Source: Comamonadaceae bacterium | GTDB taxonomy: Bacteria; Pseudomonadota; Gammaproteobacteria; Burkholderiales; Burkholderiaceae_C | DNA: 64,000 nt | NCBI GenBank assembly: GCA_013297985.1 | Contig: JAAFIY010000004.1 | Location: 16,620-80,619 of the forward strand | Direction of reading: 5' to 3' | Shown here: positions 1 through 64,000 of the stretch, one piece after another | Numbering within the stretch: position 1 is the stretch's first letter | Layout of the letters: every line of letters starts with the position of its first letter | Translations under genes and position numbers: made by a program | Notes under the pieces: model-generated | Database searches by the model: none | What the model was told of the DNA's origin: nothing | What the model saw: only the letters and a program-made list of their open reading frames with translations

Positions 1-247
1 GCATGTGCTGCGCCACGGCGATAAAAGGGCGGCAATCTTCGTGCTCAGGTGGCGCGTCCATGACCACCAGCGTGCCGTGGGTGCGGCTGGGCAGGCGCAG
101 GTAGCGGCGAAAACTGGCGTCGGCGCTGGCCAAGTGCAAGCCCCCGAAATCCAGGCCATGTGCGGGCGCCACACTGCCAAGCCAAGCCAGGCATGCGGAT
201 TCGCGTTCAGTGCTGGGCCAGGTCAAGGAAGCGGGGGGTGGGTTCAT
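1..247 (-). CDS. amgK: Aminoglycoside phosphotransferase family kinase, probable AmgK (partial)
   Basis: The window opens inside this gene, so only about 82 N-terminal codons are present and the ORF track misses it. Read on the minus strand from ATG at 247 it begins MNPPPASLTW and continues through ADASFRRYLR and LVVMDAPPEHED. This is the nucleotide-binding N-lobe pattern of the APH/choline-kinase family. The member that lies divergent to lptD in many Proteobacteria is AmgK, which phosphorylates the anomeric carbon of MurNAc/GlcNAc in peptidoglycan recycling, upstream of MurU. The AmgK name rests on that context plus the N-lobe; the catalytic loop is outside the window. The 82-bp gap to lptD must hold both divergent promoters. 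Confidence 0.75.
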   Translation of the reverse strand, partial: MNPPPASLTWPSTERESACLAWLGSVAPAHGLDFGGLHLASADASFRRYLRLPSRTHGTLVVMDAPPEHEDCRPFIAVAQHM

Positions 248-329
248 GCAGGGCGTGAGCTAGGGCTGACGACAACGTGGTCGCCACAGTGAATCTGGAT
301 AATGAAACGATTGTAGAAACCGCCTTCCA

Positions 330-2723
330 ATGACGCCGCCTTTTCGTTTGCTTCCTTTGGCTCATGCCTGCATCTGGTTGGGCCTTGCGGCAACGCAAAT
401 GGCCACGGCCGAATCGCCGACACCCGAGCCGCCGGACTGGCGGGGGCAGCCAGGCGGTGAACCGCTGCCCCCGCCAAGCTTGCGCATCACGCCCCGGTTG
501 TCAGAAAACATCACCCCTGTGCAGCGCGGTGAAGCGCCCACCTTTATTCAGGCCGACCGCGCCATGGGCCGCCCTGATCTGGATGTGCAGCTCGAAGGCA
601 ATGTCGAACTGCGCCGCAACGACACCGTCATCCGCGCTGACCGCATCGACTACTACCAACCCGATGACCTGGCCAAGGCGCGCGGCAATGTGCGGGTGAA
701 CCGTGCAGGCAATGTGTTTGAAGGGCCTGAACTACAGCTCAAGCTGGATTCGTTTGAAGGCTTTTTTATCGAGCCGCGCTATCAGTTTTTGCGCAACGGC
801 GCCCACGGCACCGCCGCCCGGGCCGATTTTTTAGACGCTGACCGCGCGGTGGTGCGCCAAGCCACCTACACCACCTGCGAACGTCGCCCGGGGCCGTCAT
901 GGCTGCCAGACTGGGTCTTGTCTGCCACGGTGCTGCGCATCGACAACGAAACCCAAACTGGCGAAGCCGAAGGCGGCGTGCTGCGCTTTAAAAACGTGCC
1001 GGTGTTGGCGTTTCCCAGCATCAGTTTTCCCTTGGGCGACGCGCGCAAGTCGGGTTGGCTGCCGCCCACCATCGGGCTGGACAACTTGAACGGGCTTGAG
1101 CTGAGCCTGCCGTACTACTGGAACATTGCCCCGCAGCGCGACGCCACGATCACCCCCACGGTGATGGCCAAGCGGGGCTTGGATTTGGGCGGCGAGTTTC
1201 GCTATTTGGACCCCGCCTACAACGGCACCCTGCGCGGCAATTTCATGGCCAATGACCGCTTGCGCGAGCGCAACCGTTGGGGCTTTCACGCGCAGCACAT
1301 TGGTGCGGTGGGTGTGCCGGGTGTGGGCCCCGTGGGCGTGGCCTTGAACCTGAACCGGGTGAGCGACGACAACTACTGGCGTGACTTCTCCCGCGCCCAG
1401 CCCTCACTTACCCAGCGCTTGCTGCCCAACGACATCAACTTGGCGTGGTCGCAGGGGCCGTTTACCTTGATCGGCCGCTCGCTCACTTGGCAAACGCTGC
1501 AAGACGCGGCGGCGCCCATCGTGCCGCCGTACGACCGCAGCCCACAGCTGCTGGGGCGCTGGCAGCGGCTGGATCTCGCGGGTTTTGAAGCATTGGTAGA
1601 AGTCGACAGCACCCACTTTGAAGGCGACCGCCAACGCACCTTGCAGCCCAATGCGCACCGGCGCTATGCCATGGCCACGCTGGCGCGGCCGTGGATATGG
1701 CCCGGCGCGTTCATCACGCCCCGGGTGCGGCTGCACACCACGCAGTACACCTTTGATGCGCCACTGGCCAGCACGGGCCAGCGCACTGCCCAGCGTTCGG
1801 TGCCCACCTTCAGCCTAGACAGCGGCTTGATCTTTGAGCGCGACACCCAGCTGTTTGGCCGCGCCTGGCGCCAAACGCTGGAGCCGCGTGCCCTGTATGT
1901 GTATACGCCGTTCAAAGACCAAAACTTTTTGCCCAACTACGACAGCGCGGCCAATGACTTCAACTTTGGCACTGTCTTTACCGACAACGCGTTTGGCGGC
2001 AATGACCGCATCTCTGATAACAACCTGCTCACCTTGGGCGTCACCAGCCGCTTGTATGACCCCGACAGTGGCGCCGAAACCCTGCGCGTGGGCGTAGCGC
2101 AGCGCTTGCGGTTTGCCGATCAACGCGTGACCTTGCCTGGCGGGGCACCGGTGTCTGACCGCTTGAGCGACATCTTGCTTGGCGCTGCAGTCAATTTGAC
2201 GCGGCGCTGGTCGGTCGACAGCACCTTGCAGTTCAACCCCGACACGCGCCGTTCGATTCGCAACACAGCAGGTGTGCGCTACCAGCCGGGGCCCTATCGG
2301 GTGGTGAATGCCGCGTATCGCTTGCAGCGTGGATCTAGCGAACAACTGGATGTGTCGTGGCAGTGGCCCCTGGCCGAAGTGTTCAGCCCCAGCACCCTGC
2401 TGGGCGCCGTGCCCGGTCAGGCCCTGGGTGCGGGCCAGTGGTACACCGTGGGTCGCACCAACTACAGCATGCGCGAGCGCAAACTCGTCGATGCCGTCGT
2501 CGGTCTGGAATATGACGCAGGCTGCTGGCTCGGCCGCGTGGTGTTTGAGCGCCTGCAGCGCAGCAACGCCACCGCCAACCAACGACTGCTGTTTCAATTG
2601 GAGTTTGTAGGCTTTTCGCGCCTGGGCACCAATACCTTGCGCAGCCTGCGCGAAAACATTCCGCGCTATCAGTTGCTGCGCGAAAGCAGCACCGAACCCG
2701 GCCGATTCACCCGCTACGATTGA
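330..2723 (+). CDS. lptD: LPS-assembly outer-membrane protein LptD
   Basis: LptD is the outer-membrane beta-barrel that, with LptE, inserts lipopolysaccharide into the outer leaflet. The 797-aa product starts with a hydrophobic signal peptide (about residues 5-27, ending near ATA). A proline-rich linker and an OstA/LptA-like jellyroll follow at roughly 70-170 (NVELRRNDTVIRADR, then GNVFEGPELQL). The rest is a long aromatic-rich barrel ending RYD. Outside the signal peptide I find one N-terminal cysteine (TTCERR, about 183) and one near the C-terminus (DAGCWLG, about 732), enough for a single interdomain disulfide; E. coli uses two pairs. The start at 330 is the first ATG that leaves a plausible signal peptide. 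surA follows 86 bp downstream, a conserved pairing because SurA helps fold LptD. Confidence 0.96.
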   Translation: MTPPFRLLPLAHACIWLGLAATQMATAESPTPEPPDWRGQPGGEPLPPPSLRITPRLSENITPVQRGEAPTFIQADRAMGRPDLDVQLEGNVELRRNDTVIRADRIDYYQPDDLAKARGNVRVNRAGNVFEGPELQLKLDSFEGFFIEPRYQFLRNGAHGTAARADFLDADRAVVRQATYTTCERRPGPSWLPDWVLSATVLRIDNETQTGEAEGGVLRFKNVPVLAFPSISFPLGDARKSGWLPPTIGLDNLNGLELSLPYYWNIAPQRDATITPTVMAKRGLDLGGEFRYLDPAYNGTLRGNFMANDRLRERNRWGFHAQHIGAVGVPGVGPVGVALNLNRVSDDNYWRDFSRAQPSLTQRLLPNDINLAWSQGPFTLIGRSLTWQTLQDAAAPIVPPYDRSPQLLGRWQRLDLAGFEALVEVDSTHFEGDRQRTLQPNAHRRYAMATLARPWIWPGAFITPRVRLHTTQYTFDAPLASTGQRTAQRSVPTFSLDSGLIFERDTQLFGRAWRQTLEPRALYVYTPFKDQNFLPNYDSAANDFNFGTVFTDNAFGGNDRISDNNLLTLGVTSRLYDPDSGAETLRVGVAQRLRFADQRVTLPGGAPVSDRLSDILLGAAVNLTRRWSVDSTLQFNPDTRRSIRNTAGVRYQPGPYRVVNAAYRLQRGSSEQLDVSWQWPLAEVFSPSTLLGAVPGQALGAGQWYTVGRTNYSMRERKLVDAVVGLEYDAGCWLGRVVFERLQRSNATANQRLLFQLEFVGFSRLGTNTLRSLRENIPRYQLLRESSTEPGRFTRYD

Positions 2724-2809
2724 CCGTTTGCCTGCACCCACCGTGCAGGCCTGCGAGGAGACCCGAACTTTTCGTGTGTTGCCTCGTCCACTCGTGCCAA
2801 GGAGCACGC

Positions 2810-4270
2810 ATGCCTGAATCTTCTGCTTCGAAGTCGCTGACGGCCACCCTCGCCACCGCTGTTGCCACCGCGCTGGCCGCCGTGTTGGTGGCCGCGCCAG
2901 TTGTGGCGCAAGTCGCGCCCACCCCGGCCGCAAGTGGCAGCGCACCGACACCCGCCGGCGGCGCCGCACCTTCACTGCGGGTGACACCCTCCACCCAAAC
3001 CGTCACGCGCGCCGCGCGGCGCACCGACACCCGCGCCCCGCAAGCGGGCGACTACATCGTGGCCTTGGTCAATTCAGACCCGATTACCAACCACGAAGTG
3101 CGCACCCGCCTGGCTCGCGCCGAGCGCCAACTAGACGCCCAAGGCGATACCTCTTCACGCGACGACCGCCTGCGCCGCGTGCTTGATTTGCTGATTGAAG
3201 AGCGCGCCCAGGTGGCGCTGGCCAAAGAGCAGGGCATGCGCATTGAGGATTCATTGGTAGAGCAAGCCGAGCAAACTGTGGCCGCGCAGAACCAGATGAC
3301 GGTGCCCACTTTGCATGAGCGGCTGCGAGCTGACGGCATGCCGCTAGCCATCTTTCGCGACAACCTGCGCAACCAGCTCATGGTGCAGCGCTTGCGCGAA
3401 CGCGAGCTAGAAAGCCGAGTGCGCATGACAGAGGCCGAGGTAGATCAGGCCGTGCTCGATATGCGCAGCCAGCGTGTGGTGGTGGAGCCCGCCCAGGGCG
3501 AGCTGGCGCAGGTGCTGATTGAGGTACCCGAAAACGCCACCGCCGCCCAGCGCAACGCGCTGCGTGAGCGCGCCGAAACCGTGGCGCGCCGCGCCCGCTC
3601 GGGCGAAGACTTTGCGGCCTTGGTGCGCGAATTTTCCGACGGCGATCGCAGCAACGGCGGCAGCCTGGGCTTGCGCCCTGCGGAGCGTTTGCCCGAGCTG
3701 TTTGTGCGCGCAACCGATCAAACGCCTGCGGGTGGCGTGGCCGGGCCCGTGCAGTCGGGTGCGGGCTGGCACATCATCAAAGTGCTGCAGCGGGTTGAAG
3801 AAAAAACCGAAAGCGTGGGCACCACCGTGGCCCAAACCCGGGCGCGACACATCTTGCTGCGCGCCAGCCCCCGTTTGAGCGAAGCCGCTGCCCGCGAAAG
3901 GCTGGCCGACTTGCGCCGCCGCATCGACCGCGGAGAAGACTTCGCCGCGCTGGCCCGTGAGCTCAGCCAAGACCCGAGCGCAGCCAGTGGCGGCGAGCTC
4001 GGCTGGGTGAGTCCTGGGCAGTTTGTGCCTGAGTTTGAGGCGGTGATGGACACCTTGGACATCAACCAGATCAGCCCGCCAGTGGCATCGCGCTTTGGCC
4101 TGCACCTCATCCAAGTGCTAGAGCGCCGCGACGCCCCGCTGAGCGAACGTGAACAACGCAATTTGGCCCGCGCCGCGCTGCGCGAACGCAAGATTGAGCA
4201 GGCCTATACCGCTTGGGCGCAAGAGGTGCGCGGGCGGGCTTGGGTGGAACTGCGCGAGCCGCCGCAGTGA
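2810..4270 (+). CDS. surA: Periplasmic chaperone/peptidyl-prolyl isomerase SurA
   Basis: SurA escorts unfolded outer-membrane proteins through the periplasm. I start it at ATG 2810 rather than the ORF-track start at 2720. AAGGAG lies just upstream, and this start puts a clean signal peptide ([20 protein letters not shown]) at the N-terminus. The 486-aa product has an N-terminal chaperone helical region, then two parvulin domains. The first is near residues 185-290 ([24 protein letters not shown]). The second is near 340-440 ([27 protein letters not shown]). A basic C-terminal helix closes it. The stop TGA overlaps the probable GTG of rsmA. In many relatives pdxA lies between surA and rsmA; it is absent here. 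Confidence 0.95.
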
Positions 4271-5145
4271 CGGCTGCGCGCAAGGCCGGGGACTCGCGAG
4301 CTGCCACAGTTACGGCTGCGCGCAAGAGCGGGGACGCGCGAGCCGCCCCTGTGCGCACCGGCTGGGCTGCCCTGGGCGCCCGCCACCTGGCACGCAAGCG
4401 CTTCGGCCAGCATTTTTTAAGCGACCCCGGCGTGCTGGACGACATCGTGCGCGCCATTGACCCCCGCCCGGGCGACGCCATGCTTGAGATTGGCCCTGGT
4501 CTGGGCGCGATGACGCAGCCCTTGGCCGAGCGCCTGGGCCGCTTGGTGGTGGTGGAACTTGATCGAGATCTGGCCGGGCGACTGGCCGCCCATGCCCAAC
4601 TCACCGTGCTTGAAACCGATGTACTGAAACTGCCGCTTGCGGCCGTCCTATCAGCCTGTGGCGCTACAAAAATAAGAGTAGTGGGCAATCTGCCCTACAA
4701 CATCTCCACTCCCATCTTGTTTCACTTGCTGGACTGGGCGCCGCAAGTGATTGATCAGCATTTCATGCTGCAAAGGGAAGTGGTGCAGCGCATGGTGGCC
4801 GCGCCCAGCACCGCCGCCTATGGGCGCTTGTCGGTGATGCTGCAGTGGCGCTATGCGATGGATTCGGTGCTGGACGTACCGCCTACCGCCTTTGACCCGC
4901 CGCCCCGTGTCATGAGTGCTGTGGTGCGGATGGTGCCGCGCCCAGAGCCTGCGCCGGTAGCGCCCAACATGCTTGAAGAGGTGGTGCGCGTGGCCTTCAG
5001 CCAGCGGCGCAAACTATTGCGCCACACACTGGGGCCCTGGTTGGCCCAGCATGCGCCGCAGCTTGCGTTTGACTTGCAGCGCCGCGCCGAGGAGGTATCG
5101 GTGGCCGACTACGTCGAGCTGGCGCAGTCGGTACCAAGCGCCTAA
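4267..5145 (+). CDS. rsmA: 16S rRNA (adenine1518/1519-N6)-dimethyltransferase RsmA (KsgA)
   Basis: RsmA dimethylates two adjacent adenines in the 3' hairpin of 16S rRNA late in 30S assembly. The core begins at [12 protein letters not shown] and carries the SAM motif [10 protein letters not shown] and the catalytic motif NLPYNIS. I place the start at GTG 4267, in a GTGA overlap with the surA stop, which implies translational coupling. GTG 4351 is the alternative and would give a normal-length protein. From 4267 the product is 292 aa, about 25-30 residues longer than usual. The surplus is a 14-residue segment present twice in tandem ([28 protein letters not shown]). Whether that extension is translated is not settled by the sequence. 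Confidence 0.93.
4270..4353 (+). repeat. Two tandem 42-bp units at the surA/rsmA junction
   Basis: Two adjacent 42-bp units (4270-4311 and 4312-4353) both begin ACGGCTGCGCGCAAG and differ at only a few positions. In the rsmA frame they encode the duplicated 14-residue N-terminal extension. Each unit is GC-rich with partial dyad symmetry (GCGCGC with CGCGAGC), so a role in RNA structure near the rsmA start is possible. Confidence 0.8.
4641..4685 (-). repeat. Degenerate copy of the dispersed ~50-bp repeat, inside rsmA
   Basis: On the minus strand this stretch has CTACTCTTATTTTTGTAGC followed by a degenerate second arm ending near GGCC. It resembles the intergenic copies but is the weakest coding copy listed. 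It lies in frame just before NLPYNIS and encodes a loop ([11 protein letters not shown]). Confidence 0.4.
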
Positions 5146-5352
5146 GGCCGCGCACACCGCAACCCATGCCGAACGGCGAGTCCGGCGCGGTGCTCAAGTG
5201 ACACTCAGGCCGCGTCTAGCCAGTAGCCTGCGTTGAAAGGGCTGCTCATGCGCAGCGCCTGGGGGCTCACATCAGTGAGCAAGCCGCCGGTAATTTTTTC
5301 GCCGTTGTCGGCGGGTGCCTCATCAGCACCACCGTCGGGGTTAGCCTCATTG

Positions 5353-5387
5353 GCCCGTTCTGCTTGGCTGGCTTGTGCAGAACGGGC
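5353..5387 (-). terminator. Strong stem-loop immediately after barstar stop
   Basis: An 11-bp perfect inverted repeat, GCCCGTTCTGC with GCAGAACGGGC, encloses a 13-nt loop and abuts the barstar stop codon (5387-5389). No U-tract follows on either strand, so this may be a rho-independent-like or RNA-stabilising hairpin rather than a classical terminator. Confidence 0.5.
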
Positions 5388-5941
5388 TACAGAAAAGAAT
5401 AGAAGCACCTGAAGGCGATGCGCCGGTCGCCCCAAAAGTCAGCGGCGTCGCGGAAGATGTCCAACAACTGCTCGCGCGCTTCTTTATCGAACTTGGCATT
5501 GGCCGGAATCTGCTCGAGTACCACCACAAAGCCGGGCTGGGGGCCAGACTTGTGCAGCGGATCGGTCATGCAGTCGTACAGCGCGTCCAGGTTCTTGCCG
5601 AAGTGGGCGGGGAAGGTGAACTGCGCGGCAATCATGTCCAGCACGTCTTGTTTGCTCTGCGCGCTGGCCAGATTCGCATACAAAAAGTGATGGCCGTGAA
5701 ACTGCGCGGCCGCTTGCAAGTCGTGCACGCGGAAAGCGCGAATCGACTGCACCAAATTGCTGCGCACCGTTTTGAAGAGCTGATCAACCGGAATGTGGGA
5801 GTTGGGCATGTCCGTCGGCATGGAAGTCGCAGAGGCGTTTAGTTCGCGCATCACGGTGCGCACGGCAGGCCGTTGGCCAACGGCCAAATCGGCGCCCGCG
5901 TGCGAACCAGTAAGTGCACCGTTTCGGTCCGAGAAGTTCAT
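5387..5941 (-). CDS. Barstar-family ribonuclease inhibitor
   Basis: Barstar binds a barnase-type RNase in the cytoplasm and blocks its active site. The 184-aa product has the family signature in its C-terminal half: an N-terminal strand region, then FTFPAHFGKNLDALYDCMTD, PGFVVVLEQIP, and a final helix-strand ending FRCFYSFL. The first ~60 residues are poorly conserved, and the true start could be an internal ATG (MRELNASA or MPTDMPN). The gene overlaps the upstream RNase gene by 4 bp (ATGA). This guarantees that inhibitor is made with enzyme and strongly supports the pairing. A different-frame ORF continues directly after its stop (see findings). Confidence 0.9.
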   Translation of the reverse strand: MNFSDRNGALTGSHAGADLAVGQRPAVRTVMRELNASATSMPTDMPNSHIPVDQLFKTVRSNLVQSIRAFRVHDLQAAAQFHGHHFLYANLASAQSKQDVLDMIAAQFTFPAHFGKNLDALYDCMTDPLHKSGPQPGFVVVLEQIPANAKFDKEAREQLLDIFRDAADFWGDRRIAFRCFYSFL

Positions 5942-6378
5942 TCAATCACCTTGCGAAAGCTCGCGTAATGGTCTTCGGTGTAGTAACAAGCGTCTGGCGC
6001 AGTGGGGCGCTGTCCGCCGCACACCAAGCGCCTGGCCCCACGATCTCGTGATCCGGGCGTGCGCACGGTGTATTCGCGGTAATAGCCTCGGGGCTGGCGC
6101 GTAAGCAAGCGCTCACGATTGCCAAACACCGTGCCATCCTTTTCATAAGGAAACGGCCCACCCTCGTGAATCAACCGGTAGGTATCGCGCGCCTGTCGGG
6201 GCAGGTCTTGGAGCTGTACCGTCCGCGCATCGGCCGACGCCGCGCCGTCTGGTCCGCGGGCGCTGACATCAGCCGCACCGCCCCAAAACCCGCAGGTCGC
6301 CAGCACCGCAGCCAACGCCCAGTGCCGCACTGCAGCGCCCGCTTGGCGCTGGGCCAACTGTCCGGCTGTCCCCCACAT
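5938..6378 (-). CDS. Secreted guanyl-specific ribonuclease (barnase / RNase Sa family)
   Basis: This is a microbial N1/T1-superfamily RNase that cleaves RNA 3' of guanosine. The 146-aa precursor has a hydrophobic segment at about residues 18-36 and then a mature domain. Motifs match RNase Sa: GPFPYEKDGTVFGNRE for substrate binding, and YREYTVRTPG, RGARRLVCGG and EDHYASF carrying the catalytic Glu, Arg and His (about E102, R117, H137 here). Two cysteines, near 120 and 131, could form a disulfide. Export plus a co-transcribed cytoplasmic inhibitor is the standard arrangement for this toxin-like enzyme. Whether it serves nutrition or competition cannot be told from the sequence. Confidence 0.92.
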   Translation of the reverse strand: MWGTAGQLAQRQAGAAVRHWALAAVLATCGFWGGAADVSARGPDGAASADARTVQLQDLPRQARDTYRLIHEGGPFPYEKDGTVFGNRERLLTRQPRGYYREYTVRTPGSRDRGARRLVCGGQRPTAPDACYYTEDHYASFRKVIE

Positions 6379-6626
6379 ACACGTTCAATCTACGGGTTAA
6401 CCCGCCAAATCCAAAGATGTAGTGTGCCTTCGCGCGGCAAGAAAATCAAGGCTTGACAGCGCTTGAAAATAGGGTTTGCGCTCTGGTTTCCAGTGGCGAG
6501 TCTGCGATTTTTAGGGTCATTGGCTGTAAGCAAACGCTCACATCATGGCACTTTAGGGGTAGGTTTCGGGCCTATATCGGCCAATCGCCATGCGAGTGAC
6601 TACCAACTTCGGCACTCGGCCAGAGC

Positions 6627-8984
6627 TCACCGCCCCGCGTTTGCATCGGCAACGGTCAGGGCGGTCATGTTGACGATGCGCCGCACGGTGGCGCTGGGCG
6701 TCAAGATGTGCACCGGCTGAGCCGCCCCGAGCAACACGGGGCCAATGGCGATGTTGCCGCCAGCCGCAGTTTTGAGCAGGTTGTAGGCGATGTTGGCCGA
6801 ATCCAAATTGGGCAGCACCAGCAAGTTGGCGTCGCCCTCAAGTGGGCTGCGCGGCATCAAGGCACGACGGGCGGCGCCGTCCAAGGCGACGTCGCCATGC
6901 ATTTCGCCGTCCACTTCTAGCCAGGGCGCTTCTGTCTGTAGCAACTCCAACACCCGCCGCATCTTGACGGCGCTGGGCGCATTGCTGCTGCCAAAGCTGC
7001 TGTGCGACAGCAGTGCGGCCTTGGGCCGCAGGCCAAAGCGCACCATTTCTTCGGCGGCCATCACCGTGATTTCGGCCAACTCTTCGGGGCTGGGGTCCAA
7101 ATTGACGTGGGTATCCACCAAGAACACTTGGCGGTTTGGCAAAAGCAGCCCGTTCATGCAGGCGTAGACCTGCACGTCTTGCGGGGTGCTGGGACTGCCG
7201 CCCCGGCGCTTGCCGATCACCTGATCGATGTAATGCAGGTGCATCGCGGTGGTGCCCCAGGTGCCGCAGATCATGCCGTCGGCGTCGCCCTTGTGCACCA
7301 ACATGGCGCCGATCAGCGTCAGACGGCGGCGCATTTCTATCTTGGCCATCTGGGCGGTGACGCCCTTGCGCTCGGTCATGTGGTGGTAGGTTTGCCAGAA
7401 GTCGCGATAGCGGCTGTCTTGCTCCACGTTCACGACGTCGTAGTCCACGCCTTCGCGCAGACGCAGGCCGAATTTTTCAACCCGCTGGGCAATCACTGCG
7501 GGGCGCCCGATCAGGGTAGGGCGCGCCAAGCCTTCGTCCACCACGATCTGGGCGGCGCGCAAGACGCGCTCTTCTTCGCCCTCGGCGTAAGCCACGCGCT
7601 TTTTGGCGGCGTGCTTGGCCGCGTTGTAGATGGGCTTCATGGTGGTGCCCGACGCGTACACAAAGCTTTGCAGCCGCTCGCGATAAGCAGCCATGTCGGC
7701 CACCGGGCGCAAGGCCACGCCGCTGTCGGCCGCTGCCTGCGCCACGGCGGGCGCAATCTTCATCATCAGCCGCGGGTCAAAGGGTTTGGGGATCAGGTAT
7801 TCCGGCCCAAACGCCAACTGATGCCCTGCGTAGGCGGCCGCCACCACTTCGTTTTGCTCGGCTTGCGCCAACTCAGCGATGGCGTGCACCGCCGCAATTT
7901 CCATCTCAATGGTGATGGTGGTGGCGCCGCTGTCGAGCGCGCCGCGAAAAATGTACGGAAAACACAGGACGTTGTTGACCTGGTTGGCGTAGTCGGTACG
8001 GCCGGTGGCAATGATGCAATCGGGGCGCGCAGCCTTGGCTTGCTCCGGCATGATTTCTGGGTTGGGGTTGGCCAGTGCCAAGATGATGGGCTTTTCGCCC
8101 ATCGAGGCCACCATATCGGGCTTGAGCACGCCGCCGGCTGACAAGCCCAAAAACACGTCTGCGCCCTTGATCACCTCGGCCAAAGTGCGCTGATCGGTGG
8201 GTTGGGCAAACTGAATTTTGTCCTCGTCCATCAGCTCGGTGCGGCCTTGGTAGACCACGCCTGCCAAGTCAGTCACCCAGATGTTTTCGCGCGGAATGCC
8301 CAGCTTCAAGAGCAGCCCCAAGCAGGCCAAGGCCGCTGCTCCCGCACCGCTGGTGACGAGCTTGATCTTCTTCAGGTCTTTGCCCGTGACTTTCAAGGCA
8401 TTGAGCACCGCCGCACCCACCACGATGGCCGTGCCATGTTGGTCGTCGTGGAACACCGGAATCTTCATGCGTTCGCGCAGCTTGCGCTCGACATAAAAGC
8501 AGTCGGGCGCCTTGATGTCTTCTAAGTTGATGCCGCCAAAGGTGGGTTCGAGCGACGCAATGATGTCCACCAGTTTGTCGAGGTCGTGCTTTTCATCGAT
8601 TTCGATGTCAAACACGTCGATGCCGGCAAACTTCTTAAACAGCACGCCCTTGCCTTCCATCACCGGCTTGGCCGCCAGCGGGCCAATGTCGCCCAGGCCC
8701 AGCACGGCGGTGCCGTTGGTGATAACAGCCACCAAATTGCCCCGGCTCGTGTACTTGAAGGCGTTGGCCGGGTCTTTGACGATTTCTTCGCACGGCGCGG
8801 CCACCCCGGGCGAATAGGCCAGCGCCAAGTCGTGCTGATTCACCAACTGCTTGGTGGCCGCGATGGCCACTTTGCCGGGTGTGGGGAACTCGTGATAGTC
8901 CAGCGCGGCGCGGCGCAGCTCTTCGCGTTTGTCATGCGCCGTGGGTTGCGTGGGGCTGGTGGCGCTGCTCGAAGTGCTGGGCAT
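6627..8984 (-). CDS. maeB: NADP-dependent malic enzyme with C-terminal phosphotransacetylase-like domain (MaeB)
   Basis: MaeB decarboxylates malate to pyruvate with NADP+, supplying NADPH and pyruvate in the cytoplasm. I start it at ATG 8984 (MPSTSSSAT), with GGAG upstream; the ORF-track start adds 38 unlikely residues. The malic domain comes first ([30 protein letters not shown], then the NAD-binding region [15 protein letters not shown]). From about residue 450 a phosphotransacetylase-like domain follows ([29 protein letters not shown]). That regulatory fusion is typical of proteobacterial MaeB, and 785 aa is the usual length. It is transcribed away from the divergent Bug-receptor gene. Confidence 0.95.
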
Positions 8985-9223
8985 CAAGCCATCTCCGGTT
9001 GTTCTTGGAATTGGGGAGCGGATTCTAGGCTTGGTGGGCGTTGGTGCGAGCTCATGCGCGGCCCACTTCGATGCTGTAGGGGCATGGCGGCGCGCCAAGC
9101 TGGTTCAAAAGGGTCTGCACCCAAAGAAGCCGCGTTTTGCTGCGGGCCTTGTCATTGAATCGTTTGGCCAAGACCCAGCGCCCGCTATCGTGCATCAACA
9201 AAAAGCTTGTTTGGAGACACCAC

Positions 9224-10204
9224 TTGATAGCCAAAGTGCGCCGACGTCATTTCCTTCTGAGCGTAGCCAGCGGTGCTGCGCTGGCCTCGCCTTGGGCTGT
9301 GCAAGCCCAGGCTTGGCCTGCGAGCCCAGTGCGGCTGGTGGTGCCATTCCCACCCGGCGGGCTGATCGACAACATGGCGCGCTTGATTGGCCCGCGCCTG
9401 GCCGTCGAGTTGGGCCAAGCGGTTGTCATTGAAAACAAGCCCGGCGTGGGCGGCAGCCTGGGTGCGGCAGAGGTCGCCCGCGCAGCGCCCGACGGCTATA
9501 CCTTGCTGATGGCTTCCCCGCCCCTGACCATTGCTCCCGCGCTTTTTAACAACCTGCCCTACCGCCCTGAGCAAATCGCACCGGTGGCGCTGATTGGCCG
9601 CGTGCCCAATGTGCTGCTGGTGAACCCGGCTAGCAACATCCAGAACGTGGCCGATCTGCTGGCCCGGGCCAAGGCCGCGCCAGGGCGATTGAACTACGCG
9701 TCCAACGGCAACGGCACATCGCTTCACCTCAGCGCCGAACTGCTCAAAGTCAGCAGCGGGGTCTTCATTACCCACATTCCCTATCGCGGCGCGGCGGCGG
9801 CCATTCGAGCGCTGATCGCGGGCGAGGTGGACATGACGTTCGAGAACCTGCCATCGGTCATGGGCCAGATCAGCGGTGGCCGCGTGAAAGCGCTGGCCGT
9901 CACCACACGTCAGCGCAGCAAGTCACTGCCGGAGGTGCCCACTTTGGCCGAATCGGGGTTTGCTGACTTTGACGTCAGCGCCTACTACGGCATCGCGGCA
10001 CCCGCCAACTTGCCCGGCCCCATCAGCAGCCGACTCGAAGCTGCGCTGGCCAAGGTGGCAGCGGACCCGGCCGTGATCACCCCCATGGAACGCGCTGGCG
10101 CCACGGTGAATTTTGTCGATGGCCGCGCGGCCGCCCGGTTCATGGCCGCCGATCTGGCCACCTGGAAGCGCGTCATTGCGCAAGCCGGAATCAAGGCGGA
10201 CTAG
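9224..10204 (+). CDS. Bug-family periplasmic solute receptor (tripartite tricarboxylate transporter substrate-binding protein)
   Basis: This is a periplasmic binding protein of the Bordetella uptake gene (TctC-like) family, which captures small carboxylates and related acids. The start is probably TTG 9224, which has GGAG seven bases upstream. It gives a basic n-region (KVRRRHFLL) and a signal peptide ending AVQAQA. GTG 9236 is the alternative, and the ORF-track start at 9137 is too long. Family motifs are VRLVVPFPPGGLIDNMAR near the N-terminus, IENKPGVGGSLGA, and APDGYTLLMA. No TctA/TctB membrane partners are nearby, so it is an orphan receptor. It is 2 bp from the threonate-type dehydrogenase, hinting at a sugar-acid ligand (inference). 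Confidence 0.88.
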   Translation: MIAKVRRRHFLLSVASGAALASPWAVQAQAWPASPVRLVVPFPPGGLIDNMARLIGPRLAVELGQAVVIENKPGVGGSLGAAEVARAAPDGYTLLMASPPLTIAPALFNNLPYRPEQIAPVALIGRVPNVLLVNPASNIQNVADLLARAKAAPGRLNYASNGNGTSLHLSAELLKVSSGVFITHIPYRGAAAAIRALIAGEVDMTFENLPSVMGQISGGRVKALAVTTRQRSKSLPEVPTLAESGFADFDVSAYYGIAAPANLPGPISSRLEAALAKVAADPAVITPMERAGATVNFVDGRAAARFMAADLATWKRVIAQAGIKAD

Positions 10205-10206
10205 CC

Positions 10207-11121
10207 ATGGCGTTTGAATCTATCAAAGTAGGCGTGATCGGCCTTGGGGCCATGGGCCTAGGGATGGCAAGCTCGCTGCGGCGTGCCGGGCAGACGGTGC
10301 AGGTGTTTGATTTGCGGGAAGGTGTGGCGCAGACCTTTGCTGCTGGCGGTGGCCACGCCGCAGAATCGGCGGCGGCGCTGGCCTCAGCTTGCAGCGTGGT
10401 GATCTCTGTGGTGGTAAGCGCTGCGCAAACTGAAGACCTCTTGTTTGGCAGCGGCCAAGTGGCGGCATCGATGCGCCCGGGCAGCGTGTTTGTGATGTGC
10501 TCCACCGTGGATCCCGCAGCGTCAATCGGCTTCGAGCAGCGGCTTGCACCCCTGGGGGTGCACTACCTGGACGCCCCCATCTCAGGGGGTGCAGCCCGCG
10601 CGGCCACAGGCCAGATCACCATGATGACTGCCGGTCAGCCGGCCGCCTATGCCGCCTGCGGCACCGTGCTGGAATCCATGGCAGCTAAGGTGTACCGGCT
10701 CGGCGAGCGCGCGGGTGCTGGCAGCAAAGTGAAGGTCATTAACCAACTGCTGGCGGGTGTGCATATCGCCGCCGCCGCCGAGGCCATGGCCCTGGGCCTG
10801 CGCGAAGGGGTAGATCCAGCGGCGCTCTACGAAGTCATCACCCACAGCGCGGGCAACAGTTGGATGTTTGAAAACCGCATGGCGCACGTGCTGGCGGGTG
10901 ACTACACGCCGCTGTCGGCCGTGGACATCTTTGTGAAAGACCTCGGCCTCGTGCTGGACATGGCGCGCGCCAGCAAGTTTCCGCTGCCGCTTTCAAGCAC
11001 CGCGCACCAAATGTTCATGCAGGCCTCCAGTGCAGGATTTGCCAAGGAAGACGACAGCGCGGTGATCAAGATCTTTCCCGGCATCACGCTGCCCAAGCCC
11101 GAAACGCCGGGCTCCGCCTAA
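10207..11121 (+). CDS. ltnD: NAD(P)-dependent 3-hydroxyacid dehydrogenase, L-threonate dehydrogenase-like
   Basis: This is a member of the 3-hydroxyisobutyrate dehydrogenase family. It has the N-terminal Rossmann motif VGVIGLGAMGLGMA, the substrate-loop DAPISGGAARA, and the catalytic-lysine segment GAGSKVKVINQLL. The C-terminal stretch MFMQASSAGFAKEDDSAVIKI closely resembles L-threonate dehydrogenase LtnD, which oxidises L-threonate to 2-oxo-tetronate. The LtnD name is by resemblance; the kinase and decarboxylating aldolase of that pathway (OtnK, OtnC) are not in the window. It lies 2 bp after the Bug receptor and is surely co-transcribed with it, which suggests uptake and first oxidation of a C4 sugar acid. 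Confidence 0.8.
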   Translation: MAFESIKVGVIGLGAMGLGMASSLRRAGQTVQVFDLREGVAQTFAAGGGHAAESAAALASACSVVISVVVSAAQTEDLLFGSGQVAASMRPGSVFVMCSTVDPAASIGFEQRLAPLGVHYLDAPISGGAARAATGQITMMTAGQPAAYAACGTVLESMAAKVYRLGERAGAGSKVKVINQLLAGVHIAAAAEAMALGLREGVDPAALYEVITHSAGNSWMFENRMAHVLAGDYTPLSAVDIFVKDLGLVLDMARASKFPLPLSSTAHQMFMQASSAGFAKEDDSAVIKIFPGITLPKPETPGSA

Positions 11122-11150
11122 GCCCCTGGCCCCACAGCGCGCGGGCCCGG

Positions 11151-12356
11151 TTATGGCGCCTGCTCGACCCCGGTCGGTACCCGCTGGCCCAGCGCCGCCA
11201 GTGCCTTGGCCCGCGTGGCCGTGGCCGCGCCGGGCAGTGCGAAACCGCGCACTGTGCCTTGGGCATCCGCCCATTGCCAAACGCCGGGTGCGCTTGGGGC
11301 CTGCCATTGGCCCAACGCACCCGGGGCGGGCGGCAAGACCAGCAAAGGCAGTGCGGGTGTTTTGACAGCCACCGGCATCGGCGCAAATCGCAAGGGCGTA
11401 GGCGCGCTGCCAGCTTCCGTGAAAGCCAAATGCGCCGCCAGCGCTTTGGCGGCCGCCATGATGGGCATCACATAGGGCAGCGGGCGGCTGGCGGTGCCGT
11501 CCAAGGATTCACTGGCGTACTGCGCCACGTCACCCAGTGCATACACATCGGGGGCGCTGGTTTGCAGGTGCTCGTTGACCAGCACACCGCGCTCAGTGCG
11601 CAGGCCGACCGCCTGGGCCAGCGCCACGTCGGGTCGCAGGCCAATGGCCGACAACACTACGTCGTGCTCAGCCGCTAGCGGGGCCGAGGCCGTTTGCCCC
11701 CACAACCACTGCACGCCCAGGGCCGCCAATGCGTCGGCCAGTTGTTGTGAAGCAGCCAACGGGAGCAAGGCCGCCAGTGGGCGCTGGCCAGGGTCCACCA
11801 CGGTGACGGGGTGGCCCTTGACGGCCAAGTCATTGGCAAATTCGCAACCGATCAAGCCCGCGCCTACGATCAGCACACGGGCGCGCTGGCCGGTGCGCTG
11901 CTGCGTCGCCTCCAAGGCCTGGCGCAGCGCGGCGTAGTCCTCGAGCCCGTTGACCGACAGCACCGGCACCGGGCTGTCGGGCAGCGCCAGGGGGATGGGC
12001 AGCGCGCCGGTGGCCAGCACCAAGCGGGCATAGGGCCACACACGGCCGTCAGCCGATTGCACCGTGCGGGCAGCAGTGTCGATGGCGCTGATGCGGGTGT
12101 GCGGCACCACATCCACCGCCAGTTGCGCCGCCATGGTGGCCACCGGCGTCGTCACCAACTGATCAGCGCCTTTGCCCTGCGCGAGTGCGTTGCTTAGGGC
12201 GGGCTTGGCGTAGAAGTCACCGTTGCGCTCGGTGATCAGGCTGACGGGCGTGCTGCGGTGCAAGCGGCGCAGCTCGCGCACCGCGCTCCAGGCCGCCAGG
12301 CCCGAGCCCAGCACCACCACTGGAGTTATCGCATCGACTGCAGCAGGGGCAGCCAT
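11151..12356 (-). CDS. FAD-dependent rubredoxin reductase-like NAD(P)H oxidoreductase
   Basis: A 401-aa pyridine-nucleotide-disulfide oxidoreductase-fold protein. It has an N-terminal FAD-binding VVVLGSGLAAWSAVREL, a central NAD-binding VLIVGAGLIGCEFANDL, and the FAD-contacting DVYALGDVAQY. No redox-active CxxxxC pair is present, which fits the rubredoxin reductase (AlkT/NorW-like) subgroup rather than disulfide reductases. The gene lies 2 bp after the rubredoxin gene and next to rubrerythrin. The likely role is moving electrons from NAD(P)H to rubredoxin for rubrerythrin-type peroxide reduction (inference from context). The C-terminus has the rubredoxin-reductase-like tail SAPGVWQWADAQGTVRGFALPG. 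Confidence 0.87.
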   Translation of the reverse strand: MAAPAAVDAITPVVVLGSGLAAWSAVRELRRLHRSTPVSLITERNGDFYAKPALSNALAQGKGADQLVTTPVATMAAQLAVDVVPHTRISAIDTAARTVQSADGRVWPYARLVLATGALPIPLALPDSPVPVLSVNGLEDYAALRQALEATQQRTGQRARVLIVGAGLIGCEFANDLAVKGHPVTVVDPGQRPLAALLPLAASQQLADALAALGVQWLWGQTASAPLAAEHDVVLSAIGLRPDVALAQAVGLRTERGVLVNEHLQTSAPDVYALGDVAQYASESLDGTASRPLPYVMPIMAAAKALAAHLAFTEAGSAPTPLRFAPMPVAVKTPALPLLVLPPAPGALGQWQAPSAPGVWQWADAQGTVRGFALPGAATATRAKALAALGQRVPTGVEQAP

Positions 12357-12358
12357 GG

Positions 12359-12523
12359 TTAGACCGCCACCATTTCAAAGTCAGCCTTGGCCACGCCACA
12401 GTCGGGGCAGGCCCAGCTGTCGGGTACGTCGGCCCAGCGGGTGCCTGCGGCAATGCCGTCTTCGGGGCGGCCAGCGGCCTCGTCATACACAAAGCCGCAA
12501 ACGATGCAGAGGTAGGTGGTCAT
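12359..12523 (-). CDS. Rubredoxin (54 aa, missing from the ORF track)
   Basis: A complete 54-codon ORF, below the ORF-track length cut. It starts at ATG 12523 and stops at TAA 12359-12361. The translation begins [18 protein letters not shown] and ends [16 protein letters not shown]. The two CxxCG knuckles (CIVCG, CPDCG) bind a single iron, and the aromatic core residues of rubredoxins are present. It is a small cytoplasmic one-electron carrier. It lies between rubrerythrin (upstream) and its probable reductase (2 bp downstream). Since the neighbouring rubrerythrin lacks a fused rubredoxin domain, this protein is the obvious electron donor to it. Confidence 0.95.
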
Positions 12524-12557
12524 GGTGTGCTCTTTAGGAAAGGTTTGGAAGTTTTGT

Positions 12558-12607
12558 GACTGCTGCGCCCTAAAACAGGGCGTAAGCAGCTATTAACTTG
12601 ATAGCAA
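12558..12607 (-). repeat. Copy of the dispersed ~50-bp repeat, after rubrerythrin
   Basis: The minus strand reads TTGCTATCAAGTTAATAGC, then a hairpin CGCCCTGTTTTAGGGCG flanked by GCTGCTTA and CAGCAG. It ends directly against the rubrerythrin stop codon (12608-12610), so it may act as an attenuating or 3'-protecting hairpin between rubrerythrin and rubredoxin. Confidence 0.7.
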
Positions 12608-13108
12608 TCAGGCCGTTGCAGCTTCAGCGGCACGTACCGCGTCCAACTGCTTTTGATAGTGGGCAGCGTGGCGCTCTTCGACTTTGGCCAGCGCGGCAAA
12701 GCGCTTTTGCGCCTTGGCCAGCGTGTCTTTGAAGCGCTGGGCGTGCTCTTTGGATTCGGCAATTTGCTCGTTCATCTCAGCCACGGCGGCGGCGTTGCCT
12801 TCAGCCTCGGCCGTCTTGCGAAAACCGGGGTACATCTCGGTGTATTCGTAGGTTTCGCCATCAATGGCGATCTGCAGGGCGCGCGCCGGGCTCATCTCGG
12901 CCTTGGGGTACAGCAAATCCAGGTGGCCAAAGGCGTGCTGCACTTCTTGGTCAGCGGTTTCTTCAAAGGTGCGGGCGGTGGCCTCGTCACCCATCTCGCG
13001 GGCCAGCTTGGCGAAGTAGCGGTATTTGATGTGCGCCATGGATTCGCCGGCAAAGGCGGCTTCGAGGTTGGCGATGGTTTTGATTTCGGGGCGCTGGGCG
13101 GTGGTCAT
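12608..13108 (-). CDS. Rubrerythrin, ferritin-like diiron domain without fused rubredoxin domain
   Basis: Rubrerythrins reduce hydrogen peroxide at a non-haem diiron site. The start at ATG 13108 is set by GGAG just upstream; the ORF-track start adds 26 residues. The 166-aa product is a four-helix bundle with the diiron ligands in two pairs (EAAFAGESMAHIKY, EETADQEVQHAFGH; then ETYEYTEMYPGF and EERHAAHYQKQ). No cysteine is seen, so the C-terminal rubredoxin domain of classical rubrerythrins is missing; a separate rubredoxin gene follows at 12523. This fits the split rubrerythrin systems of some aerobes. The divergent intergenic region carries two palindromes that could be operator sites. Confidence 0.93.
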   Translation of the reverse strand: MTTAQRPEIKTIANLEAAFAGESMAHIKYRYFAKLAREMGDEATARTFEETADQEVQHAFGHLDLLYPKAEMSPARALQIAIDGETYEYTEMYPGFRKTAEAEGNAAAVAEMNEQIAESKEHAQRFKDTLAKAQKRFAALAKVEERHAAHYQKQLDAVRAAEAATA

Positions 13109-13143
13109 GGTGGGCTCCTGGGGTGATCGGGCGGCTTGGGCAT

Positions 13144-13158
13144 TGATCGAATCGATCA
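13144..13158. promoter_or_regulatory. Perfect 15-bp palindrome upstream of rubrerythrin
   Basis: TGATCGAATCGATCA is a perfect dyad lying 36-50 bp upstream of the rubrerythrin start. Its position suits an operator overlapping the promoter. No regulator is identified for it. Confidence 0.45.
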
Positions 13159-13215
13159 GCACGAGACGAATGGTAGGGATTGGCAATCAATAAGGCCAAT
13201 CGGAAGTTTCTTGGT

Positions 13216-13236
13216 CATTGATAGGGGCTATCGATG
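13216..13236. promoter_or_regulatory. 21-bp dyad in the rubrerythrin/DUF1800 divergent region
   Basis: CATTGATAG-GGG-CTATCGATG is a dyad with 9-bp arms and one mismatch. It resembles LysR-type/OxyR-like half sites (ATAG...CTAT) but the spacer is 3, not the 7 of E. coli OxyR sites. It could serve either divergent gene. Confidence 0.4.
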
Positions 13237-13300
13237 AGCGGGCCGTGATTACGTCGATGGGCGGCGACAAATGTCGGCGCCCTGACTAGCATCCGGGCCT

Positions 13301-15466
13301 ATGGAGCACGCCAACACCGCCGAGGCACCCGCCGCAGCAACTGCAACCGCAAGCGCCACAGCCGCATCAGCCGCGGTGCTGCCCCTTGCACTGAGCGCCC
13401 TGTCGGCAGCCTGCGGTGGCGGCGACGCCGAAGTGCCCCAGGCCTTGGCGGACGGCCGCTCGGCCCCCTACCGCCCCGACTTGCTGCCGCACGACCGCGC
13501 AAGCGACTTGCAGCCTCACCACCGCGCCGCGCTGGCCGGCGCACCTGCGGGGCGGCTGGCAGCCAGGGCCATCCGCTCGCCCACCGCCGACGAGTTTTTT
13601 GAATGGGCCGAGCGCACCTTTCCCCAGTTCTTCCCCGGCCCCGCGCAGACCTTGCCCGGCGCCAATGGCTTGCTGGTGCGCTTTTATCCCGGCACGCAGA
13701 TTTACCTGTCGGTGTCCAACGACGCGCGGCTGGCCATATCGGGCATGGGGCCCGTCACCAACAACCAGGCCGTCAGCCTGGGCCGCGTGGCCGACTTTGC
13801 CGACGCAGTGCTTGCGCCCACGCCCGCCGCCGCGCCGCTCACCGACGAAGACGCCGCCCGCTTTTTGCAGCAGGCGCAGTTCTCAAGCACCTTGGCGCAA
13901 ATTGCCGCCGTGCGCGCCAAAGGCTATGCCGGTTGGTTGGATGAGCAATTGGCGCTGCCCATGGGCCAAACCGGGTGGGATTGGTTGATTGAGAAAGGCT
14001 ACTCAGTCGTCAATGAATGGAAGCACTACAACAACGGAGAAACCACCCGATACATGACGTGGTACCAGTTGATGTCGCTGCCCGACCAGGTGCGCCGGCG
14101 TTGGGCGCTGGCGTTGTCGGAAACCTTTGTGGTGTCCATGCGGGGACTGGGCGACTCTTCTTTTTGGCCCGGCTTCATGATGACCGCGTACTGGGACATC
14201 TTGTGCAAACACGGCTTTGGCAACTACCGGGATTTGCTGCATGACCTGACCCTGAACCCCGCCATGGGGGCATTCCTCAACACCAAGGGCAACGAGAAAG
14301 AAGACGCGACCATCGGCCGCTTTCCCGATGAGAACTACGCCCGCGAGGTGATGCAGCTCTTTTCCATCGGGCTGTATGAGCTGAACCTGGACGGCAGCCC
14401 CAAGCTCAACGCCCAAGGCAAGCCGATTGAGACCTACACCGCGTCAGACGTGAGCAACTTGGCGCGCGTTTTCACCGGCTATGACCACGATTTTTCAGTA
14501 GGGCGAGTACCCGAAGGTCCGCCACATTTCGCGTGGAAGTTGCCCTATGCGCGCAACCCCATGCCGCTGAACCCGGCTAAGCATTCCGCGCTAGAGAAGA
14601 AGTTTTTGGGCGTCACCATCCCGCCCAATACATCGGGCCCTGAGTCGCTCAAGATCGCGCTGGACACCTTGTTCAACCACCCCAACGTGGGCCCCTTTTT
14701 GGGCCGCCAGTTCATTCAACGGCTGGTGACCAGCAACCCCAGTGCTGGGTACGTGGCCCGAGTGGCCACGGTGTTCAACAGCAACGGCGCAGGGGTGCGC
14801 GGCGACTTGAAAGCCGTGTTGCGCGCCATCCTTTTGGACCCAGAAGCACGCGGCGCAGCGAGCTTGGCGTCCACCACCTTTGGCAAGCTGCGTGAGCCTG
14901 CGGTGCGTATTGCCCAGTGGGGGCAAAGCTTCAAGGTGCGTTCAATCTTCAACACCTGGAAGCCAGTGATCAAGGCGTGGCGCCAAGGTATTGATGTCAA
15001 CCAATACCCGCTAGATGCGCCGTCGGTCTTCAACTTCTTTCGCCCCGGCTACATCCCGCCCGGCACTGAGATGGCGCGCATTGGCGCCACGGCGCCCGAG
15101 TTTCAGATCATGAACGAGAGCACAGTTCCGTCGTGGTCCAACTTCATTGCCACGTATTTTCAGAATGGCATCCGTGTCACTGGGCCAGACGTGCCTCAGA
15201 ACATCAGCACCGCCGCTGATGGGCAGGACGTGGTGCCTGACTACAGCTACGAAATGTCCCTCGTCGGGGACTTGGACGCCCTGGTGCGCCACTTGAACTT
15301 GGTGCTGTGCGCCGGAACCCTGTCCGCCGCCAGCGTCAACACAATAGTGGCCGCGCTGCGCGCGCTGCACCCACGCCCCACGGAATCCGACGAGCGCCGC
15401 CAAGGCCATGTGGCCCGCGCATTGATGTTCGTGATGTCGGCGCCTGAATACATCGTGCAACGCTGA
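13301..15466 (+). CDS. DUF1800 family protein, predicted lipoprotein
   Basis: The 721-aa product matches the DUF1800 family: EDAARFLQQAQFSSTLAQIAAVRAKGYAGWLDEQLA, then RRRWALALSETFVVS, DENYAREVMQLFSIGLYELN, and the C-terminal RRQGHVARALMFVMSAPEYIVQR. The N-terminus has a hydrophobic stretch with a lipobox (ALSAAC, Cys about 38). It lacks the usual positive residues ahead of it, so export is likely but the exact start is uncertain. DUF1800 proteins have no assigned reaction. They are nearly always next to a DUF1501 protein, as here (11 bp to the next gene), and both are exported, so the pair probably forms an envelope complex. Confidence 0.9.
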   Translation: MEHANTAEAPAAATATASATAASAAVLPLALSALSAACGGGDAEVPQALADGRSAPYRPDLLPHDRASDLQPHHRAALAGAPAGRLAARAIRSPTADEFFEWAERTFPQFFPGPAQTLPGANGLLVRFYPGTQIYLSVSNDARLAISGMGPVTNNQAVSLGRVADFADAVLAPTPAAAPLTDEDAARFLQQAQFSSTLAQIAAVRAKGYAGWLDEQLALPMGQTGWDWLIEKGYSVVNEWKHYNNGETTRYMTWYQLMSLPDQVRRRWALALSETFVVSMRGLGDSSFWPGFMMTAYWDILCKHGFGNYRDLLHDLTLNPAMGAFLNTKGNEKEDATIGRFPDENYAREVMQLFSIGLYELNLDGSPKLNAQGKPIETYTASDVSNLARVFTGYDHDFSVGRVPEGPPHFAWKLPYARNPMPLNPAKHSALEKKFLGVTIPPNTSGPESLKIALDTLFNHPNVGPFLGRQFIQRLVTSNPSAGYVARVATVFNSNGAGVRGDLKAVLRAILLDPEARGAASLASTTFGKLREPAVRIAQWGQSFKVRSIFNTWKPVIKAWRQGIDVNQYPLDAPSVFNFFRPGYIPPGTEMARIGATAPEFQIMNESTVPSWSNFIATYFQNGIRVTGPDVPQNISTAADGQDVVPDYSYEMSLVGDLDALVRHLNLVLCAGTLSAASVNTIVAALRALHPRPTESDERRQGHVARALMFVMSAPEYIVQR

Positions 15467-15477
15467 AGGGGATAACC

Positions 15478-16920
15478 ATGCATCCAATGGACCCTTCACG
15501 CCGAAGCTTTCTGCAGCAAACCGGGCTGGCACTCACGGGCGTGGCCGCCCCGCTGGCCGTGAACCTGGCCGCCATGGGCGAGGCCGCAGCCCAGTCGGCC
15601 ACCGACTACAAGGCGCTGGTGTGCGTGTTCCTGTTCGGCGGCAACGACCACGCCAACACGGTGGTGGCCTTTGACGATGCCAACCACGCGCGCTACACCA
15701 CCCTTCGCGGTGCCGTGCTGGCCACGCCCAAGTCGCAGTTGGCCGCCACTGAACTGATACCCACCCGTCCGCTGGCCAACGGCGTGAAGTACGCCTTGGC
15801 CCCTGAGATGCCCGAGCTGGCCGCGCTGTTCAACGCGGGCCAAGCGGCCGTGATGCTGAATGTGGGTCCGCTGGTGGTACCCCTGACCCGCCAGCAGTAT
15901 CAGGCGGGTGTGCTGGCCCAACCGCCCAAGCTTTTCTCTCACAACGACCAACAGTCGGTGTGGCAGGCGCAAGGAGCCGAAGGCACCACCCGTGGCTGGG
16001 GTGGCCGCATTGCAGACCTGACGCTGTCAGCCAACGGCAACCCGCTGTACACCTGCGTGCAAGTGGCCAGTGACGACGGCTTTGCGGGCGATGCGGTGTT
16101 TTTGTCGGGCAACACGGCGCAGCAGTACCAGTGCACCACGGCGGGTGCGGTGCCTTTTGAGCCCACCTTGGCCACCGGCAACTTTTTCTACAACAACCCC
16201 GCCGTCAACGCGATGTTTTCGGAGTTTTTGGTCAAGCCGCAAACGCATGTGCTGGCCGAGGAATACGCCCGCATCGTGCGACGCAGCATTGCGGCAGAGA
16301 TCGATGTGCGCGCTGCTTTGAATGCGGGCGTGGTGCAAACGCCGTTTCCGCAGGGCAACGGTTTGGCTTCGCAACTGCGCATCGTGGCCAAGATGATTGC
16401 GGGTCGTTCGGTGCTGGGTGCCAAGCGGCAGGTGTTCATGGTGTCGCTGGGCGGCTTTGACACCCACGACAACCAGCCCAACCGCCACCCGGGGCTGGTG
16501 CGCAAGGTCAGCCAAGCGCTGGATGCGTTCTACAAAGCCACGGTGGAGATTGGCATGGCCAATCAGGTCACCGCATTCACCGCGTCGGACTTTGGTCGCA
16601 CGCTCACCAGCAATGGCGACGGCACCGACCACGGCTGGGGCGGCCACCACTTCATGGTGGGCGGCGCGGTGCGCGGCAGGGCGCTCTATGGCACACCGCC
16701 GCCGATTGCGGCAGGCAACACCAGCGCGGCAGAAGACCAATGGCATGTGGGCCAAGGCCGCTTGCTGCCCAGCACTTCGGTGGACCAATTGGCAGCCACC
16801 CTGGGGCGCTGGTTTGGGTTGTCAGACGCTGACCTGTACCGCACCTTGCCCAACCTGAACCACTTTGGCGACGTGGCGGGGCGGCCCGACTATCCGGTGA
16901 ACCTGGGCTTCATGGGCTAG
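15478..16920 (+). CDS. DUF1501 domain protein, Tat-exported
   Basis: The 480-aa product begins with a twin-arginine signal (SRRSFLQQTGLALTG ... AAAQS). The DUF1501 core follows: ALVCVFLFGGNDHANTVV, FSHNDQQSVWQ, VFMVSLGGFDTHDNQ, and FGRTLTSNGDGTDHGWGGHHFMVGG. The family belongs to the alkaline-phosphatase/sulfatase-like superfamily, and its Asp/His-rich motifs are consistent with metal binding, but no substrate is known. AAGGGG precedes ATG 15478; ATG 15487 is an alternative. Folding before Tat export suggests a cofactor- or metal-loaded periplasmic protein. It works with the upstream DUF1800 lipoprotein (inference from the universal pairing). Confidence 0.92.
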   Translation: MHPMDPSRRSFLQQTGLALTGVAAPLAVNLAAMGEAAAQSATDYKALVCVFLFGGNDHANTVVAFDDANHARYTTLRGAVLATPKSQLAATELIPTRPLANGVKYALAPEMPELAALFNAGQAAVMLNVGPLVVPLTRQQYQAGVLAQPPKLFSHNDQQSVWQAQGAEGTTRGWGGRIADLTLSANGNPLYTCVQVASDDGFAGDAVFLSGNTAQQYQCTTAGAVPFEPTLATGNFFYNNPAVNAMFSEFLVKPQTHVLAEEYARIVRRSIAAEIDVRAALNAGVVQTPFPQGNGLASQLRIVAKMIAGRSVLGAKRQVFMVSLGGFDTHDNQPNRHPGLVRKVSQALDAFYKATVEIGMANQVTAFTASDFGRTLTSNGDGTDHGWGGHHFMVGGAVRGRALYGTPPPIAAGNTSAAEDQWHVGQGRLLPSTSVDQLAATLGRWFGLSDADLYRTLPNLNHFGDVAGRPDYPVNLGFMG

Positions 16921-16942
16921 CGTGTTGGCAGCATGCGCGTGC

Positions 16943-16973
16943 TTGACGCAGCTTCACGGTTTGTGCGTATGCT
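16943..16973 (+). promoter_or_regulatory. Candidate promoter of the SPFH-SpeE-like cluster
   Basis: TTGACG and TATGCT are separated by 19 bp, 29 bp upstream of ATG 17002, which has an AGGAGG ribosome site. The spacer is long, so this is a candidate only. Confidence 0.35.
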
Positions 16974-17001
16974 CCTATCCCATGTTGTCTAGGAGGTTGC
17001 T

Positions 17002-18078
17002 ATGGCCCTGATGGATTTCATCAAGAAGCAGTTCATTGACATCATTCAATGGACCGAAGACAGCGACGGCACGCTGGCTTGGCGCTTTCCCATGGCGGAC
17101 ATGGAGATTCAGTACGGCGCTTCGCTCACCGTGCGTGAATCGCAAATGGCGGTGTTTGTGAACGAGGGCAAAGTGGCCGATGTGTTCGGCCCCGGCATGT
17201 ACAAGCTCACCACCCAGACGATTCCGGTACTGACGTACCTGAAGAACTGGGACAAGCTGTTTGAGTCACCGTTCAAGAGCGAGGTGTACTTCTTCAGCAC
17301 CCGCCAGCAGGTCGACCAAAAGTGGGGCACGCCGCAGCCCATCACCGTGCGCGACAAAGACTTTGGCGCGGTGCGCCTGCGGGCCTTTGGCAACTATGCC
17401 TTCAAGCTGGTGGACCCCAAGCTGTTTCACACCGAGGTGTCGGGCACACGGGCCAGCTACACCGTGGCCGAAATTGACGGCCAATTGCGCGGGCTGGTGT
17501 TGCAAAACATCAGCGTGGCCATTGCCTCCAGCGGCATTCCGTTTTTGGACCTGGCAGCCAACCAGATCTTGTTTGCCGAGGCGCTGCGCAAGCAGCTTGA
17601 CCCCGAATTTGCCAAGCTGGGCCTGAAGGTCGAGCAGCTCACGGTGCAAAGCTTGTCACTGCCCGAAGAGCTGCAAAAAATCTTGGACCAAAAAATTGGC
17701 ATGGGCATGGTGGGCAACGACATGGCCAAGTTCATGCAATACCAAACCGCGCAGGCCATTCCCAAGATGGCAGAGGGCGCAGCAGGCGCGGGCGGTGGCG
17801 GCTCGGTCGTTGGCGACGCAATGGGGCTGGGCGCGGGTGTGGCCATGGGCCAAGTGCTGGCGCAAAGCCTGCAGGCAGGCTTGGGTGGCATGAACCAGCC
17901 CGCTATGAGTTCTGTAGCAGCTTCCGCAGGAATGGCGGGCGCTGCAGCCGCATCAGGCATCAAACCTGATGAAGTGATGGCCACGCTAGAAAAGCTGGCT
18001 GAGCTCAAAAGCAAAGGCATCCTGACGGAAGAAGAGTTCGCCACCAAGAAGGCTGAGCTGCTCAAGAAACTGGTGTAG
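17002..18078 (+). CDS. SPFH (band 7) domain protein with C-terminal SHOCT domain
   Basis: The 358-aa protein begins with an SPFH/band-7 domain of the virion-core-like (YdjI) type: MALMDFIKKQFIDIIQWTED, SQMAVFVNEGKVADVFGPGMYKL and ITVRDKDFGAVRLRAFGNYAF. A glycine/alanine-rich linker at about 250-320 follows, then a C-terminal SHOCT module (MATLEKLAELKSKGILTEEEFATKKAELLKKL). Such proteins oligomerise on membranes as scaffolds. An AGGAGG site sits five bases before the ATG. The linker contains an in-frame copy of the dispersed ~50-bp repeat (17901-17949). It heads a five-gene cluster, so it may organise the membrane proteins encoded downstream (inference). Confidence 0.9.
   Translation: MALMDFIKKQFIDIIQWTEDSDGTLAWRFPMADMEIQYGASLTVRESQMAVFVNEGKVADVFGPGMYKLTTQTIPVLTYLKNWDKLFESPFKSEVYFFSTRQQVDQKWGTPQPITVRDKDFGAVRLRAFGNYAFKLVDPKLFHTEVSGTRASYTVAEIDGQLRGLVLQNISVAIASSGIPFLDLAANQILFAEALRKQLDPEFAKLGLKVEQLTVQSLSLPEELQKILDQKIGMGMVGNDMAKFMQYQTAQAIPKMAEGAAGAGGGGSVVGDAMGLGAGVAMGQVLAQSLQAGLGGMNQPAMSSVAASAGMAGAAAASGIKPDEVMATLEKLAELKSKGILTEEEFATKKAELLKKLV
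17901..17949 (+). repeat. Copy of the dispersed ~50-bp repeat inside the SPFH gene
   Basis: CGCTATGAGTTCTGTAGC followed by GGCGGGCGCTGCAGCC, matching the intergenic copies in length and in both arms. It is read in frame as part of the Ala-rich linker (AMSSVAASAGMAGAAA). Confidence 0.6.
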
Positions 18079-18126
18079 TCACGCTCTGGCTTGGTCGTCC
18101 TTCCTTGACTGAATCCACCGCGCCCG

Positions 18127-19653
18127 GTGGCTGAAAGCGCTTCCCCCCAACGCGCCTGGCGTGCGGCCTGCCCGGGTTGCGGCGCGCCGGTGGAGTTCAA
18201 GTTTGCGCAGAGCACCCATGCGGTGTGCGGCTACTGCCAAAGCACCGTGGTGCGCAGCGGTGAGGTGCTCAAACGCATCGGCAAGATGGCCGAGCTGTTT
18301 GATGACCACAGCCCGCTTCAGTTAGGCGCATCCGGCACCTACAAAGGCCGCGCCTTCACTTTGGTGGGGCGGCTGCAGTTCAAGGGCTCCACCGGCGTTT
18401 GGGCCGAGTGGGAAGCCCTGTGCACCGACGGTACCCTGCTCAATTTGGCCGAGGACAACGGCGCCTATGTGATGGCGCGGGCGCTGGACACGGCGCGTGA
18501 AGCCCCCGCCGCCGAGCACTTTCGTTTAGGCGCCACCACGGCAGTCAACGGCAAGCCCGCCACCGTCACCCTCAATGATTCGGTGGCGCTGATCAGCGCC
18601 CAAGGCGAGCTGCCCAAGCTGCCGCCGCTGGGCCAGCCCTTTGCGGTGGTGGAGCTGCGCACCCAAGAGCAGCAAGTCATCAGCATTGAATACAGCAGCA
18701 CCCCGCCGCGCTGGAGCGTGGGCGAAGCGGTGGCGTTGGCCGACTTGGCCATGAGCGGCCTCAAGACCGAGCTGGCCAGCGAAAGCAAAGGCCGCCAGTT
18801 CAGTTGCCCCAACTGCGGCGCCAGCGTGGGCGTGTCGCTGGCCAGCAGCAAGAGCGTGGTGTGCGGCAGTTGCGACAGCATCATCGACCTGAACACCGGC
18901 ATTGGCGGCGAGCTCACCGCTGTGAAGCAAGACGAGCACATCGAGCCGCTCATTCCCATGGGCTCATCTGGCAAGCTGCAAAACACCCAATGGCAGGTGG
19001 TGGGCTTTCAGCATCGGCTGGGGGTAGAGCCCGGCTCTGACGAGCACTTTGGCTGGGACGAATACCTGCTGTTTGAAGCCAAGCGCGGCTTTGTGTTTTT
19101 GGTGGACTCCACCGAGGGCTGGAGCTTGGTGAAACCCACCACCGGCGTGCCCAAGCTCAGTGCCAATGGCAGCCAGGCCACGTATCTGGGCGGCTCCTAC
19201 ATGCTCACCAGCACCTACAAGGCCGAGACCACTTATGTCTGCGGCGAGTTTTACTGGCCCGTGTTTCGCGGCCAAGTCACGCAAAACCGCGACTTTGCCC
19301 GTGGCCGTGATTTGCTGAGCCTGGAGCAAAGCGACAAAGAACTCAATTGGTCAGCCGGCTCCAAGCTCGACGCCAACACCGTGGTGCAAGCCTTTGGCCT
19401 CAAGGGCCAAGAGGCCGCTTTCAAACGTTCTGACGTGACGCCAGTGAGCTTCTCAGGCGGCAACGGGATGAGTTTTTCAACACTGCTGACGATCTTTGTG
19501 ATTCTGATCATTCTGGCCAGCATCATGAACGCATGCGGCCCGCGCTGTGACCCGTCACGCGAGGATTGCAGCGCCTACACCAGCTCCAGCGGGCGCAGCA
19601 GCGGCGGCTCGTGGGGCGGCGGGGGCTCGATTGGCGGCGGTGGCCACAAGTAG
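18127..19653 (+). CDS. DUF4178 protein with two zinc ribbons
   Basis: The 508-aa protein starts at GTG 18127. It has a first zinc ribbon (CPGCGAPVEF ... CGYCQS, residues about 15-40) and a DUF4178 domain (LQLGASGTYKGRAFTLVGRLQF). A second zinc ribbon (CPNCGASVGV ... CGSCDS, about 225-250) and a second DUF4178 copy (IPMGSSGKLQNTQWQVVGFQHR) follow. Near the C-terminus there is one hydrophobic helix (LLTIFVILIILASIMNA) and a Gly/Ser-rich tail. DUF4178 has no known reaction but recurs beside DUF350 and spermidine-synthase-like genes, as here. The predicted topology is a large cytoplasmic domain anchored by a C-terminal helix. It lies 48 bp after the SPFH gene. Confidence 0.88.
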   Translation: MAESASPQRAWRAACPGCGAPVEFKFAQSTHAVCGYCQSTVVRSGEVLKRIGKMAELFDDHSPLQLGASGTYKGRAFTLVGRLQFKGSTGVWAEWEALCTDGTLLNLAEDNGAYVMARALDTAREAPAAEHFRLGATTAVNGKPATVTLNDSVALISAQGELPKLPPLGQPFAVVELRTQEQQVISIEYSSTPPRWSVGEAVALADLAMSGLKTELASESKGRQFSCPNCGASVGVSLASSKSVVCGSCDSIIDLNTGIGGELTAVKQDEHIEPLIPMGSSGKLQNTQWQVVGFQHRLGVEPGSDEHFGWDEYLLFEAKRGFVFLVDSTEGWSLVKPTTGVPKLSANGSQATYLGGSYMLTSTYKAETTYVCGEFYWPVFRGQVTQNRDFARGRDLLSLEQSDKELNWSAGSKLDANTVVQAFGLKGQEAAFKRSDVTPVSFSGGNGMSFSTLLTIFVILIILASIMNACGPRCDPSREDCSAYTSSSGRSSGGSWGGGGSIGGGGHK

Positions 19654-19699
19654 CTGGTTGGTGTTTTGACGGTTGGTTGTTCACCCAAGGAGAAACCAA

Positions 19700-19924
19700 A
19701 TGATGTGGGGCCTTGAATACTTAAAACCCGGCGCGTTTTTGTCGGCGCTGCTGTTCGCCATCATTGGTGTGGTGATCTTTTGGATCTGCTTCATCATCAT
19801 CGACAAGCTCACGCCCTACGACCTGTGGCTGGAGATTGTCGAAAAGCAAAACGTGGCCTTAGGGCTGGTGGTCGCAGCCATGAGCCTGGGTATTTGCATC
19901 ATCGTGGCCGCGGCCATCCACTAG
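19700..19924 (+). CDS. DUF350 family small membrane protein
   Basis: A 74-aa protein starting at ATG 19700 (AAGGAG eight bases upstream; ATG 19703 also possible). The ORF-track start is 9 codons too long. It has two hydrophobic helices (ALLFAIIGVVIFWICFIIIDKL and VALGLVVAAMSLGICIIVAAAI) separated by the acidic loop TPYDLWLEIVEKQN, the DUF350 (YjfL-like) signature. This is one repeat unit of the family, which usually has two, so it may function as a multimer. It sits 4 bp before the SpeE-like gene. Confidence 0.87.
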   Translation: MMWGLEYLKPGAFLSALLFAIIGVVIFWICFIIIDKLTPYDLWLEIVEKQNVALGLVVAAMSLGICIIVAAAIH

Positions 19925-19928
19925 ACCG

Positions 19929-21620
19929 GTGCCCAGCCCAGCGGTGCCGGTGCCAAGCGCTCCGGCCGCAGCAGACACCGCAGCAGACTTGGCCACGGCC
20001 CGGTCGCGCTGGCCTGCGCCTGGGTCGGCTGAACCGGGCGCGGAGCCCGCCACCGAGGCCACGCCACCCCCCGCGTCGAATGACCCGGTGCCGCCAGGCC
20101 CGCGGCCAATGGAAGTGGCGCTGCTGGCCAGCGTGTTCGTCATCGCCGCCTGCGGGCTGGTGTACGAACTCGCTGCGGGCGCCTTGGCCAGCTATGTGCT
20201 GGGTGATTCGGTTCTGCAGTTCTCCACCATCATCGGCACTTACTTGTTTGCAATGGGCGTGGGCTCGTGGTTGTCGCGCTTTATTGATCGGCAATTGCCC
20301 GCGCACTTCTTGCGCATTGAGCTGCTGATTGCCTTGGTGGGCGGCCTCATGCCCGCTGCCTTGTTTTTGCTGCACGCGCACCAGCCGCTGGCTTTCAGAG
20401 AGGTGCTGTACGGCCTGGTGCTGTTGATCGGCACGCTGGTGGGGCTGGAAATTCCGCTGGTGATGCGGCTGCTTAAACGCAATGTGGCGCTCAAGGATTT
20501 GGTGTCACAGGTGCTGACCTTTGACTACCTGGGCGCGCTGGCGGTGTCGCTGGCGTTTCCCTTGCTGCTGCTGCCGCAGCTCGGCCTGGTGCGCACCGGG
20601 CTGCTGTTTGGGCTGCTCAATGCCGGGGTGGCGCTGTGGGCGCTGTGGCTTTTCAGGCACGAGCTGCGCGGCCTGCTGTGGCATGTGGGCGCCGCACTGG
20701 GCACGGCAGGGGTGCTGGCGCTGGCTTTTGCCCAAGCCGACCGCATCACCACCTGGGCCGAAGACCGCTTTTATCAAGACAAAGTGGTGTACGCCGAATC
20801 ATCACCCTGGCAGCGGGTGGTGGTGACCCACGGCCGCGAAGGCCACAAGCTGTACTTGAACGGCAACCTGCAGTTTGCCGAGCGCGATGAATACCGCTAC
20901 CACGAAGCGCTGGTGCACCCCGCCGCAGCGGCCTTCAACGCTGCGGGCACAGGGCCGCGCCGGGTGGCCGTGCTGGGCGGGGGCGATGGCTTGGCAGTGC
21001 GCGAGATCTTGCGCTATCCGGCGGTGGAGTCCATCACCCTGGTGGAGCTGGATCCACACATGACGCGGCTGTTTTCCACCCACGCCGCGCTGCAGCGCAT
21101 CAATGGTGATTCCTTGCGCTCACCCAAGGTCAAGGTGCTCAATGCCGACGCTTTCACCTGGTTGGAAGACAGCCGCGAGATGTTTGATTTGATCGTGGTG
21201 GATTTTCCTGACCCCACCAATTTCTCGATTGGCAAGCTCTACACCGACAGCTTTTACCGCCTGCTGGCCGCGCGCTTGTCGGCCAGTGGTTTTGCGGTGG
21301 TGCAAAGCACCTCACCGCTGGTGGCGCGGCAAAGTTTTTGGACGGTAGTGCAAACCATTGAATCGGTAGGCCTGCACACCAGCGCTTACCACGCCTTGGT
21401 GCCCAGCTTTGGCGAATGGGGCTTCATCATCGCCAGCCGCAGGCCTTGGGCGCCGCCTACGCAGGTGCCGGATGGCCTGCGCTACGCCAGCCCGCCCATC
21501 ATCAGCGCCATGACACAGTTCCCGCCCGACATGGCACGGGTGGATGCGGATGTGAACCGTCTGTACAACCAAGTGCTGGTGACGACGTTTGAGCGCGAAT
21601 GGGGCCAGGTACGCCGTTAG
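19929..21620 (+). CDS. Membrane-bound spermidine synthase-like (SpeE-fold) aminopropyltransferase
   Basis: The 563-aa product starts at GTG 19929, 4 bp after DUF350. A Pro/Ala-rich N-terminus is followed by about seven membrane helices (residues ~60-255, e.g. ALLASVFVIAACGLVYELAAGAL). A spermidine-synthase domain comes next, with NLQFAERDEYRYHEALVHPA, the SAM-binding VAVLGGGDGLAVREIL, ELDPHMTRLF and the catalytic-loop VVDFPDPTNFSIGKLY. True SpeE enzymes are soluble, whereas this fused class is found with DUF350 and DUF4178 genes. Transfer of an aminopropyl group to an unknown acceptor at the membrane is plausible but unproven. No AdoMet decarboxylase gene, the usual source of the aminopropyl donor, is in the cluster. 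Confidence 0.88.
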   Translation: MPSPAVPVPSAPAAADTAADLATARSRWPAPGSAEPGAEPATEATPPPASNDPVPPGPRPMEVALLASVFVIAACGLVYELAAGALASYVLGDSVLQFSTIIGTYLFAMGVGSWLSRFIDRQLPAHFLRIELLIALVGGLMPAALFLLHAHQPLAFREVLYGLVLLIGTLVGLEIPLVMRLLKRNVALKDLVSQVLTFDYLGALAVSLAFPLLLLPQLGLVRTGLLFGLLNAGVALWALWLFRHELRGLLWHVGAALGTAGVLALAFAQADRITTWAEDRFYQDKVVYAESSPWQRVVVTHGREGHKLYLNGNLQFAERDEYRYHEALVHPAAAAFNAAGTGPRRVAVLGGGDGLAVREILRYPAVESITLVELDPHMTRLFSTHAALQRINGDSLRSPKVKVLNADAFTWLEDSREMFDLIVVDFPDPTNFSIGKLYTDSFYRLLAARLSASGFAVVQSTSPLVARQSFWTVVQTIESVGLHTSAYHALVPSFGEWGFIIASRRPWAPPTQVPDGLRYASPPIISAMTQFPPDMARVDADVNRLYNQVLVTTFEREWGQVRR

Positions 21621-23428
21621 TGCCTGCCCCTGGCGTGTCCCGGCGCGCTGCGCTGGGCGGCCTGGGTGCGGCCACTGCAGTGGGCTTGGGGCTTGGCTCT
21701 TGTACGCCTGGTGGTGCGCCCGGGGGTGCGCCCGCAGGTGCGCCGCTCGCGTCGGCCGATGTGCTGGCCCTGGACAGCGCTGCGGTGCGCGAGGCCTTGG
21801 CCCACACCCAGGGCCTGCCCGTGCAATGGCTGGCAGACCACGGTGCGGTCGCGCATGCCGCCCTGGGCGTACAAGGCGCTGGCGCGGTACCTGCACACGG
21901 CGCGGCCACACCGCAACGCGCGGATGTGCTGGTGTTGGGGGCGGGCGTGGCTGGCTTGGCTGCTGCGCGGGCCTTGATCAGCCGCGGCGTGCAAAACGTC
22001 GTGGTGCTGGACCTGCAAGACCAGGCAGGCGGGCATGCTCAGGGCTTGACGCTGGATCTGCCCGGTGGCGGTCGCACCTCCGTCCCGCTGGCAGCGCACT
22101 ACCTGCCTGTGCCGGGGCCCCACGCTGAGCGCGACGCGCCCGGCCTGGTGGAGCTGCTGGCCGACTTCGGCCTGCTGCAGCGCGACTCAGCCGGGCGCTG
22201 GCAGCCCGAGGCGCGCCACCTGTGTCACAGCCCGCAGGAGCGCTTGTTTGCCCAAGGCCAATGGCACCCCGGCTTGCTGCTGCTGGACGACGCCACGGCG
22301 CAGGCGCAAGCGCGCCAGTTAGCCGAGCGCATCCGCACGTTACAGGCCGGTGGTGGCTGGGGCATTCTGGCACCTGCTTGGCACAGCTTTCAGCAAGGAA
22401 AAAGGCCTCTTGCGCCCGAATGGTGGGCGCTAGACGCTATTACTTTTGAAGCATGGCTGCAGCAAGAAGGCATCACCCACGCGAGCTTGCTCAGCTATTT
22501 GGACTACTGCTGCCGAGACGACTACGGCGCGGGCGTGGGCGTGGTGTCGGCTTGGGCCGGCGTGCATTACTTTGCCGCCCGCCACGGTTTTGCCGCGCCC
22601 GATGCAGCCACCGCTCCAGTCGACGCCGCCTGGCCGGTTTTTACCTGGCCCCAGGGCAATGGCTGGCTCACCCAGCGCCTGGCCGCTCCCTTGGGGCCTC
22701 GTCGGCTGTTGCTGGGCCGCGCGGCTGTCTCTGTGCAGGAGCAGCGCCAAGGGGTGTTGGCGCAGGTGCTGCGCTTGGCAGATGGCACGGTAGAGCGCTG
22801 GCAGGCCAAGGCAGTGGTGTTGGCGCTACCTGCGCATGTGCTCCGACGCGTTTGGCCGGATGCCCCAGCGCCCTTGCGCCAGTGGCCTAGCGCGCAAGCC
22901 CACTGGCAGCTGGCCCACCTGGTGCTAGACAAACCGCCGCGCGATCAGCGCGGCCCGGCGCTGGCTTGGGACAACGTGGTGCGGGGCGGCCATGGCCTGG
23001 GCGTGGTGCATGGCGGCCATCAGCGCACCGACCCACGCCCCGGTCCCACCGTGTGGACCTGGTATCACGCTGGCGGTATTGACCCACGCGAGCGTCTCGC
23101 TTTGCTGCGCCAGGCGCCGGGTGAGGGCCTAGCGCCCTTGTGGGCCGATCTGTTAAGCGCCCACCCCGACTTGCCCGAGCGTGTGCAGGCCATTGCCCGA
23201 GTGCGACACGGCCATGGCATGCCTTGCCCCCTGCCTGGTTTGCAGCAAAGCCTGCAGCGCGCCAGCACCTTGCCGGGCTGGCCGGTGCCCACGTCGGCCA
23301 GCGGGCGCGTTCGCTGGGCCCACAGCGACTGCGCTGGCTATGCCATTTTTGAAGAAGCTTTTTGCCGCGGTCACCTAGCGGGGCACCAAACCGCCCAGCG
23401 CTTGAGCACAATGGGTGCCTATGGATGA
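21599..23428 (+). CDS. Exported FAD/NAD(P)-binding oxidoreductase, amine-oxidase-like
   Basis: The 609-aa protein overlaps the SpeE-like gene by 22 bp, so the two are translationally linked. It opens with a Tat-type signal (SRRAALGGLGAATAVG) that ends in a lipobox-like LGSC, pointing to a periplasmic, perhaps lipid-anchored enzyme. The FAD motif is VLVLGAGVAGLAAARAL (about 108-124) and a second dinucleotide-contacting stretch is AKAVVLALPAHVLRRV; the C-terminus has SDCAGYAIFEEA. The fold is that of flavin amine oxidases (polyamine/monoamine). Pairing with a SpeE-like protein suggests oxidation of the same amine product (inference). A repeat copy lies in frame at 22404-22454. Confidence 0.83.
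   Translation: MGPGTPLVPAPGVSRRAALGGLGAATAVGLGLGSCTPGGAPGGAPAGAPLASADVLALDSAAVREALAHTQGLPVQWLADHGAVAHAALGVQGAGAVPAHGAATPQRADVLVLGAGVAGLAAARALISRGVQNVVVLDLQDQAGGHAQGLTLDLPGGGRTSVPLAAHYLPVPGPHAERDAPGLVELLADFGLLQRDSAGRWQPEARHLCHSPQERLFAQGQWHPGLLLLDDATAQAQARQLAERIRTLQAGGGWGILAPAWHSFQQGKRPLAPEWWALDAITFEAWLQQEGITHASLLSYLDYCCRDDYGAGVGVVSAWAGVHYFAARHGFAAPDAATAPVDAAWPVFTWPQGNGWLTQRLAAPLGPRRLLLGRAAVSVQEQRQGVLAQVLRLADGTVERWQAKAVVLALPAHVLRRVWPDAPAPLRQWPSAQAHWQLAHLVLDKPPRDQRGPALAWDNVVRGGHGLGVVHGGHQRTDPRPGPTVWTWYHAGGIDPRERLALLRQAPGEGLAPLWADLLSAHPDLPERVQAIARVRHGHGMPCPLPGLQQSLQRASTLPGWPVPTSASGRVRWAHSDCAGYAIFEEAFCRGHLAGHQTAQRLSTMGAYG
22404..22454 (-). repeat. Copy of the dispersed ~50-bp repeat inside the FAD oxidoreductase gene
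   Basis: The minus strand reads ATGCTTCAAAAGTAATAGC, then CGCCCACCATTCGGGCG and GAGGCC. Arms, spacing and ends match the intergenic copies. It is translated in frame as part of the coding sequence. Confidence 0.6.
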
Positions 23429-26400
23429 GTCTGCATCTGCACCTGCAGTGGCTTTGGGGCACGCCGACGACGAGTTGCGTCGCCTGCGTGCTGCGCTAGA
23501 GCGCCAGCGCGACCTGCTGGGCCTGGCGGGCCGCCTGGGCGGCACGGGTGCCTGGATCTGGGAATGCGGGGGTGACGGCAGCCTGACGATTTCCGAGACG
23601 CTGGCCGAGATTCTGGACATTGACCCCGCCGCCGAAATCACCTTTGAAGGCATGCGCCGGCTGATCGCGCCAGAGTTTCGCCAGGGGGGGGTAGAAAGCA
23701 CCATGGCAGCCACGCGCGCCGGGGTGCGGTTTTCCTATGACGCACAGATCGTGCGGCCAATGGCGTCGCGCCTGTGGATTCGGTCCACGGGTGAAGCCAC
23801 CCTAGACGACAACGGCCGCCCGCTGCGGCTGATGGGCGCGGTTCAGCTGATTGAGACCGAACGCCAGCGCAGCCTAGAGATGAGCGCCAGCGAAGCACGC
23901 TTTCGCATGGTGGCCGAGGCCACCACCGATGCCGTGTGGGACTGGGATTTGCGCACCGACGCCATGTGGTGGAGCGAAGGCATCGGCACCTTGTTTGGCT
24001 ATACCCCTGAAACACTTGAGCCCGACAGCCGTTCTTGGACGCTGCGCCTGCACCCTGACGACTACCAGCGGGTGGTAGACGGCATCCATGCCGTCATCGA
24101 CGGCACCCACAGCACTTGGCAAGACCGATATCGTTTTATGCGCGCAGACGGGCAGGTGGCCCATGTGCACGACCGCGGCTTTGTGTTTCGCGACGAAGAC
24201 GGGCGGCCGATTCGCATGGTGGGCGGCATGGCCGACCGCACCGCTGAACACGAAGCCCAACTGGCCGCGCAGCGCGAAGCCGCTATTCGCAGCTCGATCA
24301 CCCGGGTGCAGCAGGAGCTGGCCAACCTGGACAACGGCACCCATTTGTCGCTGGTTTTGCAGCGCATGGCACAAGCTGCGCTGGACTTCACCAGCGCTAC
24401 CAGTGCCACCATTGAGTTGGTCGAAGGCGCCTTGCTGCGCACCAGTGCCAGCGTGGGTGATCTGGCGTCGCCCTTGGGCTCGGTACAGCCGCTGGCCAAT
24501 ACCTTGTCGGGCCGCTCCATTCGGCGCGGCAGGGTGATGGCTTCTAGCGATCAGCGCAGCGACAGCCGCTACATCGAGTCGCACATGCCCAACCGCGCCG
24601 CTGCCGCCGCCATGGCCGCACCCCTGCGCACGGGCAACCAGGTGGTGGGCGTGCTCAAGCTGCTTGCGCCGCCAGAGCATGCGTTTACAGAAGCCGATTC
24701 ATTTCACTTGCAAGTGTTGGTGGAAACTTTGGGTTCCACCATTGAGCGCAGGCAGTTCACCGAGCGCCTGAAAGCGTCTGAGCAGCAGTACCGCGCTCTG
24801 TTTGGCGACAGTGTGTTGCCGATGTGGGTGTATGACCAAAACTCATTGCGCTTGCTGGAAGTCAACGACGCGGCGGTGGAGCACTACGGCTACAGCCGCC
24901 TTGAGTTCTTGAACATGTCGGTGCGCGACTTGTGGGTTGATCGCATACCCGAGCGCGAGGCGCACTTGCGTGACCTCATCGCCCGAGGCGAGCACGCCAG
25001 CAGCGTGACCACCCAGCACCGCTGCAAGGATGGGCGTGTCATTGATGTGGACGTGCGCGCCACCAGCAACGTGTTCAATGGCATTGCCTGCCGGCTGGTG
25101 GTGGTGGTAGACATCTCTGAGCGCCTGCGCACCGAACGCGAGCTGGCCCGCATCAGCCGCGCGCAGGCCATGCGCTCGGGCTTTAACGAAGTGCTGGCCC
25201 GGGCGCAAGACGAATCGGGCTTGCTGCAAGAGGTTTGCCAAATCGCCACTGAGCTCGGTGGCTATCGGGTGGCCACCATTGGCTTTGCGCGGCACGATGC
25301 GGACAAAAGCATTGAGGTGATCGCCCACTCTGGCGTGGGCGAGAAGGTGCTGCTGACGCTCCCGTTGAGCTGGGACGAGCACTCCCCCAACGGGCAAGGG
25401 CCGTCGGCGCGCTGCATTCGTTCCAGCCAACCGGTGCTGATCACAGACACCCTGAATGATCCCGCCTACGCCCAATGGCGCGATAAAGCGACTAGGTTCA
25501 ATCTTCGCAGTGCGGTGTGCCTGCCTCTTAAGCACCAACAAACTGCTTTTGGATTCTTGTACTTGTTCTCAGCTGAGCCGCTGGACCTCAGTGGGGATGA
25601 GTATCAGCTGCTGCTGCAACTGTGCGATGACATCGCATTTGGCGTAGAAAGCCTGCGCGCTCGCGCCGCTGAGCGCGCCTTGCAAGAAAGCATGCTGCGC
25701 ATTGCCCAGGCGGTATCGGCGCGCAGTGGTCGGTCGTTCTTTCAGATCTTGGCGCAAGACCTGGCGCAATGCATGGGCGTTGAGGCAGTGCTGATAGGCA
25801 CCTTAGCTTCTGACACCGCCGTGCTGGGCGTTTTGGGCTCGACGGTGCGGGGTGCTACGCAAGACACCCAGTTGCTTGAGCTGCAAGGCCTGCCGCTCGA
25901 TTTGTCGACAGACAAGTGGCACTGTGCGACTGCTTTTTCCCAACACGCCAGCGAATGGCCGTGGGCTGCGCTCAACCCGGGCTTTCAAAGCGCCTTGGCG
26001 TTGCGGCTGGACGACGGCAATGGCAAAGCGCTTGGGCTGTTGCTGGCCTTGAGCGAAAGGGCGCTTGCGTTTTCGCCCTTGGCTATTTCATCGATTCGCA
26101 TCTTTGCCAGTCGCGCCGCTGCTGAACTGGAGCGACTGGCCTCTGACGACCGCATCCGAGACCAAGCGCAACTGCTGGACCAAGCCTACGACGCCATCTT
26201 TGAGCGATCGCTCGACGGTCGCATTTTGTACTGGAACAAAGGCGCAGAGCGCCTGTATGGTTACGCGCTTCATGAGATCCAGGGCCGGTCAATCTTGACC
26301 GATGTCTACCAAGACTTGGCGCCCTATCGGACTGCGATGCAAGCGGTGCTGCGCGACGGTCAGTGGCAAGGCGAATTTGAGCAGCGCAATCGCGCTGGCA

Positions 26401-27839
26401 AGCCGCTAATCGTAGAGGCGCGCTGGACGCTGGTTCGTGATGCTTCAGGCAACCCCCGCAGCATTTTTGCCATCAACAAAGACATCTCTGACCGCAAAGC
26501 CACCGAGCGGCAAATCGAGCGGCTGGCTTTTTATGACGGCTTGACAGGCTTGCCCAACCGGGCGCTGCTGCTGGACAGGCTCACCCTGGCCATGGCGCAT
26601 AGCACGCGCCATGGCCACCAAGGCGCACTGTTGTTCATTGATCTGGATAACTTCAAAACCTTGAACGATACCCTGGGGCACGATATGGGCGATTTGCTTT
26701 TGCAGCAAATTGCCACGCGTCTGCAAGAGTCGGTTCGTGTGACTGACACGGTAGGGCGTTTGGGCGGCGATGAGTTTGTGGTGCTGCTCGAGGACATCTC
26801 AACGGACAGCGAACAAGCCACCGTCATCACCCGCAACGTGGCTGAAAAAGTGTTGCTGGCCTTAAGTCAGCCGTATTTGCTGGGCACCCATCAACACCTG
26901 AGCTCTGCCAGCATTGGGGTGGCACCTTTTCAAGGCCGTGCCACCAGCGTCAACGACCTGCTCAAGCAAGCCGATTTGGCCATGTACCAGGCCAAGGCGG
27001 CCGGGCGCAACACGGTGCGCTTCTTTGACCCTGTCATGCAGCGCCAGATCACCGAGCGGGTGGCGCTGGAATACGACATGCGGCTGGGGCTAGAGCGGCA
27101 AGAGTTTTTGCTGCACTACCAGCCTCAAGTGGGCGCTGACGGGCGGGTATCCGGCGTGGAGGCTCTGGTACGCTGGCAACACCCAGTGCGCGGCATGGTG
27201 TCACCGGCCCTGTTTATTCCTTTGGCTGAAGAAAGTGCCCACATCATGGCGCTAGGCCACCAGGTGCTGCTGCAAGCCTGCAGCTTGTTGGCTTCTTGGC
27301 GAGATCAACCTGGCCGTAGGCATTTAAGCATGTCGGTCAATGTCAGCCCGCGGCAGTTCAGGCACCCGGACTTCGTTCAGCAGGTGCTTCAGGTACTCAA
27401 CCACACGGGCGCCCCCAGCGACCTGTTGAAGCTCGAACTGACCGAAGGGCTGCTGCTGGATGACACCCAAAACGCCATTGCGCGGATGCGCGAACTGTTG
27501 GCACACGGCATTGGCTTTTCCTTGGATGACTTTGGCACCGGTTACTCGTCGCTGTCGTATCTGCGTCGCCTGCCCTTGCACCAACTCAAGATCGACCAAT
27601 CATTTGTCCGCGATCTGCTGGCCAATGCCAATGACCGAGCCATTGCCGGCACGATCGTGGCTCTTGGAAAGGCCTTGCAGCTCAATGTGATCGCAGAAGG
27701 CGTCGAAACGCTCGATCAGCGCGATGCTTTGCAACATTTGGGTTGCGAATGTTTTCAGGGCTACCTGTTCAGCAAGCCTTTGGCTGCTCCTGCGCTGGAG
27801 GCTTTTTTGTCTCAACTGGCGAACGGGGACAACCCGTAA
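23421..27839 (+). CDS. Multi-sensor diguanylate cyclase/phosphodiesterase (PAS/GAF-GGDEF-EAL)
   Basis: About 1,472 residues, predicted soluble. In order: PAS near 25-130; PAS 150-270 (FRMVAEATTDAVWDWDL); GAF about 290-440; PAS 450-570 (YRALFGDSVLPMWVYDQNSLRLLEVN); two GAF-like modules, 590-740 and 760-900; PAS 910-1030 (AYDAIFERSLDGRILYWN); GGDEF about 1040-1200; EAL about 1215-1465. The GGDEF motif is intact with an inhibitory RxxD site five residues before it (RVTD-TVGRL-GGDEF). The EAL motif (GVEALVRW) and the DDFGTGYSS loop are also intact. It could therefore make and degrade cyclic di-GMP. ATG 23421 overlaps the upstream stop by 8 bp; GTG 23415 is the alternative start. Confidence 0.93.
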   Translation: MDESASAPAVALGHADDELRRLRAALERQRDLLGLAGRLGGTGAWIWECGGDGSLTISETLAEILDIDPAAEITFEGMRRLIAPEFRQGGVESTMAATRAGVRFSYDAQIVRPMASRLWIRSTGEATLDDNGRPLRLMGAVQLIETERQRSLEMSASEARFRMVAEATTDAVWDWDLRTDAMWWSEGIGTLFGYTPETLEPDSRSWTLRLHPDDYQRVVDGIHAVIDGTHSTWQDRYRFMRADGQVAHVHDRGFVFRDEDGRPIRMVGGMADRTAEHEAQLAAQREAAIRSSITRVQQELANLDNGTHLSLVLQRMAQAALDFTSATSATIELVEGALLRTSASVGDLASPLGSVQPLANTLSGRSIRRGRVMASSDQRSDSRYIESHMPNRAAAAAMAAPLRTGNQVVGVLKLLAPPEHAFTEADSFHLQVLVETLGSTIERRQFTERLKASEQQYRALFGDSVLPMWVYDQNSLRLLEVNDAAVEHYGYSRLEFLNMSVRDLWVDRIPEREAHLRDLIARGEHASSVTTQHRCKDGRVIDVDVRATSNVFNGIACRLVVVVDISERLRTERELARISRAQAMRSGFNEVLARAQDESGLLQEVCQIATELGGYRVATIGFARHDADKSIEVIAHSGVGEKVLLTLPLSWDEHSPNGQGPSARCIRSSQPVLITDTLNDPAYAQWRDKATRFNLRSAVCLPLKHQQTAFGFLYLFSAEPLDLSGDEYQLLLQLCDDIAFGVESLRARAAERALQESMLRIAQAVSARSGRSFFQILAQDLAQCMGVEAVLIGTLASDTAVLGVLGSTVRGATQDTQLLELQGLPLDLSTDKWHCATAFSQHASEWPWAALNPGFQSALALRLDDGNGKALGLLLALSERALAFSPLAISSIRIFASRAAAELERLASDDRIRDQAQLLDQAYDAIFERSLDGRILYWNKGAERLYGYALHEIQGRSILTDVYQDLAPYRTAMQAVLRDGQWQGEFEQRNRAGKPLIVEARWTLVRDASGNPRSIFAINKDISDRKATERQIERLAFYDGLTGLPNRALLLDRLTLAMAHSTRHGHQGALLFIDLDNFKTLNDTLGHDMGDLLLQQIATRLQESVRVTDTVGRLGGDEFVVLLEDISTDSEQATVITRNVAEKVLLALSQPYLLGTHQHLSSASIGVAPFQGRATSVNDLLKQADLAMYQAKAAGRNTVRFFDPVMQRQITERVALEYDMRLGLERQEFLLHYQPQVGADGRVSGVEALVRWQHPVRGMVSPALFIPLAEESAHIMALGHQVLLQACSLLASWRDQPGRRHLSMSVNVSPRQFRHPDFVQQVLQVLNHTGAPSDLLKLELTEGLLLDDTQNAIARMRELLAHGIGFSLDDFGTGYSSLSYLRRLPLHQLKIDQSFVRDLLANANDRAIAGTIVALGKALQLNVIAEGVETLDQRDALQHLGCECFQGYLFSKPLAAPALEAFLSQLANGDNP

Positions 27840-28152
27840 TAAAACAAGTATTTGAATCTAGTCATAGTAGTAAGGGGAGGGCCACCCTGGGGACAAAGGC
27901 TAAAAACCCAAGGCAGACAAGCCTTTACGCGATGTTGAACCCTGTGCACCGGCAGGCACTTCGCTGTACGCGGCAATGAACAAGAGCCAGCAGTCGATCA
28001 GGGGGTGTGGACAACTGGGTCAGTTACCCACGTCTCATCCTCATTCGCTCCCCACCTGGTCCCCATCCGGTCCCCATTCAGCACGTATTGAAATCTCTAG
28101 GCAGCTCCAAGCCTTTTTCGGCAACGGGGCCACCCGTGCCGCGCCATCCACG
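27840..28152. other. 313-bp intergenic region between convergent genes
   Basis: No gene is supported. A short stem AAGGC-AGACAA-GCCTT followed by T's (27910-27926) could be a weak terminator for the GGDEF/EAL gene. Around 28047-28077 the motif GGTCCCCATCC/GGTCCCCATTC occurs as a short direct repeat. Confidence 0.5.
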
Positions 28153-28683
28153 CTAGCTGCGTGGTCCTCGGCCAGCGCCTGGGAGCAAGGCCAAGGTAGC
28201 GGCATCAAAGCGCTGTTGTTGATCGGGGCGAAGCTGGGCGTACAGCTGCAAGGTGGCGGCTCGAACGCGCTCCATGTGCGCCTGTCTGAGTTGCCCTATG
28301 GCCTGCATTTGCTCCATACGCTGGGGCGTGGTCATGGATGGCGCCTGCTGGCGAAACTGCCGCAGGGTGTCTTGCATCGCCGTGTGGTCGGGGGCCAGTG
28401 CGGTGGTCCACGCGGTCCACGCGCTTTCTTGACTGGCGTCCAGCATCAGGGCGGTTTTCAATTCAGACGAGTGCGATTGCAGTTGCGAGACGCCGCCGGG
28501 CCCCATGTGGGTGCGCTCTAACCGAGGCGATGCGGCGTGGGGCTGACCCGCCAGCTGAGCGGGTGGTGACGTTTGTGCCTGTGCGGCTGCTGAGACAGCC
28601 AGCCCAAGGGCTAGCAGTACTGACGTGACGGGAAAAGCCCCTGATGTGGCACGGGCCTGCTGCGGTGACGATGCAAAAGACAT
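28153..28683 (-). CDS. Spy/CpxP-like periplasmic LTxxQ-motif protein
   Basis: I start it at ATG 28683, preceded by GGAG; the ORF-track start adds 57 residues. The 176-aa product has a signal peptide (VTSVLLALGLAVSAAAQAQ). A helical region rich in Gln/Met/Arg follows: LKTALMLDASQESAWTAWTTAL, then MEQMQAIGQLRQAHMERVRAATLQLYAQLRPDQQQRFDA. The last segment is the LTxxQ-type repeat of Spy and CpxP, cradle-shaped periplasmic chaperones and stress sensors. Sequence similarity in this family is low, so the assignment rests on motif and architecture. It lies downstream of a Crp/Fnr gene on the same strand. Confidence 0.75.
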   Translation of the reverse strand: MSFASSPQQARATSGAFPVTSVLLALGLAVSAAAQAQTSPPAQLAGQPHAASPRLERTHMGPGGVSQLQSHSSELKTALMLDASQESAWTAWTTALAPDHTAMQDTLRQFRQQAPSMTTPQRMEQMQAIGQLRQAHMERVRAATLQLYAQLRPDQQQRFDAATLALLPGAGRGPRS

Positions 28684-28817
28684 GTTGAGCTCCTGTTGGC
28701 TGCGGAGCAAAGCCCAGTCACTGCGGTGGGCGGGGCATGCTCCGATGCGTACTGTGCGCAGTCCCCACAACTGGCACATATCGCCTAGCCAAAGTTGTGT
28801 AAAGCCAGCTAGCCGCG

Positions 28818-29483
28818 CTACCAACCAGGCGGGAAAGGGCGCGTCAGGCGCCATTGGCGAGGCGCCGGGTTTTGCAAGTAGCCGCCACTGCGCAGGCCGC
28901 TCAATAGGCGACCGACCATTTCACGGCTGGTACCAATGCGTTGAGCCATTTCTTTTTGGGTGAGCCCGGCCACGTGTCGCGGCCACGGAGCTTGGCTGCC
29001 TTCGGGCTGGGATTGCTCTACCAATAAAGCAGTCAGGCGCCCGTAGACGTCGCTGAGCGCCAGATTGCGCGCATCGCGCGTGGCCCGCCTTGCGCGGCCG
29101 ATGACACGCACCAGCAAGTCAATTGAAAACTCAGGCTCTGCCGCAATGAACTGAAGCAAGGTGGGCCGAGCGATGACCGAGCACACCGCGGCGTCAAGCG
29201 TGACCACGCTGGCTGAGCGCGGTTGGCCGTCCAGCGACATTTCTCCGACAAATTCGCCTGGACCATAAACGCCAAAGGTGATTTCGCGTCCACTGCGGGC
29301 ATCCGAGCTAAATGCCCTGAGCCGCCCAGAGCGCACCACATACAGGGTGGTGCCGACATCACCCTCCTGAATCAGGACGGTGTTGCGACGAAACCGCCGT
29401 TCGGTACCAAGTGCTGCGAGGCGGGCTAAGCGTTCTTGCGCCGCGTGGCTTGTCGAAAAAGAGGAGTCAACAGAATCGGACAC
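28818..29483 (-). CDS. Crp/Fnr family transcriptional regulator
   Basis: An N-terminal cyclic-nucleotide-binding-type beta barrel (NTVLIQEGDVGTTLYVVRSGRLRAF ... GEFVGEMSLDGQPRSASVVTLD) is followed by a long dimerisation helix and a C-terminal winged helix-turn-helix (LTQKEMAQRIGTSREMVGRLLSGLRSGGYL). There is no Fnr-type cysteine cluster. The PRSASV segment in the phosphate-binding cassette resembles Crp, so a nucleotide ligand is possible. I place the start at GTG 29483 (VSDSVDSSF), because the longer ORF would overlap the LuxR gene; ATG 29528 is the alternative. The regulator lies between a LuxR-type gene and the Spy-like gene, all on the minus strand. Confidence 0.9.
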   Translation of the reverse strand: MSDSVDSSFSTSHAAQERLARLAALGTERRFRRNTVLIQEGDVGTTLYVVRSGRLRAFSSDARSGREITFGVYGPGEFVGEMSLDGQPRSASVVTLDAAVCSVIARPTLLQFIAAEPEFSIDLLVRVIGRARRATRDARNLALSDVYGRLTALLVEQSQPEGSQAPWPRHVAGLTQKEMAQRIGTSREMVGRLLSGLRSGGYLQNPAPRQWRLTRPFPPGW

Positions 29484-29544
29484 GTCGGCACTGTAGCGTG
29501 CCAGCCGCCGATATCCACGCGCGCCCATGCGCTGTGGCCAAGCC

Positions 29545-30360
29545 TCAACACAAGCGTGACCAAGAACCGGCAGGCTCAATACAAGGCAGTGCCGATACCC
29601 ACTGGGCCAAGCTGCGCAGCGAGCGGCAGCCCGTCTTGGCGCGAATGGATGCTATCTGGGTGGTGATGGTCGATAGCGCGACCTGATGCTGCTGCGCGAT
29701 CTGCCTCGGGCTGTCGCCTCGGCACACCTGCTTGAGGACGCGGGATTCGGTCTCTGTCAGCCGATGCTGGCTCACGAACAGTTGAAAAGACAAATCACCC
29801 GGCCAAGCGCAAGCGGCCAGCAGCACCAGCACGCAGCCAGCATCGGAGGCGGTCGCAGGCGCTTGTCCGCCCCAGCTGCTAATGGGCAGCACCATCGCGT
29901 GGGACGGCGCGTGGGAAGGCGCGTTGGATGGTTCGGCGGGCAGCGCGGGGCGGGTCCGGGCCTCGGGCTCTGAGGGTGTGGCGCTTTGGGTGAGCAAGCT
30001 GCATTTCTGCGAGACAACCGCCTGCCGAAGGGCCTGGCGCCAATGTTTGTGCTGGGCCGCATCTGCCAGGGCCAAGGTTTGCTGTGGCGTGATGTGCCAC
30101 TGAAGACCCGGCGCCGCTTTATTCACGGCAGCGATGCGGTGCTCGGCCTGTTGGCCAAGCAGCCGCGTGGCGCTGCGGTTGGTGTGGAGCATGCGGCCTT
30201 CGGCGTCCACCACCACCAGCGGCAGGCCAATGACATCCAGTGCGGTCAGCACACACCAATGCAGTGTGGCGGTGCCAATCGGGGCGGGCACAGCCGGGAG
30301 GGGCATGGAGGTCTGGCCAGCGGCGACCAAGGGCTGGTGAGGCGTGTCGGGTTGCCACAT
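29545..30360 (-). CDS. LuxR-type HTH transcriptional regulator
   Basis: I start it at ATG 30360 (MWQPDTPHQP), which has CTGGAG upstream. The 271-aa protein has an N-terminal PAS-like sensing region (LPLVVVDAEGRMLHTNRSATRLLG), a low-complexity linker (NAPSHAPSHA) encoded by short DNA repeats, and a C-terminal LuxR helix-turn-helix (LTETESRVLKQVCRGDSPRQIAQQHQVALSTITTQIASIRAKTG). No response-regulator receiver domain is visible. It is divergent from the old yellow enzyme gene across 121 bp, so that gene is a natural candidate target (inference). The ligand is unknown. Confidence 0.85.
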   Translation of the reverse strand: MWQPDTPHQPLVAAGQTSMPLPAVPAPIGTATLHWCVLTALDVIGLPLVVVDAEGRMLHTNRSATRLLGQQAEHRIAAVNKAAPGLQWHITPQQTLALADAAQHKHWRQALRQAVVSQKCSLLTQSATPSEPEARTRPALPAEPSNAPSHAPSHAMVLPISSWGGQAPATASDAGCVLVLLAACAWPGDLSFQLFVSQHRLTETESRVLKQVCRGDSPRQIAQQHQVALSTITTQIASIRAKTGCRSLRSLAQWVSALPCIEPAGSWSRLC

Positions 30361-30481
30361 GGTGCAGACTCCAGCGTTGCAAGGGTAAGCGCCAGTGTTG
30401 GCGCCTCCCGGCTTTTGGGGATGCATCTGTGGGCGAGCAAAAAGTGCGACCCTGTTCTCTTGATGAAAAGGCGAAGGTGTG

Positions 30482-31591
<1,110 letters not shown>

Positions 31592-31597
31592 ACTAAA

Positions 31598-31619
31598 AAT
31601 AGGCCGCTAGCGGCCTATT
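31598..31619. terminator. 22-bp perfect palindrome between convergent genes
   Basis: AATAGGCCGCTAGCGGCCTATT lies 6 bp after the nemA stop and 33 bp before the stop of the convergent membrane-protein gene. It could end transcripts from both sides, though a long T-tract is missing. It overlaps the second arm of a dispersed-repeat copy. Confidence 0.6.
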
Positions 31620-31650
31620 GGTGAGGGTAGGCAGCTATAAAAACACTAGC
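31602..31650 (-). repeat. Copy of the dispersed ~50-bp repeat, between nemA and a membrane gene
   Basis: The minus strand reads GCTAGTGTTTTTATAGCTGC, a variable centre, then GGCCGCTAGCGGCC. The first arm pair GCTA/TAGC and the overall length match the other copies. Confidence 0.6.
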
Positions 31651-31651
31651 G

Positions 31652-32038
31652 CTAGTCCACCCGATCGGGTGCGCGCTTGACCACCAGCGCAATCGGCCCG
31701 AGCACAACACCCAAGATCAGCACCACCCACAGGCTGGCGCTGGGTCCGGCGCCCGCGCCGACGCTGGGCAGCAAGCCAATGGCGCGGCCGACCAGCGCCA
31801 CCAAGGCGGCCATGGCCAGCGCCAACAGCAGTGCGGCGCTGGCGGTGGAAACGCTGCGAATCAGTGGGCCTTGGGCACCGATGACAAACAGTGTGTAGCC
31901 CACCGCGATCAGGGTGGGAAACAGCAGCCACAGCACCAAGCCCGAGGCCTGGGCCATGAACCCAAAGCCGGTGGCCAGCAGCACGCCGCCGCAGGCAAAA
32001 CCCAAAGCCAAGGTGACCAAACCGAAGATGGCGAGCAT
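31652..32038 (-). CDS. Small polytopic membrane protein, unknown function
   Basis: I do not recognise this 128-aa protein. I start it at ATG 32038 (MLAIFGLVTLALG); the ORF-track start adds 27 unlikely residues. Four hydrophobic helices are visible: LVTLALGFACGGVLLATGFGF, GLVLWLLFPTLIAVGYTLFVIG, AALLLALAMAALVALVGRAI, and LWVVLILGVVLGPIALVV, with a short basic C-terminus (KRAPDRVD). The cytoplasmic loops are tiny, so it has no soluble domain. It is convergent with nemA and divergent from mnmG. The 254-bp gap to mnmG contains a repeat copy and the mnmG ribosome site. Confidence 0.65.
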   Translation of the reverse strand: MLAIFGLVTLALGFACGGVLLATGFGFMAQASGLVLWLLFPTLIAVGYTLFVIGAQGPLIRSVSTASAALLLALAMAALVALVGRAIGLLPSVGAGAGPSASLWVVLILGVVLGPIALVVKRAPDRVD

Positions 32039-32103
32039 GTGGGCCTCTGTGATGAAGTGAACCAATCGAGCTGGCAGGGTAGCAAAATCCACCCACCTTG
32101 GCG

Positions 32104-32153
32104 GTGCTATCAAAAACATAGCTGCTTAGGCCGATAAACAGGGCGCTGGCAGC
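32104..32153 (+). repeat. Copy of the dispersed ~50-bp repeat, upstream of mnmG
   Basis: GTGCTATCAAAAACATAGC followed by TGCTTAGGCCGATAAACAGG and ending GCGCTGGCAGC. Intergenic, between divergent genes. Confidence 0.65.
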
Positions 32154-32292
32154 GCATGGGATGCGCGGCAGCGGCTAGCGTAAACCCGTGGAGGCTCGTA
32201 AAATCAGCCCCCTTTCGATGATGCGGGCGCTGCGGTGGCGCCCTGCGCCTGGACACCCCGTGCCAGCCGCTCAACGCAGGAGGCGTTGACTG

Positions 32293-34356
32293 ATGCAGTT
32301 CCCCCAAGTGTTTGATGTGATCGTGGTGGGCGGCGGCCACGCCGGTACAGAGGCGGCCTTAGGCGCCGCTCGCATGGGCGCGCGCACGCTGCTGCTGACG
32401 CACAACATTGAAACCCTGGGGCAAATGAGCTGCAACCCCAGCATCGGCGGCATCGGCAAGGGCCATTTGGTGAAAGAGGTTGATGCGCTCGGCGGCGCGA
32501 TGGCCTTGGCCACCGATGAGGCGGGCATTCAGTTTCGGATTCTGAACGGCTCCAAAGGCCCTGCGGTGCGCGCGACGCGGGCGCAGGCCGACCGGGTGTT
32601 GTACAAAGCCGCCATTCGCCACCGGCTAGAAAACCAGCCCAACCTGTGGCTGTTTCAGCAGGCGGTGGATGACCTGGTGGTGCAAAGCGACGGTGTGCGC
32701 GAAAGGGTGACAGGTGCCGTCACCCAGGTGGGCATCACCTTTAAGGCCCACACCGTGGTGCTGACGGCGGGCACGTTTCTAGACGGCAAGATTCATGTCG
32801 GCTTGCAGAACTACAGCGCGGGCAGGGCGGGTGACCCACCGGCGGTGTCGCTGTCGGCACGGCTGAAAGAGCTGGCCTTGCCGCAAGGGCGGCTGAAAAC
32901 CGGCACACCGCCACGGCTGGATGGTCGCAGCATTGACTGGGCCCGATGCACCGAGCAGCCCGGCGACGGCATGGGCGTAGGCGGCGTGGTCACCGGCCCG
33001 ATTCCCGTGGCCAGCTTTATGGGCCGGGCCGACATGCACCCGCGCCAAGTGCCGTGCTGGATCACCCACACCACCGCGCAAACGCACGACATCATCCGCA
33101 GCGGCTTTGACCGCAGCCCCATGTTCACCGGCAAGATCGAAGGCGTGGGCCCGCGCTATTGCCCCAGTGTCGAAGACAAGATCAACCGATTTGCGGGCAA
33201 AGACAGCCACCAGATTTTTCTGGAGCCCGAAGGCCTGAGCACCCACGAGGTGTACCCCAACGGCATCAGCACCAGCTTGCCGTTTGACATTCAGTACGCG
33301 CTGGTGCGCAGCATTCCGGGCCTGGAAAACGCCCACATCCTGCGGCCTGGCTACGCGATTGAGTACGACTACTTTGACCCGCGCAGCCTGCGCAGCAACT
33401 TCGAGACGCGGCAGATTGACGGCTTGTTTTTTGCCGGTCAGATCAACGGCACCACCGGTTATGAAGAAGCAGCGGCGCAAGGTTTGTTTGCAGGCATCAA
33501 TGCCGCGCTGCAGGTGAGGGCGCTCGCGCCAAACGGGGCTGCCGGTGTGGCCGAGATGGCGTCGCGCAGCGCGGCGGGGAGCATCCAATTTGACGGTGAC
33601 CGCTGGCTGCCCGGCCGTGACCAAGCCTATCTAGGCGTGCTGGTGGACGACCTCATCACCAAAGGCGTGAGCGAGCCCTACCGCATGTTCACCAGTCGGG
33701 CCGAGTACCGCCTGCAACTGCGCGAAGACAACGCCGACGCACGCCTGACGGAGGTGGGCCGCCAATTGGGCTTGGTGGACGACGCCCGCTGGGACGCCTT
33801 CACCGCCAAGCGTGACGCCGTTTCACGTGAAACAGCGCGCCTAAAAGCCACCTGGGTCACGCCCCGCACCCTGGATGCGACACAAGCCGAAGCCGTGCTG
33901 GGCAAGGCCATTGAGCACGAATACAGCCTGTTTGACCTGCTGCGCCGCCCAGGCGTCACCCACGCGGCCTTAGATAAGCTGGGCGGTGGCCAATGGGCGG
34001 CGCCGGCAGACATGGCCGATACGGTGCGCGAGCAAGTGGAAATTGCGGCCAAGTACGCGGGCTATATCAACCGCCAGCACGACGAAGTGGCCCGCGCGGC
34101 GCATTACGAAAATCTGGCGTTGCCCGACGAATTGGACTACGCCCAAGTGAGTGCGCTGTCGATAGAGGTGCGCCAAAAGCTGCAGCGTCACCGGCCCGAA
34201 ACCCTGGGCCAAGCCAGTCGCGTGTCGGGTGTCACCCCGGCGGCGATCAGTTTGCTTTTGATACATCTGCGCCGTCACGGTGGGCTACAGTGGAAACAAT
34301 TGTCTAGCGAAGAGGGCGACGGTGATGGTGCGCAACAGCAGTTGGCAAGGGCCTAA
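32293..34356 (+). CDS. mnmG: tRNA uridine-5-carboxymethylaminomethyl modification protein MnmG (GidA)
   Basis: With MnmE, this FAD enzyme installs the 5-carboxymethylaminomethyl group on wobble uridine 34 of several tRNAs. The 687-aa sequence has the FAD motif [20 protein letters not shown], the conserved [56 protein letters not shown], and a helical C-terminus used to contact MnmE and tRNA. An AGGAGG site lies nine bases before ATG. A near-perfect parS sequence is embedded at 33819. The order mnmG-rsmG-parA-parB is the classic origin-proximal set, here interrupted by one extra gene. Confidence 0.97.
33819..33834. promoter_or_regulatory. parS centromere site (15/16 match) inside mnmG
   Basis: CGTTTCACGTGAAACA matches the ParB-binding consensus TGTTTCACGTGAAACA at 15 of 16 positions, with a perfect inner palindrome GTTTCACGTGAAAC. 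It is read in frame in mnmG. It lies about 3.2 kb upstream of parB, as expected for chromosomal parS clusters near the origin. Confidence 0.93.
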
Positions 34357-35110
34357 ACCTGTCGGCGGGCGATTAGGAAACGCCAGGCTGCGCAGGGGCG
34401 GGCGCGCCGCCGGGCGCAGCGCACAGCGGGGTGAATTCACCATCGGCCGCATCATTGCGCTCACGGGCATCTTGATCTTGATGCTGATGGTGCCGCTGTA
34501 CTTCTTGAAGAACCGTGACGCAGAAGCCACCAAAAAAGAGGCGCAGGAAATAGCTGCCGCAAACCAAGTGCTTCCGGTGGTTGCCGCGCCCGGAGCATCG
34601 GCTCCGCCCAGCGCGACAAACCCGTCAGCCACCCCCTTCATTGGCAACGGACTGACTTACGGCATCATGCCCGGCCCGCCGGATCAGCCTGCTCAGGTGG
34701 TGCACGTGGGCTGCCACGGTGAACCCAAGCCGGGCTTTGATGAACCCCATCGGGGCTCGTGCAACCCCTACCGCGGCGACACCACGTGCCGCACGGTGTT
34801 GCCGTTGCTGTGCTTTAAGCCCGGTGGGCAGCCCAAGCCCGACAATTTGCGCTCGGGCTTTTATGACGGCTGGAACAACGGCGAATTGGGCCAGACGCAG
34901 CCAGTCATGGGCGCGGTACTTGAAAGCCGAACGGCGGCCGACGCCCGGTGTGGCGCCGAGTTGGGTGAGGGCTGGGCGATGGCCGACTTTCACGGCGGTG
35001 GCGGGGGTTGGGGTCAGTCGGGCTGGCGCCACCCCAGCTTGCGGGAGGGTTCACGCTTTTGGGTTCACGTGACGGATCAGCCGGGCAACTGCTGGGACAA
35101 AAAGCCGTGA
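34325..35110 (+). CDS. Unrecognised single-span exported/membrane protein between mnmG and rsmG
   Basis: I do not recognise this protein. The probable start is ATG 34325 ([12 protein letters not shown]), overlapping the end of mnmG by 32 bp; the product is 261 aa. An Arg-rich cytoplasmic N-terminus precedes one membrane helix ([19 protein letters not shown]) and a Pro/Ala linker. The outside domain has six visible cysteines ([46 protein letters not shown]) and Gly/Trp-rich motifs ([11 protein letters not shown]). The cysteine pattern suggests a disulfide-bonded periplasmic domain. Its stop overlaps the GTG of rsmG, so it belongs to the mnmG-rsmG operon although most relatives I know of lack a gene here. 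Confidence 0.7.
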
Positions 35111-35820
35111 CGTCGGGCGGCGGTTCGCGTGCGCCCAGCCCGGACAGTCCCAGTTCCGGATCTGGCCATGCGGGTGAGGTGCTCAGCACCGCCGCATCTA
35201 CCTTGGGTCTTCGGCTGTCGGGCGCCCAAGTGGATCAATTGCTGCGCTACCGGGATCAATTGGCCAAGTGGAATGGGGTTTACAACCTCACCGCGCTGCG
35301 GGACCCGGGCGACATGCTCACCCACCACATTGTGGACAGCATGGCCGCCTTGCCTGCGCTGTTGCGTCAACGGTCTGCGGTGGCGCGGGTGCTGGATGCG
35401 GGCTCAGGTGGCGGGCTGCCGGGTGTGGTCTGGGCCATCTGCCACCCGGCACTGCAGGTGGTGTGTGTGGACGCGGTGGGTAAGAAGGCTGCCTTTGTTC
35501 AGCAAGCGGCAATTGCTTTGGGGCTGCGGCACTTGCAAGGCGTGCATGCGCGGGTGGAGGCTTTGCCGCCACAGATTCGGCACACCGGTTTTGAAGTCAT
35601 CACCAGCCGCGCCTTTGCCAGTTTGGCCGACTTCTGCGCCTTAAGCCGTGACGCCCTGTCGGTGGGCGGCTTGTGGATGGCGCTGAAGGGCAAAGTGCCT
35701 GACGACGAAATCTCGGTGCTGCCCGACGCCGTCCAAGTGTTTCACGTGGAACCGCTCACGGTGCCGGGCTTGGACGCCCAGCGCTGTGTGATTTGGCTGC
35801 GCCCCCGCCCATCGGCCTGA
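35107..35820 (+). CDS. rsmG: 16S rRNA (guanine527-N7)-methyltransferase RsmG (GidB)
   Basis: RsmG methylates G527 in the 530 loop of 16S rRNA; loss of it gives low-level streptomycin resistance in other species. GTG 35107 overlaps the upstream stop (GTGA) and is preferred over the 35008 ORF-track start. The 237-aa product has WNGVYNLTALRDPGDMLTHHIVDSMA, the SAM-binding VLDAGSGGGLPGVVWAI, and ITSRAFASLADF. A Ser/Gly-rich N-terminal tail of about 20 residues precedes the core and may be disordered. A second parS-like sequence lies in its 3' end. It sits between mnmG and parA, as in most bacteria. Confidence 0.94.
   Translation: MTSGGGSRAPSPDSPSSGSGHAGEVLSTAASTLGLRLSGAQVDQLLRYRDQLAKWNGVYNLTALRDPGDMLTHHIVDSMAALPALLRQRSAVARVLDAGSGGGLPGVVWAICHPALQVVCVDAVGKKAAFVQQAAIALGLRHLQGVHARVEALPPQIRHTGFEVITSRAFASLADFCALSRDALSVGGLWMALKGKVPDDEISVLPDAVQVFHVEPLTVPGLDAQRCVIWLRPRPSA
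35738..35753. promoter_or_regulatory. Second parS-like site (14/16 match) in rsmG
   Basis: TGTTTCACGTGGAACC matches the parS consensus at 14 of 16 positions and keeps the TTCACGTG core. It is read in frame in rsmG (QVFHVEPL), about 240 bp before the parA start. A weaker TTCACGTGA core also occurs near 35063. Confidence 0.7.
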
Positions 35821-35903
35821 ACCGCGCCCGTCGCGCACCCGAAGCGGGCTCCAATAGGCGCAATGCCTTGAAATGCCCGCGCAATGCTTGCGTTAAGCGC
35901 GGA

Positions 35904-35931
35904 TTGCCCGCAGGCGGCGCTCACGTACACT
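35904..35931 (+). promoter_or_regulatory. Candidate parAB promoter
   Basis: TTGCCC and TACACT (each 4 of 6 to consensus) are spaced 16 bp, about 60 bp before the parA start in the only sizeable gap (171 bp) of this operon region. Weak support. Confidence 0.3.
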
Positions 35932-35991
35932 GACTGCGCAATTGCGTGCCGCCATCGGTGGCGCGCCCCATGATTGACTCGAAGGAATCGC

Positions 35992-36873
35992 TTGGTCACC
36001 CCACCGCCACCCAACCCCAACGCCGTCGCTCGCGTGTTTTGCGTGGCCAACCAAAAGGGCGGCGTGGGCAAAACAACGACCACGGTCAACCTGGCCGCAG
36101 GTCTGGGCAAGATCGGCCAGCGCGTGCTGCTGATTGACTTAGACCCCCAAGGCAACGCCACCATGGGCAGCGCCATCGACAAGCGCGCGCTCACCCACAC
36201 GGTGTACGACGTGCTGGTGGACGACGTGCCCATCGCCCAAGCCCGCCAGCGCCCTGAGCGCTTGTGGGAAACCGGCTGCGGCTACGACGTGCTGGGCGCC
36301 AACCGCGAACTCGCCGGTGCCGAGGTGGAGTTGGTGGATTTAGAGGCCCGCCAGTCGCGCCTGAAATGGGCCATCGACGCGGTGGCGCATGAGTACGACT
36401 TTGTACTGATTGACTGCCCGCCTTCGCTCAGCCTGCTCACCCTCAACGGCCTGTGCGCCGCCCATGGTGTGGTGGTGCCGATGCAGTGCGAATACTTCGC
36501 GCTGGAGGGCTTGAGCGACCTGGTGGCCACCATTCGCCAAGTGCACGGCAACCTGAATCCGCAGCTCACCCTGATTGGTTTGCTGCGGGTGATGTATGAC
36601 CCGCGCATTACCTTGCAGCAGCAAGTGAGCGATCAACTCAAGGCGCATTTTGGCGACAAGGTGTTTGATTCGGTCATCCCGCGCAATGTGCGTTTGGCCG
36701 AAGCGCCCAGCTACGGCTTGCCCGGCGTGGCCTTTGATGCCGCCAGCAAGGGGGCGCAGTCTTATGTGGCCTTCGCCCAAGAAATGGTGGAGCGGCTCGG
36801 GCCCAACGCGGATGCTGGCGCTGAAGCCGTAGCCGCCGATGGTCCGCCCAGCGAAGCGACCGATGCGCATTGA
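35992..36873 (+). CDS. parA: Chromosome-partitioning ATPase ParA (Soj)
   Basis: ParA is the Walker-type ATPase that, with ParB-parS, moves the replicated origin to the cell poles. The start is probably TTG 35992, because GAAGGA lies five bases upstream; TTG 35974 is the ORF-track alternative. The deviant Walker A is VANQKGGVGKTTTTVNLAAGL, followed by VLLIDLDPQGNATMG (Walker A') and FVLIDCPPSLSLLTLNGL (Walker B). The C-terminus (KGAQSYVAFAQEMVERL) is the typical DNA-binding end of chromosomal ParA. It lacks the N-terminal HTH of plasmid type Ia ParA, so it is a chromosomal partition gene. Confidence 0.96.
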   Translation: MVTPPPPNPNAVARVFCVANQKGGVGKTTTTVNLAAGLGKIGQRVLLIDLDPQGNATMGSAIDKRALTHTVYDVLVDDVPIAQARQRPERLWETGCGYDVLGANRELAGAEVELVDLEARQSRLKWAIDAVAHEYDFVLIDCPPSLSLLTLNGLCAAHGVVVPMQCEYFALEGLSDLVATIRQVHGNLNPQLTLIGLLRVMYDPRITLQQQVSDQLKAHFGDKVFDSVIPRNVRLAEAPSYGLPGVAFDAASKGAQSYVAFAQEMVERLGPNADAGAEAVAADGPPSEATDAH

Positions 36874-36905
36874 TCGGCGCGCCCGCTCACTCGGCCCGGC
36901 GCCAA

Positions 36906-36955
36906 GCGCTACCAAAAAGATAGCTACTTGCGCTTTGTTTTAGGCTGCTAGAGCC
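36906..36955 (+). repeat. Copy of the dispersed ~50-bp repeat between parA and parB
   Basis: GCGCTACCAAAAAGATAGC, then TACTTGCGCTTTGTTTTAGG and CTAGAGCC. It occupies a third of the 146-bp parA-parB gap and could form a hairpin that sets the ParA/ParB expression ratio (inference). Confidence 0.65.
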
Positions 36956-37019
36956 GGATTTGCCACTTGGCACCACGCGCGGGCGGCCAACACACCCCTT
37001 CAACCCTGAACCTACTCCG

Positions 37020-38015
37020 ATGTCGCCCACCTCAGCCACCAAACGACTCAAAGGCCTGGGCCGCGGGCTCGAAGCCCTGCTGGGCCCCAGCATTGACGAG
37101 CCGCCGGCCCACGGCGCCGAGGCCCGCCCCGACGGCGAACCCAGCGAGCTTGACCTGATCGACCTGCTGCCCGGCCAATACCAGCCGCGCACCCGGATGG
37201 ACGAAGGCGCGCTGTACGAGCTGGCTGAAAGCATCAAGGCCCAAGGCATCATGCAGCCGATCTTGGTGCGCAGGCTGGATCCGGCCACCGCCACCGAGCG
37301 CCGCGCCCAGTTAGGCCGTGCCGGTGAGGCGCCGCAGGGCAGGCCCACGTTTGAGATCATCGCGGGCGAGCGCCGGGTGCGCGCCGCTGCACTGGCTGGT
37401 TTGGGCCGGGTGCCGGTGTTGGTAAAAAATGTGCCCAACGAGGCCGCAGCGGCGATGTCGCTGATTGAAAACATCCAGCGCGAAGACCTCAACCCGCTGG
37501 AAGAAGCCCAAGGCCTGCACCGATTGGTGCGTGAATTCGGCCTGACGCACGAGCAAGCCGCCCAAGCCGTGGGCCGCAGCCGCAGCGCGGCCAGCAACCT
37601 GCTGCGCCTGCTGCAACTGGCCGAGCCGGTGCAACTGGCCTTGATGGCCGGTGACATCGACATGGGCCACGCCCGCGCATTGCTGCCGCTGGACAAAGCC
37701 ACGCAAATCATGGCTGCCACCCAAGTCGCGGCCAAGCGCTTGTCGGTGCGTGAAACCGAAAACCTGGCCAAGCGGCTGGCGGCTGAATTCACCCTGACGG
37801 CACCCAAGCCCAAAAAAGAAAAATCCCGCGACACCCGGCGGGTCGAAGAAGAGCTGGCTGATTTGCTCACGGCCGCTGTGGAGGTGCGCATCAAAAAGCG
37901 CGTCAAGCGCAACGGCCGGGTGGAAGAGCAGGGCGAAGTGGCGATTCAGTTTGGCTCGGTGGAAGAGCTCAATGGCTTGATCGACCGCCTGCGCGGCGTG
38001 GGCCACAGCGGCTGA
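37020..38015 (+). CDS. parB: Chromosome-partitioning protein ParB (Spo0J), CTPase clamp
   Basis: ParB binds parS, spreads on flanking DNA as a CTP-dependent clamp, and stimulates ParA. I use ATG 37020 (MSPTSATKRLKGLGRGLEALLG), a canonical ParA-interacting N-terminus; the ORF-track start is 20 codons too long. The nuclease-like CTP-binding domain has LPGQYQPRTRMDEGALYELAESI and FEIIAGERRVRAAALAG (the GERR motif). The helix-turn-helix is LTHEQAAQAVGRSRSAASNLLRLL, and the C-terminal dimerisation region includes VEIRIKKRVKRNGR-like basic sequence. Two parS sites lie upstream in mnmG and rsmG. Confidence 0.96.
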   Translation: MSPTSATKRLKGLGRGLEALLGPSIDEPPAHGAEARPDGEPSELDLIDLLPGQYQPRTRMDEGALYELAESIKAQGIMQPILVRRLDPATATERRAQLGRAGEAPQGRPTFEIIAGERRVRAAALAGLGRVPVLVKNVPNEAAAAMSLIENIQREDLNPLEEAQGLHRLVREFGLTHEQAAQAVGRSRSAASNLLRLLQLAEPVQLALMAGDIDMGHARALLPLDKATQIMAATQVAAKRLSVRETENLAKRLAAEFTLTAPKPKKEKSRDTRRVEEELADLLTAAVEVRIKKRVKRNGRVEEQGEVAIQFGSVEELNGLIDRLRGVGHSG

Positions 38016-38082
38016 AGTGCCCGCACGGCCCCTGTGCCTAGTTGGGCTAGCGTGCTGTTCAGCCCGTTACCACGCCACAGTC

Positions 38083-38118
38083 AGCTACATAAAGCATAGC
38101 GTTTCGGCGCTGCGAGCC
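38083..38118 (+). repeat. Possible truncated copy of the dispersed repeat
   Basis: CAGCTACATAAAGCATAGCG followed shortly by GGCGCTGCGAGCC. The first arm pair and the 3' end match the family, but about 13 bp of the centre are missing. Confidence 0.4.
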
Positions 38119-38135
38119 AACCCCAGAATCTCCCT

Positions 38136-38969
38136 ATGCGCCTGCCTTGGCCGCTGCCTGCCTTGTTGACTTGGGTGCTGGCCTGGGGGGTGGCGCTGGC
38201 CTTGCAGCGCACGCCGCTGGCGGGCGGTTGGGCTTTGCTCTTGGGCACCGGTGTCGGGGTGCTGTGCGCGTTGGCGGGCACCACCGCCTGGCGGCGCTTG
38301 TGGATGGCCGCAGGCTTTCCTTTGTCGGTGGCCGCCGTGCTGGTGGCCGGGGGCGGCGGCAGCGCGCTCAGCCCCTGGCTGTGGCTGGTGATGGCTGCGT
38401 GCGTACTCTTGGTGTACCCGCTGGGCGCGTGGAAAGACGCGCCGCTGTTTCCCACCCCCCCGGATGCGCTCGCTGACTTGACCCACACCGCGCCGCTGCC
38501 GGCGCTGCGTACCGACGGCCGCCCACCCCAAGTGCTAGACGCTGGCTGTGGCTTGGGCGACGGCCTCATCGCCTTGCGCCAAGCCTACCTACATGCTGAT
38601 CTGCACGGCACCGAACACAGCCGCCTCTTGGCCGCGCTGGCCCGCTTGCGCTTGGCCCGGCGCCAAGTGAGCGCCCGCTTGCGTGTGGGTGACCTGTGGG
38701 CCCAAGCCTGGGCTGACTTTGATGTCGTGTACTTGTTTCAGCGCCCTGAGACCATGCCCCGCGCCGCCGCCAAAGCGGGGGCTGAGCTCGCGCCCGGCGC
38801 CTGGCTGATCAGCCTCGAATTTGCCGTGCCCGACGACGACGCGCAGGCCGCTGGCCTAGCGCTGATTGCGGCGCCTGGGCAGGCCGCCCCATCAGCCCAG
38901 GCCTACCGCACAGGTGATTCAGCCACTTCGCTTCGGCGGCCATGGGTCTATCGCAAGCAGCCCGGCTGA
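38136..38969 (+). CDS. Membrane-tethered class I SAM-dependent methyltransferase
   Basis: The 277-aa protein has three or four N-terminal hydrophobic helices (LLTWVLAWGVALALQ, GWALLLGTGVGVLCALAG, FPLSVAAVLVAGG, WLWLVMAACVLLVYPLG; residues 8-105). A small Rossmann methyltransferase domain follows, with motif I VLDAGCGLGDGLIALR, an acidic ADLHGTEHSRLL, and FDVVYLFQRPETM. A C-terminal RPWVYRKQPG follows. The methyl acceptor is unknown; the membrane tether suggests a lipid or membrane-protein substrate (inference). It follows parB by 120 bp and converges with btuD. Confidence 0.8.
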   Translation: MRLPWPLPALLTWVLAWGVALALQRTPLAGGWALLLGTGVGVLCALAGTTAWRRLWMAAGFPLSVAAVLVAGGGGSALSPWLWLVMAACVLLVYPLGAWKDAPLFPTPPDALADLTHTAPLPALRTDGRPPQVLDAGCGLGDGLIALRQAYLHADLHGTEHSRLLAALARLRLARRQVSARLRVGDLWAQAWADFDVVYLFQRPETMPRAAAKAGAELAPGAWLISLEFAVPDDDAQAAGLALIAAPGQAAPSAQAYRTGDSATSLRRPWVYRKQPG

Positions 38970-39004
38970 CCAGTGCCCGCACCCGGTGGGCGCCGCCGGA
39001 GGCT

Positions 39005-39802
39005 TCAGCCATCTCCCAACGCCAAGGCAACCCTGGGGCGGCCGTGGGCGTCGGTGTCGAACTCAATGGCGTGGCCAAACACGCGGCCAAGCGCAGCCTG
39101 CACGCCCAAGTCGGCCGGGGGGCCATCGGCTTGAATCTGCCCGGCATCTAGCACCAGCAGGCGGTCAGCGCGCAGGGCAATCGGCAGGTCGTGCAGCACA
39201 GTGAGCACGGCACGAGGCGCGGCGGTGTCGTGCGCCAGGCGGCGCAGCAGCCGCGCCAGGGTCACCTGATGCGGCGCGTCCAGGTGCGTGGTGGGTTCGT
39301 CCAGCAAAAGCAGCGGTGCTTCGGTGGCCAGCACGCGCGCCAGCAGCACCCGCTGGCGCTCGCCGCCCGACAGCTGATGCAGGCGCCGCTGTTGCCACGC
39401 GCTGCATTCAGTCAGGGCCATGGCTTGGTCTACAGCGGCTTGGTCGGCCGCGTCGGGGGTGCCCAGCAGGCCCCGGCGCGCAATGCGACCCAGCTCGACC
39501 GTTTCGCGCACCGTGAGCTCGCCCGTCACTTCGCCTTGCTGCGCCAGCCAGGCCAGGCGCTGCGCCCGGTCGGCCGCCAGCGTGCGGGCCATGGGGCGCC
39601 CGTCTAGCAGCACCTGCCCAGCTGAGCTGGCTTGCAGGCCCGCCAAGGCCCGCAAAAGCGTGGATTTGCCCGCACCGTTGGGGCCGACCAAGGCCGTCCA
39701 GCCAGGGCCGATCTGCACGTCAATGCCGCGCAGCACCTCGCTGGTGCCCAAGCGCACGCGCAGTTGTTCGGCTTGCAGCAGGCCGTGGCCAGGCCCGTTC
39801 AT
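39005..39802 (-). CDS. btuD: Cobalamin-type ABC transporter ATP-binding protein (BtuD-like)
   Basis: This ATPase should power import of vitamin B12 or another corrinoid through the adjacent FecCD permease. The start at ATG 39802 overlaps the permease stop (ATGA). The 265-aa protein has Walker A LVGPNGAGKSTLLRAL, a Q-loop in LAWLAQQGEV, the signature LSGGERQRVLLARVL, and Walker B LLLLDEPTTHLDA followed by the H-loop VLHDLPIAL. The FepC/BtuD class also handles haem and siderophores. The upstream cobalamin riboswitch makes a corrinoid the likely cargo. The ORF-track start at 40084 is a read-through into btuC. Confidence 0.9.
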   Translation of the reverse strand: MNGPGHGLLQAEQLRVRLGTSEVLRGIDVQIGPGWTALVGPNGAGKSTLLRALAGLQASSAGQVLLDGRPMARTLAADRAQRLAWLAQQGEVTGELTVRETVELGRIARRGLLGTPDAADQAAVDQAMALTECSAWQQRRLHQLSGGERQRVLLARVLATEAPLLLLDEPTTHLDAPHQVTLARLLRRLAHDTAAPRAVLTVLHDLPIALRADRLLVLDAGQIQADGPPADLGVQAALGRVFGHAIEFDTDAHGRPRVALALGDG

Positions 39803-40854
39803 GGAGCCGTCCTTTGCTTGAGCAGCCACACCAGGTACACCCCGCCCAACACGCCGGTGACCACGCCCACGGGCAGCTCTTGTGGCGCAATCACCGCACG
39901 AGAAATGACATCGGCCACCACCAGCAAGGCCGCGCCCATAGCGGCGCTGGCGCTCAGTAGCCATCGGTGTGGCCCGGGTGCTGCTCGGCGCACCAGGTGC
40001 GGCGCCACCAAGCCCACAAACGCCACCAGCCCAGCTTGCGACACCGCCAGGGCCGTGCCCGCGCTGAGCAGCAGCACCAACCACAAGCGCACCCGGCTGA
40101 GGTTCAGGCCCAGGCTGGCGGCGCTGTCTTCACCCAGAGTGAGCGCGTCCAGTGCCCGCGCGTACCGGCTGGCCGCTGCCAGCAGTGCCACCAGGCCAGC
40201 CGCAAGCCAGGCGATGCCAGGCCAGCCCACAAAGCTAGTGCTGCCCAGCATGAAGGCCTGCTTGCCCCGCAGGGCGTCGGGCGACGCCACGGTGATCAAG
40301 TCGCTCACCGCGCCCATCATCACGCCCACCACCACGCCGGCCAGCAGCAGCCGCAAGGTGTGCGCCGCGCCACGGGCCAGCAGCAAGGTCAGGCCCACAC
40401 CTGCCAGGGCCCCCACAAAGGCGGCGCTGATCAGGCCCACGCGCTCAATCCAGGCCACGGTGGCCAAGCTGATAGACGCGCCGCCCAGGGCCGCAGCAGC
40501 CAGCACCAACACCACGCCCAAGCCCGCCCCGGCGGCGCTGCCCAGCAGGTATGGGTCTGCCAGCGGGTTGCGAAACAAGCCTTGGGCCAGCGCGCCTGAA
40601 AGCCCCAGCAAAGCGCCCACCAGCGCCGCGCCCAGCGTGCGTGGTGCTCGGATCTGGCCCAACAGCAGCATCGCATCGGGCCCCTGCGCATCAGCCCACA
40701 GCCCGCGCAGCGACAAACCGTTGGACCCGGTCGCCAAGCCCGCCAACGCAGTCACCACCAAGATGAAGACCAGGCAAAACGCCAAGCGCCGCCGCCTTTG
40801 CGCGTCGCTCAACGATGCAGTCGAAGACGGCGCGGGCGCCATGTCGCCGCTCAA
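39799..40854 (-). CDS. btuC: FecCD/BtuC-family ABC transporter permease
   Basis: A 351-aa inner-membrane permease of the FecCD family, which forms a dimer with two BtuD-type ATPases. About ten helices are visible, starting with LAFCLVFILVVTALAGLATG. Family motifs are RAPRTLGAALVGALLGLSGALAQGLFRNPLADPYLLGSAAGAGLG near the N-terminus and VGLVAPHLVRRAAPGPHRWLLSASAAMGAALLV near the C-terminus, where the cytoplasmic coupling helix lies. The start overlaps the stop of the binding-protein gene (ATGA), and its own stop overlaps btuD. Three four-base overlaps in a row indicate one tightly coupled operon. Confidence 0.92.
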   Translation of the reverse strand: MSGDMAPAPSSTASLSDAQRRRRLAFCLVFILVVTALAGLATGSNGLSLRGLWADAQGPDAMLLLGQIRAPRTLGAALVGALLGLSGALAQGLFRNPLADPYLLGSAAGAGLGVVLVLAAAALGGASISLATVAWIERVGLISAAFVGALAGVGLTLLLARGAAHTLRLLLAGVVVGVMMGAVSDLITVASPDALRGKQAFMLGSTSFVGWPGIAWLAAGLVALLAAASRYARALDALTLGEDSAASLGLNLSRVRLWLVLLLSAGTALAVSQAGLVAFVGLVAPHLVRRAAPGPHRWLLSASAAMGAALLVVADVISRAVIAPQELPVGVVTGVLGGVYLVWLLKQRTAP

Positions 40855-41756
40855 CGCAGGCCCTGCGGGCCCAGCCGCTGCAGGCAGTCGGCCAGCAAGC
40901 TGGCGGCATCGCCTAAGCGCGGGCCGGGTCGCACCAGGGTGTCGTAGGCGGTGGATTCAAAGCCGCACACCCGGCGATCGCGCACAGCAGGCACCGTCTG
41001 CCAGCCCGGCCGCGCCAGTAGGGCGGCCTGTTCGCGTTGCACGCCCATGATCAGATCGGGCCGCGCCCGCACCACGTACTCGGGGTTCAGCTTAGGAAAA
41101 GGGCCCAGCTCGGGCGACACGATATTGGCCATGCCCAAGCGCGTCAGCGTCTCGCCGATGAACGACGAGGTGCCCGCCGCATACGGCCCGCCGCCAATCT
41201 CAAAGTACACCCGTTGGCCACGCAGGGCCGCGGGCACACGCGCGGCGGCTTGCGCGATTTGGGCGTCTAGCCGGGCCCAAGCACGCTCGCCTTCACTCGG
41301 GTCGCCCAGCAACTGCGCCACCAGGCCCAGGGTGCGCCGCAGGTCGGCGTGGGTGTCGCTTTTCAGGCGCAGCACCCGAAAGCCCAGGGCATCGAGCCGG
41401 TCTAGCGAGCGCGCCGAGGTAGAGGCCAGCACCACGTCAGGCTTCAAGCGCGCAATGGCTTCAATCTGCGCGTCGTCCATGCCGCCCAGGCGCGGCAATG
41501 CAGCGATTTCGGGCGGCCAGTTAGAAGAGCGGTCCACCCCCACCAAGCGCGCGCCCACACCCAAAACCCAGGCCACTTCAGTCAGCGAGGGCAGCAAGGT
41601 GACGATGCGCTGGGGCGGCGTGTCAAAGCGGTGCTCGGTGCCGCGGTCATCGCGCAGCACCAGCGCTTGCGCCATGGCTGCGCTGGCCCCTAGGCTCAGC
41701 CAGGCCCACAGCAGGCCGTGGCGCACACAGCGCCACAGGGGCACCAGATGCTTCAT
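40851..41756 (-). CDS. btuF: Periplasmic corrinoid-binding protein (BtuF-like)
   Basis: The 301-aa protein begins with a signal peptide (VRHGLLWAWLSLGASAAMAQA). It continues with the class III binding-protein fold: RIVTLLPSLTEVAWVLGVGARLVGVDRSSNWPP, the linking helix region IEAIARLKPDVVLASTSA, and YAAGTSSFIGETLTRLGMANIV. The TLLPSLTE and GVDRSSNWP segments are those seen in BtuF-type cobalamin receptors. Expression is expected to fall when cobalamin is plentiful, because a cobalamin riboswitch occupies its leader. No Shine-Dalgarno is obvious before ATG 41756; the leader instead has a GATGGC/GCCATC hairpin at 41784-41801. Confidence 0.9.
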   Translation of the reverse strand: MKHLVPLWRCVRHGLLWAWLSLGASAAMAQALVLRDDRGTEHRFDTPPQRIVTLLPSLTEVAWVLGVGARLVGVDRSSNWPPEIAALPRLGGMDDAQIEAIARLKPDVVLASTSARSLDRLDALGFRVLRLKSDTHADLRRTLGLVAQLLGDPSEGERAWARLDAQIAQAAARVPAALRGQRVYFEIGGGPYAAGTSSFIGETLTRLGMANIVSPELGPFPKLNPEYVVRARPDLIMGVQREQAALLARPGWQTVPAVRDRRVCGFESTAYDTLVRPGPRLGDAASLLADCLQRLGPQGLR

Positions 41757-41845
41757 GGAGAAGACCCATCACGATCCGCGCCGGATGGCTTCCCCGCCAT
41801 CGTGCGCCGCACAGTGCAGGGCTTGCGCGCCGCACCACTTTGTTG

Positions 41846-42057
41846 GCCGGTATCCGGGCTGGCGGAGACAACCCATGACGCCTTCCCAGCACACAGCGCG
41901 CCGATGCGCGGCAGTGCCAGTGGCAATGAGTCACAGGTGGGCAAGCCTTATTGGGCTCGCCGTCCGCTTCACCGTTGCGGGGGCAGCTCAGGCCAGGCGC
42001 GGATCGGGCAGATCCTTGCCTTTCTGATTCCCGTTGAACTGTCTCGGCCGAACGCCT
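41846..42057 (-). ncRNA. Cobalamin riboswitch upstream of btuFCD
   Basis: Read on the minus strand, the conserved blocks of the AdoCbl/B12 riboswitch occur in order. GGGAA is near 42030, GCTGCCCCCGCAACGG near 41986-41971, and GCCACTGGCACTG near 41925-41912. GGGAAGGC is near 41886-41879, and the closing B12-box-like AGCCCGGATACCGGCC at about 41861-41846. A hairpin GATGGC-GGGGAA-GCCATC (41801-41784) follows before the btuF start and is a candidate expression platform. Its 5' third is also protein-coding: the upstream membrane-protein gene ends at 41988, inside the riboswitch. Confidence 0.93.
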
Positions 42058-43466
42058 TGACGAGCACCAACCCGGCCATGATAGCGAGCCAGACCCGCCC
42101 CGCCCCAAGCTACCAGCGCCAGCCCCGCGCTAACGGCAGCCAGCACGCCCAACCCCGCGTGGGCAGCCATGGCGCCCAGGGGCCCCCACTGCCCCACGGC
42201 CAGGCCCAAGAGCAGCACCGCAGCGCAAAGAGCCAGTGGCGACAGCGACAAGCCCAGTGGCCAAACTAAGGGTGGCCTGCTCGCCCCGGTCCCCACCGCC
42301 ACCCGGGTGCTGCACAGCGCCCAAGCCAAGCCCCAGGCCAGTGCGTGCAGCACGCCGGCGGCCATCAGCCCGCGCAGATCGGGCCACAGCCACAGCAGCG
42401 CGCTACCGCCGCCCAAGGCCAGCGCGCACAGCGGTGCAACCGTGCGCCGACGCCATCGCACCACACCCACGCCCAGCGAGGCCCCCGCCCCCATGGCGGC
42501 GGCATGCAGGGCCAGCACGGCGCCAGGGCTGAAACCCAGTGCCGCGCACCACTGCGCCATGTGGGGCAAGGTGGCCATCATGGGCACCATCGACACCTGC
42601 GCGGCCCACAGCGGCGCCGCGCCCAGCTGCTGGCTCAAAGTCACCCCACGTGCGCTTGCGCTGGGGAGGGCGGCATCGGCACCCACTACGCCGTCAAACA
42701 AACGCCGCCGACAGGCCGTGACGGGCGCCAGCGGCAGCCGATGAGCGCCCCAGCGCGCCACACCCAGAGCCCACAGCAGGGCGAGGCCAGTGGCGGCCAT
42801 CGCAACGCCAGATGCTCCTAATTTAAGAGCATCGTCGGGAGATGAATAGAGCGCTGCAGCCGGATTGGCTATAAAGGCCTCCGACCCACCAGCCGTGGCC
42901 GACGCCACCACCAGCGCGCCCAACAGCGCACCCACCAAAGGGTGGTGCCACCAGCTTGGCGCGGCCGACGCACGGCTCGCCGCCAGCCGAGCGGCCCGCA
43001 CCTGCAATGAAGCGCCCACCAGCGCGGCCGCCGCCCAAACAGCCAACGCGGGTGCCACCGCCGCCCATTGGCCCGGGCTGGGCACCGGCCCCTGCCAGCC
43101 CCCCATCGAAACGGCCCAGGCAGCGGTCAGCGCATACACCGCCAGCGCGGCCACGCTGATTCGCGCGGCCCAACGACACAGCCAAGCCACAGGCTCTGCC
43201 AACCGGTGCTGCAAACCTCGCAGCTGCCGCAGTGCGGGGCGTGATTTGGCAGCCGCAGGCGGCGACACCGCCCACAGCCCCACGGCCGTCGCGCCCAGCC
43301 ACCAGGCCAGCGGCGCCATGCCGCCCAGCGCCGCACCGCTGTGCACACCCACAAAACCCAGTCCCAACCAAGCGCCCAGCCAGGTGCCCCAGGCCAAGGC
43401 GCGGCTGGCCAGCACGCGCCGAGCGGCGGCGGCTTCAGCGGCGCTGGTGCGGCTAGCGGGGCGCAT
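41988..43466 (-). CDS. Polytopic membrane protein of unknown function
   Basis: I do not recognise this protein. I start it at ATG 43466 (MRPASRTSAAE), which overlaps the upstream oxygenase-like gene by 14 bp. The 492-aa sequence has roughly ten to twelve hydrophobic segments (e.g. GTWLGAWLGLGFVGV, SVAALAVYALTAAWAV, LCAAVLLLGLAVGQWG). One sizeable periplasmic or cytoplasmic stretch lies around GGSEAFIANPAAALYSSPDDALKLG. MFS-like architecture is possible, but no signature was found. The SSPDDALKLG region coincides with an in-frame copy of the dispersed repeat. The last ~22 codons form the 5' part of the cobalamin riboswitch. Its place between cox/moco genes and btu genes gives no clear function. 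Confidence 0.7.
   Translation of the reverse strand: MRPASRTSAAEAAAARRVLASRALAWGTWLGAWLGLGFVGVHSGAALGGMAPLAWWLGATAVGLWAVSPPAAAKSRPALRQLRGLQHRLAEPVAWLCRWAARISVAALAVYALTAAWAVSMGGWQGPVPSPGQWAAVAPALAVWAAAALVGASLQVRAARLAASRASAAPSWWHHPLVGALLGALVVASATAGGSEAFIANPAAALYSSPDDALKLGASGVAMAATGLALLWALGVARWGAHRLPLAPVTACRRRLFDGVVGADAALPSASARGVTLSQQLGAAPLWAAQVSMVPMMATLPHMAQWCAALGFSPGAVLALHAAAMGAGASLGVGVVRWRRRTVAPLCALALGGGSALLWLWPDLRGLMAAGVLHALAWGLAWALCSTRVAVGTGASRPPLVWPLGLSLSPLALCAAVLLLGLAVGQWGPLGAMAAHAGLGVLAAVSAGLALVAWGGAGLARYHGRVGARQGVRPRQFNGNQKGKDLPDPRLA
42812..42861 (+). repeat. Copy of the dispersed ~50-bp repeat inside the membrane-protein gene
   Basis: ATGCTCCTAATTTAAGAGCAT, a variable centre, then GAGCGCTGCAGCC. 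Length (50 bp) and 3' end match other copies. It is antisense to, but in frame within, the coding sequence. Confidence 0.6.
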
Positions 43467-44172
43467 AGGCCTGCAACTGCGCACTGCGGCCATCGGCATG
43501 CTGCACGCTGGCGTTAAAGGAAATGATCACCCGCTCCAAGGCGCCGTCATAGGGCAGCGCCTGGTGCGCCAGCCAACTGGGAAACAGCAGCAACTGCCCA
43601 GGCAGGGGCGGCACATCCACATGCGGCGGCAGCAAGTAGGCGTTGCCCAAATCCATGTGCGCGCCGCCCAGGTGGGCAAAGGGCGGGCCGTACAGGCGAG
43701 TCACGCCATTGGCTGGCCCCCAAGTGGGGTGCTGCACGCGATCGTTTTCAGCATCGGCTTGCAGCACATACACGCCCGACCAACTGCAGTTGCCATGGGT
43801 GTGCACATCATGAAACGCGCCGCCGTGGCTGAACTGGCACCACAGGCCTTCCAGCCGCAGCGCCAAGGGCAGGCCTTGGCGGGCGCTGTCTTGCGGCCAG
43901 GCTGCCGCATTGGCTTGGGTGACGGTGGCGGTGAGCGAGCGCACGATGAACTGCACCAGCGCCTGAAACTCCGGCAGCTTGATGCGGGTGTGCAAATCGT
44001 CGGGGCTGGCCCAAAACGGCGCTTTGACCGCGTCACCCAACTGCGCCCCCAGCGTGGCGCGCAAGGCGCCCAGCACCCGCACCAACAGCGGGTTGTGCTC
44101 AGCCGCCAAGTCCCATTGGTGCAGCCCCACGGGCGTGGGCCACAGGCTGTGAAAACCCTTCTGGTCAAACAT
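43453..44172 (-). CDS. Putative 2OG-Fe(II) oxygenase (TIGR02466-like)
   Basis: A 239-aa protein starting at ATG 44172 (MFDQKGFHSLWPTPVGLHQWDL); the ORF-track start uses a less likely TTG. It matches the family of putative 2-oxoglutarate/iron oxygenases that begin with a WPTPV-type strand. The double-stranded beta-helix carries GGAFHDVHTHGNCSWSGVYVLQ, with candidate iron ligands in HDVHTH, and later FPSWLAHQALPYDG with a distal His and RVIISFN. The substrate is unknown. It overlaps the downstream membrane-protein gene by 14 bp and follows mocA by 33 bp, so it may be on the cox transcript. Confidence 0.78.
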   Translation of the reverse strand: MFDQKGFHSLWPTPVGLHQWDLAAEHNPLLVRVLGALRATLGAQLGDAVKAPFWASPDDLHTRIKLPEFQALVQFIVRSLTATVTQANAAAWPQDSARQGLPLALRLEGLWCQFSHGGAFHDVHTHGNCSWSGVYVLQADAENDRVQHPTWGPANGVTRLYGPPFAHLGGAHMDLGNAYLLPPHVDVPPLPGQLLLFPSWLAHQALPYDGALERVIISFNASVQHADGRSAQLQAYAPR

Positions 44173-44205
44173 GGGCAAGGCTTGCCGCGTGATGGCCGCA
44201 GGCCA

Positions 44206-44895
44206 CTAGGCTGATGCCAAGGCAGCAGGCCACTTCAGCACGTGGCCGGTGTCGCGCTCAAAACGGGCCAGGTCGTCGGGCGTGTCGACGTCGATGGCGT
44301 AGCGCAAGTTGTCGGTGGGCCAGGCCAGCACTTGGCTGGCATGCGCGGCCTGCCATTGGCGGCAGCCCACGTTGGCGTCGCTTTGCAAAATGCGCTGGCA
44401 CACCTCGGCGCTGAAGATGACCGGGTTGCCGCGTTGCTCGCCTTGCGGGGTGCTCACCAGCGGATACACCACCTCAACGCCCTCGGGCCGTTTTTTGTAC
44501 GCGGCAATCAGCGCGGTGATGTCTTGCGCGTTGAGCATGGGCTGGTCGGCCAGTGCCACGATGACGGCGTCCAACTTGCCGGCCAGCGCGCCCAAGCCCA
44601 CCCGCTGCGACGACACCTGGCCCTCTTGCGGCTGCGGGTTGCGCACCAGGGTGACGGGAAACTCTTGCACCACGGGCTCAATGGCCTGGGCATGGTGGCC
44701 GGTGACCACCACCACCTCATCCACCCCGGCGCCCGACAGCGCAATCAAAGCCCGTCGAATCAGCGGGACGCCGCCCAGCTCCAATAGCGCCTTGGGGCGG
44801 TGCCCCATGCGCGAGGCCGAGCCCGCAGCCAGCAACACCGCGCCCACCACCAACCGGCTGTACAAACCGCCGCCACCTTTGAGCAAACAACCCAT
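44206..44895 (-). CDS. mocA: MocA-type molybdenum cofactor nucleotidyltransferase
   Basis: MocA-type enzymes add CMP to molybdopterin to make the cytosine dinucleotide cofactor that CO dehydrogenase uses. The 229-aa protein starts at ATG 44895 and carries the nucleotidyltransferase signature GAVLLAAGSASRMGHRPKALLELGG, then VVVTGHHAQAIEP, ALADQPMLNAQDI, GNPVIF and the C-terminal DVDTPDDL (metal-binding Asp). It lies 7 bp after the XdhC-family gene and at the end of the cox set, which fits a dedicated cofactor-maturation role for CoxL. GTP versus CTP preference cannot be read from the sequence. Confidence 0.85.
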   Translation of the reverse strand: MGCLLKGGGGLYSRLVVGAVLLAAGSASRMGHRPKALLELGGVPLIRRALIALSGAGVDEVVVVTGHHAQAIEPVVQEFPVTLVRNPQPQEGQVSSQRVGLGALAGKLDAVIVALADQPMLNAQDITALIAAYKKRPEGVEVVYPLVSTPQGEQRGNPVIFSAEVCQRILQSDANVGCRQWQAAHASQVLAWPTDNLRYAIDVDTPDDLARFERDTGHVLKWPAALASA

Positions 44896-44902
44896 GATCG
44901 GC

Positions 44903-45796
44903 TCAGCCTGCGCAGCAAGAACGGGCGGCCGGTGCGGCAGCGGCTTGTGTGCCAAAACCGGCTGTTACGCCCTGTTTTACTGCCGAAACAGCTACAAAAT
45001 CAGTAGCAATGGCCTGTTCTGGCGGCGGTGCAGCGCGCCGCGCCTGCACCACGGCGGCCAAGATGCTCAAGGCCACCTCAGCCGGCGTGCGCGCCCCAAT
45101 GTCCAAACCCGCCGGGGCGGTGATGGCGTGCACCGCGTCGGCGCTCAGGCCGTCGGCAATCAGCCCCCGCTTGAGCACCATGGCCTTGCGCGCACTGGCC
45201 ACCAGCCAGATGTGGCGCGCACCGCTGGCCAGTGCTGTGCGCAGCGCTGCGGCGTCGCCCTGGCCTTGGGTGGCCACGACACACCAGCCGCCCTGCGGGA
45301 GGCGGCTGGCATCAGCCGCCACGGGCGTGACTGCCAAATCGATGTGGGGCGACAGGGCGGCCAGCGCTTGCGCCACCGGTGAATCACCCAGCACTACCAA
45401 TTGGGCGGCGGGCAGATAGGGCTCCACAAACAGCTCGGTGCTGCCGCCCGAGGGGCAGGTGGAATTGAACTGTGTCAGCTCATCGGCATCGGGCACATCG
45501 GGCTGCACGCGAATCACGCGGGGCACGCCGTCGGCCAAGGCTTGTTGAGCGCTTTTGAGCACCGCGCCGTGGGCGCAGCCGCCGCCGATCCAGCCGTGCA
45601 AAGTGCCGTCAGCCACCACCAGCGCTTTGTCGCCGGGCTTGGCGGCGGTGGGCGCTGAAGTGCGCAGCACCGTGACCATGGCAAAGGCGCGTTGCTCGCG
45701 CTGCCATTGGGCGGCCAGGGCCAGCAGGTCGTGGGCGCTTGGCTGGGCGCTAGGCTGGGCACTGGTAGGGCTCAGGGGCAGATCAGACAGGTTCAT
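44903..45796 (-). CDS. coxF: XdhC/CoxF family molybdenum-cofactor maturation protein
   Basis: XdhC-family proteins bind molybdenum cofactor, promote its sulfuration and deliver it to the large subunit. The probable start is ATG 45796 (MNLSDLPLSP) with GGAGG upstream; ATG 45817, directly after the coxE stop, is the alternative. The N-terminal XdhC/CoxI domain shows MVTVLRTSAPTAAKPGDKALVVADG and HGWIGGGCAHGAVL. The C-terminal Rossmann domain shows QLVVLGDSPVAQALAAL. A Ser/Gln/Pro repeat (SAQPSAQPSA) precedes the first domain. The C-terminal tail is encoded by an in-frame copy of the dispersed repeat (44960-45009). Confidence 0.86.
   Translation of the reverse strand: MNLSDLPLSPTSAQPSAQPSAHDLLALAAQWQREQRAFAMVTVLRTSAPTAAKPGDKALVVADGTLHGWIGGGCAHGAVLKSAQQALADGVPRVIRVQPDVPDADELTQFNSTCPSGGSTELFVEPYLPAAQLVVLGDSPVAQALAALSPHIDLAVTPVAADASRLPQGGWCVVATQGQGDAAALRTALASGARHIWLVASARKAMVLKRGLIADGLSADAVHAITAPAGLDIGARTPAEVALSILAAVVQARRAAPPPEQAIATDFVAVSAVKQGVTAGFGTQAAAAPAARSCCAG
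44960..45009 (-). repeat. Copy of the dispersed ~50-bp repeat at the 3' end of the XdhC-family gene
   Basis: The minus strand reads TTGCTACTGATTTTGTAGC, then AGTAAAACAGGGCG and AACAGCC. It is translated in frame as IATDFVAVSAVKQGVTAG, giving the protein a tail outside the conserved domains. Confidence 0.65.
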
Positions 45797-45817
45797 CGCA
45801 ATGGCCTCCGCGGGCAT

Positions 45818-47137
45818 TCAGTTCAAGTAGCGCCCGGCTTCCGCCAGGTCGCTCAGTCGATTCAGCCGGACAAAACGCTGCACGCTGTCGTCGCGCCGCA
45901 CCGCTTGCATGGCTTGGGATTGGGGCGCCTCGTCGCTGGGGTGAAACCAGGTGATGCGCGCGCCACGCCCGCGCACGGCGGCCAACGCCGGGGCCAACTC
46001 GTCGGGCGGGTCGGCGTCAAAGCCATCAGACAGCACCCACACCCGCGCGCCCCGGCGCAACTGGCCGCGGGCATGGGTTTGCACAAAGTCGCGCAGCGCG
46101 GTGGCAATGCGGGTGCCGCCGCCAAACCCGGCGGTGACGGCGTTGACCTTTTCTTGCACCGCTGCGCTGTCGCTTTTGAGCAGCGGGGTGACTTCGGCCA
46201 GCCGAGTGTGAAAGATGAACACCCTCGCAAAGCCGCCGCCGCCAGTGCCTTGATGCAGCCGTGCGGTGACAAAGGCACGGGCAATGCGCAAAAACAGTTG
46301 CGCATGGGTTTCCATTGATCGGCTCACATCCACCAGCACAAACAAGCGCGGCGGCTCCGTGCGGGTGCGCACCCAGGCCGGGTGCAGCGGTACGCCGCCG
46401 GTGCGCAAACTGGCGCGCAAGGTGCGGCGCAAGTCCAGCCGGTGGCCGTCGGCCGCTGCATGCCAGCGCCGGGTGGGGCGCGGCCGCAGGCGCTGGGCGA
46501 TGCGCTCGGCCAACTGCTGCAGGCGGCTTAGGTCTTGTGGCAACCATTCATTAAAGCGTTTGTCGTGCAGCGCTTCGGTGCGGCTGGCGCCGCCTTGGGC
46601 GCGCGGGGCGCCTGCTTCATCGGCATCGGCGGCGTCAGGGGGCGGGGCGTCAAGGGCGGTGTCTAGGCCCGGGCGGGGCTGATCAGGCGCGGCTTGCGGG
46701 CCCGCAGCACCCAGTTGTTGCTGTAGGTGCTGCACCAGTTGGCGCATGTCGCGGGTGGGGCGAGCGAGGCCGCTGACGCGCACCGTGCCGCGCACCCGCT
46801 GGGGGTGCCAAAAGCGGTCAAACACATCGTCCCACTGCCGCCAGTCGCGCGCGCTGTGGCAAGCCACCGCCCGCCACGCGGCGCGCAAGGCCTGCGATTG
46901 GCTGGGCGGCAACAGGCAAGCAGCTTGTACCAAGGCTTGTTGTTCGGCCACGCCCACGGTAAAGCCGTGCTGGCGCAAGAGGTCGGCGAAACGGGCGACG
47001 GTGTGCAGCGGCTCGGCCAGCGTGGCCTCTGCCTGCGAGCCAGCACTTACATCAGCAGGTGCTGTGCGGTCGCAATGGCCGCCCGATGTAGGGGATGCGC
47101 TCAGCTCAGCGCGGCGGGGGTGCGGTCGGGCCTGCAT
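45818..47137 (-). CDS. coxE: CoxE-like VWA-domain protein
   Basis: CoxE works with the AAA+ ATPase CoxD to complete the CuSMoO2 active site of CO dehydrogenase. The 439-aa protein has an N-terminal helical region (FADLLRQHGFTVGVAEQQALVQAA), a Pro/Asp-rich linker, and a C-terminal von Willebrand A domain. The MIDAS-type motif is DVSRSMETHAQ, followed by ARVFIFHTRLAEVTPLL, GGTRIATALRDFV and VWVLSDGFDAD. This matches CoxE from carboxydotrophs. The stop TGA is immediately followed by the ATG of one possible xdhC/coxF start. A 27-bp gap separates it from coxD. Confidence 0.9.
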   Translation of the reverse strand: MQARPHPRRAELSASPTSGGHCDRTAPADVSAGSQAEATLAEPLHTVARFADLLRQHGFTVGVAEQQALVQAACLLPPSQSQALRAAWRAVACHSARDWRQWDDVFDRFWHPQRVRGTVRVSGLARPTRDMRQLVQHLQQQLGAAGPQAAPDQPRPGLDTALDAPPPDAADADEAGAPRAQGGASRTEALHDKRFNEWLPQDLSRLQQLAERIAQRLRPRPTRRWHAAADGHRLDLRRTLRASLRTGGVPLHPAWVRTRTEPPRLFVLVDVSRSMETHAQLFLRIARAFVTARLHQGTGGGGFARVFIFHTRLAEVTPLLKSDSAAVQEKVNAVTAGFGGGTRIATALRDFVQTHARGQLRRGARVWVLSDGFDADPPDELAPALAAVRGRGARITWFHPSDEAPQSQAMQAVRRDDSVQRFVRLNRLSDLAEAGRYLN

Positions 47138-47164
47138 GGGAGCGCCGATCTGGGGCGTGGGGGC

Positions 47165-48175
47165 TCAGGCGCGGCTGGGCGGCGCGACCCGGGCGCCGCC
47201 CGACATGGCCGAAGGTGCCGCATCGGACGCCGCATCGGACGCCGCATCGGACGCCGAAGTGGATTGCACGCCCTTGATGGCCACGCCCTCGTGGCGGCGG
47301 CCTTCCAGCACCTGGCGCAGTTTGTCGGGGCCAAACTGAAAGCGGTCTTCGCGGGTTTTGAGCAGGCAGGCCAGGGTGTGGGTGAGAGCGTTGGGGTCGT
47401 CAGGCAGCTGCCGGAAGGCCAGCGCGTGCAGGGCCCGAATCCAGTCCAAGGTTTCGGCCACGCCCGGGGTTTTGCCCAAGTCTTCGCGGCGCAGGCGCTG
47501 CACAAAGGCCACGGCTTGCTCGACCAGCACGCTTTCGGCCTCGGGCAGCGTGGCCCGCACAATGGCTACCTCGCGCGCCAGCGTGGGGTAGTCCAGCCAG
47601 TGATACAAGGCGCGGCGACGCAGTGCGTCGCTCAGTTCACGGGTGCCGTTGCTGGTGAGCACGCACACCGGCACATGCTGGGCGCGCAGGGTGCCCAGCT
47701 CAGGCACGCTGATCTGCCAATCGGCCAGCAGCTCTAGCAAGTAGGCTTCAAAGCCTTCGTCAGCGCGGTCAATTTCGTCAATCAGCAGCACGCAGGGCTC
47801 GGGGCTGGTGATGGCGGCCAGCAGCGGGCGGGCCAGCAAATAGTCAGCGCCAAACAGGTCGGCCTCTTTCACCCGACCGGCGGGGTCGTTTTCACGCAGG
47901 CGGATGGCCATCAACTGGCGGCCGTAATTCCATTCATAAGCGGCCTGACTCAGGTCCAGCCCCTCGTGGCATTGCAGCCGCACCAGCTTGCGGCCGGTGG
48001 CTTGCGCCATGGCCACCGCCAGCGCGGTTTTGCCCACGCCCGCGTCGCCCTCCAACAGCAGCGGGCGCTTCAATTCGCCCGCCAGCCACAGCGTGGTGGC
48101 CAGCGCTTCATCAGCGATGTAGCCCGCCAGATGCAGCTGCTGGCGCAGGGCTTGGTCGGGGCTGGGGCTTGTCAT
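47165..48175 (-). CDS. coxD: MoxR-type AAA+ ATPase CoxD
   Basis: CoxD is the membrane-associated AAA+ ATPase needed for sulfuration and copper insertion in the CO dehydrogenase active site. The 336-aa protein has Walker A LLLEGDAGVGKTALAVA, Walker B VLLIDEIDRADEGFEAYLLELL, sensor 1 LTSNGTRELSDALRRRALYHWLDYP, and a helical lid. The extreme C-terminus carries a low-complexity SDAASDAASDA tail encoded by three exact 12-bp repeats, outside the conserved domain. It is 14 bp from coxG and 27 bp from coxE, so the set is co-transcribed. Confidence 0.92.
   Translation of the reverse strand: MTSPSPDQALRQQLHLAGYIADEALATTLWLAGELKRPLLLEGDAGVGKTALAVAMAQATGRKLVRLQCHEGLDLSQAAYEWNYGRQLMAIRLRENDPAGRVKEADLFGADYLLARPLLAAITSPEPCVLLIDEIDRADEGFEAYLLELLADWQISVPELGTLRAQHVPVCVLTSNGTRELSDALRRRALYHWLDYPTLAREVAIVRATLPEAESVLVEQAVAFVQRLRREDLGKTPGVAETLDWIRALHALAFRQLPDDPNALTHTLACLLKTREDRFQFGPDKLRQVLEGRRHEGVAIKGVQSTSASDAASDAASDAAPSAMSGGARVAPPSRA
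47221..47256. repeat. Three exact tandem 12-bp units in the coxD 3' end
   Basis: CATCGGACGCCG occurs three times without mismatch. It encodes the SDAA repeats of the CoxD tail. Being a multiple of three, copy-number change would lengthen or shorten the tail without a frameshift. Confidence 0.9.
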
Positions 48176-48189
48176 GTCAGCGCGCCGGA

Positions 48190-48843
48190 CTAGCTGGCCT
48201 TCTTGCCAAACAGGTTGGCAAACCAGCCCTTGATGACGATCCAGGCAATGGCCAGCACGTTGAGCTCTTTGACCGGCTGGGGCGCGGCTGGCGCCATCGC
48301 GCTGGGCGTAGCCGCTACGATTTCTGTAGCTGCTTGGGGCGTTAAATCGCCGGAAGCGGCCGATTCGGCACTTGCACTTTGGGGCGCAGGCACCGCGGCG
48401 GCGGCGGCGCGAAAGTTATCGGCAAACTGCGCCAGCATGGCGTCGCTCACCGGCACCAGCAGCCGGCTGCCAAATTGCGCCAGCTTGCCGCTCACCGTGA
48501 TGGTGGCCACACCCACCAGGGCGCAGGCGGTGGGGCCGGTGGGCTCCAGGTGCGCGGTGAGTTGCATGCTCGCGGAAGACCCACCTTTGTCGGCGCCCTT
48601 GCCCAGCATCATCAATTGCTTGGTGGCCACGTCTATGCCTTGCACCTCGATGTCGCCGGCAAACTGCATCACCGCTGGGCCCACTTTGCTTTTGACCGTG
48701 CCTTTGTAGTGGGTGTCGTCCACCTGCTCGGTGATCTGGGCACCGGGCATGCAGGCGGCGGTGGCGCGAATGTCTTGCAGCACCACCCAGCACTGCTCAG
48801 CACTGGCGGCGATGTCATAGCGTTTGTCGAGTTTGACTTCCAT
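48190..48843 (-). CDS. coxG: CoxG, SRPBCC-family membrane-anchoring subunit
   Basis: CoxG-type proteins recruit CO dehydrogenase to the cytoplasmic membrane and may pass quinone or electrons to the respiratory chain. The 217-aa protein begins MEVKLDKRYDIAASAEQCWVVLQDI with the START/SRPBCC fold (MPGAQITEQVDDTHYKGTVKSKVGPAVMQFAGDIEV). It has an Ala/Pro-rich linker and ends with a hydrophobic helix (NVLAIAWIVIKGWFANLFGKK) that could sit in the membrane. An in-frame copy of the dispersed repeat encodes part of the linker. It lies 90 bp after coxL and 14 bp before coxD. Confidence 0.93.
   Translation of the reverse strand: MEVKLDKRYDIAASAEQCWVVLQDIRATAACMPGAQITEQVDDTHYKGTVKSKVGPAVMQFAGDIEVQGIDVATKQLMMLGKGADKGGSSASMQLTAHLEPTGPTACALVGVATITVSGKLAQFGSRLLVPVSDAMLAQFADNFRAAAAAVPAPQSASAESAASGDLTPQAATEIVAATPSAMAPAAPQPVKELNVLAIAWIVIKGWFANLFGKKAS
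48312..48360 (+). repeat. Copy of the dispersed ~50-bp repeat inside coxG
   Basis: CCGCTACGATTTCTGTAGCTGCTT, then GGGGCGTTAAATCGCC and GAAGCGGC. The first-arm pair GCTAC/GTAGC is clear; the second is degenerate. It lies in the low-complexity linker region of CoxG. Confidence 0.5.
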
Positions 48844-48933
48844 GGGGCACAGGTTCGGTAAATCAGTGCGGGGCGACGCATGGTGCGCCGCCCCGGTTCA
48901 GGGCACAAGGCAGTGAGCGGATCAGCAGGCCAA

Positions 48934-51351
48934 TCAGCTCAGCGCCACGCCCGAGGCCTTCAATTGCTTCCACACATTCCAGGCGCTGTGCGGCATGGTC
49001 ATGTGCTTGACGCCCAGGTGGGCAAAGGCATCCACCACGGCGGAGGTGAAGGTGGGAATGCTGCCCACGTGCGGTGATTCGGCCACGCCCTTGGCACCAA
49101 TGGGGTGGTGCGGGCTGGGGGTGACGGTGTGGTCAGTCTCCCAGTGCGGCGTTTCCACAAAGGTGGGCAAAAAGTAGTCCATCAGCGTGTTGCCCAGCAG
49201 GTTGCCCTGCTTGTCAAACGGCATTTGCTGGCCCATGGCCACGGCGTAGCCTTCGGTCAGGCCGCCGTGGATCTGGCCTTCAATGATCATGGGGTTGATG
49301 CGGGTGCCGCAGTCATCCAAGGCATAAAAGCGCCGCACCTTGGTTTCACCCGTGCCACGGTCAATGTCCACCACGCACAAATAGATGCCAAAGGGGTAGG
49401 TGAAGTTGGGCGGGTCGTAGTAGTGCACCGCTTCCAGCCCCGGCTCCATGCCAGCGGGCAGGTTGTTGTAGCTGGCCCAGGCGATGTCTTTCATCGTCTT
49501 GTGCCGGCTGGCGTCACCCTTGACCTTGAAGCGGTCAATTTCCCAGTCCAGATCGTTCTCACCCACTTCCAAGAGGTGCGCCGCAATCTTGCGCGCCTTG
49601 GCGTGAATCTTCCGCGCTGCCAGCGCGATGGCCGCACCCGCCACCGGCGTGCTGCGGCTGCCATAGGTGCCCAGGCCATAGGGCGCGGTAGAGGTGTCGC
49701 CTTCTTCCACCTGAATCACTTCAGACGGAATGCCGATTTCGGTGGCGATGATCTGCGCGTAAGTGGTCTGGTGGCCCTGGCCTTGGGTGATGGTGCCCAT
49801 GCGCGCAATGGCACTGCCGGTGGGGTGCACGCGGATTTCGCAGCTATCAAACATGCCCACGCCCAAGATGTCGCACATCTTGCTGGGGCCTGCGCCCACC
49901 ACTTCGGTGAACGTCACCAGGCCAATGCCCATCAGCGTGGGGCTGTTGGGGTCGGCCCGCTTGGCGGCTTGCTCGGCGCGCAGGGCTTTGTAGTCACAGG
50001 CGTCCAGCACTTTTTGCAAGGCGGTGTGGTAGTCGCCGCTGTCGTACTCAAAGCCAAAGGCGCTCTTGTAGGGGAACTGTTCTTTTTTGATGAAGTTCTT
50101 GGCGCGAATCTCGGCCTTGTCCATACCCAACTTTTGCGCCAGCACGTCCACCATGCGCTCAATCAAATACACCGCTTCAGTCACCCGAAAGCTGCAGCGA
50201 TAGGCCACGCCACCCGGCGCTTTGTTGGTGTAGACGCCTTTGACGCTGGCATAGGCCGCCGCAATGTCATAGCTGCCGCTGACGATGTGAAACAGCCCGG
50301 CGGGGAACTTGGTGGGGTCGGCGCAGGCGTCAAAGGCGCCGTGGTCGGCGATCACATTTGTGCGCAGGGCCAAGATCTTGCCGTCAGCGGTGGCGGCGAT
50401 TTCGCCGTCCATGTGGTAGTCCCGCGCAAAGGCGGTGGAGCTGATGTTCTCAATGCGGTCTTCGACCCATTTCACCGGCTTGCCCAGCACGATGCTGGCC
50501 ACGATGGCGCACACATAGCCCGGGTAGATGCCCACTTTGTTACCAAAGCCGCCGCCAATGTCGGGGCTGACGATGCGCACTTTGCTCTCAGGAATGCCCG
50601 ACAACAAACTCACTACCGTGCGCACCACGTGGGGCGCCTGGCTGGTGATGTAAGTGGTGAGCTCGCCGCGCACCGGATCAAAGCTGGCCACGCAGCCGCA
50701 GGTTTCTAGCGGGCAGGGGTGCACGCGGGGATAGAAGATGCGCTCTTTCACCGTCACGGGGGCGGTGGCAAACACCGCGTCGGTGGCGGCCTTGTCGCCT
50801 GCATCCCAGGTGAAGATGTGGTTGTGGTGGTCGCGCGCGCCGTGGGCGCCGCTGGTTTTGCCAGCGAGGTCGTCGCGGATGACTGGGGCGTTAGGCTCAA
50901 GCGCCTCAAACGGGTCCATCACCACCGGCAGCTCTTCGACTTCAACAATGACCGCTTCCACGCCGTCGGCGGCGGCGTAGCGGTCAGTGGCAATCACCAC
51001 CGCCACTTCTTGCATCTGGAAGTGAATCTTCTCGTCGGCCAGCACCGCAGCCACGTCACCGGCCAGGGTGGGCATCCAGTGCAGCTTGAGGGGCTTTAAG
51101 TCATCCGCCGTCAGCACCGCGATGACGCCGGGCACTTTCAGCGCTTCGGACTTGTCGATCTTTTTGATGCGACCGTGCGCCACCTGGGCGCGCACGATGT
51201 CCATGTGCAGCATGCCGGGCATCTTGATGTCATCGACATAGTTGCCCTTGCCCTGAATAAAGCGGGCGTCTTCTTTGCGCAGGCGCGAATCGCCCATGCC
51301 TTGCAGCGCGGCTGTGCGCTCCAGCACTGAGGGATCAATCGGTGCATTCAT
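48934..51351 (-). CDS. coxL: Aerobic carbon monoxide dehydrogenase large subunit, form I CoxL
   Basis: The molybdenum-copper subunit that oxidises CO to CO2. ATG 51351 (MNAPIDPSVL) gives 805 aa, close to the characterised enzyme; the ORF-track start adds 76 residues. The decisive motif is AYRCSFR (Cys about 386), the active-site loop of form I CoxL whose cysteine holds copper; form II proteins carry AYRGAGR instead. Other signatures are RKEDARFIQGKGNYVDD near the N-terminus, SPDIGGGFGNKVGIYPG, and GAKGVAESPHVGS with the catalytic Glu. The gene follows coxS by 41 bp. Carboxydotrophic or CO-scavenging respiration is therefore expected. Confidence 0.97.
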   Translation of the reverse strand: MNAPIDPSVLERTAALQGMGDSRLRKEDARFIQGKGNYVDDIKMPGMLHMDIVRAQVAHGRIKKIDKSEALKVPGVIAVLTADDLKPLKLHWMPTLAGDVAAVLADEKIHFQMQEVAVVIATDRYAAADGVEAVIVEVEELPVVMDPFEALEPNAPVIRDDLAGKTSGAHGARDHHNHIFTWDAGDKAATDAVFATAPVTVKERIFYPRVHPCPLETCGCVASFDPVRGELTTYITSQAPHVVRTVVSLLSGIPESKVRIVSPDIGGGFGNKVGIYPGYVCAIVASIVLGKPVKWVEDRIENISSTAFARDYHMDGEIAATADGKILALRTNVIADHGAFDACADPTKFPAGLFHIVSGSYDIAAAYASVKGVYTNKAPGGVAYRCSFRVTEAVYLIERMVDVLAQKLGMDKAEIRAKNFIKKEQFPYKSAFGFEYDSGDYHTALQKVLDACDYKALRAEQAAKRADPNSPTLMGIGLVTFTEVVGAGPSKMCDILGVGMFDSCEIRVHPTGSAIARMGTITQGQGHQTTYAQIIATEIGIPSEVIQVEEGDTSTAPYGLGTYGSRSTPVAGAAIALAARKIHAKARKIAAHLLEVGENDLDWEIDRFKVKGDASRHKTMKDIAWASYNNLPAGMEPGLEAVHYYDPPNFTYPFGIYLCVVDIDRGTGETKVRRFYALDDCGTRINPMIIEGQIHGGLTEGYAVAMGQQMPFDKQGNLLGNTLMDYFLPTFVETPHWETDHTVTPSPHHPIGAKGVAESPHVGSIPTFTSAVVDAFAHLGVKHMTMPHSAWNVWKQLKASGVALS

Positions 51352-51392
51352 GCGAGCTGTCTCCGTCGGGTTTTTGTGGGGCTGTGCGCGAA

Positions 51393-51878
51393 TCAGGCCG
51401 CGACGGGCTCGCGCAGCTTGGCGGCGGCGTACTGCACCGCTTTGACGATGTTTTGGTAGCCGGTGCAGCGGCACAAATTGCCCGCCATGCCGTGGCGGAT
51501 TTCTGATTCGGTGGGGTTGGGGTTGTCTTGCAAAAAGCGGTAGGCGCGCATCAGCATGCCGGGCGTGCAAAAGCCGCACTGCAGGCCGTGCTCTTTGTAA
51601 AAACCTTCTTGCACCGCATGCAGCACACCCGCGTTGGCCAGGCCTTCCACAGTCAGCACTTCAGAGCCTTCGCATTGCACCGCCAAGTGAGTGCATGCTT
51701 TCACTGATTGCCCGTCCACATCCACGGTGCAGGCACCGCAGTGGCTGGTTTCACAGCCGATGTGGGCACCGGTCAGGTTCATTTTTTCGCGCAGAAAATG
51801 AATCAGCAGGGTGCGCGGCTCTACCGCTTCTTCTACCGCTGCGCCATTGACTTTGAGGTTGACGATCTTCTTGGCCAT
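51393..51878 (-). CDS. coxS: CO dehydrogenase small subunit CoxS (two [2Fe-2S])
   Basis: CoxS passes electrons from the Mo-Cu site to the FAD of CoxM. The 161-aa protein has a plant-ferredoxin-type cluster site ([16 protein letters not shown] ... AC) and a second, four-helix cluster site (GFCTPGMLM ... NLCRCTGY). This is the standard two-domain layout of molybdenum hydroxylase small subunits. There is no signal peptide, so the enzyme is cytoplasmic. It sits between coxM (30-bp gap) and coxL (41-bp gap). Confidence 0.97.
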
Positions 51879-51908
51879 TTGGGTGTCTCCGTATTCGTGT
51901 GGGAGGTT

Positions 51909-52772
51909 TCAGGCGCAGCGCGCGGCTGCGGCTTTGATGGCGCGTTGCACCATCTGCCCGGCCATCGCGGTTTTGTATTCAATGTCGCCCCGCAGGTCTT
52001 CGGCGGGGTCGCACACTGCCATGGCGGCAGCGGCGGCGGCCTTGACGGATGCGTCAGTCACCGCTTGGCCGATCAAGGCTTTTTCAGCATCGGCGGCGCG
52101 GATGGCGGTGGGCGCCAGGTTGGTGAGTGCAATGCGGCACTCAGTGACTTTGCCGCCACTCATGCGCATGACCACTGCGGCGCCCGCCGTGGCCCAGTCG
52201 CCGGTTTTGCGCTTGAGTTTTTCATACGCCCAGCCGGTGCCGGGGGCGAAAAAGGGCACGCGGATGGCGGCCAGAATTTCGTCTTCAGCCAGCGCCGTGG
52301 CGTACAGACCCAGATAGAAACTGTCAGCCACCACATTGCGCCGCCCGCCGGGGCCCACCAGATCGAAGCTGGCATTGAGGGCAAGGGTCAAGGCGGGGTG
52401 GTCGTTGCCCGGGTCACCGTGGGCGATGTCGCCGCCAATCGTGCCGCGGTTGCGCACTTGCGGGTCAGCGATCAGTTTCGGCGCTTCGGCCAGCAACGGC
52501 ACGCGTTCGCGCAGGATGGATGACGCGATCAGGTCGTTTTCACTCGTCATGGCGCCAATCACCACCTGGGTGCCTTCTTCCCTGATGCCGCGCAGTTCGG
52601 CAATGCGGTTGAGGTCAATCAAATGCGCGGGCTGGGCAAAGCGCAGCTTCATCATGGGCAGCAGGCTGTGGCCGCCGGCCAGCCATTTGGCGTCGCTGCC
52701 CAGTTTGCCCATCAGCGCCAGTGCGTCGTTGACGCTGGTGGGGGCGTGGTAGTCGAAGGCGGGTGGGATCAT
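51909..52772 (-). CDS. coxM: CO dehydrogenase medium (FAD) subunit CoxM
   Basis: CoxM carries the FAD that hands electrons on to the quinone pool. The 287-aa protein has both FAD-binding motifs of the family, AGGHSLLPMMKLR near residue 33 and TIGGDIAHGDPGND near 112, plus the C-terminal CO_deh_flav_C domain (KLKRKTGDWATAGAAVV). It is the first gene of the coxMSLGDEF order. A 320-bp leader separates it from rcoM on the same strand, and that leader contains three direct repeats likely bound by RcoM. Confidence 0.95.
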   Translation of the reverse strand: MIPPAFDYHAPTSVNDALALMGKLGSDAKWLAGGHSLLPMMKLRFAQPAHLIDLNRIAELRGIREEGTQVVIGAMTSENDLIASSILRERVPLLAEAPKLIADPQVRNRGTIGGDIAHGDPGNDHPALTLALNASFDLVGPGGRRNVVADSFYLGLYATALAEDEILAAIRVPFFAPGTGWAYEKLKRKTGDWATAGAAVVMRMSGGKVTECRIALTNLAPTAIRAADAEKALIGQAVTDASVKAAAAAAMAVCDPAEDLRGDIEYKTAMAGQMVQRAIKAAAARCA

Positions 52773-52926
52773 CGGTGTCGCTCCTCGTTTTGGGGGTGTC
52801 GTGCGGTCTTTGGACGGGCTGGTCCAGACCGCATCGTGAGCCGATTGTGGGTAGGCCTTGCCAAGCGTGCTGAATGCGGGAATTGGCCGTGCCCGGCGCC
52901 GATGCAGGCCATCGGCACAAACCGTT

Positions 52927-52972
52927 CACGAATCGCCAAAGCGCTGCACGAACGGTAGAGTCACTGCACGAA
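52927..52972 (-). promoter_or_regulatory. Three TTCGTG direct repeats, 20-bp period (putative RcoM operator)
   Basis: CACGAA on the plus strand (TTCGTG on minus) occurs at 52927-52932, 52947-52952 and 52967-52972, so successive copies start exactly 20 bp apart. Two copies share the longer CTGCACGAAC. TTCGTG fits the TTnnnG half-site reported for RcoM, which binds triplets of direct repeats about two helical turns apart. Location between rcoM and coxM supports this. Confidence 0.75.
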
Positions 52973-53071
52973 CTGCTTGGTCGCGCAATGTCTGGGCGGT
53001 CATGCCGCGTAAACCCTTAAGGGAAAAACTGAGGCGGCGCCGCGTCTGCCGCGTCGGTAGCGCCCAACTCC

Positions 53072-53087
53072 GGCCGGAATTCCGGCC
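53072..53087 (-). terminator. GC-rich palindrome after rcoM
   Basis: GGCCGGAATTCCGGCC is a perfect 16-bp palindrome starting 5 bp after the rcoM stop, with AATT as the potential loop. There is no U-tract, so termination strength is unclear; it could also be a protein-binding dyad. Confidence 0.45.
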
Positions 53088-53092
53088 CCAAC

Positions 53093-53863
53093 CTAGGCCG
53101 TCACCGAAGGCCCGCTGCGCAGCCGATCCGTCACGGCCGATTGGCTGGTGCGCGACACCGGCACGCGCTCATCGCAGCCGTCCACCACCAGCCAGGTGCG
53201 CCCGGCTTCGCGCACCAATTGGCGCACCCGGCCCAAGTCCACCACCCAGGTGCGGTGCACCCGCATGAAGCGCTGGGCGTCGAGGCGCTTTTCCAGGTCG
53301 CCAATGCTGAGGTTGCAAAAGCGCGGGCCGTCGGGCGTCATCACCCGGCTGTAGTGGCCGTCGGAGTGAATGGCGCGGATGTCGGCCGCCTCCACAAACA
53401 CAATCGCGCCGCCGCTGCTGGTGGGAATGCGTTGCAACTGGCGCGGCTGGGCCTGGTCGGGCAGTGGCGCGCCGATGGATGCCGCGCCGCCGTCGGCGGC
53501 CACCACGTCGGTAATGTCATAGAACACCAGCACATAGCCCATCGGCTGGCGCTGGGCGTCGCTGCTGCGGGTGACCTTGATCAACAGCACCCGCTCGGGG
53601 ATGTTGATGATCATCGTCATGGGCGGCGGGTTGGTCACCGGGCACACGGCGGCTTGGTCCAGCATGAAAGCCACTTTGGGCTGGCTGCGCTCGGGGTGAA
53701 AGTTCAGCACCATCTGGCCAAAAGGCTGCTTGGCGTCCACCGGGAGCACCCGGCGGGCAAAGTCGTTCATGCTGACCACATTGCGCGCTTCGTCCAGCGT
53801 GACCACGCCGACTTCAAAGCGCTCCAGCAAATACAGCGGTGAAACCGGTTGCGCAGCGTTCAT
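53093..53863 (-). CDS. rcoM: RcoM-like haem-PAS/LytTR regulator of CO metabolism
   Basis: RcoM is a single-component CO sensor: haem in an N-terminal PAS domain binds CO, and a C-terminal LytTR domain binds DNA. This 256-aa protein has that architecture. The PAS-like region is FEVGVVTLDEARNVVSMNDFARRVL through MGYVLVFYDITDVV. The LytTR domain is IVFVEAADIRAIHSDGHYSRVMTPDG ... RFMRVHRTWVVDLGRVRQLV. Candidate haem ligands are His56 (NFHPERSQPK), Met84 and Cys74 (AAVCPVTNPP). The Cys-to-Met spacing of 10 equals my recollection of the Burkholderia protein, whose ligands are His74, Met104 and redox-dependent Cys94. Adjacent form I cox genes make the call strong. Confidence 0.9.
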   Translation of the reverse strand: MNAAQPVSPLYLLERFEVGVVTLDEARNVVSMNDFARRVLPVDAKQPFGQMVLNFHPERSQPKVAFMLDQAAVCPVTNPPPMTMIINIPERVLLIKVTRSSDAQRQPMGYVLVFYDITDVVAADGGAASIGAPLPDQAQPRQLQRIPTSSGGAIVFVEAADIRAIHSDGHYSRVMTPDGPRFCNLSIGDLEKRLDAQRFMRVHRTWVVDLGRVRQLVREAGRTWLVVDGCDERVPVSRTSQSAVTDRLRSGPSVTA

Positions 53864-53869
53864 GCGTAA

Positions 53870-53918
53870 ATGCTATCTTTTTTGAAGTGCTTGCGCCCTA
53901 TTTGAGGGCGCTGCAGCC
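53870..53918 (+). repeat. Copy of the dispersed ~50-bp repeat just upstream of rcoM
   Basis: ATGCTATCTTTTTTGAAG, then GCGCCCT-ATTTG-AGGGCGC (a 7-bp perfect stem) and CTGCAGCC. It ends six bases before the rcoM start, so the rcoM promoter or leader is probably made of repeat sequence. Confidence 0.7.
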
Positions 53919-53948
53919 CGATTTGTGGCCCGACTTGGGGGCAAGACC

Positions 53949-54302
53949 TCAGCCCACCACGACGGCGGTGCCGCTGACGGCCACCATCATCATGCCGTTG
54001 GTCTCGCCCAGCACTTCGTAGTCAAAGTCCAGGCCGATCACGCCATTGGCGCCGCGCTCAAGGGCGGCGGTTTTCATGTCGTCCACTGCGGCATCGCGGG
54101 CGCCCGCCAGGGCGCGCTCATAGCCGCCGGCGCGGCCGCCCACCACATCGCGCACCGAAGAAAACATGTCGCGAAAAATGTTGGCGCCGATGATGGCTTC
54201 GCCATGCACCACGCCCAGCACCTTTTGCACCTGCTGCCCCGGGGCGGCGCTGGCCAGCGTCGACAAGAAAAAGCTTTCGTCTGACTTGGAAAACCAGCCC
54301 AT
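53949..54302 (-). CDS. YbjQ family (UPF0145) putative heavy-metal-binding protein
   Basis: The 117-aa protein starts at ATG 54302 (MGWFSKSDESFF); the ORF-track start is 16 codons too long. It matches the YbjQ/UPF0145 family, small oligomeric beta-alpha proteins: VLGVVHGEAIIGANIFRDMFSSVRDVVGGRAGGYERALAGARDAAVDDM, ending AALERGANGVIGLDFDYEVLG. The heavy-metal-binding label attached to the family is a prediction with little experimental support, and few Cys or His are present here. It lies upstream of rcoM on the same strand but is separated by the repeat hairpin. Confidence 0.85.
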   Translation of the reverse strand: MGWFSKSDESFFLSTLASAAPGQQVQKVLGVVHGEAIIGANIFRDMFSSVRDVVGGRAGGYERALAGARDAAVDDMKTAALERGANGVIGLDFDYEVLGETNGMMMVAVSGTAVVVG

Positions 54303-54426
54303 GACAGTGCTCCGTGGCGCCCCCAGAAGGGCCAAGACAAGGCTGCGCACCCGTGCGCGCAGATCAGGTGGCGAGTGTAGGGACGCTGCGCGGCGCTTGA
54401 AGCATCGCGGCTAAAATGGCCCCCAA

Positions 54427-54524
54427 GTCCTTGTAAGGACACGGTTAACCCGGCCAGCGCCTCGCGCGGGTTGGCGTCAATAGCTCTGACAGGCCCCCCA
54501 AAGGGCGCTCAAAGGATTCGCACC
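54427..54524 (+). other. Hairpin-rich leader of the 47-aa membrane peptide gene
   Basis: Two inverted repeats are visible: GTCCT-TGTA-AGGAC (54428-54440 region) and AACCCG (54447-54452) with CGGGTT (54467-54472). The second encloses nested GCGC pairs. AAAGGA lies 13-8 bases before the ATG. It could be a structured 5' leader; no known riboswitch was recognised. Confidence 0.4.
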
Positions 54525-54668
54525 ATGGCAAACCACGGCCACCACGACACCCCGGCGCAGTCTGACGACGCGATTGAGGCCATCGTCCCCATGATCCCGG
54601 TGGTGCTGCCGGTGGTGGGCGGTTTGCTGATGTTCTTGCTGGCCTTTATTGCCATCTACGTGGCCTGA
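54525..54668 (+). CDS. 47-aa single-helix membrane peptide, unknown function
   Basis: Starting at ATG 54525 with an AAAGGA ribosome site, the peptide reads MANHGHHDTPAQSDDAIEAI followed by one hydrophobic helix (VPMIPVVLPVVGGLLMFLLAFIAIYVA) that runs to the stop. The ORF-track start adds 18 codons. The His-rich N-terminus faces the cytoplasm if the positive-inside rule is applied loosely, but there is almost no charge to decide orientation. Size and shape resemble small accessory subunits of respiratory complexes; I cannot assign it. The hairpin-rich leader suggests regulation. Confidence 0.65.
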   Translation: MANHGHHDTPAQSDDAIEAIVPMIPVVLPVVGGLLMFLLAFIAIYVA

Positions 54669-54678
54669 TGGCCCGGCT

Positions 54679-54700
54679 GCCGCCGCGCATACGTGGCGGC
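54679..54700. terminator. Bidirectional hairpin between convergent genes
   Basis: GCCGCCGCG-CATA-CGTGGCGGC forms a 9-bp stem (one G-U pair) with a 4-nt loop. It starts 10 bp after the 47-aa peptide stop and ends 1 bp before the stop of the convergent hydrolase-like gene. No strong U-tract. Confidence 0.6.
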
Positions 54701-54701
54701 G

Positions 54702-55787
54702 CTAGCGGTTGTCGCCTGCGCAATCAGCCGCAGGCCGTGCGCCGCTCATGCACTGGGCCCACTGCACGGCCTTGTTGACCATTGCGGCGCTGCGGTCGTG
54801 CCCCACCGCAGGGTCCACAAAGGTGTAGAAAGCCGCCGGGCGGCGTGCCACATCGGCAATGCCGCCCAAGATGCGGGCGCGTGCGGCATTGGGGCCATAG
54901 CCCGACGAACCCAAACCATTGGGCGCATACAAGGTGTCGGTTGCCCCCGTCATGGCGCCCACCGAAATAGCCACCCCATTCACCCGAAAGTCATTGGGCT
55001 GCGCCCAGGTGGTGCCCAGCATCTGGCAGCTGAAGTCACACCCACCCGCAATGGCAATGGCGCCGCGCAGCCGAAACTGCGTGGCTACGGTGTAGATCAA
55101 GTTGCTGCTGAACGAGGTGCCGGTGACCACCACGCGGTTGGTGTCCACCGGCAGGTTTTGTGCGGCCACCGCGTTGCGGATGGCCGCCAGGGCCAAGCCG
55201 AAATCGGCCGTGGCCACGTCAAAGCTTTCGTCGGCATTGGTGCGGGCAATCAGCGGGCTTGACCAGTTGTCACAGCCCCGGTATTCCATGCTGGCAGCGG
55301 CCATGCCACCGGCCACCAGGGGGTCCAACATGCCCACGTCTTGCGGCACTGGCAAAGGTGGGTTGCCGCTGGGCGCCCAGCCTGCTAGGTTGATGACCAA
55401 GGGCACGCGGTTGGCTGCCGTGGCACCGGCGGGAATCTTCAGCGTGATGCCCGCCTGCGGCAAGTTGCTGCAAGTGGCCAGCAGGCGCTGGTTGCCGTTG
55501 TACCAATAATGAAAATTGGTCTGCGGCGCGTAGCTGAGGTTGAGGGTGCGGGCCTGCGCCGGCGGCGTGGCGTTGGGGTTGGGCAGGGGGCCGTCGGCGC
55601 GGATCAGGGTGAAGCGGTTGTCGTTGTCATGGCGCAGCTCCACGTTGTTGAAGATGCTGTCGCCCACAGTGACCGGCCCGCTGATGCGCAAGATGCGCTC
55701 GGGCGTGCTGTACACCGCTTGTGCGTTGGCCGTGCCAACGCCCAAGGCCGCCGCGACAGCTATCAAGGCAAATGCTACAAATTTCAT
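54702..55787 (-). CDS. Secreted alpha/beta-hydrolase-like protein
   Basis: The 361-aa protein has a signal peptide (FALIAVAAALGVGTANAQA). A beta-rich region (RILRISGPVTVGDSIFNNVELRHDNDNRFTLI) is followed by a domain with alpha/beta-hydrolase features: VPLVINLAGWAPSG, the nucleophile-elbow-like VVVTGTSFSSNLIYTVA (GTSFS), GAIAIAGGCD, and a late His in DPAVGHDRSAAMV. Four cysteines (ATCSN, RGCDNW, GGCDFSC) could pair in the periplasm. An esterase or depolymerase-type role is possible but no substrate is indicated. Its start codon and probable ribosome-binding region lie inside a dispersed-repeat copy. Confidence 0.72.
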   Translation of the reverse strand: MKFVAFALIAVAAALGVGTANAQAVYSTPERILRISGPVTVGDSIFNNVELRHDNDNRFTLIRADGPLPNPNATPPAQARTLNLSYAPQTNFHYWYNGNQRLLATCSNLPQAGITLKIPAGATAANRVPLVINLAGWAPSGNPPLPVPQDVGMLDPLVAGGMAAASMEYRGCDNWSSPLIARTNADESFDVATADFGLALAAIRNAVAAQNLPVDTNRVVVTGTSFSSNLIYTVATQFRLRGAIAIAGGCDFSCQMLGTTWAQPNDFRVNGVAISVGAMTGATDTLYAPNGLGSSGYGPNAARARILGGIADVARRPAAFYTFVDPAVGHDRSAAMVNKAVQWAQCMSGARPAADCAGDNR

Positions 55788-55821
55788 AGCGCACTCCGCT
55801 TATTTCTAGGGCGCAACAGCC
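55772..55821 (+). repeat. Copy of the dispersed ~50-bp repeat spanning a start codon
   Basis: ATGCTACAAATTTCATAGC, then GCACTCCGCTTATTTC and TAGGGCGCAACAGCC. The minus-strand start codon of the hydrolase-like gene (55787-55785) is within it, so the repeat supplies both the first five or so codons and the upstream leader. Confidence 0.7.
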
Positions 55822-55879
55822 GGTTTGGGCAAAACACTTGTGCGCCACCTGCCGTGCGTGTGCGGCGCCAGCCAAATTG

Positions 55880-57631
55880 TCAGCTTGGGGCCCCGCCGCG
55901 CACAAGCCGCCCTGGGCGCGCAGGTGTGATCTGCGTATCACTTTGCACGCATTGCCCGGCCACCCAGGTGTGCACATAGCCCTTGGCCGTCTGCACAAAG
56001 CGCTGACCGCCTGCGGGCAGGTCGCGCACCAGCTGGGGCTTGGGCAGGTTCAGGCGGCTGAGGTCGATCAGATTCAAATCCGCCCGTTGGCCCACGGCCA
56101 CGCGCCCGCGATCACGCAGACCCAGGTAGTCGGCGTTGCGGGCGCTGAGCTGGTGCACTGCTTGCTGCAAGCTAAACAAGCCCTGTTGCTGCACCCAATG
56201 CGTGAGCATGAAGGTGGAAAAACTCGCGTCGCACACCGTGCCCACATGCGCGCCTGCGTCGCCCAAGCTCAAAAGAGCGCGTGGGTGCTGCAGCATCTGC
56301 GCCACCGCATCCAGGTTGCCCGCGTTGTAGTTGAAGATGGGGAAATACAGCAGGGCCGAACCATCGCCCGCAGTCAGCAAGTCATAAATCACCTGCAGCG
56401 GCGGCTGATTGCTAGCGCGGGCGCGGGCCAGCACGCTGTCGGCCAAGGTGGGCGCGTAGTTGGGCACATCGCCCACCGGGAACATGCGGGCGCTGATCAT
56501 GTCGATGCGCGCCAGCAGCACATCCACAATCGGCGGCACGCTGGAGCCATCGCCCGCCAGCCGCTCGCTGCGCTCGGCCAAGATGCGCGCGCGCCGCTCG
56601 GGCTGGCGCAGTGCAGCGGCCCGCTCAGCCAGCGGCAGCGCGGCCACTTCTTTGTAGCCCGGAAACCCCATGAAAGGGTGAAAGCTGGCCGCCAGCCCCG
56701 TCAGCACGCCAATGCCGCGGGCGGCGGTTTGCAGATACAGCGGCAGGCCTTGGGCCACGGCGGCTTCCACTCGGCGCGCCATGGCCAGGTATTGCTCGCC
56801 GCCCGGGTCGCGCTGCAGCCAGGTCATCGACAGGTTGCGGCCGCAGGCGCGGGCCAAGGTTTCGACCAGATCAAATTCGGCGTCAAAGCGCTCGGCGCTG
56901 CGCAGCACATCAAAGTCACTCACCAACTGCACCACGCCGTGGTCCAAGCCCGCGAAGGCATGGCCCAGGGCGGTGAGCTCGGCCGCGTCGGCATCAGCGC
57001 TGGGGGTTTCCAAACCACGGCTGGTGCGGTGGTTGTCGGTGCGGCCGGTGCTAAAGCCCAAGGCACCGGCTTGCAGCGCTTGGCGCAGCAGGCTTTGCAT
57101 GGTGGCACGGTCAGCGGGGGTGGCGGCTTCGCGCCGGGCGGCGCGCTCGCCCATCACATACAGGCGCAGCGGGTCGTGCGGCACCAGGCAGGCAAAGTCC
57201 AGGCTGTGGGGCTGGCTGTCCAACGCGGCCATGTAGTCGGCGAAGCTCTCCCAGGCGAAGTCAATGCCTTCGGCCAGCACCGGGCCGGGGATGTCTTCCA
57301 CCCCTTCCATCAGGCTGATGAGTTCAGCCTGCGTGCCGGGCTTCAAGGGCGCAAAGCCCACGCCGCAATTGCCCATCACCAGCGTGGTGGTGCCGTGATA
57401 GATGCTGGGCGCAAAGGTGGCGTCCCAACGGGCTTGACCGTCGTAGTGGGTGTGGATATCGACAAAGCCAGGCGTGAGCCACGCGCCATCAGCGTTGACG
57501 CGCTGGTGTGCGGCTTCGGTAATGCGGCCTATGGCGGTGATGCAACCATCTTTGACGGCCACGTCAGCGGTGAATGGCTCGGCCCCGGTGCCGTCCACCA
57601 CGGTGGCGGCTTTGATCAACAAATCATGCAT
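55880..57631 (-). CDS. Amidohydrolase of the N-acyl-D-amino-acid deacylase family
   Basis: A 583-aa zinc-type amidohydrolase. The N-terminal beta-sandwich and first metal site read [26 protein letters not shown] and [18 protein letters not shown] (HxH). Later family motifs are [28 protein letters not shown] and the C-terminal [13 protein letters not shown] (metal Asp). The HTHYDGQ and NCGVGFAP segments are those of D-aminoacylase (DAN) proteins, which cleave N-acyl-D-amino acids. Annotation within this family is often loose, and dihydroorotase- or allantoinase-like activity on other amides remains possible. It overlaps the upstream symporter gene by 8 bp, so its substrate may be imported by that protein (inference). 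Confidence 0.87.
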
Positions 57632-58508
57632 GTGTGCGTGCTCCCAAGCGGTCTACGCGGCGCCACCACAAAGCGCAGCCCATGCCGCTGACGATGTGCC
57701 AAATGCCCCACAAGCTGGCCACGATCACCATGCCTAAGTCGCTGTTGAACTGCACCGCGATGATGCCCAGGGCCAAGCCCGAGTTCTGCATGCCGCCTTC
57801 AATCATCACTGCCCGCCGGTCGGGCGCTGACAGCTTGAAAGCGTGGCTGGTGAGATAGCCAAATAAGAGCCCGCTGGCGTTGTGCGCCACCACCAGCGCC
57901 AGCGTGGGCAGCAGCGCGAGCGTGAGCAACTGCCTTTCACGCAGCAGCCCCAACACGATGAACAGCAACAGCAGCCCCACGCTCAAGTTGGCCAGTGGCT
58001 TGGTGATGCGGGCGGTGAGGGTGGGGAATCGGTGCGCCACCGTGAGCCCAACTGCCATTGGCAGCGCCAGAATCAAGGCCAGGCTGATCCAGATGTCCGA
58101 CGCATCGATGTCCAGCGTTTTCAGCCAGCCCGCCGTCTCGGGGTTGTTGGCCACCATCCAGGCAAAGTTAAACGGCGTGAGCACCAGCGCCAGGATGGCC
58201 GCCACCGCTGACACGCTCACGCTCAGGGCGGTGTTGCCGCGCCCAAAGTGCGTCACCACGTTGGACAAACTGCCGCCCGGGCAAGCAGCCACCAAGATCA
58301 TGGCGGCCTCGATGTTGGGCGGTAAATCCAGCGCCAAAGTGGCTGCCCAAGTGCCCACCGGCAGCAAGATGAACTGCGGAATCAGGCCCGCCACCACCGC
58401 ACGGGGCATTTGCGCCACGCGGGCGAAGTCGGCCACGCGCAGTTCCAGCGCGACTGAAAACACCATCAGGGCCAATACGGCACTCAGCACGATTTGAGCA
58501 GTGGTCAT
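57624..58508 (-). CDS. Bile acid:sodium symporter family membrane transporter
   Basis: A 294-aa protein with about nine to ten helices of the BASS/SBF family. The start is ATG 58508 (MTTAQIVLSAVLALMVFSVALEL) or ATG 58517; the ORF-track start overlaps the divergent gene more. Signatures are AMILVAACPGGSLSNVVTHFGRGNTALSVSVSAV (the PGGxxSN crossing motif for Na+) and MIEGGMQNSGLALGII (the second crossing, ExGMQN). Family members carry bile acids, keto acids or other organic anions with Na+. The 8-bp overlap with the deacylase gene hints at an organic-acid amide as cargo (inference). Confidence 0.87.
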   Translation of the reverse strand: MTTAQIVLSAVLALMVFSVALELRVADFARVAQMPRAVVAGLIPQFILLPVGTWAATLALDLPPNIEAAMILVAACPGGSLSNVVTHFGRGNTALSVSVSAVAAILALVLTPFNFAWMVANNPETAGWLKTLDIDASDIWISLALILALPMAVGLTVAHRFPTLTARITKPLANLSVGLLLLFIVLGLLRERQLLTLALLPTLALVVAHNASGLLFGYLTSHAFKLSAPDRRAVMIEGGMQNSGLALGIIAVQFNSDLGMVIVASLWGIWHIVSGMGCALWWRRVDRLGARTHA

Positions 58509-58575
58509 GCGGGCCATTGTGCGCAAGGGCCAAGGCGCCGCAGCCCGTTGCAAACCCTGCCCCACAATGCCGCCG

Positions 58576-59394
58576 ATGAACGCCGCCCACGCCCACTTGC
58601 CTGTTGCCATCGTCACCGGCGCCGCCCGCGGGATTGGGGCGGCGGTTGCGCTATGGTTTTTAGAGCATCACCACCGCGTGGCGCTGTGGGACATCGATGG
58701 CGCCACCTTGGCCGCTACGCAGGCACGCTTGAGCCAAGCCTATGGCGCTGACGGCGTGATGGCCACCTCGGTGGACGTGTCGCAAAGCGCCGCCGTGTCG
58801 GCTGCGGTGCAAGGCCTTGACCAGGCCTGGGGCCGCGTGGATGTGCTGGTTAACAACGCGGGCATCGCCGTCTTCAAGCCCACCCTGCAGACCCGCCTGG
58901 ACGAGTGGCGTTCGGTGATGGCCACCAATTTGGATGGCCCTTTCATCTGCACCCAAGCCGTGGCGCCGTTCATGTTGCGCAACGCCCCGCACCCGCAGGG
59001 CGGGCAGCGCGGCGCGGTGGTCAACATCGCCAGCATCAGTGGGCTTCGCGCCAGCACTTTGCGCGTGGCTTATGGCACCAGCAAAGCGGCCCTGATCCAC
59101 CTGACGCGCCAGCATGCGGTGGAGTTGGGCGCGCAAGGCATCCGCGTGAATGCGGTGGCCCCAGGACCGGTGGACACCGCCATGGCCAAGGCGGTGCACA
59201 CGCCTGAAATCCGGCGCGATTACCACGACACCATTCCCCTCAACCGCTACGGCACAGAGGAAGAAATCGCCCAGGCGGTGGGCTTTTTGTGCAGCCCGGT
59301 GGCCAGCTACATCAACGGCCAGGTGTTGGCGGCCGATGGTGGGTTTGATGCGGCGGGCGTGGGTTTGCCTACCTTGCGCCGGGACTTCGGCTAG
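58576..59394 (+). CDS. SDR family NAD(P)-dependent dehydrogenase
   Basis: A 272-aa short-chain dehydrogenase, starting at ATG 58576 (MNAAHAHLPV; ATG 58567 is also possible). It has cofactor motif VTGAARGIGAAVALWF, with an Asp after beta-2 (LWDIDGATL) that favours NAD+ over NADP+. The structural VLVNNAGIAVF, catalytic Ser in VNIASISGLRAS, and the active-site YGTSK are intact. The C-terminus reads YINGQVLAADGGFDAAG, the classical FabG-like ending. The substrate is unknown. It is divergent from the symporter-deacylase pair and convergent with phnX (9 bp between the stops). Confidence 0.92.
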   Translation: MNAAHAHLPVAIVTGAARGIGAAVALWFLEHHHRVALWDIDGATLAATQARLSQAYGADGVMATSVDVSQSAAVSAAVQGLDQAWGRVDVLVNNAGIAVFKPTLQTRLDEWRSVMATNLDGPFICTQAVAPFMLRNAPHPQGGQRGAVVNIASISGLRASTLRVAYGTSKAALIHLTRQHAVELGAQGIRVNAVAPGPVDTAMAKAVHTPEIRRDYHDTIPLNRYGTEEEIAQAVGFLCSPVASYINGQVLAADGGFDAAGVGLPTLRRDFG

Positions 59395-59403
59395 GCCTAG
59401 CGC

Positions 59404-60222
59404 TCAATCAGCCAATGCGGGCCGTTCGCCAGCGGCAAGGCGGGCGTTGATCGCGTCGATCACTGGCATCAGGTCTGCCACAGAGTCAATCACGTAGTCG
59501 CACCCTGCGGCATACAGCTCGGCCGTCACCCGGCCGCGGTGCGCCGCTTGGGTGGCCGCATCCAAGGCCAGCCATTCAGGGTGCTTCAGGCCTACGCCGT
59601 TGCCGCTGATGCTCACGCCCACCGTCCAGCAAGCGGCCGCGCGGCCTTCCGCAATGCCGGGCACGGTGTCGTCCACCTTGACCACGCAGCGGGCAGGCCA
59701 CACGCCCAGCTCCGCGAAGGTGCGGTACATCATCAGCGGGCTGGGGCGGCCTTCGGCCAGGTCATCGGCGCCGAATACGGTGTCAGGCGAATAGCCAGCA
59801 GCGGCGGCCGCGCGCACCAGCACATCCAGAATCTGGCGGTTGTAGCCGGTGGTGGAGCCAATCTTCAAGCCGCGCGCGCGCAACGCCGCCACGGTGTCCA
59901 GCGCCCCGGGCACCAAATCCAGGTGATCGAGCACGCTTTTGGCATTCATGGGGGTGAAGGCCTCATAGAGCTCGTCAATGTCGGCGTTGGTGCAGGGCTT
60001 GCCGTGCGCGGTCGCCCAAGCGGCCGCTACGCGCGGCAGTTGGGTGATGGCGTGGATGTGGTCCCACTTGGCCAAGCCCATGGGAATGCGGGCCTCTGCA
60101 ATGCTGATGGCCACGCCGTGGGCCGCCAACAGCTCCACAAAGGCGCCCATGGGGGCGCAGCTGCCAAAGTCGATGATGGTGCCGGCCCAATCAAAGACGA
60201 CGGCTTTTAGCGGTTTGTGCAT
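59404..60222 (-). CDS. phnX: Phosphonoacetaldehyde hydrolase PhnX (phosphonatase)
   Basis: PhnX splits phosphonoacetaldehyde into acetaldehyde and phosphate, the last step of 2-aminoethylphosphonate use. The 272-aa HAD-fold protein begins KAVVFDWAGTIIDFG (nucleophile Asp in DWAGT). The cap carries MGLAKWDHIHAI, whose Lys should form the Schiff base. It also has IGSTTGYNRQILDVL and CVVKVDDTVPGIAEG (acidic HAD motif). GTG 60231, in a GTGA overlap with the FAD gene stop, is an alternative start to ATG 60222. It is the last gene of the phosphonate cluster. Confidence 0.94.
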   Translation of the reverse strand: MHKPLKAVVFDWAGTIIDFGSCAPMGAFVELLAAHGVAISIAEARIPMGLAKWDHIHAITQLPRVAAAWATAHGKPCTNADIDELYEAFTPMNAKSVLDHLDLVPGALDTVAALRARGLKIGSTTGYNRQILDVLVRAAAAAGYSPDTVFGADDLAEGRPSPLMMYRTFAELGVWPARCVVKVDDTVPGIAEGRAAACWTVGVSISGNGVGLKHPEWLALDAATQAAHRGRVTAELYAAGCDYVIDSVADLMPVIDAINARLAAGERPALAD

Positions 60223-60227
60223 GGGGT

Positions 60228-61382
60228 TCACCAAGTTGAAAACACATCGTGCGCGAGGCCAAAGGCGGTGCTGGCCCCGGTGCCGCTGGTGACCACCACG
60301 GCACGCACGTTGGGCGCGGGAGATTCAATCAGCGCGGGTTGGCTGGGGTGGGTGGGATAGACGCCCGTCCAACGCTCGAGCACGTCCACCTGATCGAGCC
60401 GCAAGGTGTCGCGCAGATGGCCCAAGATGAGCGTGTCCACCGCCTCTAGCGCAAAGGGATCGGGAGCGCCGCCCAGCACGTCGGTGTAGTGGTGCGAGTC
60501 CCCCACCACCAAAGAACCATCGGCGCTTTGCACCACGATCAGGTGGATGCCGTGTCGCAGGCTTTCGGCGGCATCACGCTCTAGCACTTGGCGCAGCGCG
60601 GCAGCCGCGGGCAGCACGGCATAACCCAGGTAGCGCACCAGGCTCAGATCAGCCATGACGGCCGCGCCAAGTTGGAAGCCCGTTGGGGAGCGCACGCGAA
60701 GCATGTTCAGGCTGCAGTGCTTGAGCACGTCCAGGTGCGCCCGCAAGGCGGGGCGGGCAATGCCGGTGACGTCCGCGCCGGTGCAGATCACCACGCGCTC
60801 GGCGCGCAGGCGGTGTTCAGGTGTGTCAACCTGCACGTCTTGACCCACGGGCTCAACCGACAGCACCGCCTGGGCGAAGTAGAACTGCACCCCATGGGCC
60901 GACGCCAGCCAGCGGGCCAGCAGCGGTAGTGCGGTGCGGCTTTCGACTCGCAGCTCGTGCGGGCTGTACAGCGCCGCGCAGGCGCCTTCGGTGCGCAGGG
61001 CCGGTATGCGTTGGGCGGCATCGGCTGGGGTGTGCAGCGAGCAGCCCTCGCCCATCTCGGTGGCGGCGAACTGTTCCAGCACGGCTTGCGCCTCGCGCCG
61101 GTGGGCCTGCACCCAAAGGCCCCGGTGCACCACGTCAATCCCGGCCTGCGGGGCCACGCGGGCCCACACCTCGCGTGCGTGGCGGGCGCGCCGCCAGGTG
61201 TCTCCTGCCGGTTGGCCGGTGACAGTGACAAAGCCGAAATTGCGAATGGAGGCGCCCACACAGCGAGCATCGCGGTCCACCACGGCCACGCTCAGTCCGC
61301 GTTCGGCAGCCTCCAGCGCATGGGCCAAGCCGACGATGCCGGCGCCCACCACGATCACGTCAAAGTGCAAAGGCGTCGGCAT
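60228..61382 (-). CDS. FAD-dependent oxidoreductase of phosphonate clusters (TIGR03364-like)
   Basis: A 384-aa glycine-oxidase-fold (DAO family) flavoprotein starting at ATG 61382 (MPTPLHFDVIVVGAGIVGLAHALEAAERG). It has SIRNFGFVTVTGQ, RVVICTGADVTGI, and the C-terminal RWTGVYPTHPSQP and VVVTSGTGASTAFGLAHDV. This is the subgroup found beside 2-aminoethylphosphonate transport genes and phnX. Oxidation of the amine (or an N-substituted form) would yield phosphonoacetaldehyde for PhnX, replacing or supplementing the PhnW transaminase, which is not in the window. That role is an inference from context. It sits 7 bp after the permease gene. Confidence 0.85.
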   Translation of the reverse strand: MPTPLHFDVIVVGAGIVGLAHALEAAERGLSVAVVDRDARCVGASIRNFGFVTVTGQPAGDTWRRARHAREVWARVAPQAGIDVVHRGLWVQAHRREAQAVLEQFAATEMGEGCSLHTPADAAQRIPALRTEGACAALYSPHELRVESRTALPLLARWLASAHGVQFYFAQAVLSVEPVGQDVQVDTPEHRLRAERVVICTGADVTGIARPALRAHLDVLKHCSLNMLRVRSPTGFQLGAAVMADLSLVRYLGYAVLPAAAALRQVLERDAAESLRHGIHLIVVQSADGSLVVGDSHHYTDVLGGAPDPFALEAVDTLILGHLRDTLRLDQVDVLERWTGVYPTHPSQPALIESPAPNVRAVVVTSGTGASTAFGLAHDVFSTW

Positions 61383-61389
61383 GAGGGCT

Positions 61390-63093
61390 TTAGCGATGGC
61401 GCCAGACCTGGGTGCGCGCCACCAGGCTGCGGCTGGCCCCCGCAAAACCCAAGCGCACGACAGCGGCGGTGACGAAGATCAACACCGCCATGGCGGCGGC
61501 GGGGGCAATATCACCCGCATCGTCCATGTTCAGCACCGCCACCGAAGCCAATTGGGTGCTGGGGGCGTACAAGAAGACCACGGCTGACACGGTGGTCATG
61601 GCGTTGACAAAGAAGTACCCGGACACCTCCAGCACCGTGACCATGCACACAGGGCCATGCACTTGCAGCGCGGTGCGCCAAAACGGCACACCCAGGGATT
61701 CACCCACCACTTCGTACTCGCGATCCAGTTGCCGCAGCGCGGTGAGTTGGGTGAGGTGGGCCACTGAAAAGAAATGCGCCACGGTGCACAACACCAAGAT
61801 GGCCATGGTGCCGTAAAGCCCCCCCATAGGGTTGCCCGGCGCGTTGAAAAACAAGATGTAGCCCAGTCCTAGCACCAGGCCGGGCACGGCCAGCGGCAGG
61901 GTGGCGATCAGGTTCAGTGCCTGCCGCGCCTGCACATGGTGGCGGGGCTTATCCACCAGATACGCGCTGACAAAGCTGGCCGCCGCGCCGATCACCGCAG
62001 TGGCGGTGGCCAAGATGAGGGAGTTGAAGTAACTGGCCCAGCCGCCGCCGTCCATGTTGTTGAAGTCGTAGTGCGCCAGCGTCAGCGACAGGTTGTAGGG
62101 CCAGTAGGTGGCCACTGAGGCGAACACCGCCACGCCAATCGCGGCCAGCAGCGCAAATGCCACCACAGCGCAAAAAGCAGCAAAGGCCCAATCGGTGGGC
62201 GCATGCGGCTTGGGGTTGTAGGGCGTGGAGCGCACCCCCAGGGCGGCCGACTGGCGCGCCCGTACCCGGCCTTCCACCACAAAAGCCAGTGCAGCGGGCA
62301 AGAGCAGAATCAAGCCCACCACTGCGCCCATCTGGAAGTTTTGCTGGCCCACCACCTGTTTGTAGATGTCAGTGGCCAGCACGCTGGCTTGGCCCCCCAC
62401 CACTTTGGGCACACCAAAGTCCGTAATCACCAGCACAAACACCACCACCAAGGCCATCAGCAGGCCATAACGGCTGGCCGGTAGGGTGACGCTGCAAAAC
62501 ACCCGCCAACGGCTGGCGCCCAAGGTCTCGGCGGCCTCGTACAGCCGCCCGTCGGTGGTGGCAAGCGCGGTGCTTAGCACCAACAGGGCATGGGGGAATG
62601 TCCACAAGATCGAGCCCAGCACGATGCCAAATTCGCCATACAGGCTGTCCACCCCGATCCACGGCAGCAGGCCCTTGAGCAGGCCCTGGTTGCCAAACAA
62701 ATAAACCAAGCTGATGGCCATCAACAGCGACGGCGCCAACAGCGGCACCAGTGCAATGCCGCGAAACACGCCTTTGGCTGGCATGCAGGTTGAGGTCAGG
62801 CCATAAGCAAAGGCAAAGGCCAGCGCCGTGGTGATGGCAGCGCTGATGGTTGCTAGCCGCACGCTGCGCCAAGCCGAGTCCAGCAGGGCGGGGGTTTGAA
62901 AGTAGCTAATCAGGTGGGTCGGGCCCGCAAAGCTGCCGTCGGCGTTGAACACCGACTCGATCAGCAAAGCGCCCACCGGCAACACGATGAAGCACAGGCC
63001 CAAGGCCAGGGTGCACCAGGTGGCCACACCCTGCAAGGTGCTGTCTGCCGCCCGCGACGGTGCCGCGGCGCCGGGCCAGACCGCGTGGTTCAT
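61390..63093 (-). CDS. Fused 2-aminoethylphosphonate ABC transporter permease
   Basis: The 567-aa inner-membrane protein starts at ATG 63093, in an ATGA overlap with the ATPase gene; the ORF-track start adds 45 residues. It contains two consecutive permease domains of about six helices each, like FbpB/iron permeases. Each has an EAA coupling loop: YEAAETLGASRWRVFCSVTLPAS (first half) and YEVVGESLGVPFWRTALQVHGPV (second half). This two-in-one form is typical of putative aminoethylphosphonate transporters found with TIGR03364 oxidoreductases. The substrate assignment depends on phnX and the FAD gene downstream. The binding protein is presumably beyond the right edge. Confidence 0.88.
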   Translation of the reverse strand: MNHAVWPGAAAPSRAADSTLQGVATWCTLALGLCFIVLPVGALLIESVFNADGSFAGPTHLISYFQTPALLDSAWRSVRLATISAAITTALAFAFAYGLTSTCMPAKGVFRGIALVPLLAPSLLMAISLVYLFGNQGLLKGLLPWIGVDSLYGEFGIVLGSILWTFPHALLVLSTALATTDGRLYEAAETLGASRWRVFCSVTLPASRYGLLMALVVVFVLVITDFGVPKVVGGQASVLATDIYKQVVGQQNFQMGAVVGLILLLPAALAFVVEGRVRARQSAALGVRSTPYNPKPHAPTDWAFAAFCAVVAFALLAAIGVAVFASVATYWPYNLSLTLAHYDFNNMDGGGWASYFNSLILATATAVIGAAASFVSAYLVDKPRHHVQARQALNLIATLPLAVPGLVLGLGYILFFNAPGNPMGGLYGTMAILVLCTVAHFFSVAHLTQLTALRQLDREYEVVGESLGVPFWRTALQVHGPVCMVTVLEVSGYFFVNAMTTVSAVVFLYAPSTQLASVAVLNMDDAGDIAPAAAMAVLIFVTAAVVRLGFAGASRSLVARTQVWRHR

Positions 63094-64000
63094 GTGCTGA
63101 GCACCGTCAGGGCGCTGGGCGGCATTTGCACTTGCACCGGTGCGCCCACCTGCCAGGCGGCGTCGGTGCCAGGTGGCGTGGTCAGTGCCACTTCGATGGG
63201 TGCATCCATGGCGTGACTGTGCAGCCACAGGCTGGTGAATGCGCCGTGAAAGGCGCTTTGGCGAATTTCAGCCAGCACCGTGTTGGCTGGCAGCGCCGAC
63301 GCGCCTTGGGCGCGGCGCGGGATGTCAGGCGTTACGCGCAATTGCTCGGGGCGGGCGCCAATTTGTACATCGGGGCGCACGGCGCTGGCCGCGCTGCCAT
63401 GGGTGTGAATCGCGAAATCAGCGTGACCGATGCGCGCCACGTCTGGCGCCACCAGGGCCGCTCGCCACAGATTCATCCGTCCCACAAACTGGGCCACGAA
63501 CTCGTTGCGCGGCCGGGCGTACAACTCGCGTGGCGTGCCCGCTTGCTCAATACGGCCTTGGTGCATGAGCACCACCCGGTCGGCCATCGACATGGCTTCG
63601 TCCTGGTCATGGGTGACCATGATGGTGGGAATGCCCAAGCGTTGTTGCAGCGCGCGCACTTCGCCGCGCAAGCTGGCCCGTACCTGGGCATCCAAGGCCG
63701 AAAGCGGCTCGTCCAGCAGCAGCAAGCGCGGGTTGGGGGCGAGTGCGCGCGCCAGGGCAATGCGTTGCTGCTGGCCGCCCGAGAGCTGCGCCGGGTACTT
63801 CTGGGCGTGGGCGGCCAAGCCCACCAGGTCCAGCATTTCATTGATGCGCGCCCGCCGCCGGCCAGCGTCCTGACCGCGCAGCCCGTAGCCCACGTTGTCG
63901 GCCGCGCTCAGGTTGGGAAACAGCGCGTAGCTCTGAAACACCACCCCAAAGTGGCGCTGTGCGGTGCTCAGGCCAGAGATGTCCACGCCCTGCAGCAAGA
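63090..64000 (-). CDS. 2-aminoethylphosphonate ABC transporter ATP-binding protein (partial)
   Basis: The window ends inside this gene; the N-terminal part with Walker A is missing. What remains shows the Q-loop FGVVFQSYALFPNLSAADNVGYGL, signature LSGGQQQRIALARAL, Walker B LLLLDEPLSALDAQ and the H-loop IMVTHDQDEAMSMADRVVL. A C-terminal TOBE-type regulatory domain follows (IGARPEQLRVTPD ... VLAEIRQSAFHGAFTSLWLHS). This is the CUT1/PotA-like class with a substrate-sensing tail. Cargo is inferred from the downstream phosphonate genes. The stop overlaps the permease start by 4 bp. Confidence 0.9.
   Translation of the reverse strand, partial: LLQGVDISGLSTAQRHFGVVFQSYALFPNLSAADNVGYGLRGQDAGRRRARINEMLDLVGLAAHAQKYPAQLSGGQQQRIALARALAPNPRLLLLDEPLSALDAQVRASLRGEVRALQQRLGIPTIMVTHDQDEAMSMADRVVLMHQGRIEQAGTPRELYARPRNEFVAQFVGRMNLWRAALVAPDVARIGHADFAIHTHGSAASAVRPDVQIGARPEQLRVTPDIPRRAQGASALPANTVLAEIRQSAFHGAFTSLWLHSHAMDAPIEVALTTPPGTDAAWQVGAPVQVQMPPSALTVLST

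Follow-up and report, generated by a model that had tools for sequence, protein, structure and literature searches.

The window analysed here, a stretch of 64,000 nucleotides from a Comamonadaceae bacterium, contains a carbon monoxide dehydrogenase gene cluster preceded by a gene for a PAS-LytTR regulator. The order on the minus strand is rcoM, a 320 bp gap, coxM, coxS, coxL, coxG, coxD, coxE, a coxF/XdhC-CoxI family gene and a MobA-like gene, and from this gene order we infer the extent of a coxMSLGDEF-mocA operon. The genes are as follows.

53093-53863, minus strand: rcoM-like gene, 256 residues, PAS (about residues 10-121) and LytTR (153-247), from Pfam, the AlphaFold model and relatives
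51909-52772, minus strand: coxM, FAD subunit (PF00941, PF03450)
51393-51878, minus strand: coxS, 2Fe-2S subunit (PF01799, PF00111)
48934-51351, minus strand: form I coxL with the AYRCSFR motif (TIGR02416, 1535 bits; cut-off 991)
48190-48843, minus strand: coxG (PF06240)
47165-48175, minus strand: coxD, AAA ATPase (PF07728)
45818-47137, minus strand: coxE, VWA protein (PF05762)
44903-45817, minus strand: coxF/XdhC-CoxI family gene (PF02625, PF13478)
44206-44955, minus strand: MobA/MocA-like nucleotidyltransferase gene (PF12804)

The start of coxL was placed at a methionine about 76 residues into the longest open reading frame. Both marks of a form I CO dehydrogenase, a CoxL score above the TIGR02416 cut-off and the AYRCSFR motif, are present. 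A YbjQ-family gene (53949-54350, minus strand) lies just upstream of rcoM. Elsewhere in the same genome, a second CO dehydrogenase-like large subunit (L196; G000:C150:26497-28794) scores 672 bits, which is below the form I cut-off, and the repeat pair described below is absent from the stretch read there.

The regulator and its predicted haem ligands

Pfam analysis of the 256-residue protein identified an N-terminal PAS domain (PAS_4, 8.3e-6, residues 14-121) and a C-terminal LytTR domain (9.3e-17, residues 153-247) in one polypeptide, with no match to an MHYT domain. The AlphaFold model has a mean pLDDT of 79.6 and matches the solved structures of LytTR domains (3d6w, AgrA) and of PAS domains, including the haem-PAS domains of Aer2 and EcDOS; a sequence search of the PDB found no structure of RcoM itself. 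The candidate haem ligands are listed below, with their conservation over 87 sequences in which the window protein is entered twice (as L001 and WIN).

53696-53698, minus strand: His56 codon, predicted proximal haem ligand (His in 86 of 87)
53642-53644, minus strand: Cys74 codon, predicted Fe(III) haem ligand (Cys in 86 of 87)
53612-53614, minus strand: Met84 codon, predicted CO-replaceable Fe(II) ligand, Met104 in RcoM-1 (Met in 87 of 87)

These residues align with the His, Cys (+20) and Met (+30) of a plasmid-encoded protein from Paraburkholderia aromaticivorans (L008). The nearest Paraburkholderia relative checked shares only 34% identity with the window protein. The corresponding residues of RcoM-1, which we take to be His74, Cys94 and Met104, have the same spacing as those of the P. 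aromaticivorans protein. Met104 of RcoM-1 is the CO-replaceable ligand according to a title cited in PMC9670170. In the window protein the His-to-Cys and His-to-Met spacings are 18 and 28 residues, respectively; across the relatives the former is 17, 18, 20 or 21 residues, while the Cys-to-Met spacing is fixed at 10. We therefore regard the gene as encoding a putative RcoM-type PAS-LytTR protein, an assignment that is well supported by the domain make-up, the fold and the placement of His56, Cys74 and Met84 on the ligand positions of the family.

Loss of ligands was observed in a single case among those examined. The RcoM-like PAS-LytTR protein L004/L090 (G019:C115:7576-8304), which sits on a long branch, is encoded directly upstream of coxM and has lost the His and Cys ligands but kept the Met; its leader still contains TTCATGTG-13-TTCGTGCT.

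Phased direct repeats between rcoM and coxM

On the minus strand the gap between the two genes reads TTCGTGCA-12-TTCGTGCA-12-TTCGTGAA. The hexamer TTCGTG (CACGAA on the plus strand) occurs three times, at 52927-52932, 52947-52952 and 52967-52972, with starts exactly 20 bp apart.

52773-53092, minus strand: rcoM-coxM leader, 320 bp, the gap between both genes
about 52965-52972, minus strand: predicted operator repeat 1, promoter-distal, TTCGTGCA, core TTCGTG at 52967-52972 (pattern scan and relatives)
52945-52952, minus strand: predicted operator repeat 2, TTCGTGCA (pattern scan and relatives)
52925-52932, minus strand: predicted operator repeat 3, promoter-proximal, TTCGTGAA (pattern scan; GAA ending)

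Dinucleotide shuffling of the 320 bp leader, repeated 20000 times, never produced three equally spaced copies of TTCGTG. With up to three mismatches allowed, the three-copy pattern has an expectation of 0.07 per window, and the only exact match is this site. An earlier note on this DNA had placed an RcoM-type sensor immediately before form I cox genes, with three repeats 20 bp apart between them. The gene order, the TIGR02416 score, the alignment of His56 and Met84 and the re-read coordinates all bear this out, and the triple repeat is far beyond chance. Within its own genome the exact pair pattern matched this site and one further position on contig C146; as a control pattern also gave one match, we take the extra match to be a chance occurrence. 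Matches to the family-wide pattern were mostly scattered over the genome; on a genome-wide scale, then, the pair by itself lacks specificity. A promoter scan of the leader found no consensus sigma-70 promoter and a terminator scan of the leader found no terminator. The Rfam scan gave no family above threshold, the only match being to STnc250, below threshold and on the other strand.

Named genomes were scanned and yielded 80 rcoM loci, in 79 of which rcoM is codirectional with coxM and directly upstream of it; the remaining locus is on a truncated contig. Repeats were counted in 71 non-redundant leaders. The spacing histogram was compiled without an anchor, while the half-site, third-site and period counts were anchored at the best pair of each leader. 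TTCRTG is strongly directional (145 forward versus three reverse occurrences), and its spacings fall at 21 bp (38), 20 bp (31) and 40-42 bp (13), with no weight elsewhere. Of the 71 leaders, 61 hold two TTCRYG copies spaced by 20 or 21 bp, compared with 0.1 on average after shuffling; the repeats are thus conserved. The extended half-site is GC-NN-TTCGTGCA: the third base before TTCGTGCA is C in 84% of cases and the fourth is G in 67%. In the window 200 bp separate repeat 1 from coxM, compared with a median of 138 bp in the relatives (5-95% range 116-168 bp). This operator-to-coxM distance (window 52773-52924), about 60 bp greater than in the relatives, is one real difference between the window and its relatives.

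Two further elements were noted in these leaders. A box of the form G[GA]NNNTNCCC, often TAGGACNTTCCCTGATTGC, is phase-locked 44-45 bp before repeat 1 in 21 of the 71 leaders and is degenerate in that of the window (AGGGTTTACGCGG); it lies about two repeat periods upstream and is possibly the site of another regulator. Six leaders of Limnohabitans/Hydrogenophaga type (L052, L054, L063, L064, L079 and L082) contain an imperfect palindrome, CCYGACTNNNNNGTMGG, about 45-62 bp past repeat 2, which is followed after about 30 bp by a TAATAC-like hexamer.

Co-occurrence of rcoM and form I coxL was surveyed in 401 genomes of the family, with an rcoM query at E up to 1e-25 and the TIGR02416 cut-off for coxL. 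There were rcoM matches in 32 genomes and form I coxL in 37, with both in 31 (Fisher p 4e-39, a value that overstates independence because the genomes are related). Among the six coxL genomes without an rcoM match, two (L191 and L193) do have rcoM and the repeat pair. The other four form I cox loci (L190, L192, L194 and L195), none of which has an intact rcoM, all lack the repeat pair, although two of them lie at the end of a contig and another is preceded by 100 N. In L194 (G363:C252) rcoM ends after the PAS domain, coxM follows 66 bp downstream and the repeats are absent, as if one deletion had removed the LytTR domain and the operator together. L192 and L195 show no end of rcoM within the roughly 400 bp available upstream, and rcoM is absent from 2.5 kb at L190, a stretch that includes the 100 N. 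These natural losses suggest that the sensor and the operator go together.

Comparison with known regulators and alternative readings

RcoM-1 and RcoM-2 of Paraburkholderia xenovorans LB400 are reportedly known from work by Kerby in 2008 and 2012. The window protein resembles them in its PAS-LytTR architecture, in the positions of His, Cys and Met and in a Cys-to-Met spacing of 10; the His-to-Cys spacing differs (18 residues in the window and 20 in RcoM-1 and RcoM-2). The two systems also share a TTCNNGCA direct-repeat triplet with 12-13 bp spacers and form I cox genes as the target, predicted in the case of the window, and in the window this takes the form of a TTNNNG triplet within the range of 20-21 bp periods, near the linked cox genes. 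While rcoM in the window immediately precedes coxM on the same strand, it is divergent in the Paraburkholderia/Caballeronia plasmid loci L008 and L009, which have two repeat triplets each (periods 21/21 and 21/20) compared with one in the window. In the P. aromaticivorans locus (L008) rcoM and coxM are divergent and an OmpW-family gene (3916-4527) separates them; one triplet precedes this gene and another precedes coxM. The cox clusters of Cupriavidus ulmosensis CV2 and Paraburkholderia terrae COX, as presented in part of PMC11771112, contain the same coxGDEF, rcoM and mocA genes in other species, and that part describes no operator for them. The window locus thus appears to be a further RcoM with its predicted operator, that is, a known bacterial switch.

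The earlier note had further suggested that the 20 bp period and the 18-residue His-to-Cys spacing mark a natural variant. Neither trait is unusual. In RcoM-1 sites, three TTCNNGCA repeats are separated by 12-13 bp (PMC11347149), which corresponds to periods of 20-21 bp and places the window inside the known range. The period is 20 bp in 34 and 21 bp in 37 of the 71 relatives, so that a 20 bp period private to the window is rejected, and 20 bp also occurs within the Paraburkholderia/Caballeronia triplets. It is a clustered trait, changing about eight times on the RcoM tree compared with 27 for shuffled labels. The His-to-Cys range of 17-21 residues is a family-wide loop variation. A cross-table showed no link between the 20 bp period and the 18-residue spacing.

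In our view, the locus is very probably an RcoM-type, single-component CO switch, in which the CO-bound PAS-LytTR protein would bind the phased repeats and activate coxMSLGDEF-mocA. The PAS domain would bind haem through His56 together with Met84 in the reduced form or Cys74 in the oxidized form, and CO would displace Met84. The LytTR domains of the dimer would then bind the direct repeats of the leader along one DNA face, and bound RcoM would activate transcription, such that CO dehydrogenase is made when CO is present. Activation is expected by analogy with RcoM-1, which binds upstream of the -35 element and activates (PMC11347149).

Other readings of the same data were weighed. The RcoM homologue might sense O2, NO or redox through its haem and control the cox genes by that signal, since the PAS model also resembles the O2-sensing haem-PAS domains of Aer2 and EcDOS and the identity of the gas cannot be told from sequence. 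We consider this improbable, as the full His/Cys/Met set of the CO-selective RcoM is kept and the genes are tightly linked to those of CO dehydrogenase in all assessable relatives. Somewhat less probable still is that the repeats form the operator of a CoxC-like LytTR repressor that would come off the DNA in response to CO. Three TTNNNGCN repeats at distances of 18-21 bp are the binding site of the repressor CoxC of Afipia carboxidovorans OM5 (PMC11347149), and like the window system that of CoxC combines a LytTR domain with three phased repeats before cox genes. However, CoxC is a membrane MHYT protein, whereas the window regulator has a predicted soluble haem-PAS sensor rather than MHYT and is expected to be an activator, and the 200 bp between repeat 1 and coxM (138 bp as the median of the relatives) leave room for a downstream promoter. 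Nothing specific speaks for binding of the repeats by an unrelated regulator, or for their origin by chance or as a structural feature, and the fixed phase and direction conserved in 71 leaders, the match to the published RcoM site, the absence of the repeats where rcoM is lost and the lack of any Rfam family above threshold make this extremely unlikely. The CO-responsive RcoM switch is thus the reading that we prefer.

Two repeats or three

A third TTNNNG site at 20 or 21 bp is present in 29 of the 71 leaders (22 downstream and seven upstream), compared with an average of 4.3 at other offsets, and strict TTCRYG triples occur in only 11 of the 71, so that the window, with three strong copies, represents a minority form. 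Its exact 20/20 layout is also found in L117 and L038. The third site is degenerate in some leaders (for example TTGATT in the L049 type) and was not seen in the Limnohabitans type. Among the chains listed, the third repeats of the Paraburkholderia/Caballeronia triplets (L008 and L009) end in GAA like TTCGTGAA of the window. It appears from these leaders that two repeats are the conserved core and that the third is variable, which is a new but modest result. Binding of RcoM-1 to its triplet is cooperative, and a two-repeat core departs both from this and from the three-site requirement shown for CoxC. We tentatively suggest, as a possibility that we hold to be rather doubtful, that the RcoM operator of the Burkholderiales is a two-repeat core with an optional, drifting third site, that the number and quality of the sites set the CO threshold of each species and that the three strong copies of the window are a high-affinity version.

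As a natural sensor that binds CO very tightly, RcoM is a lead for CO scavengers, and the literature cited derives its operator from very few promoters that have been tested. The present comparison supplies about 70 predicted natural operators with a clear rule: an extended half-site GC-NN-TTCGTGCA, a period of 20 or 21 bp, two strong repeats and a variable third. With these operators and the joint losses of sensor and operator, the need for a third site becomes directly testable.
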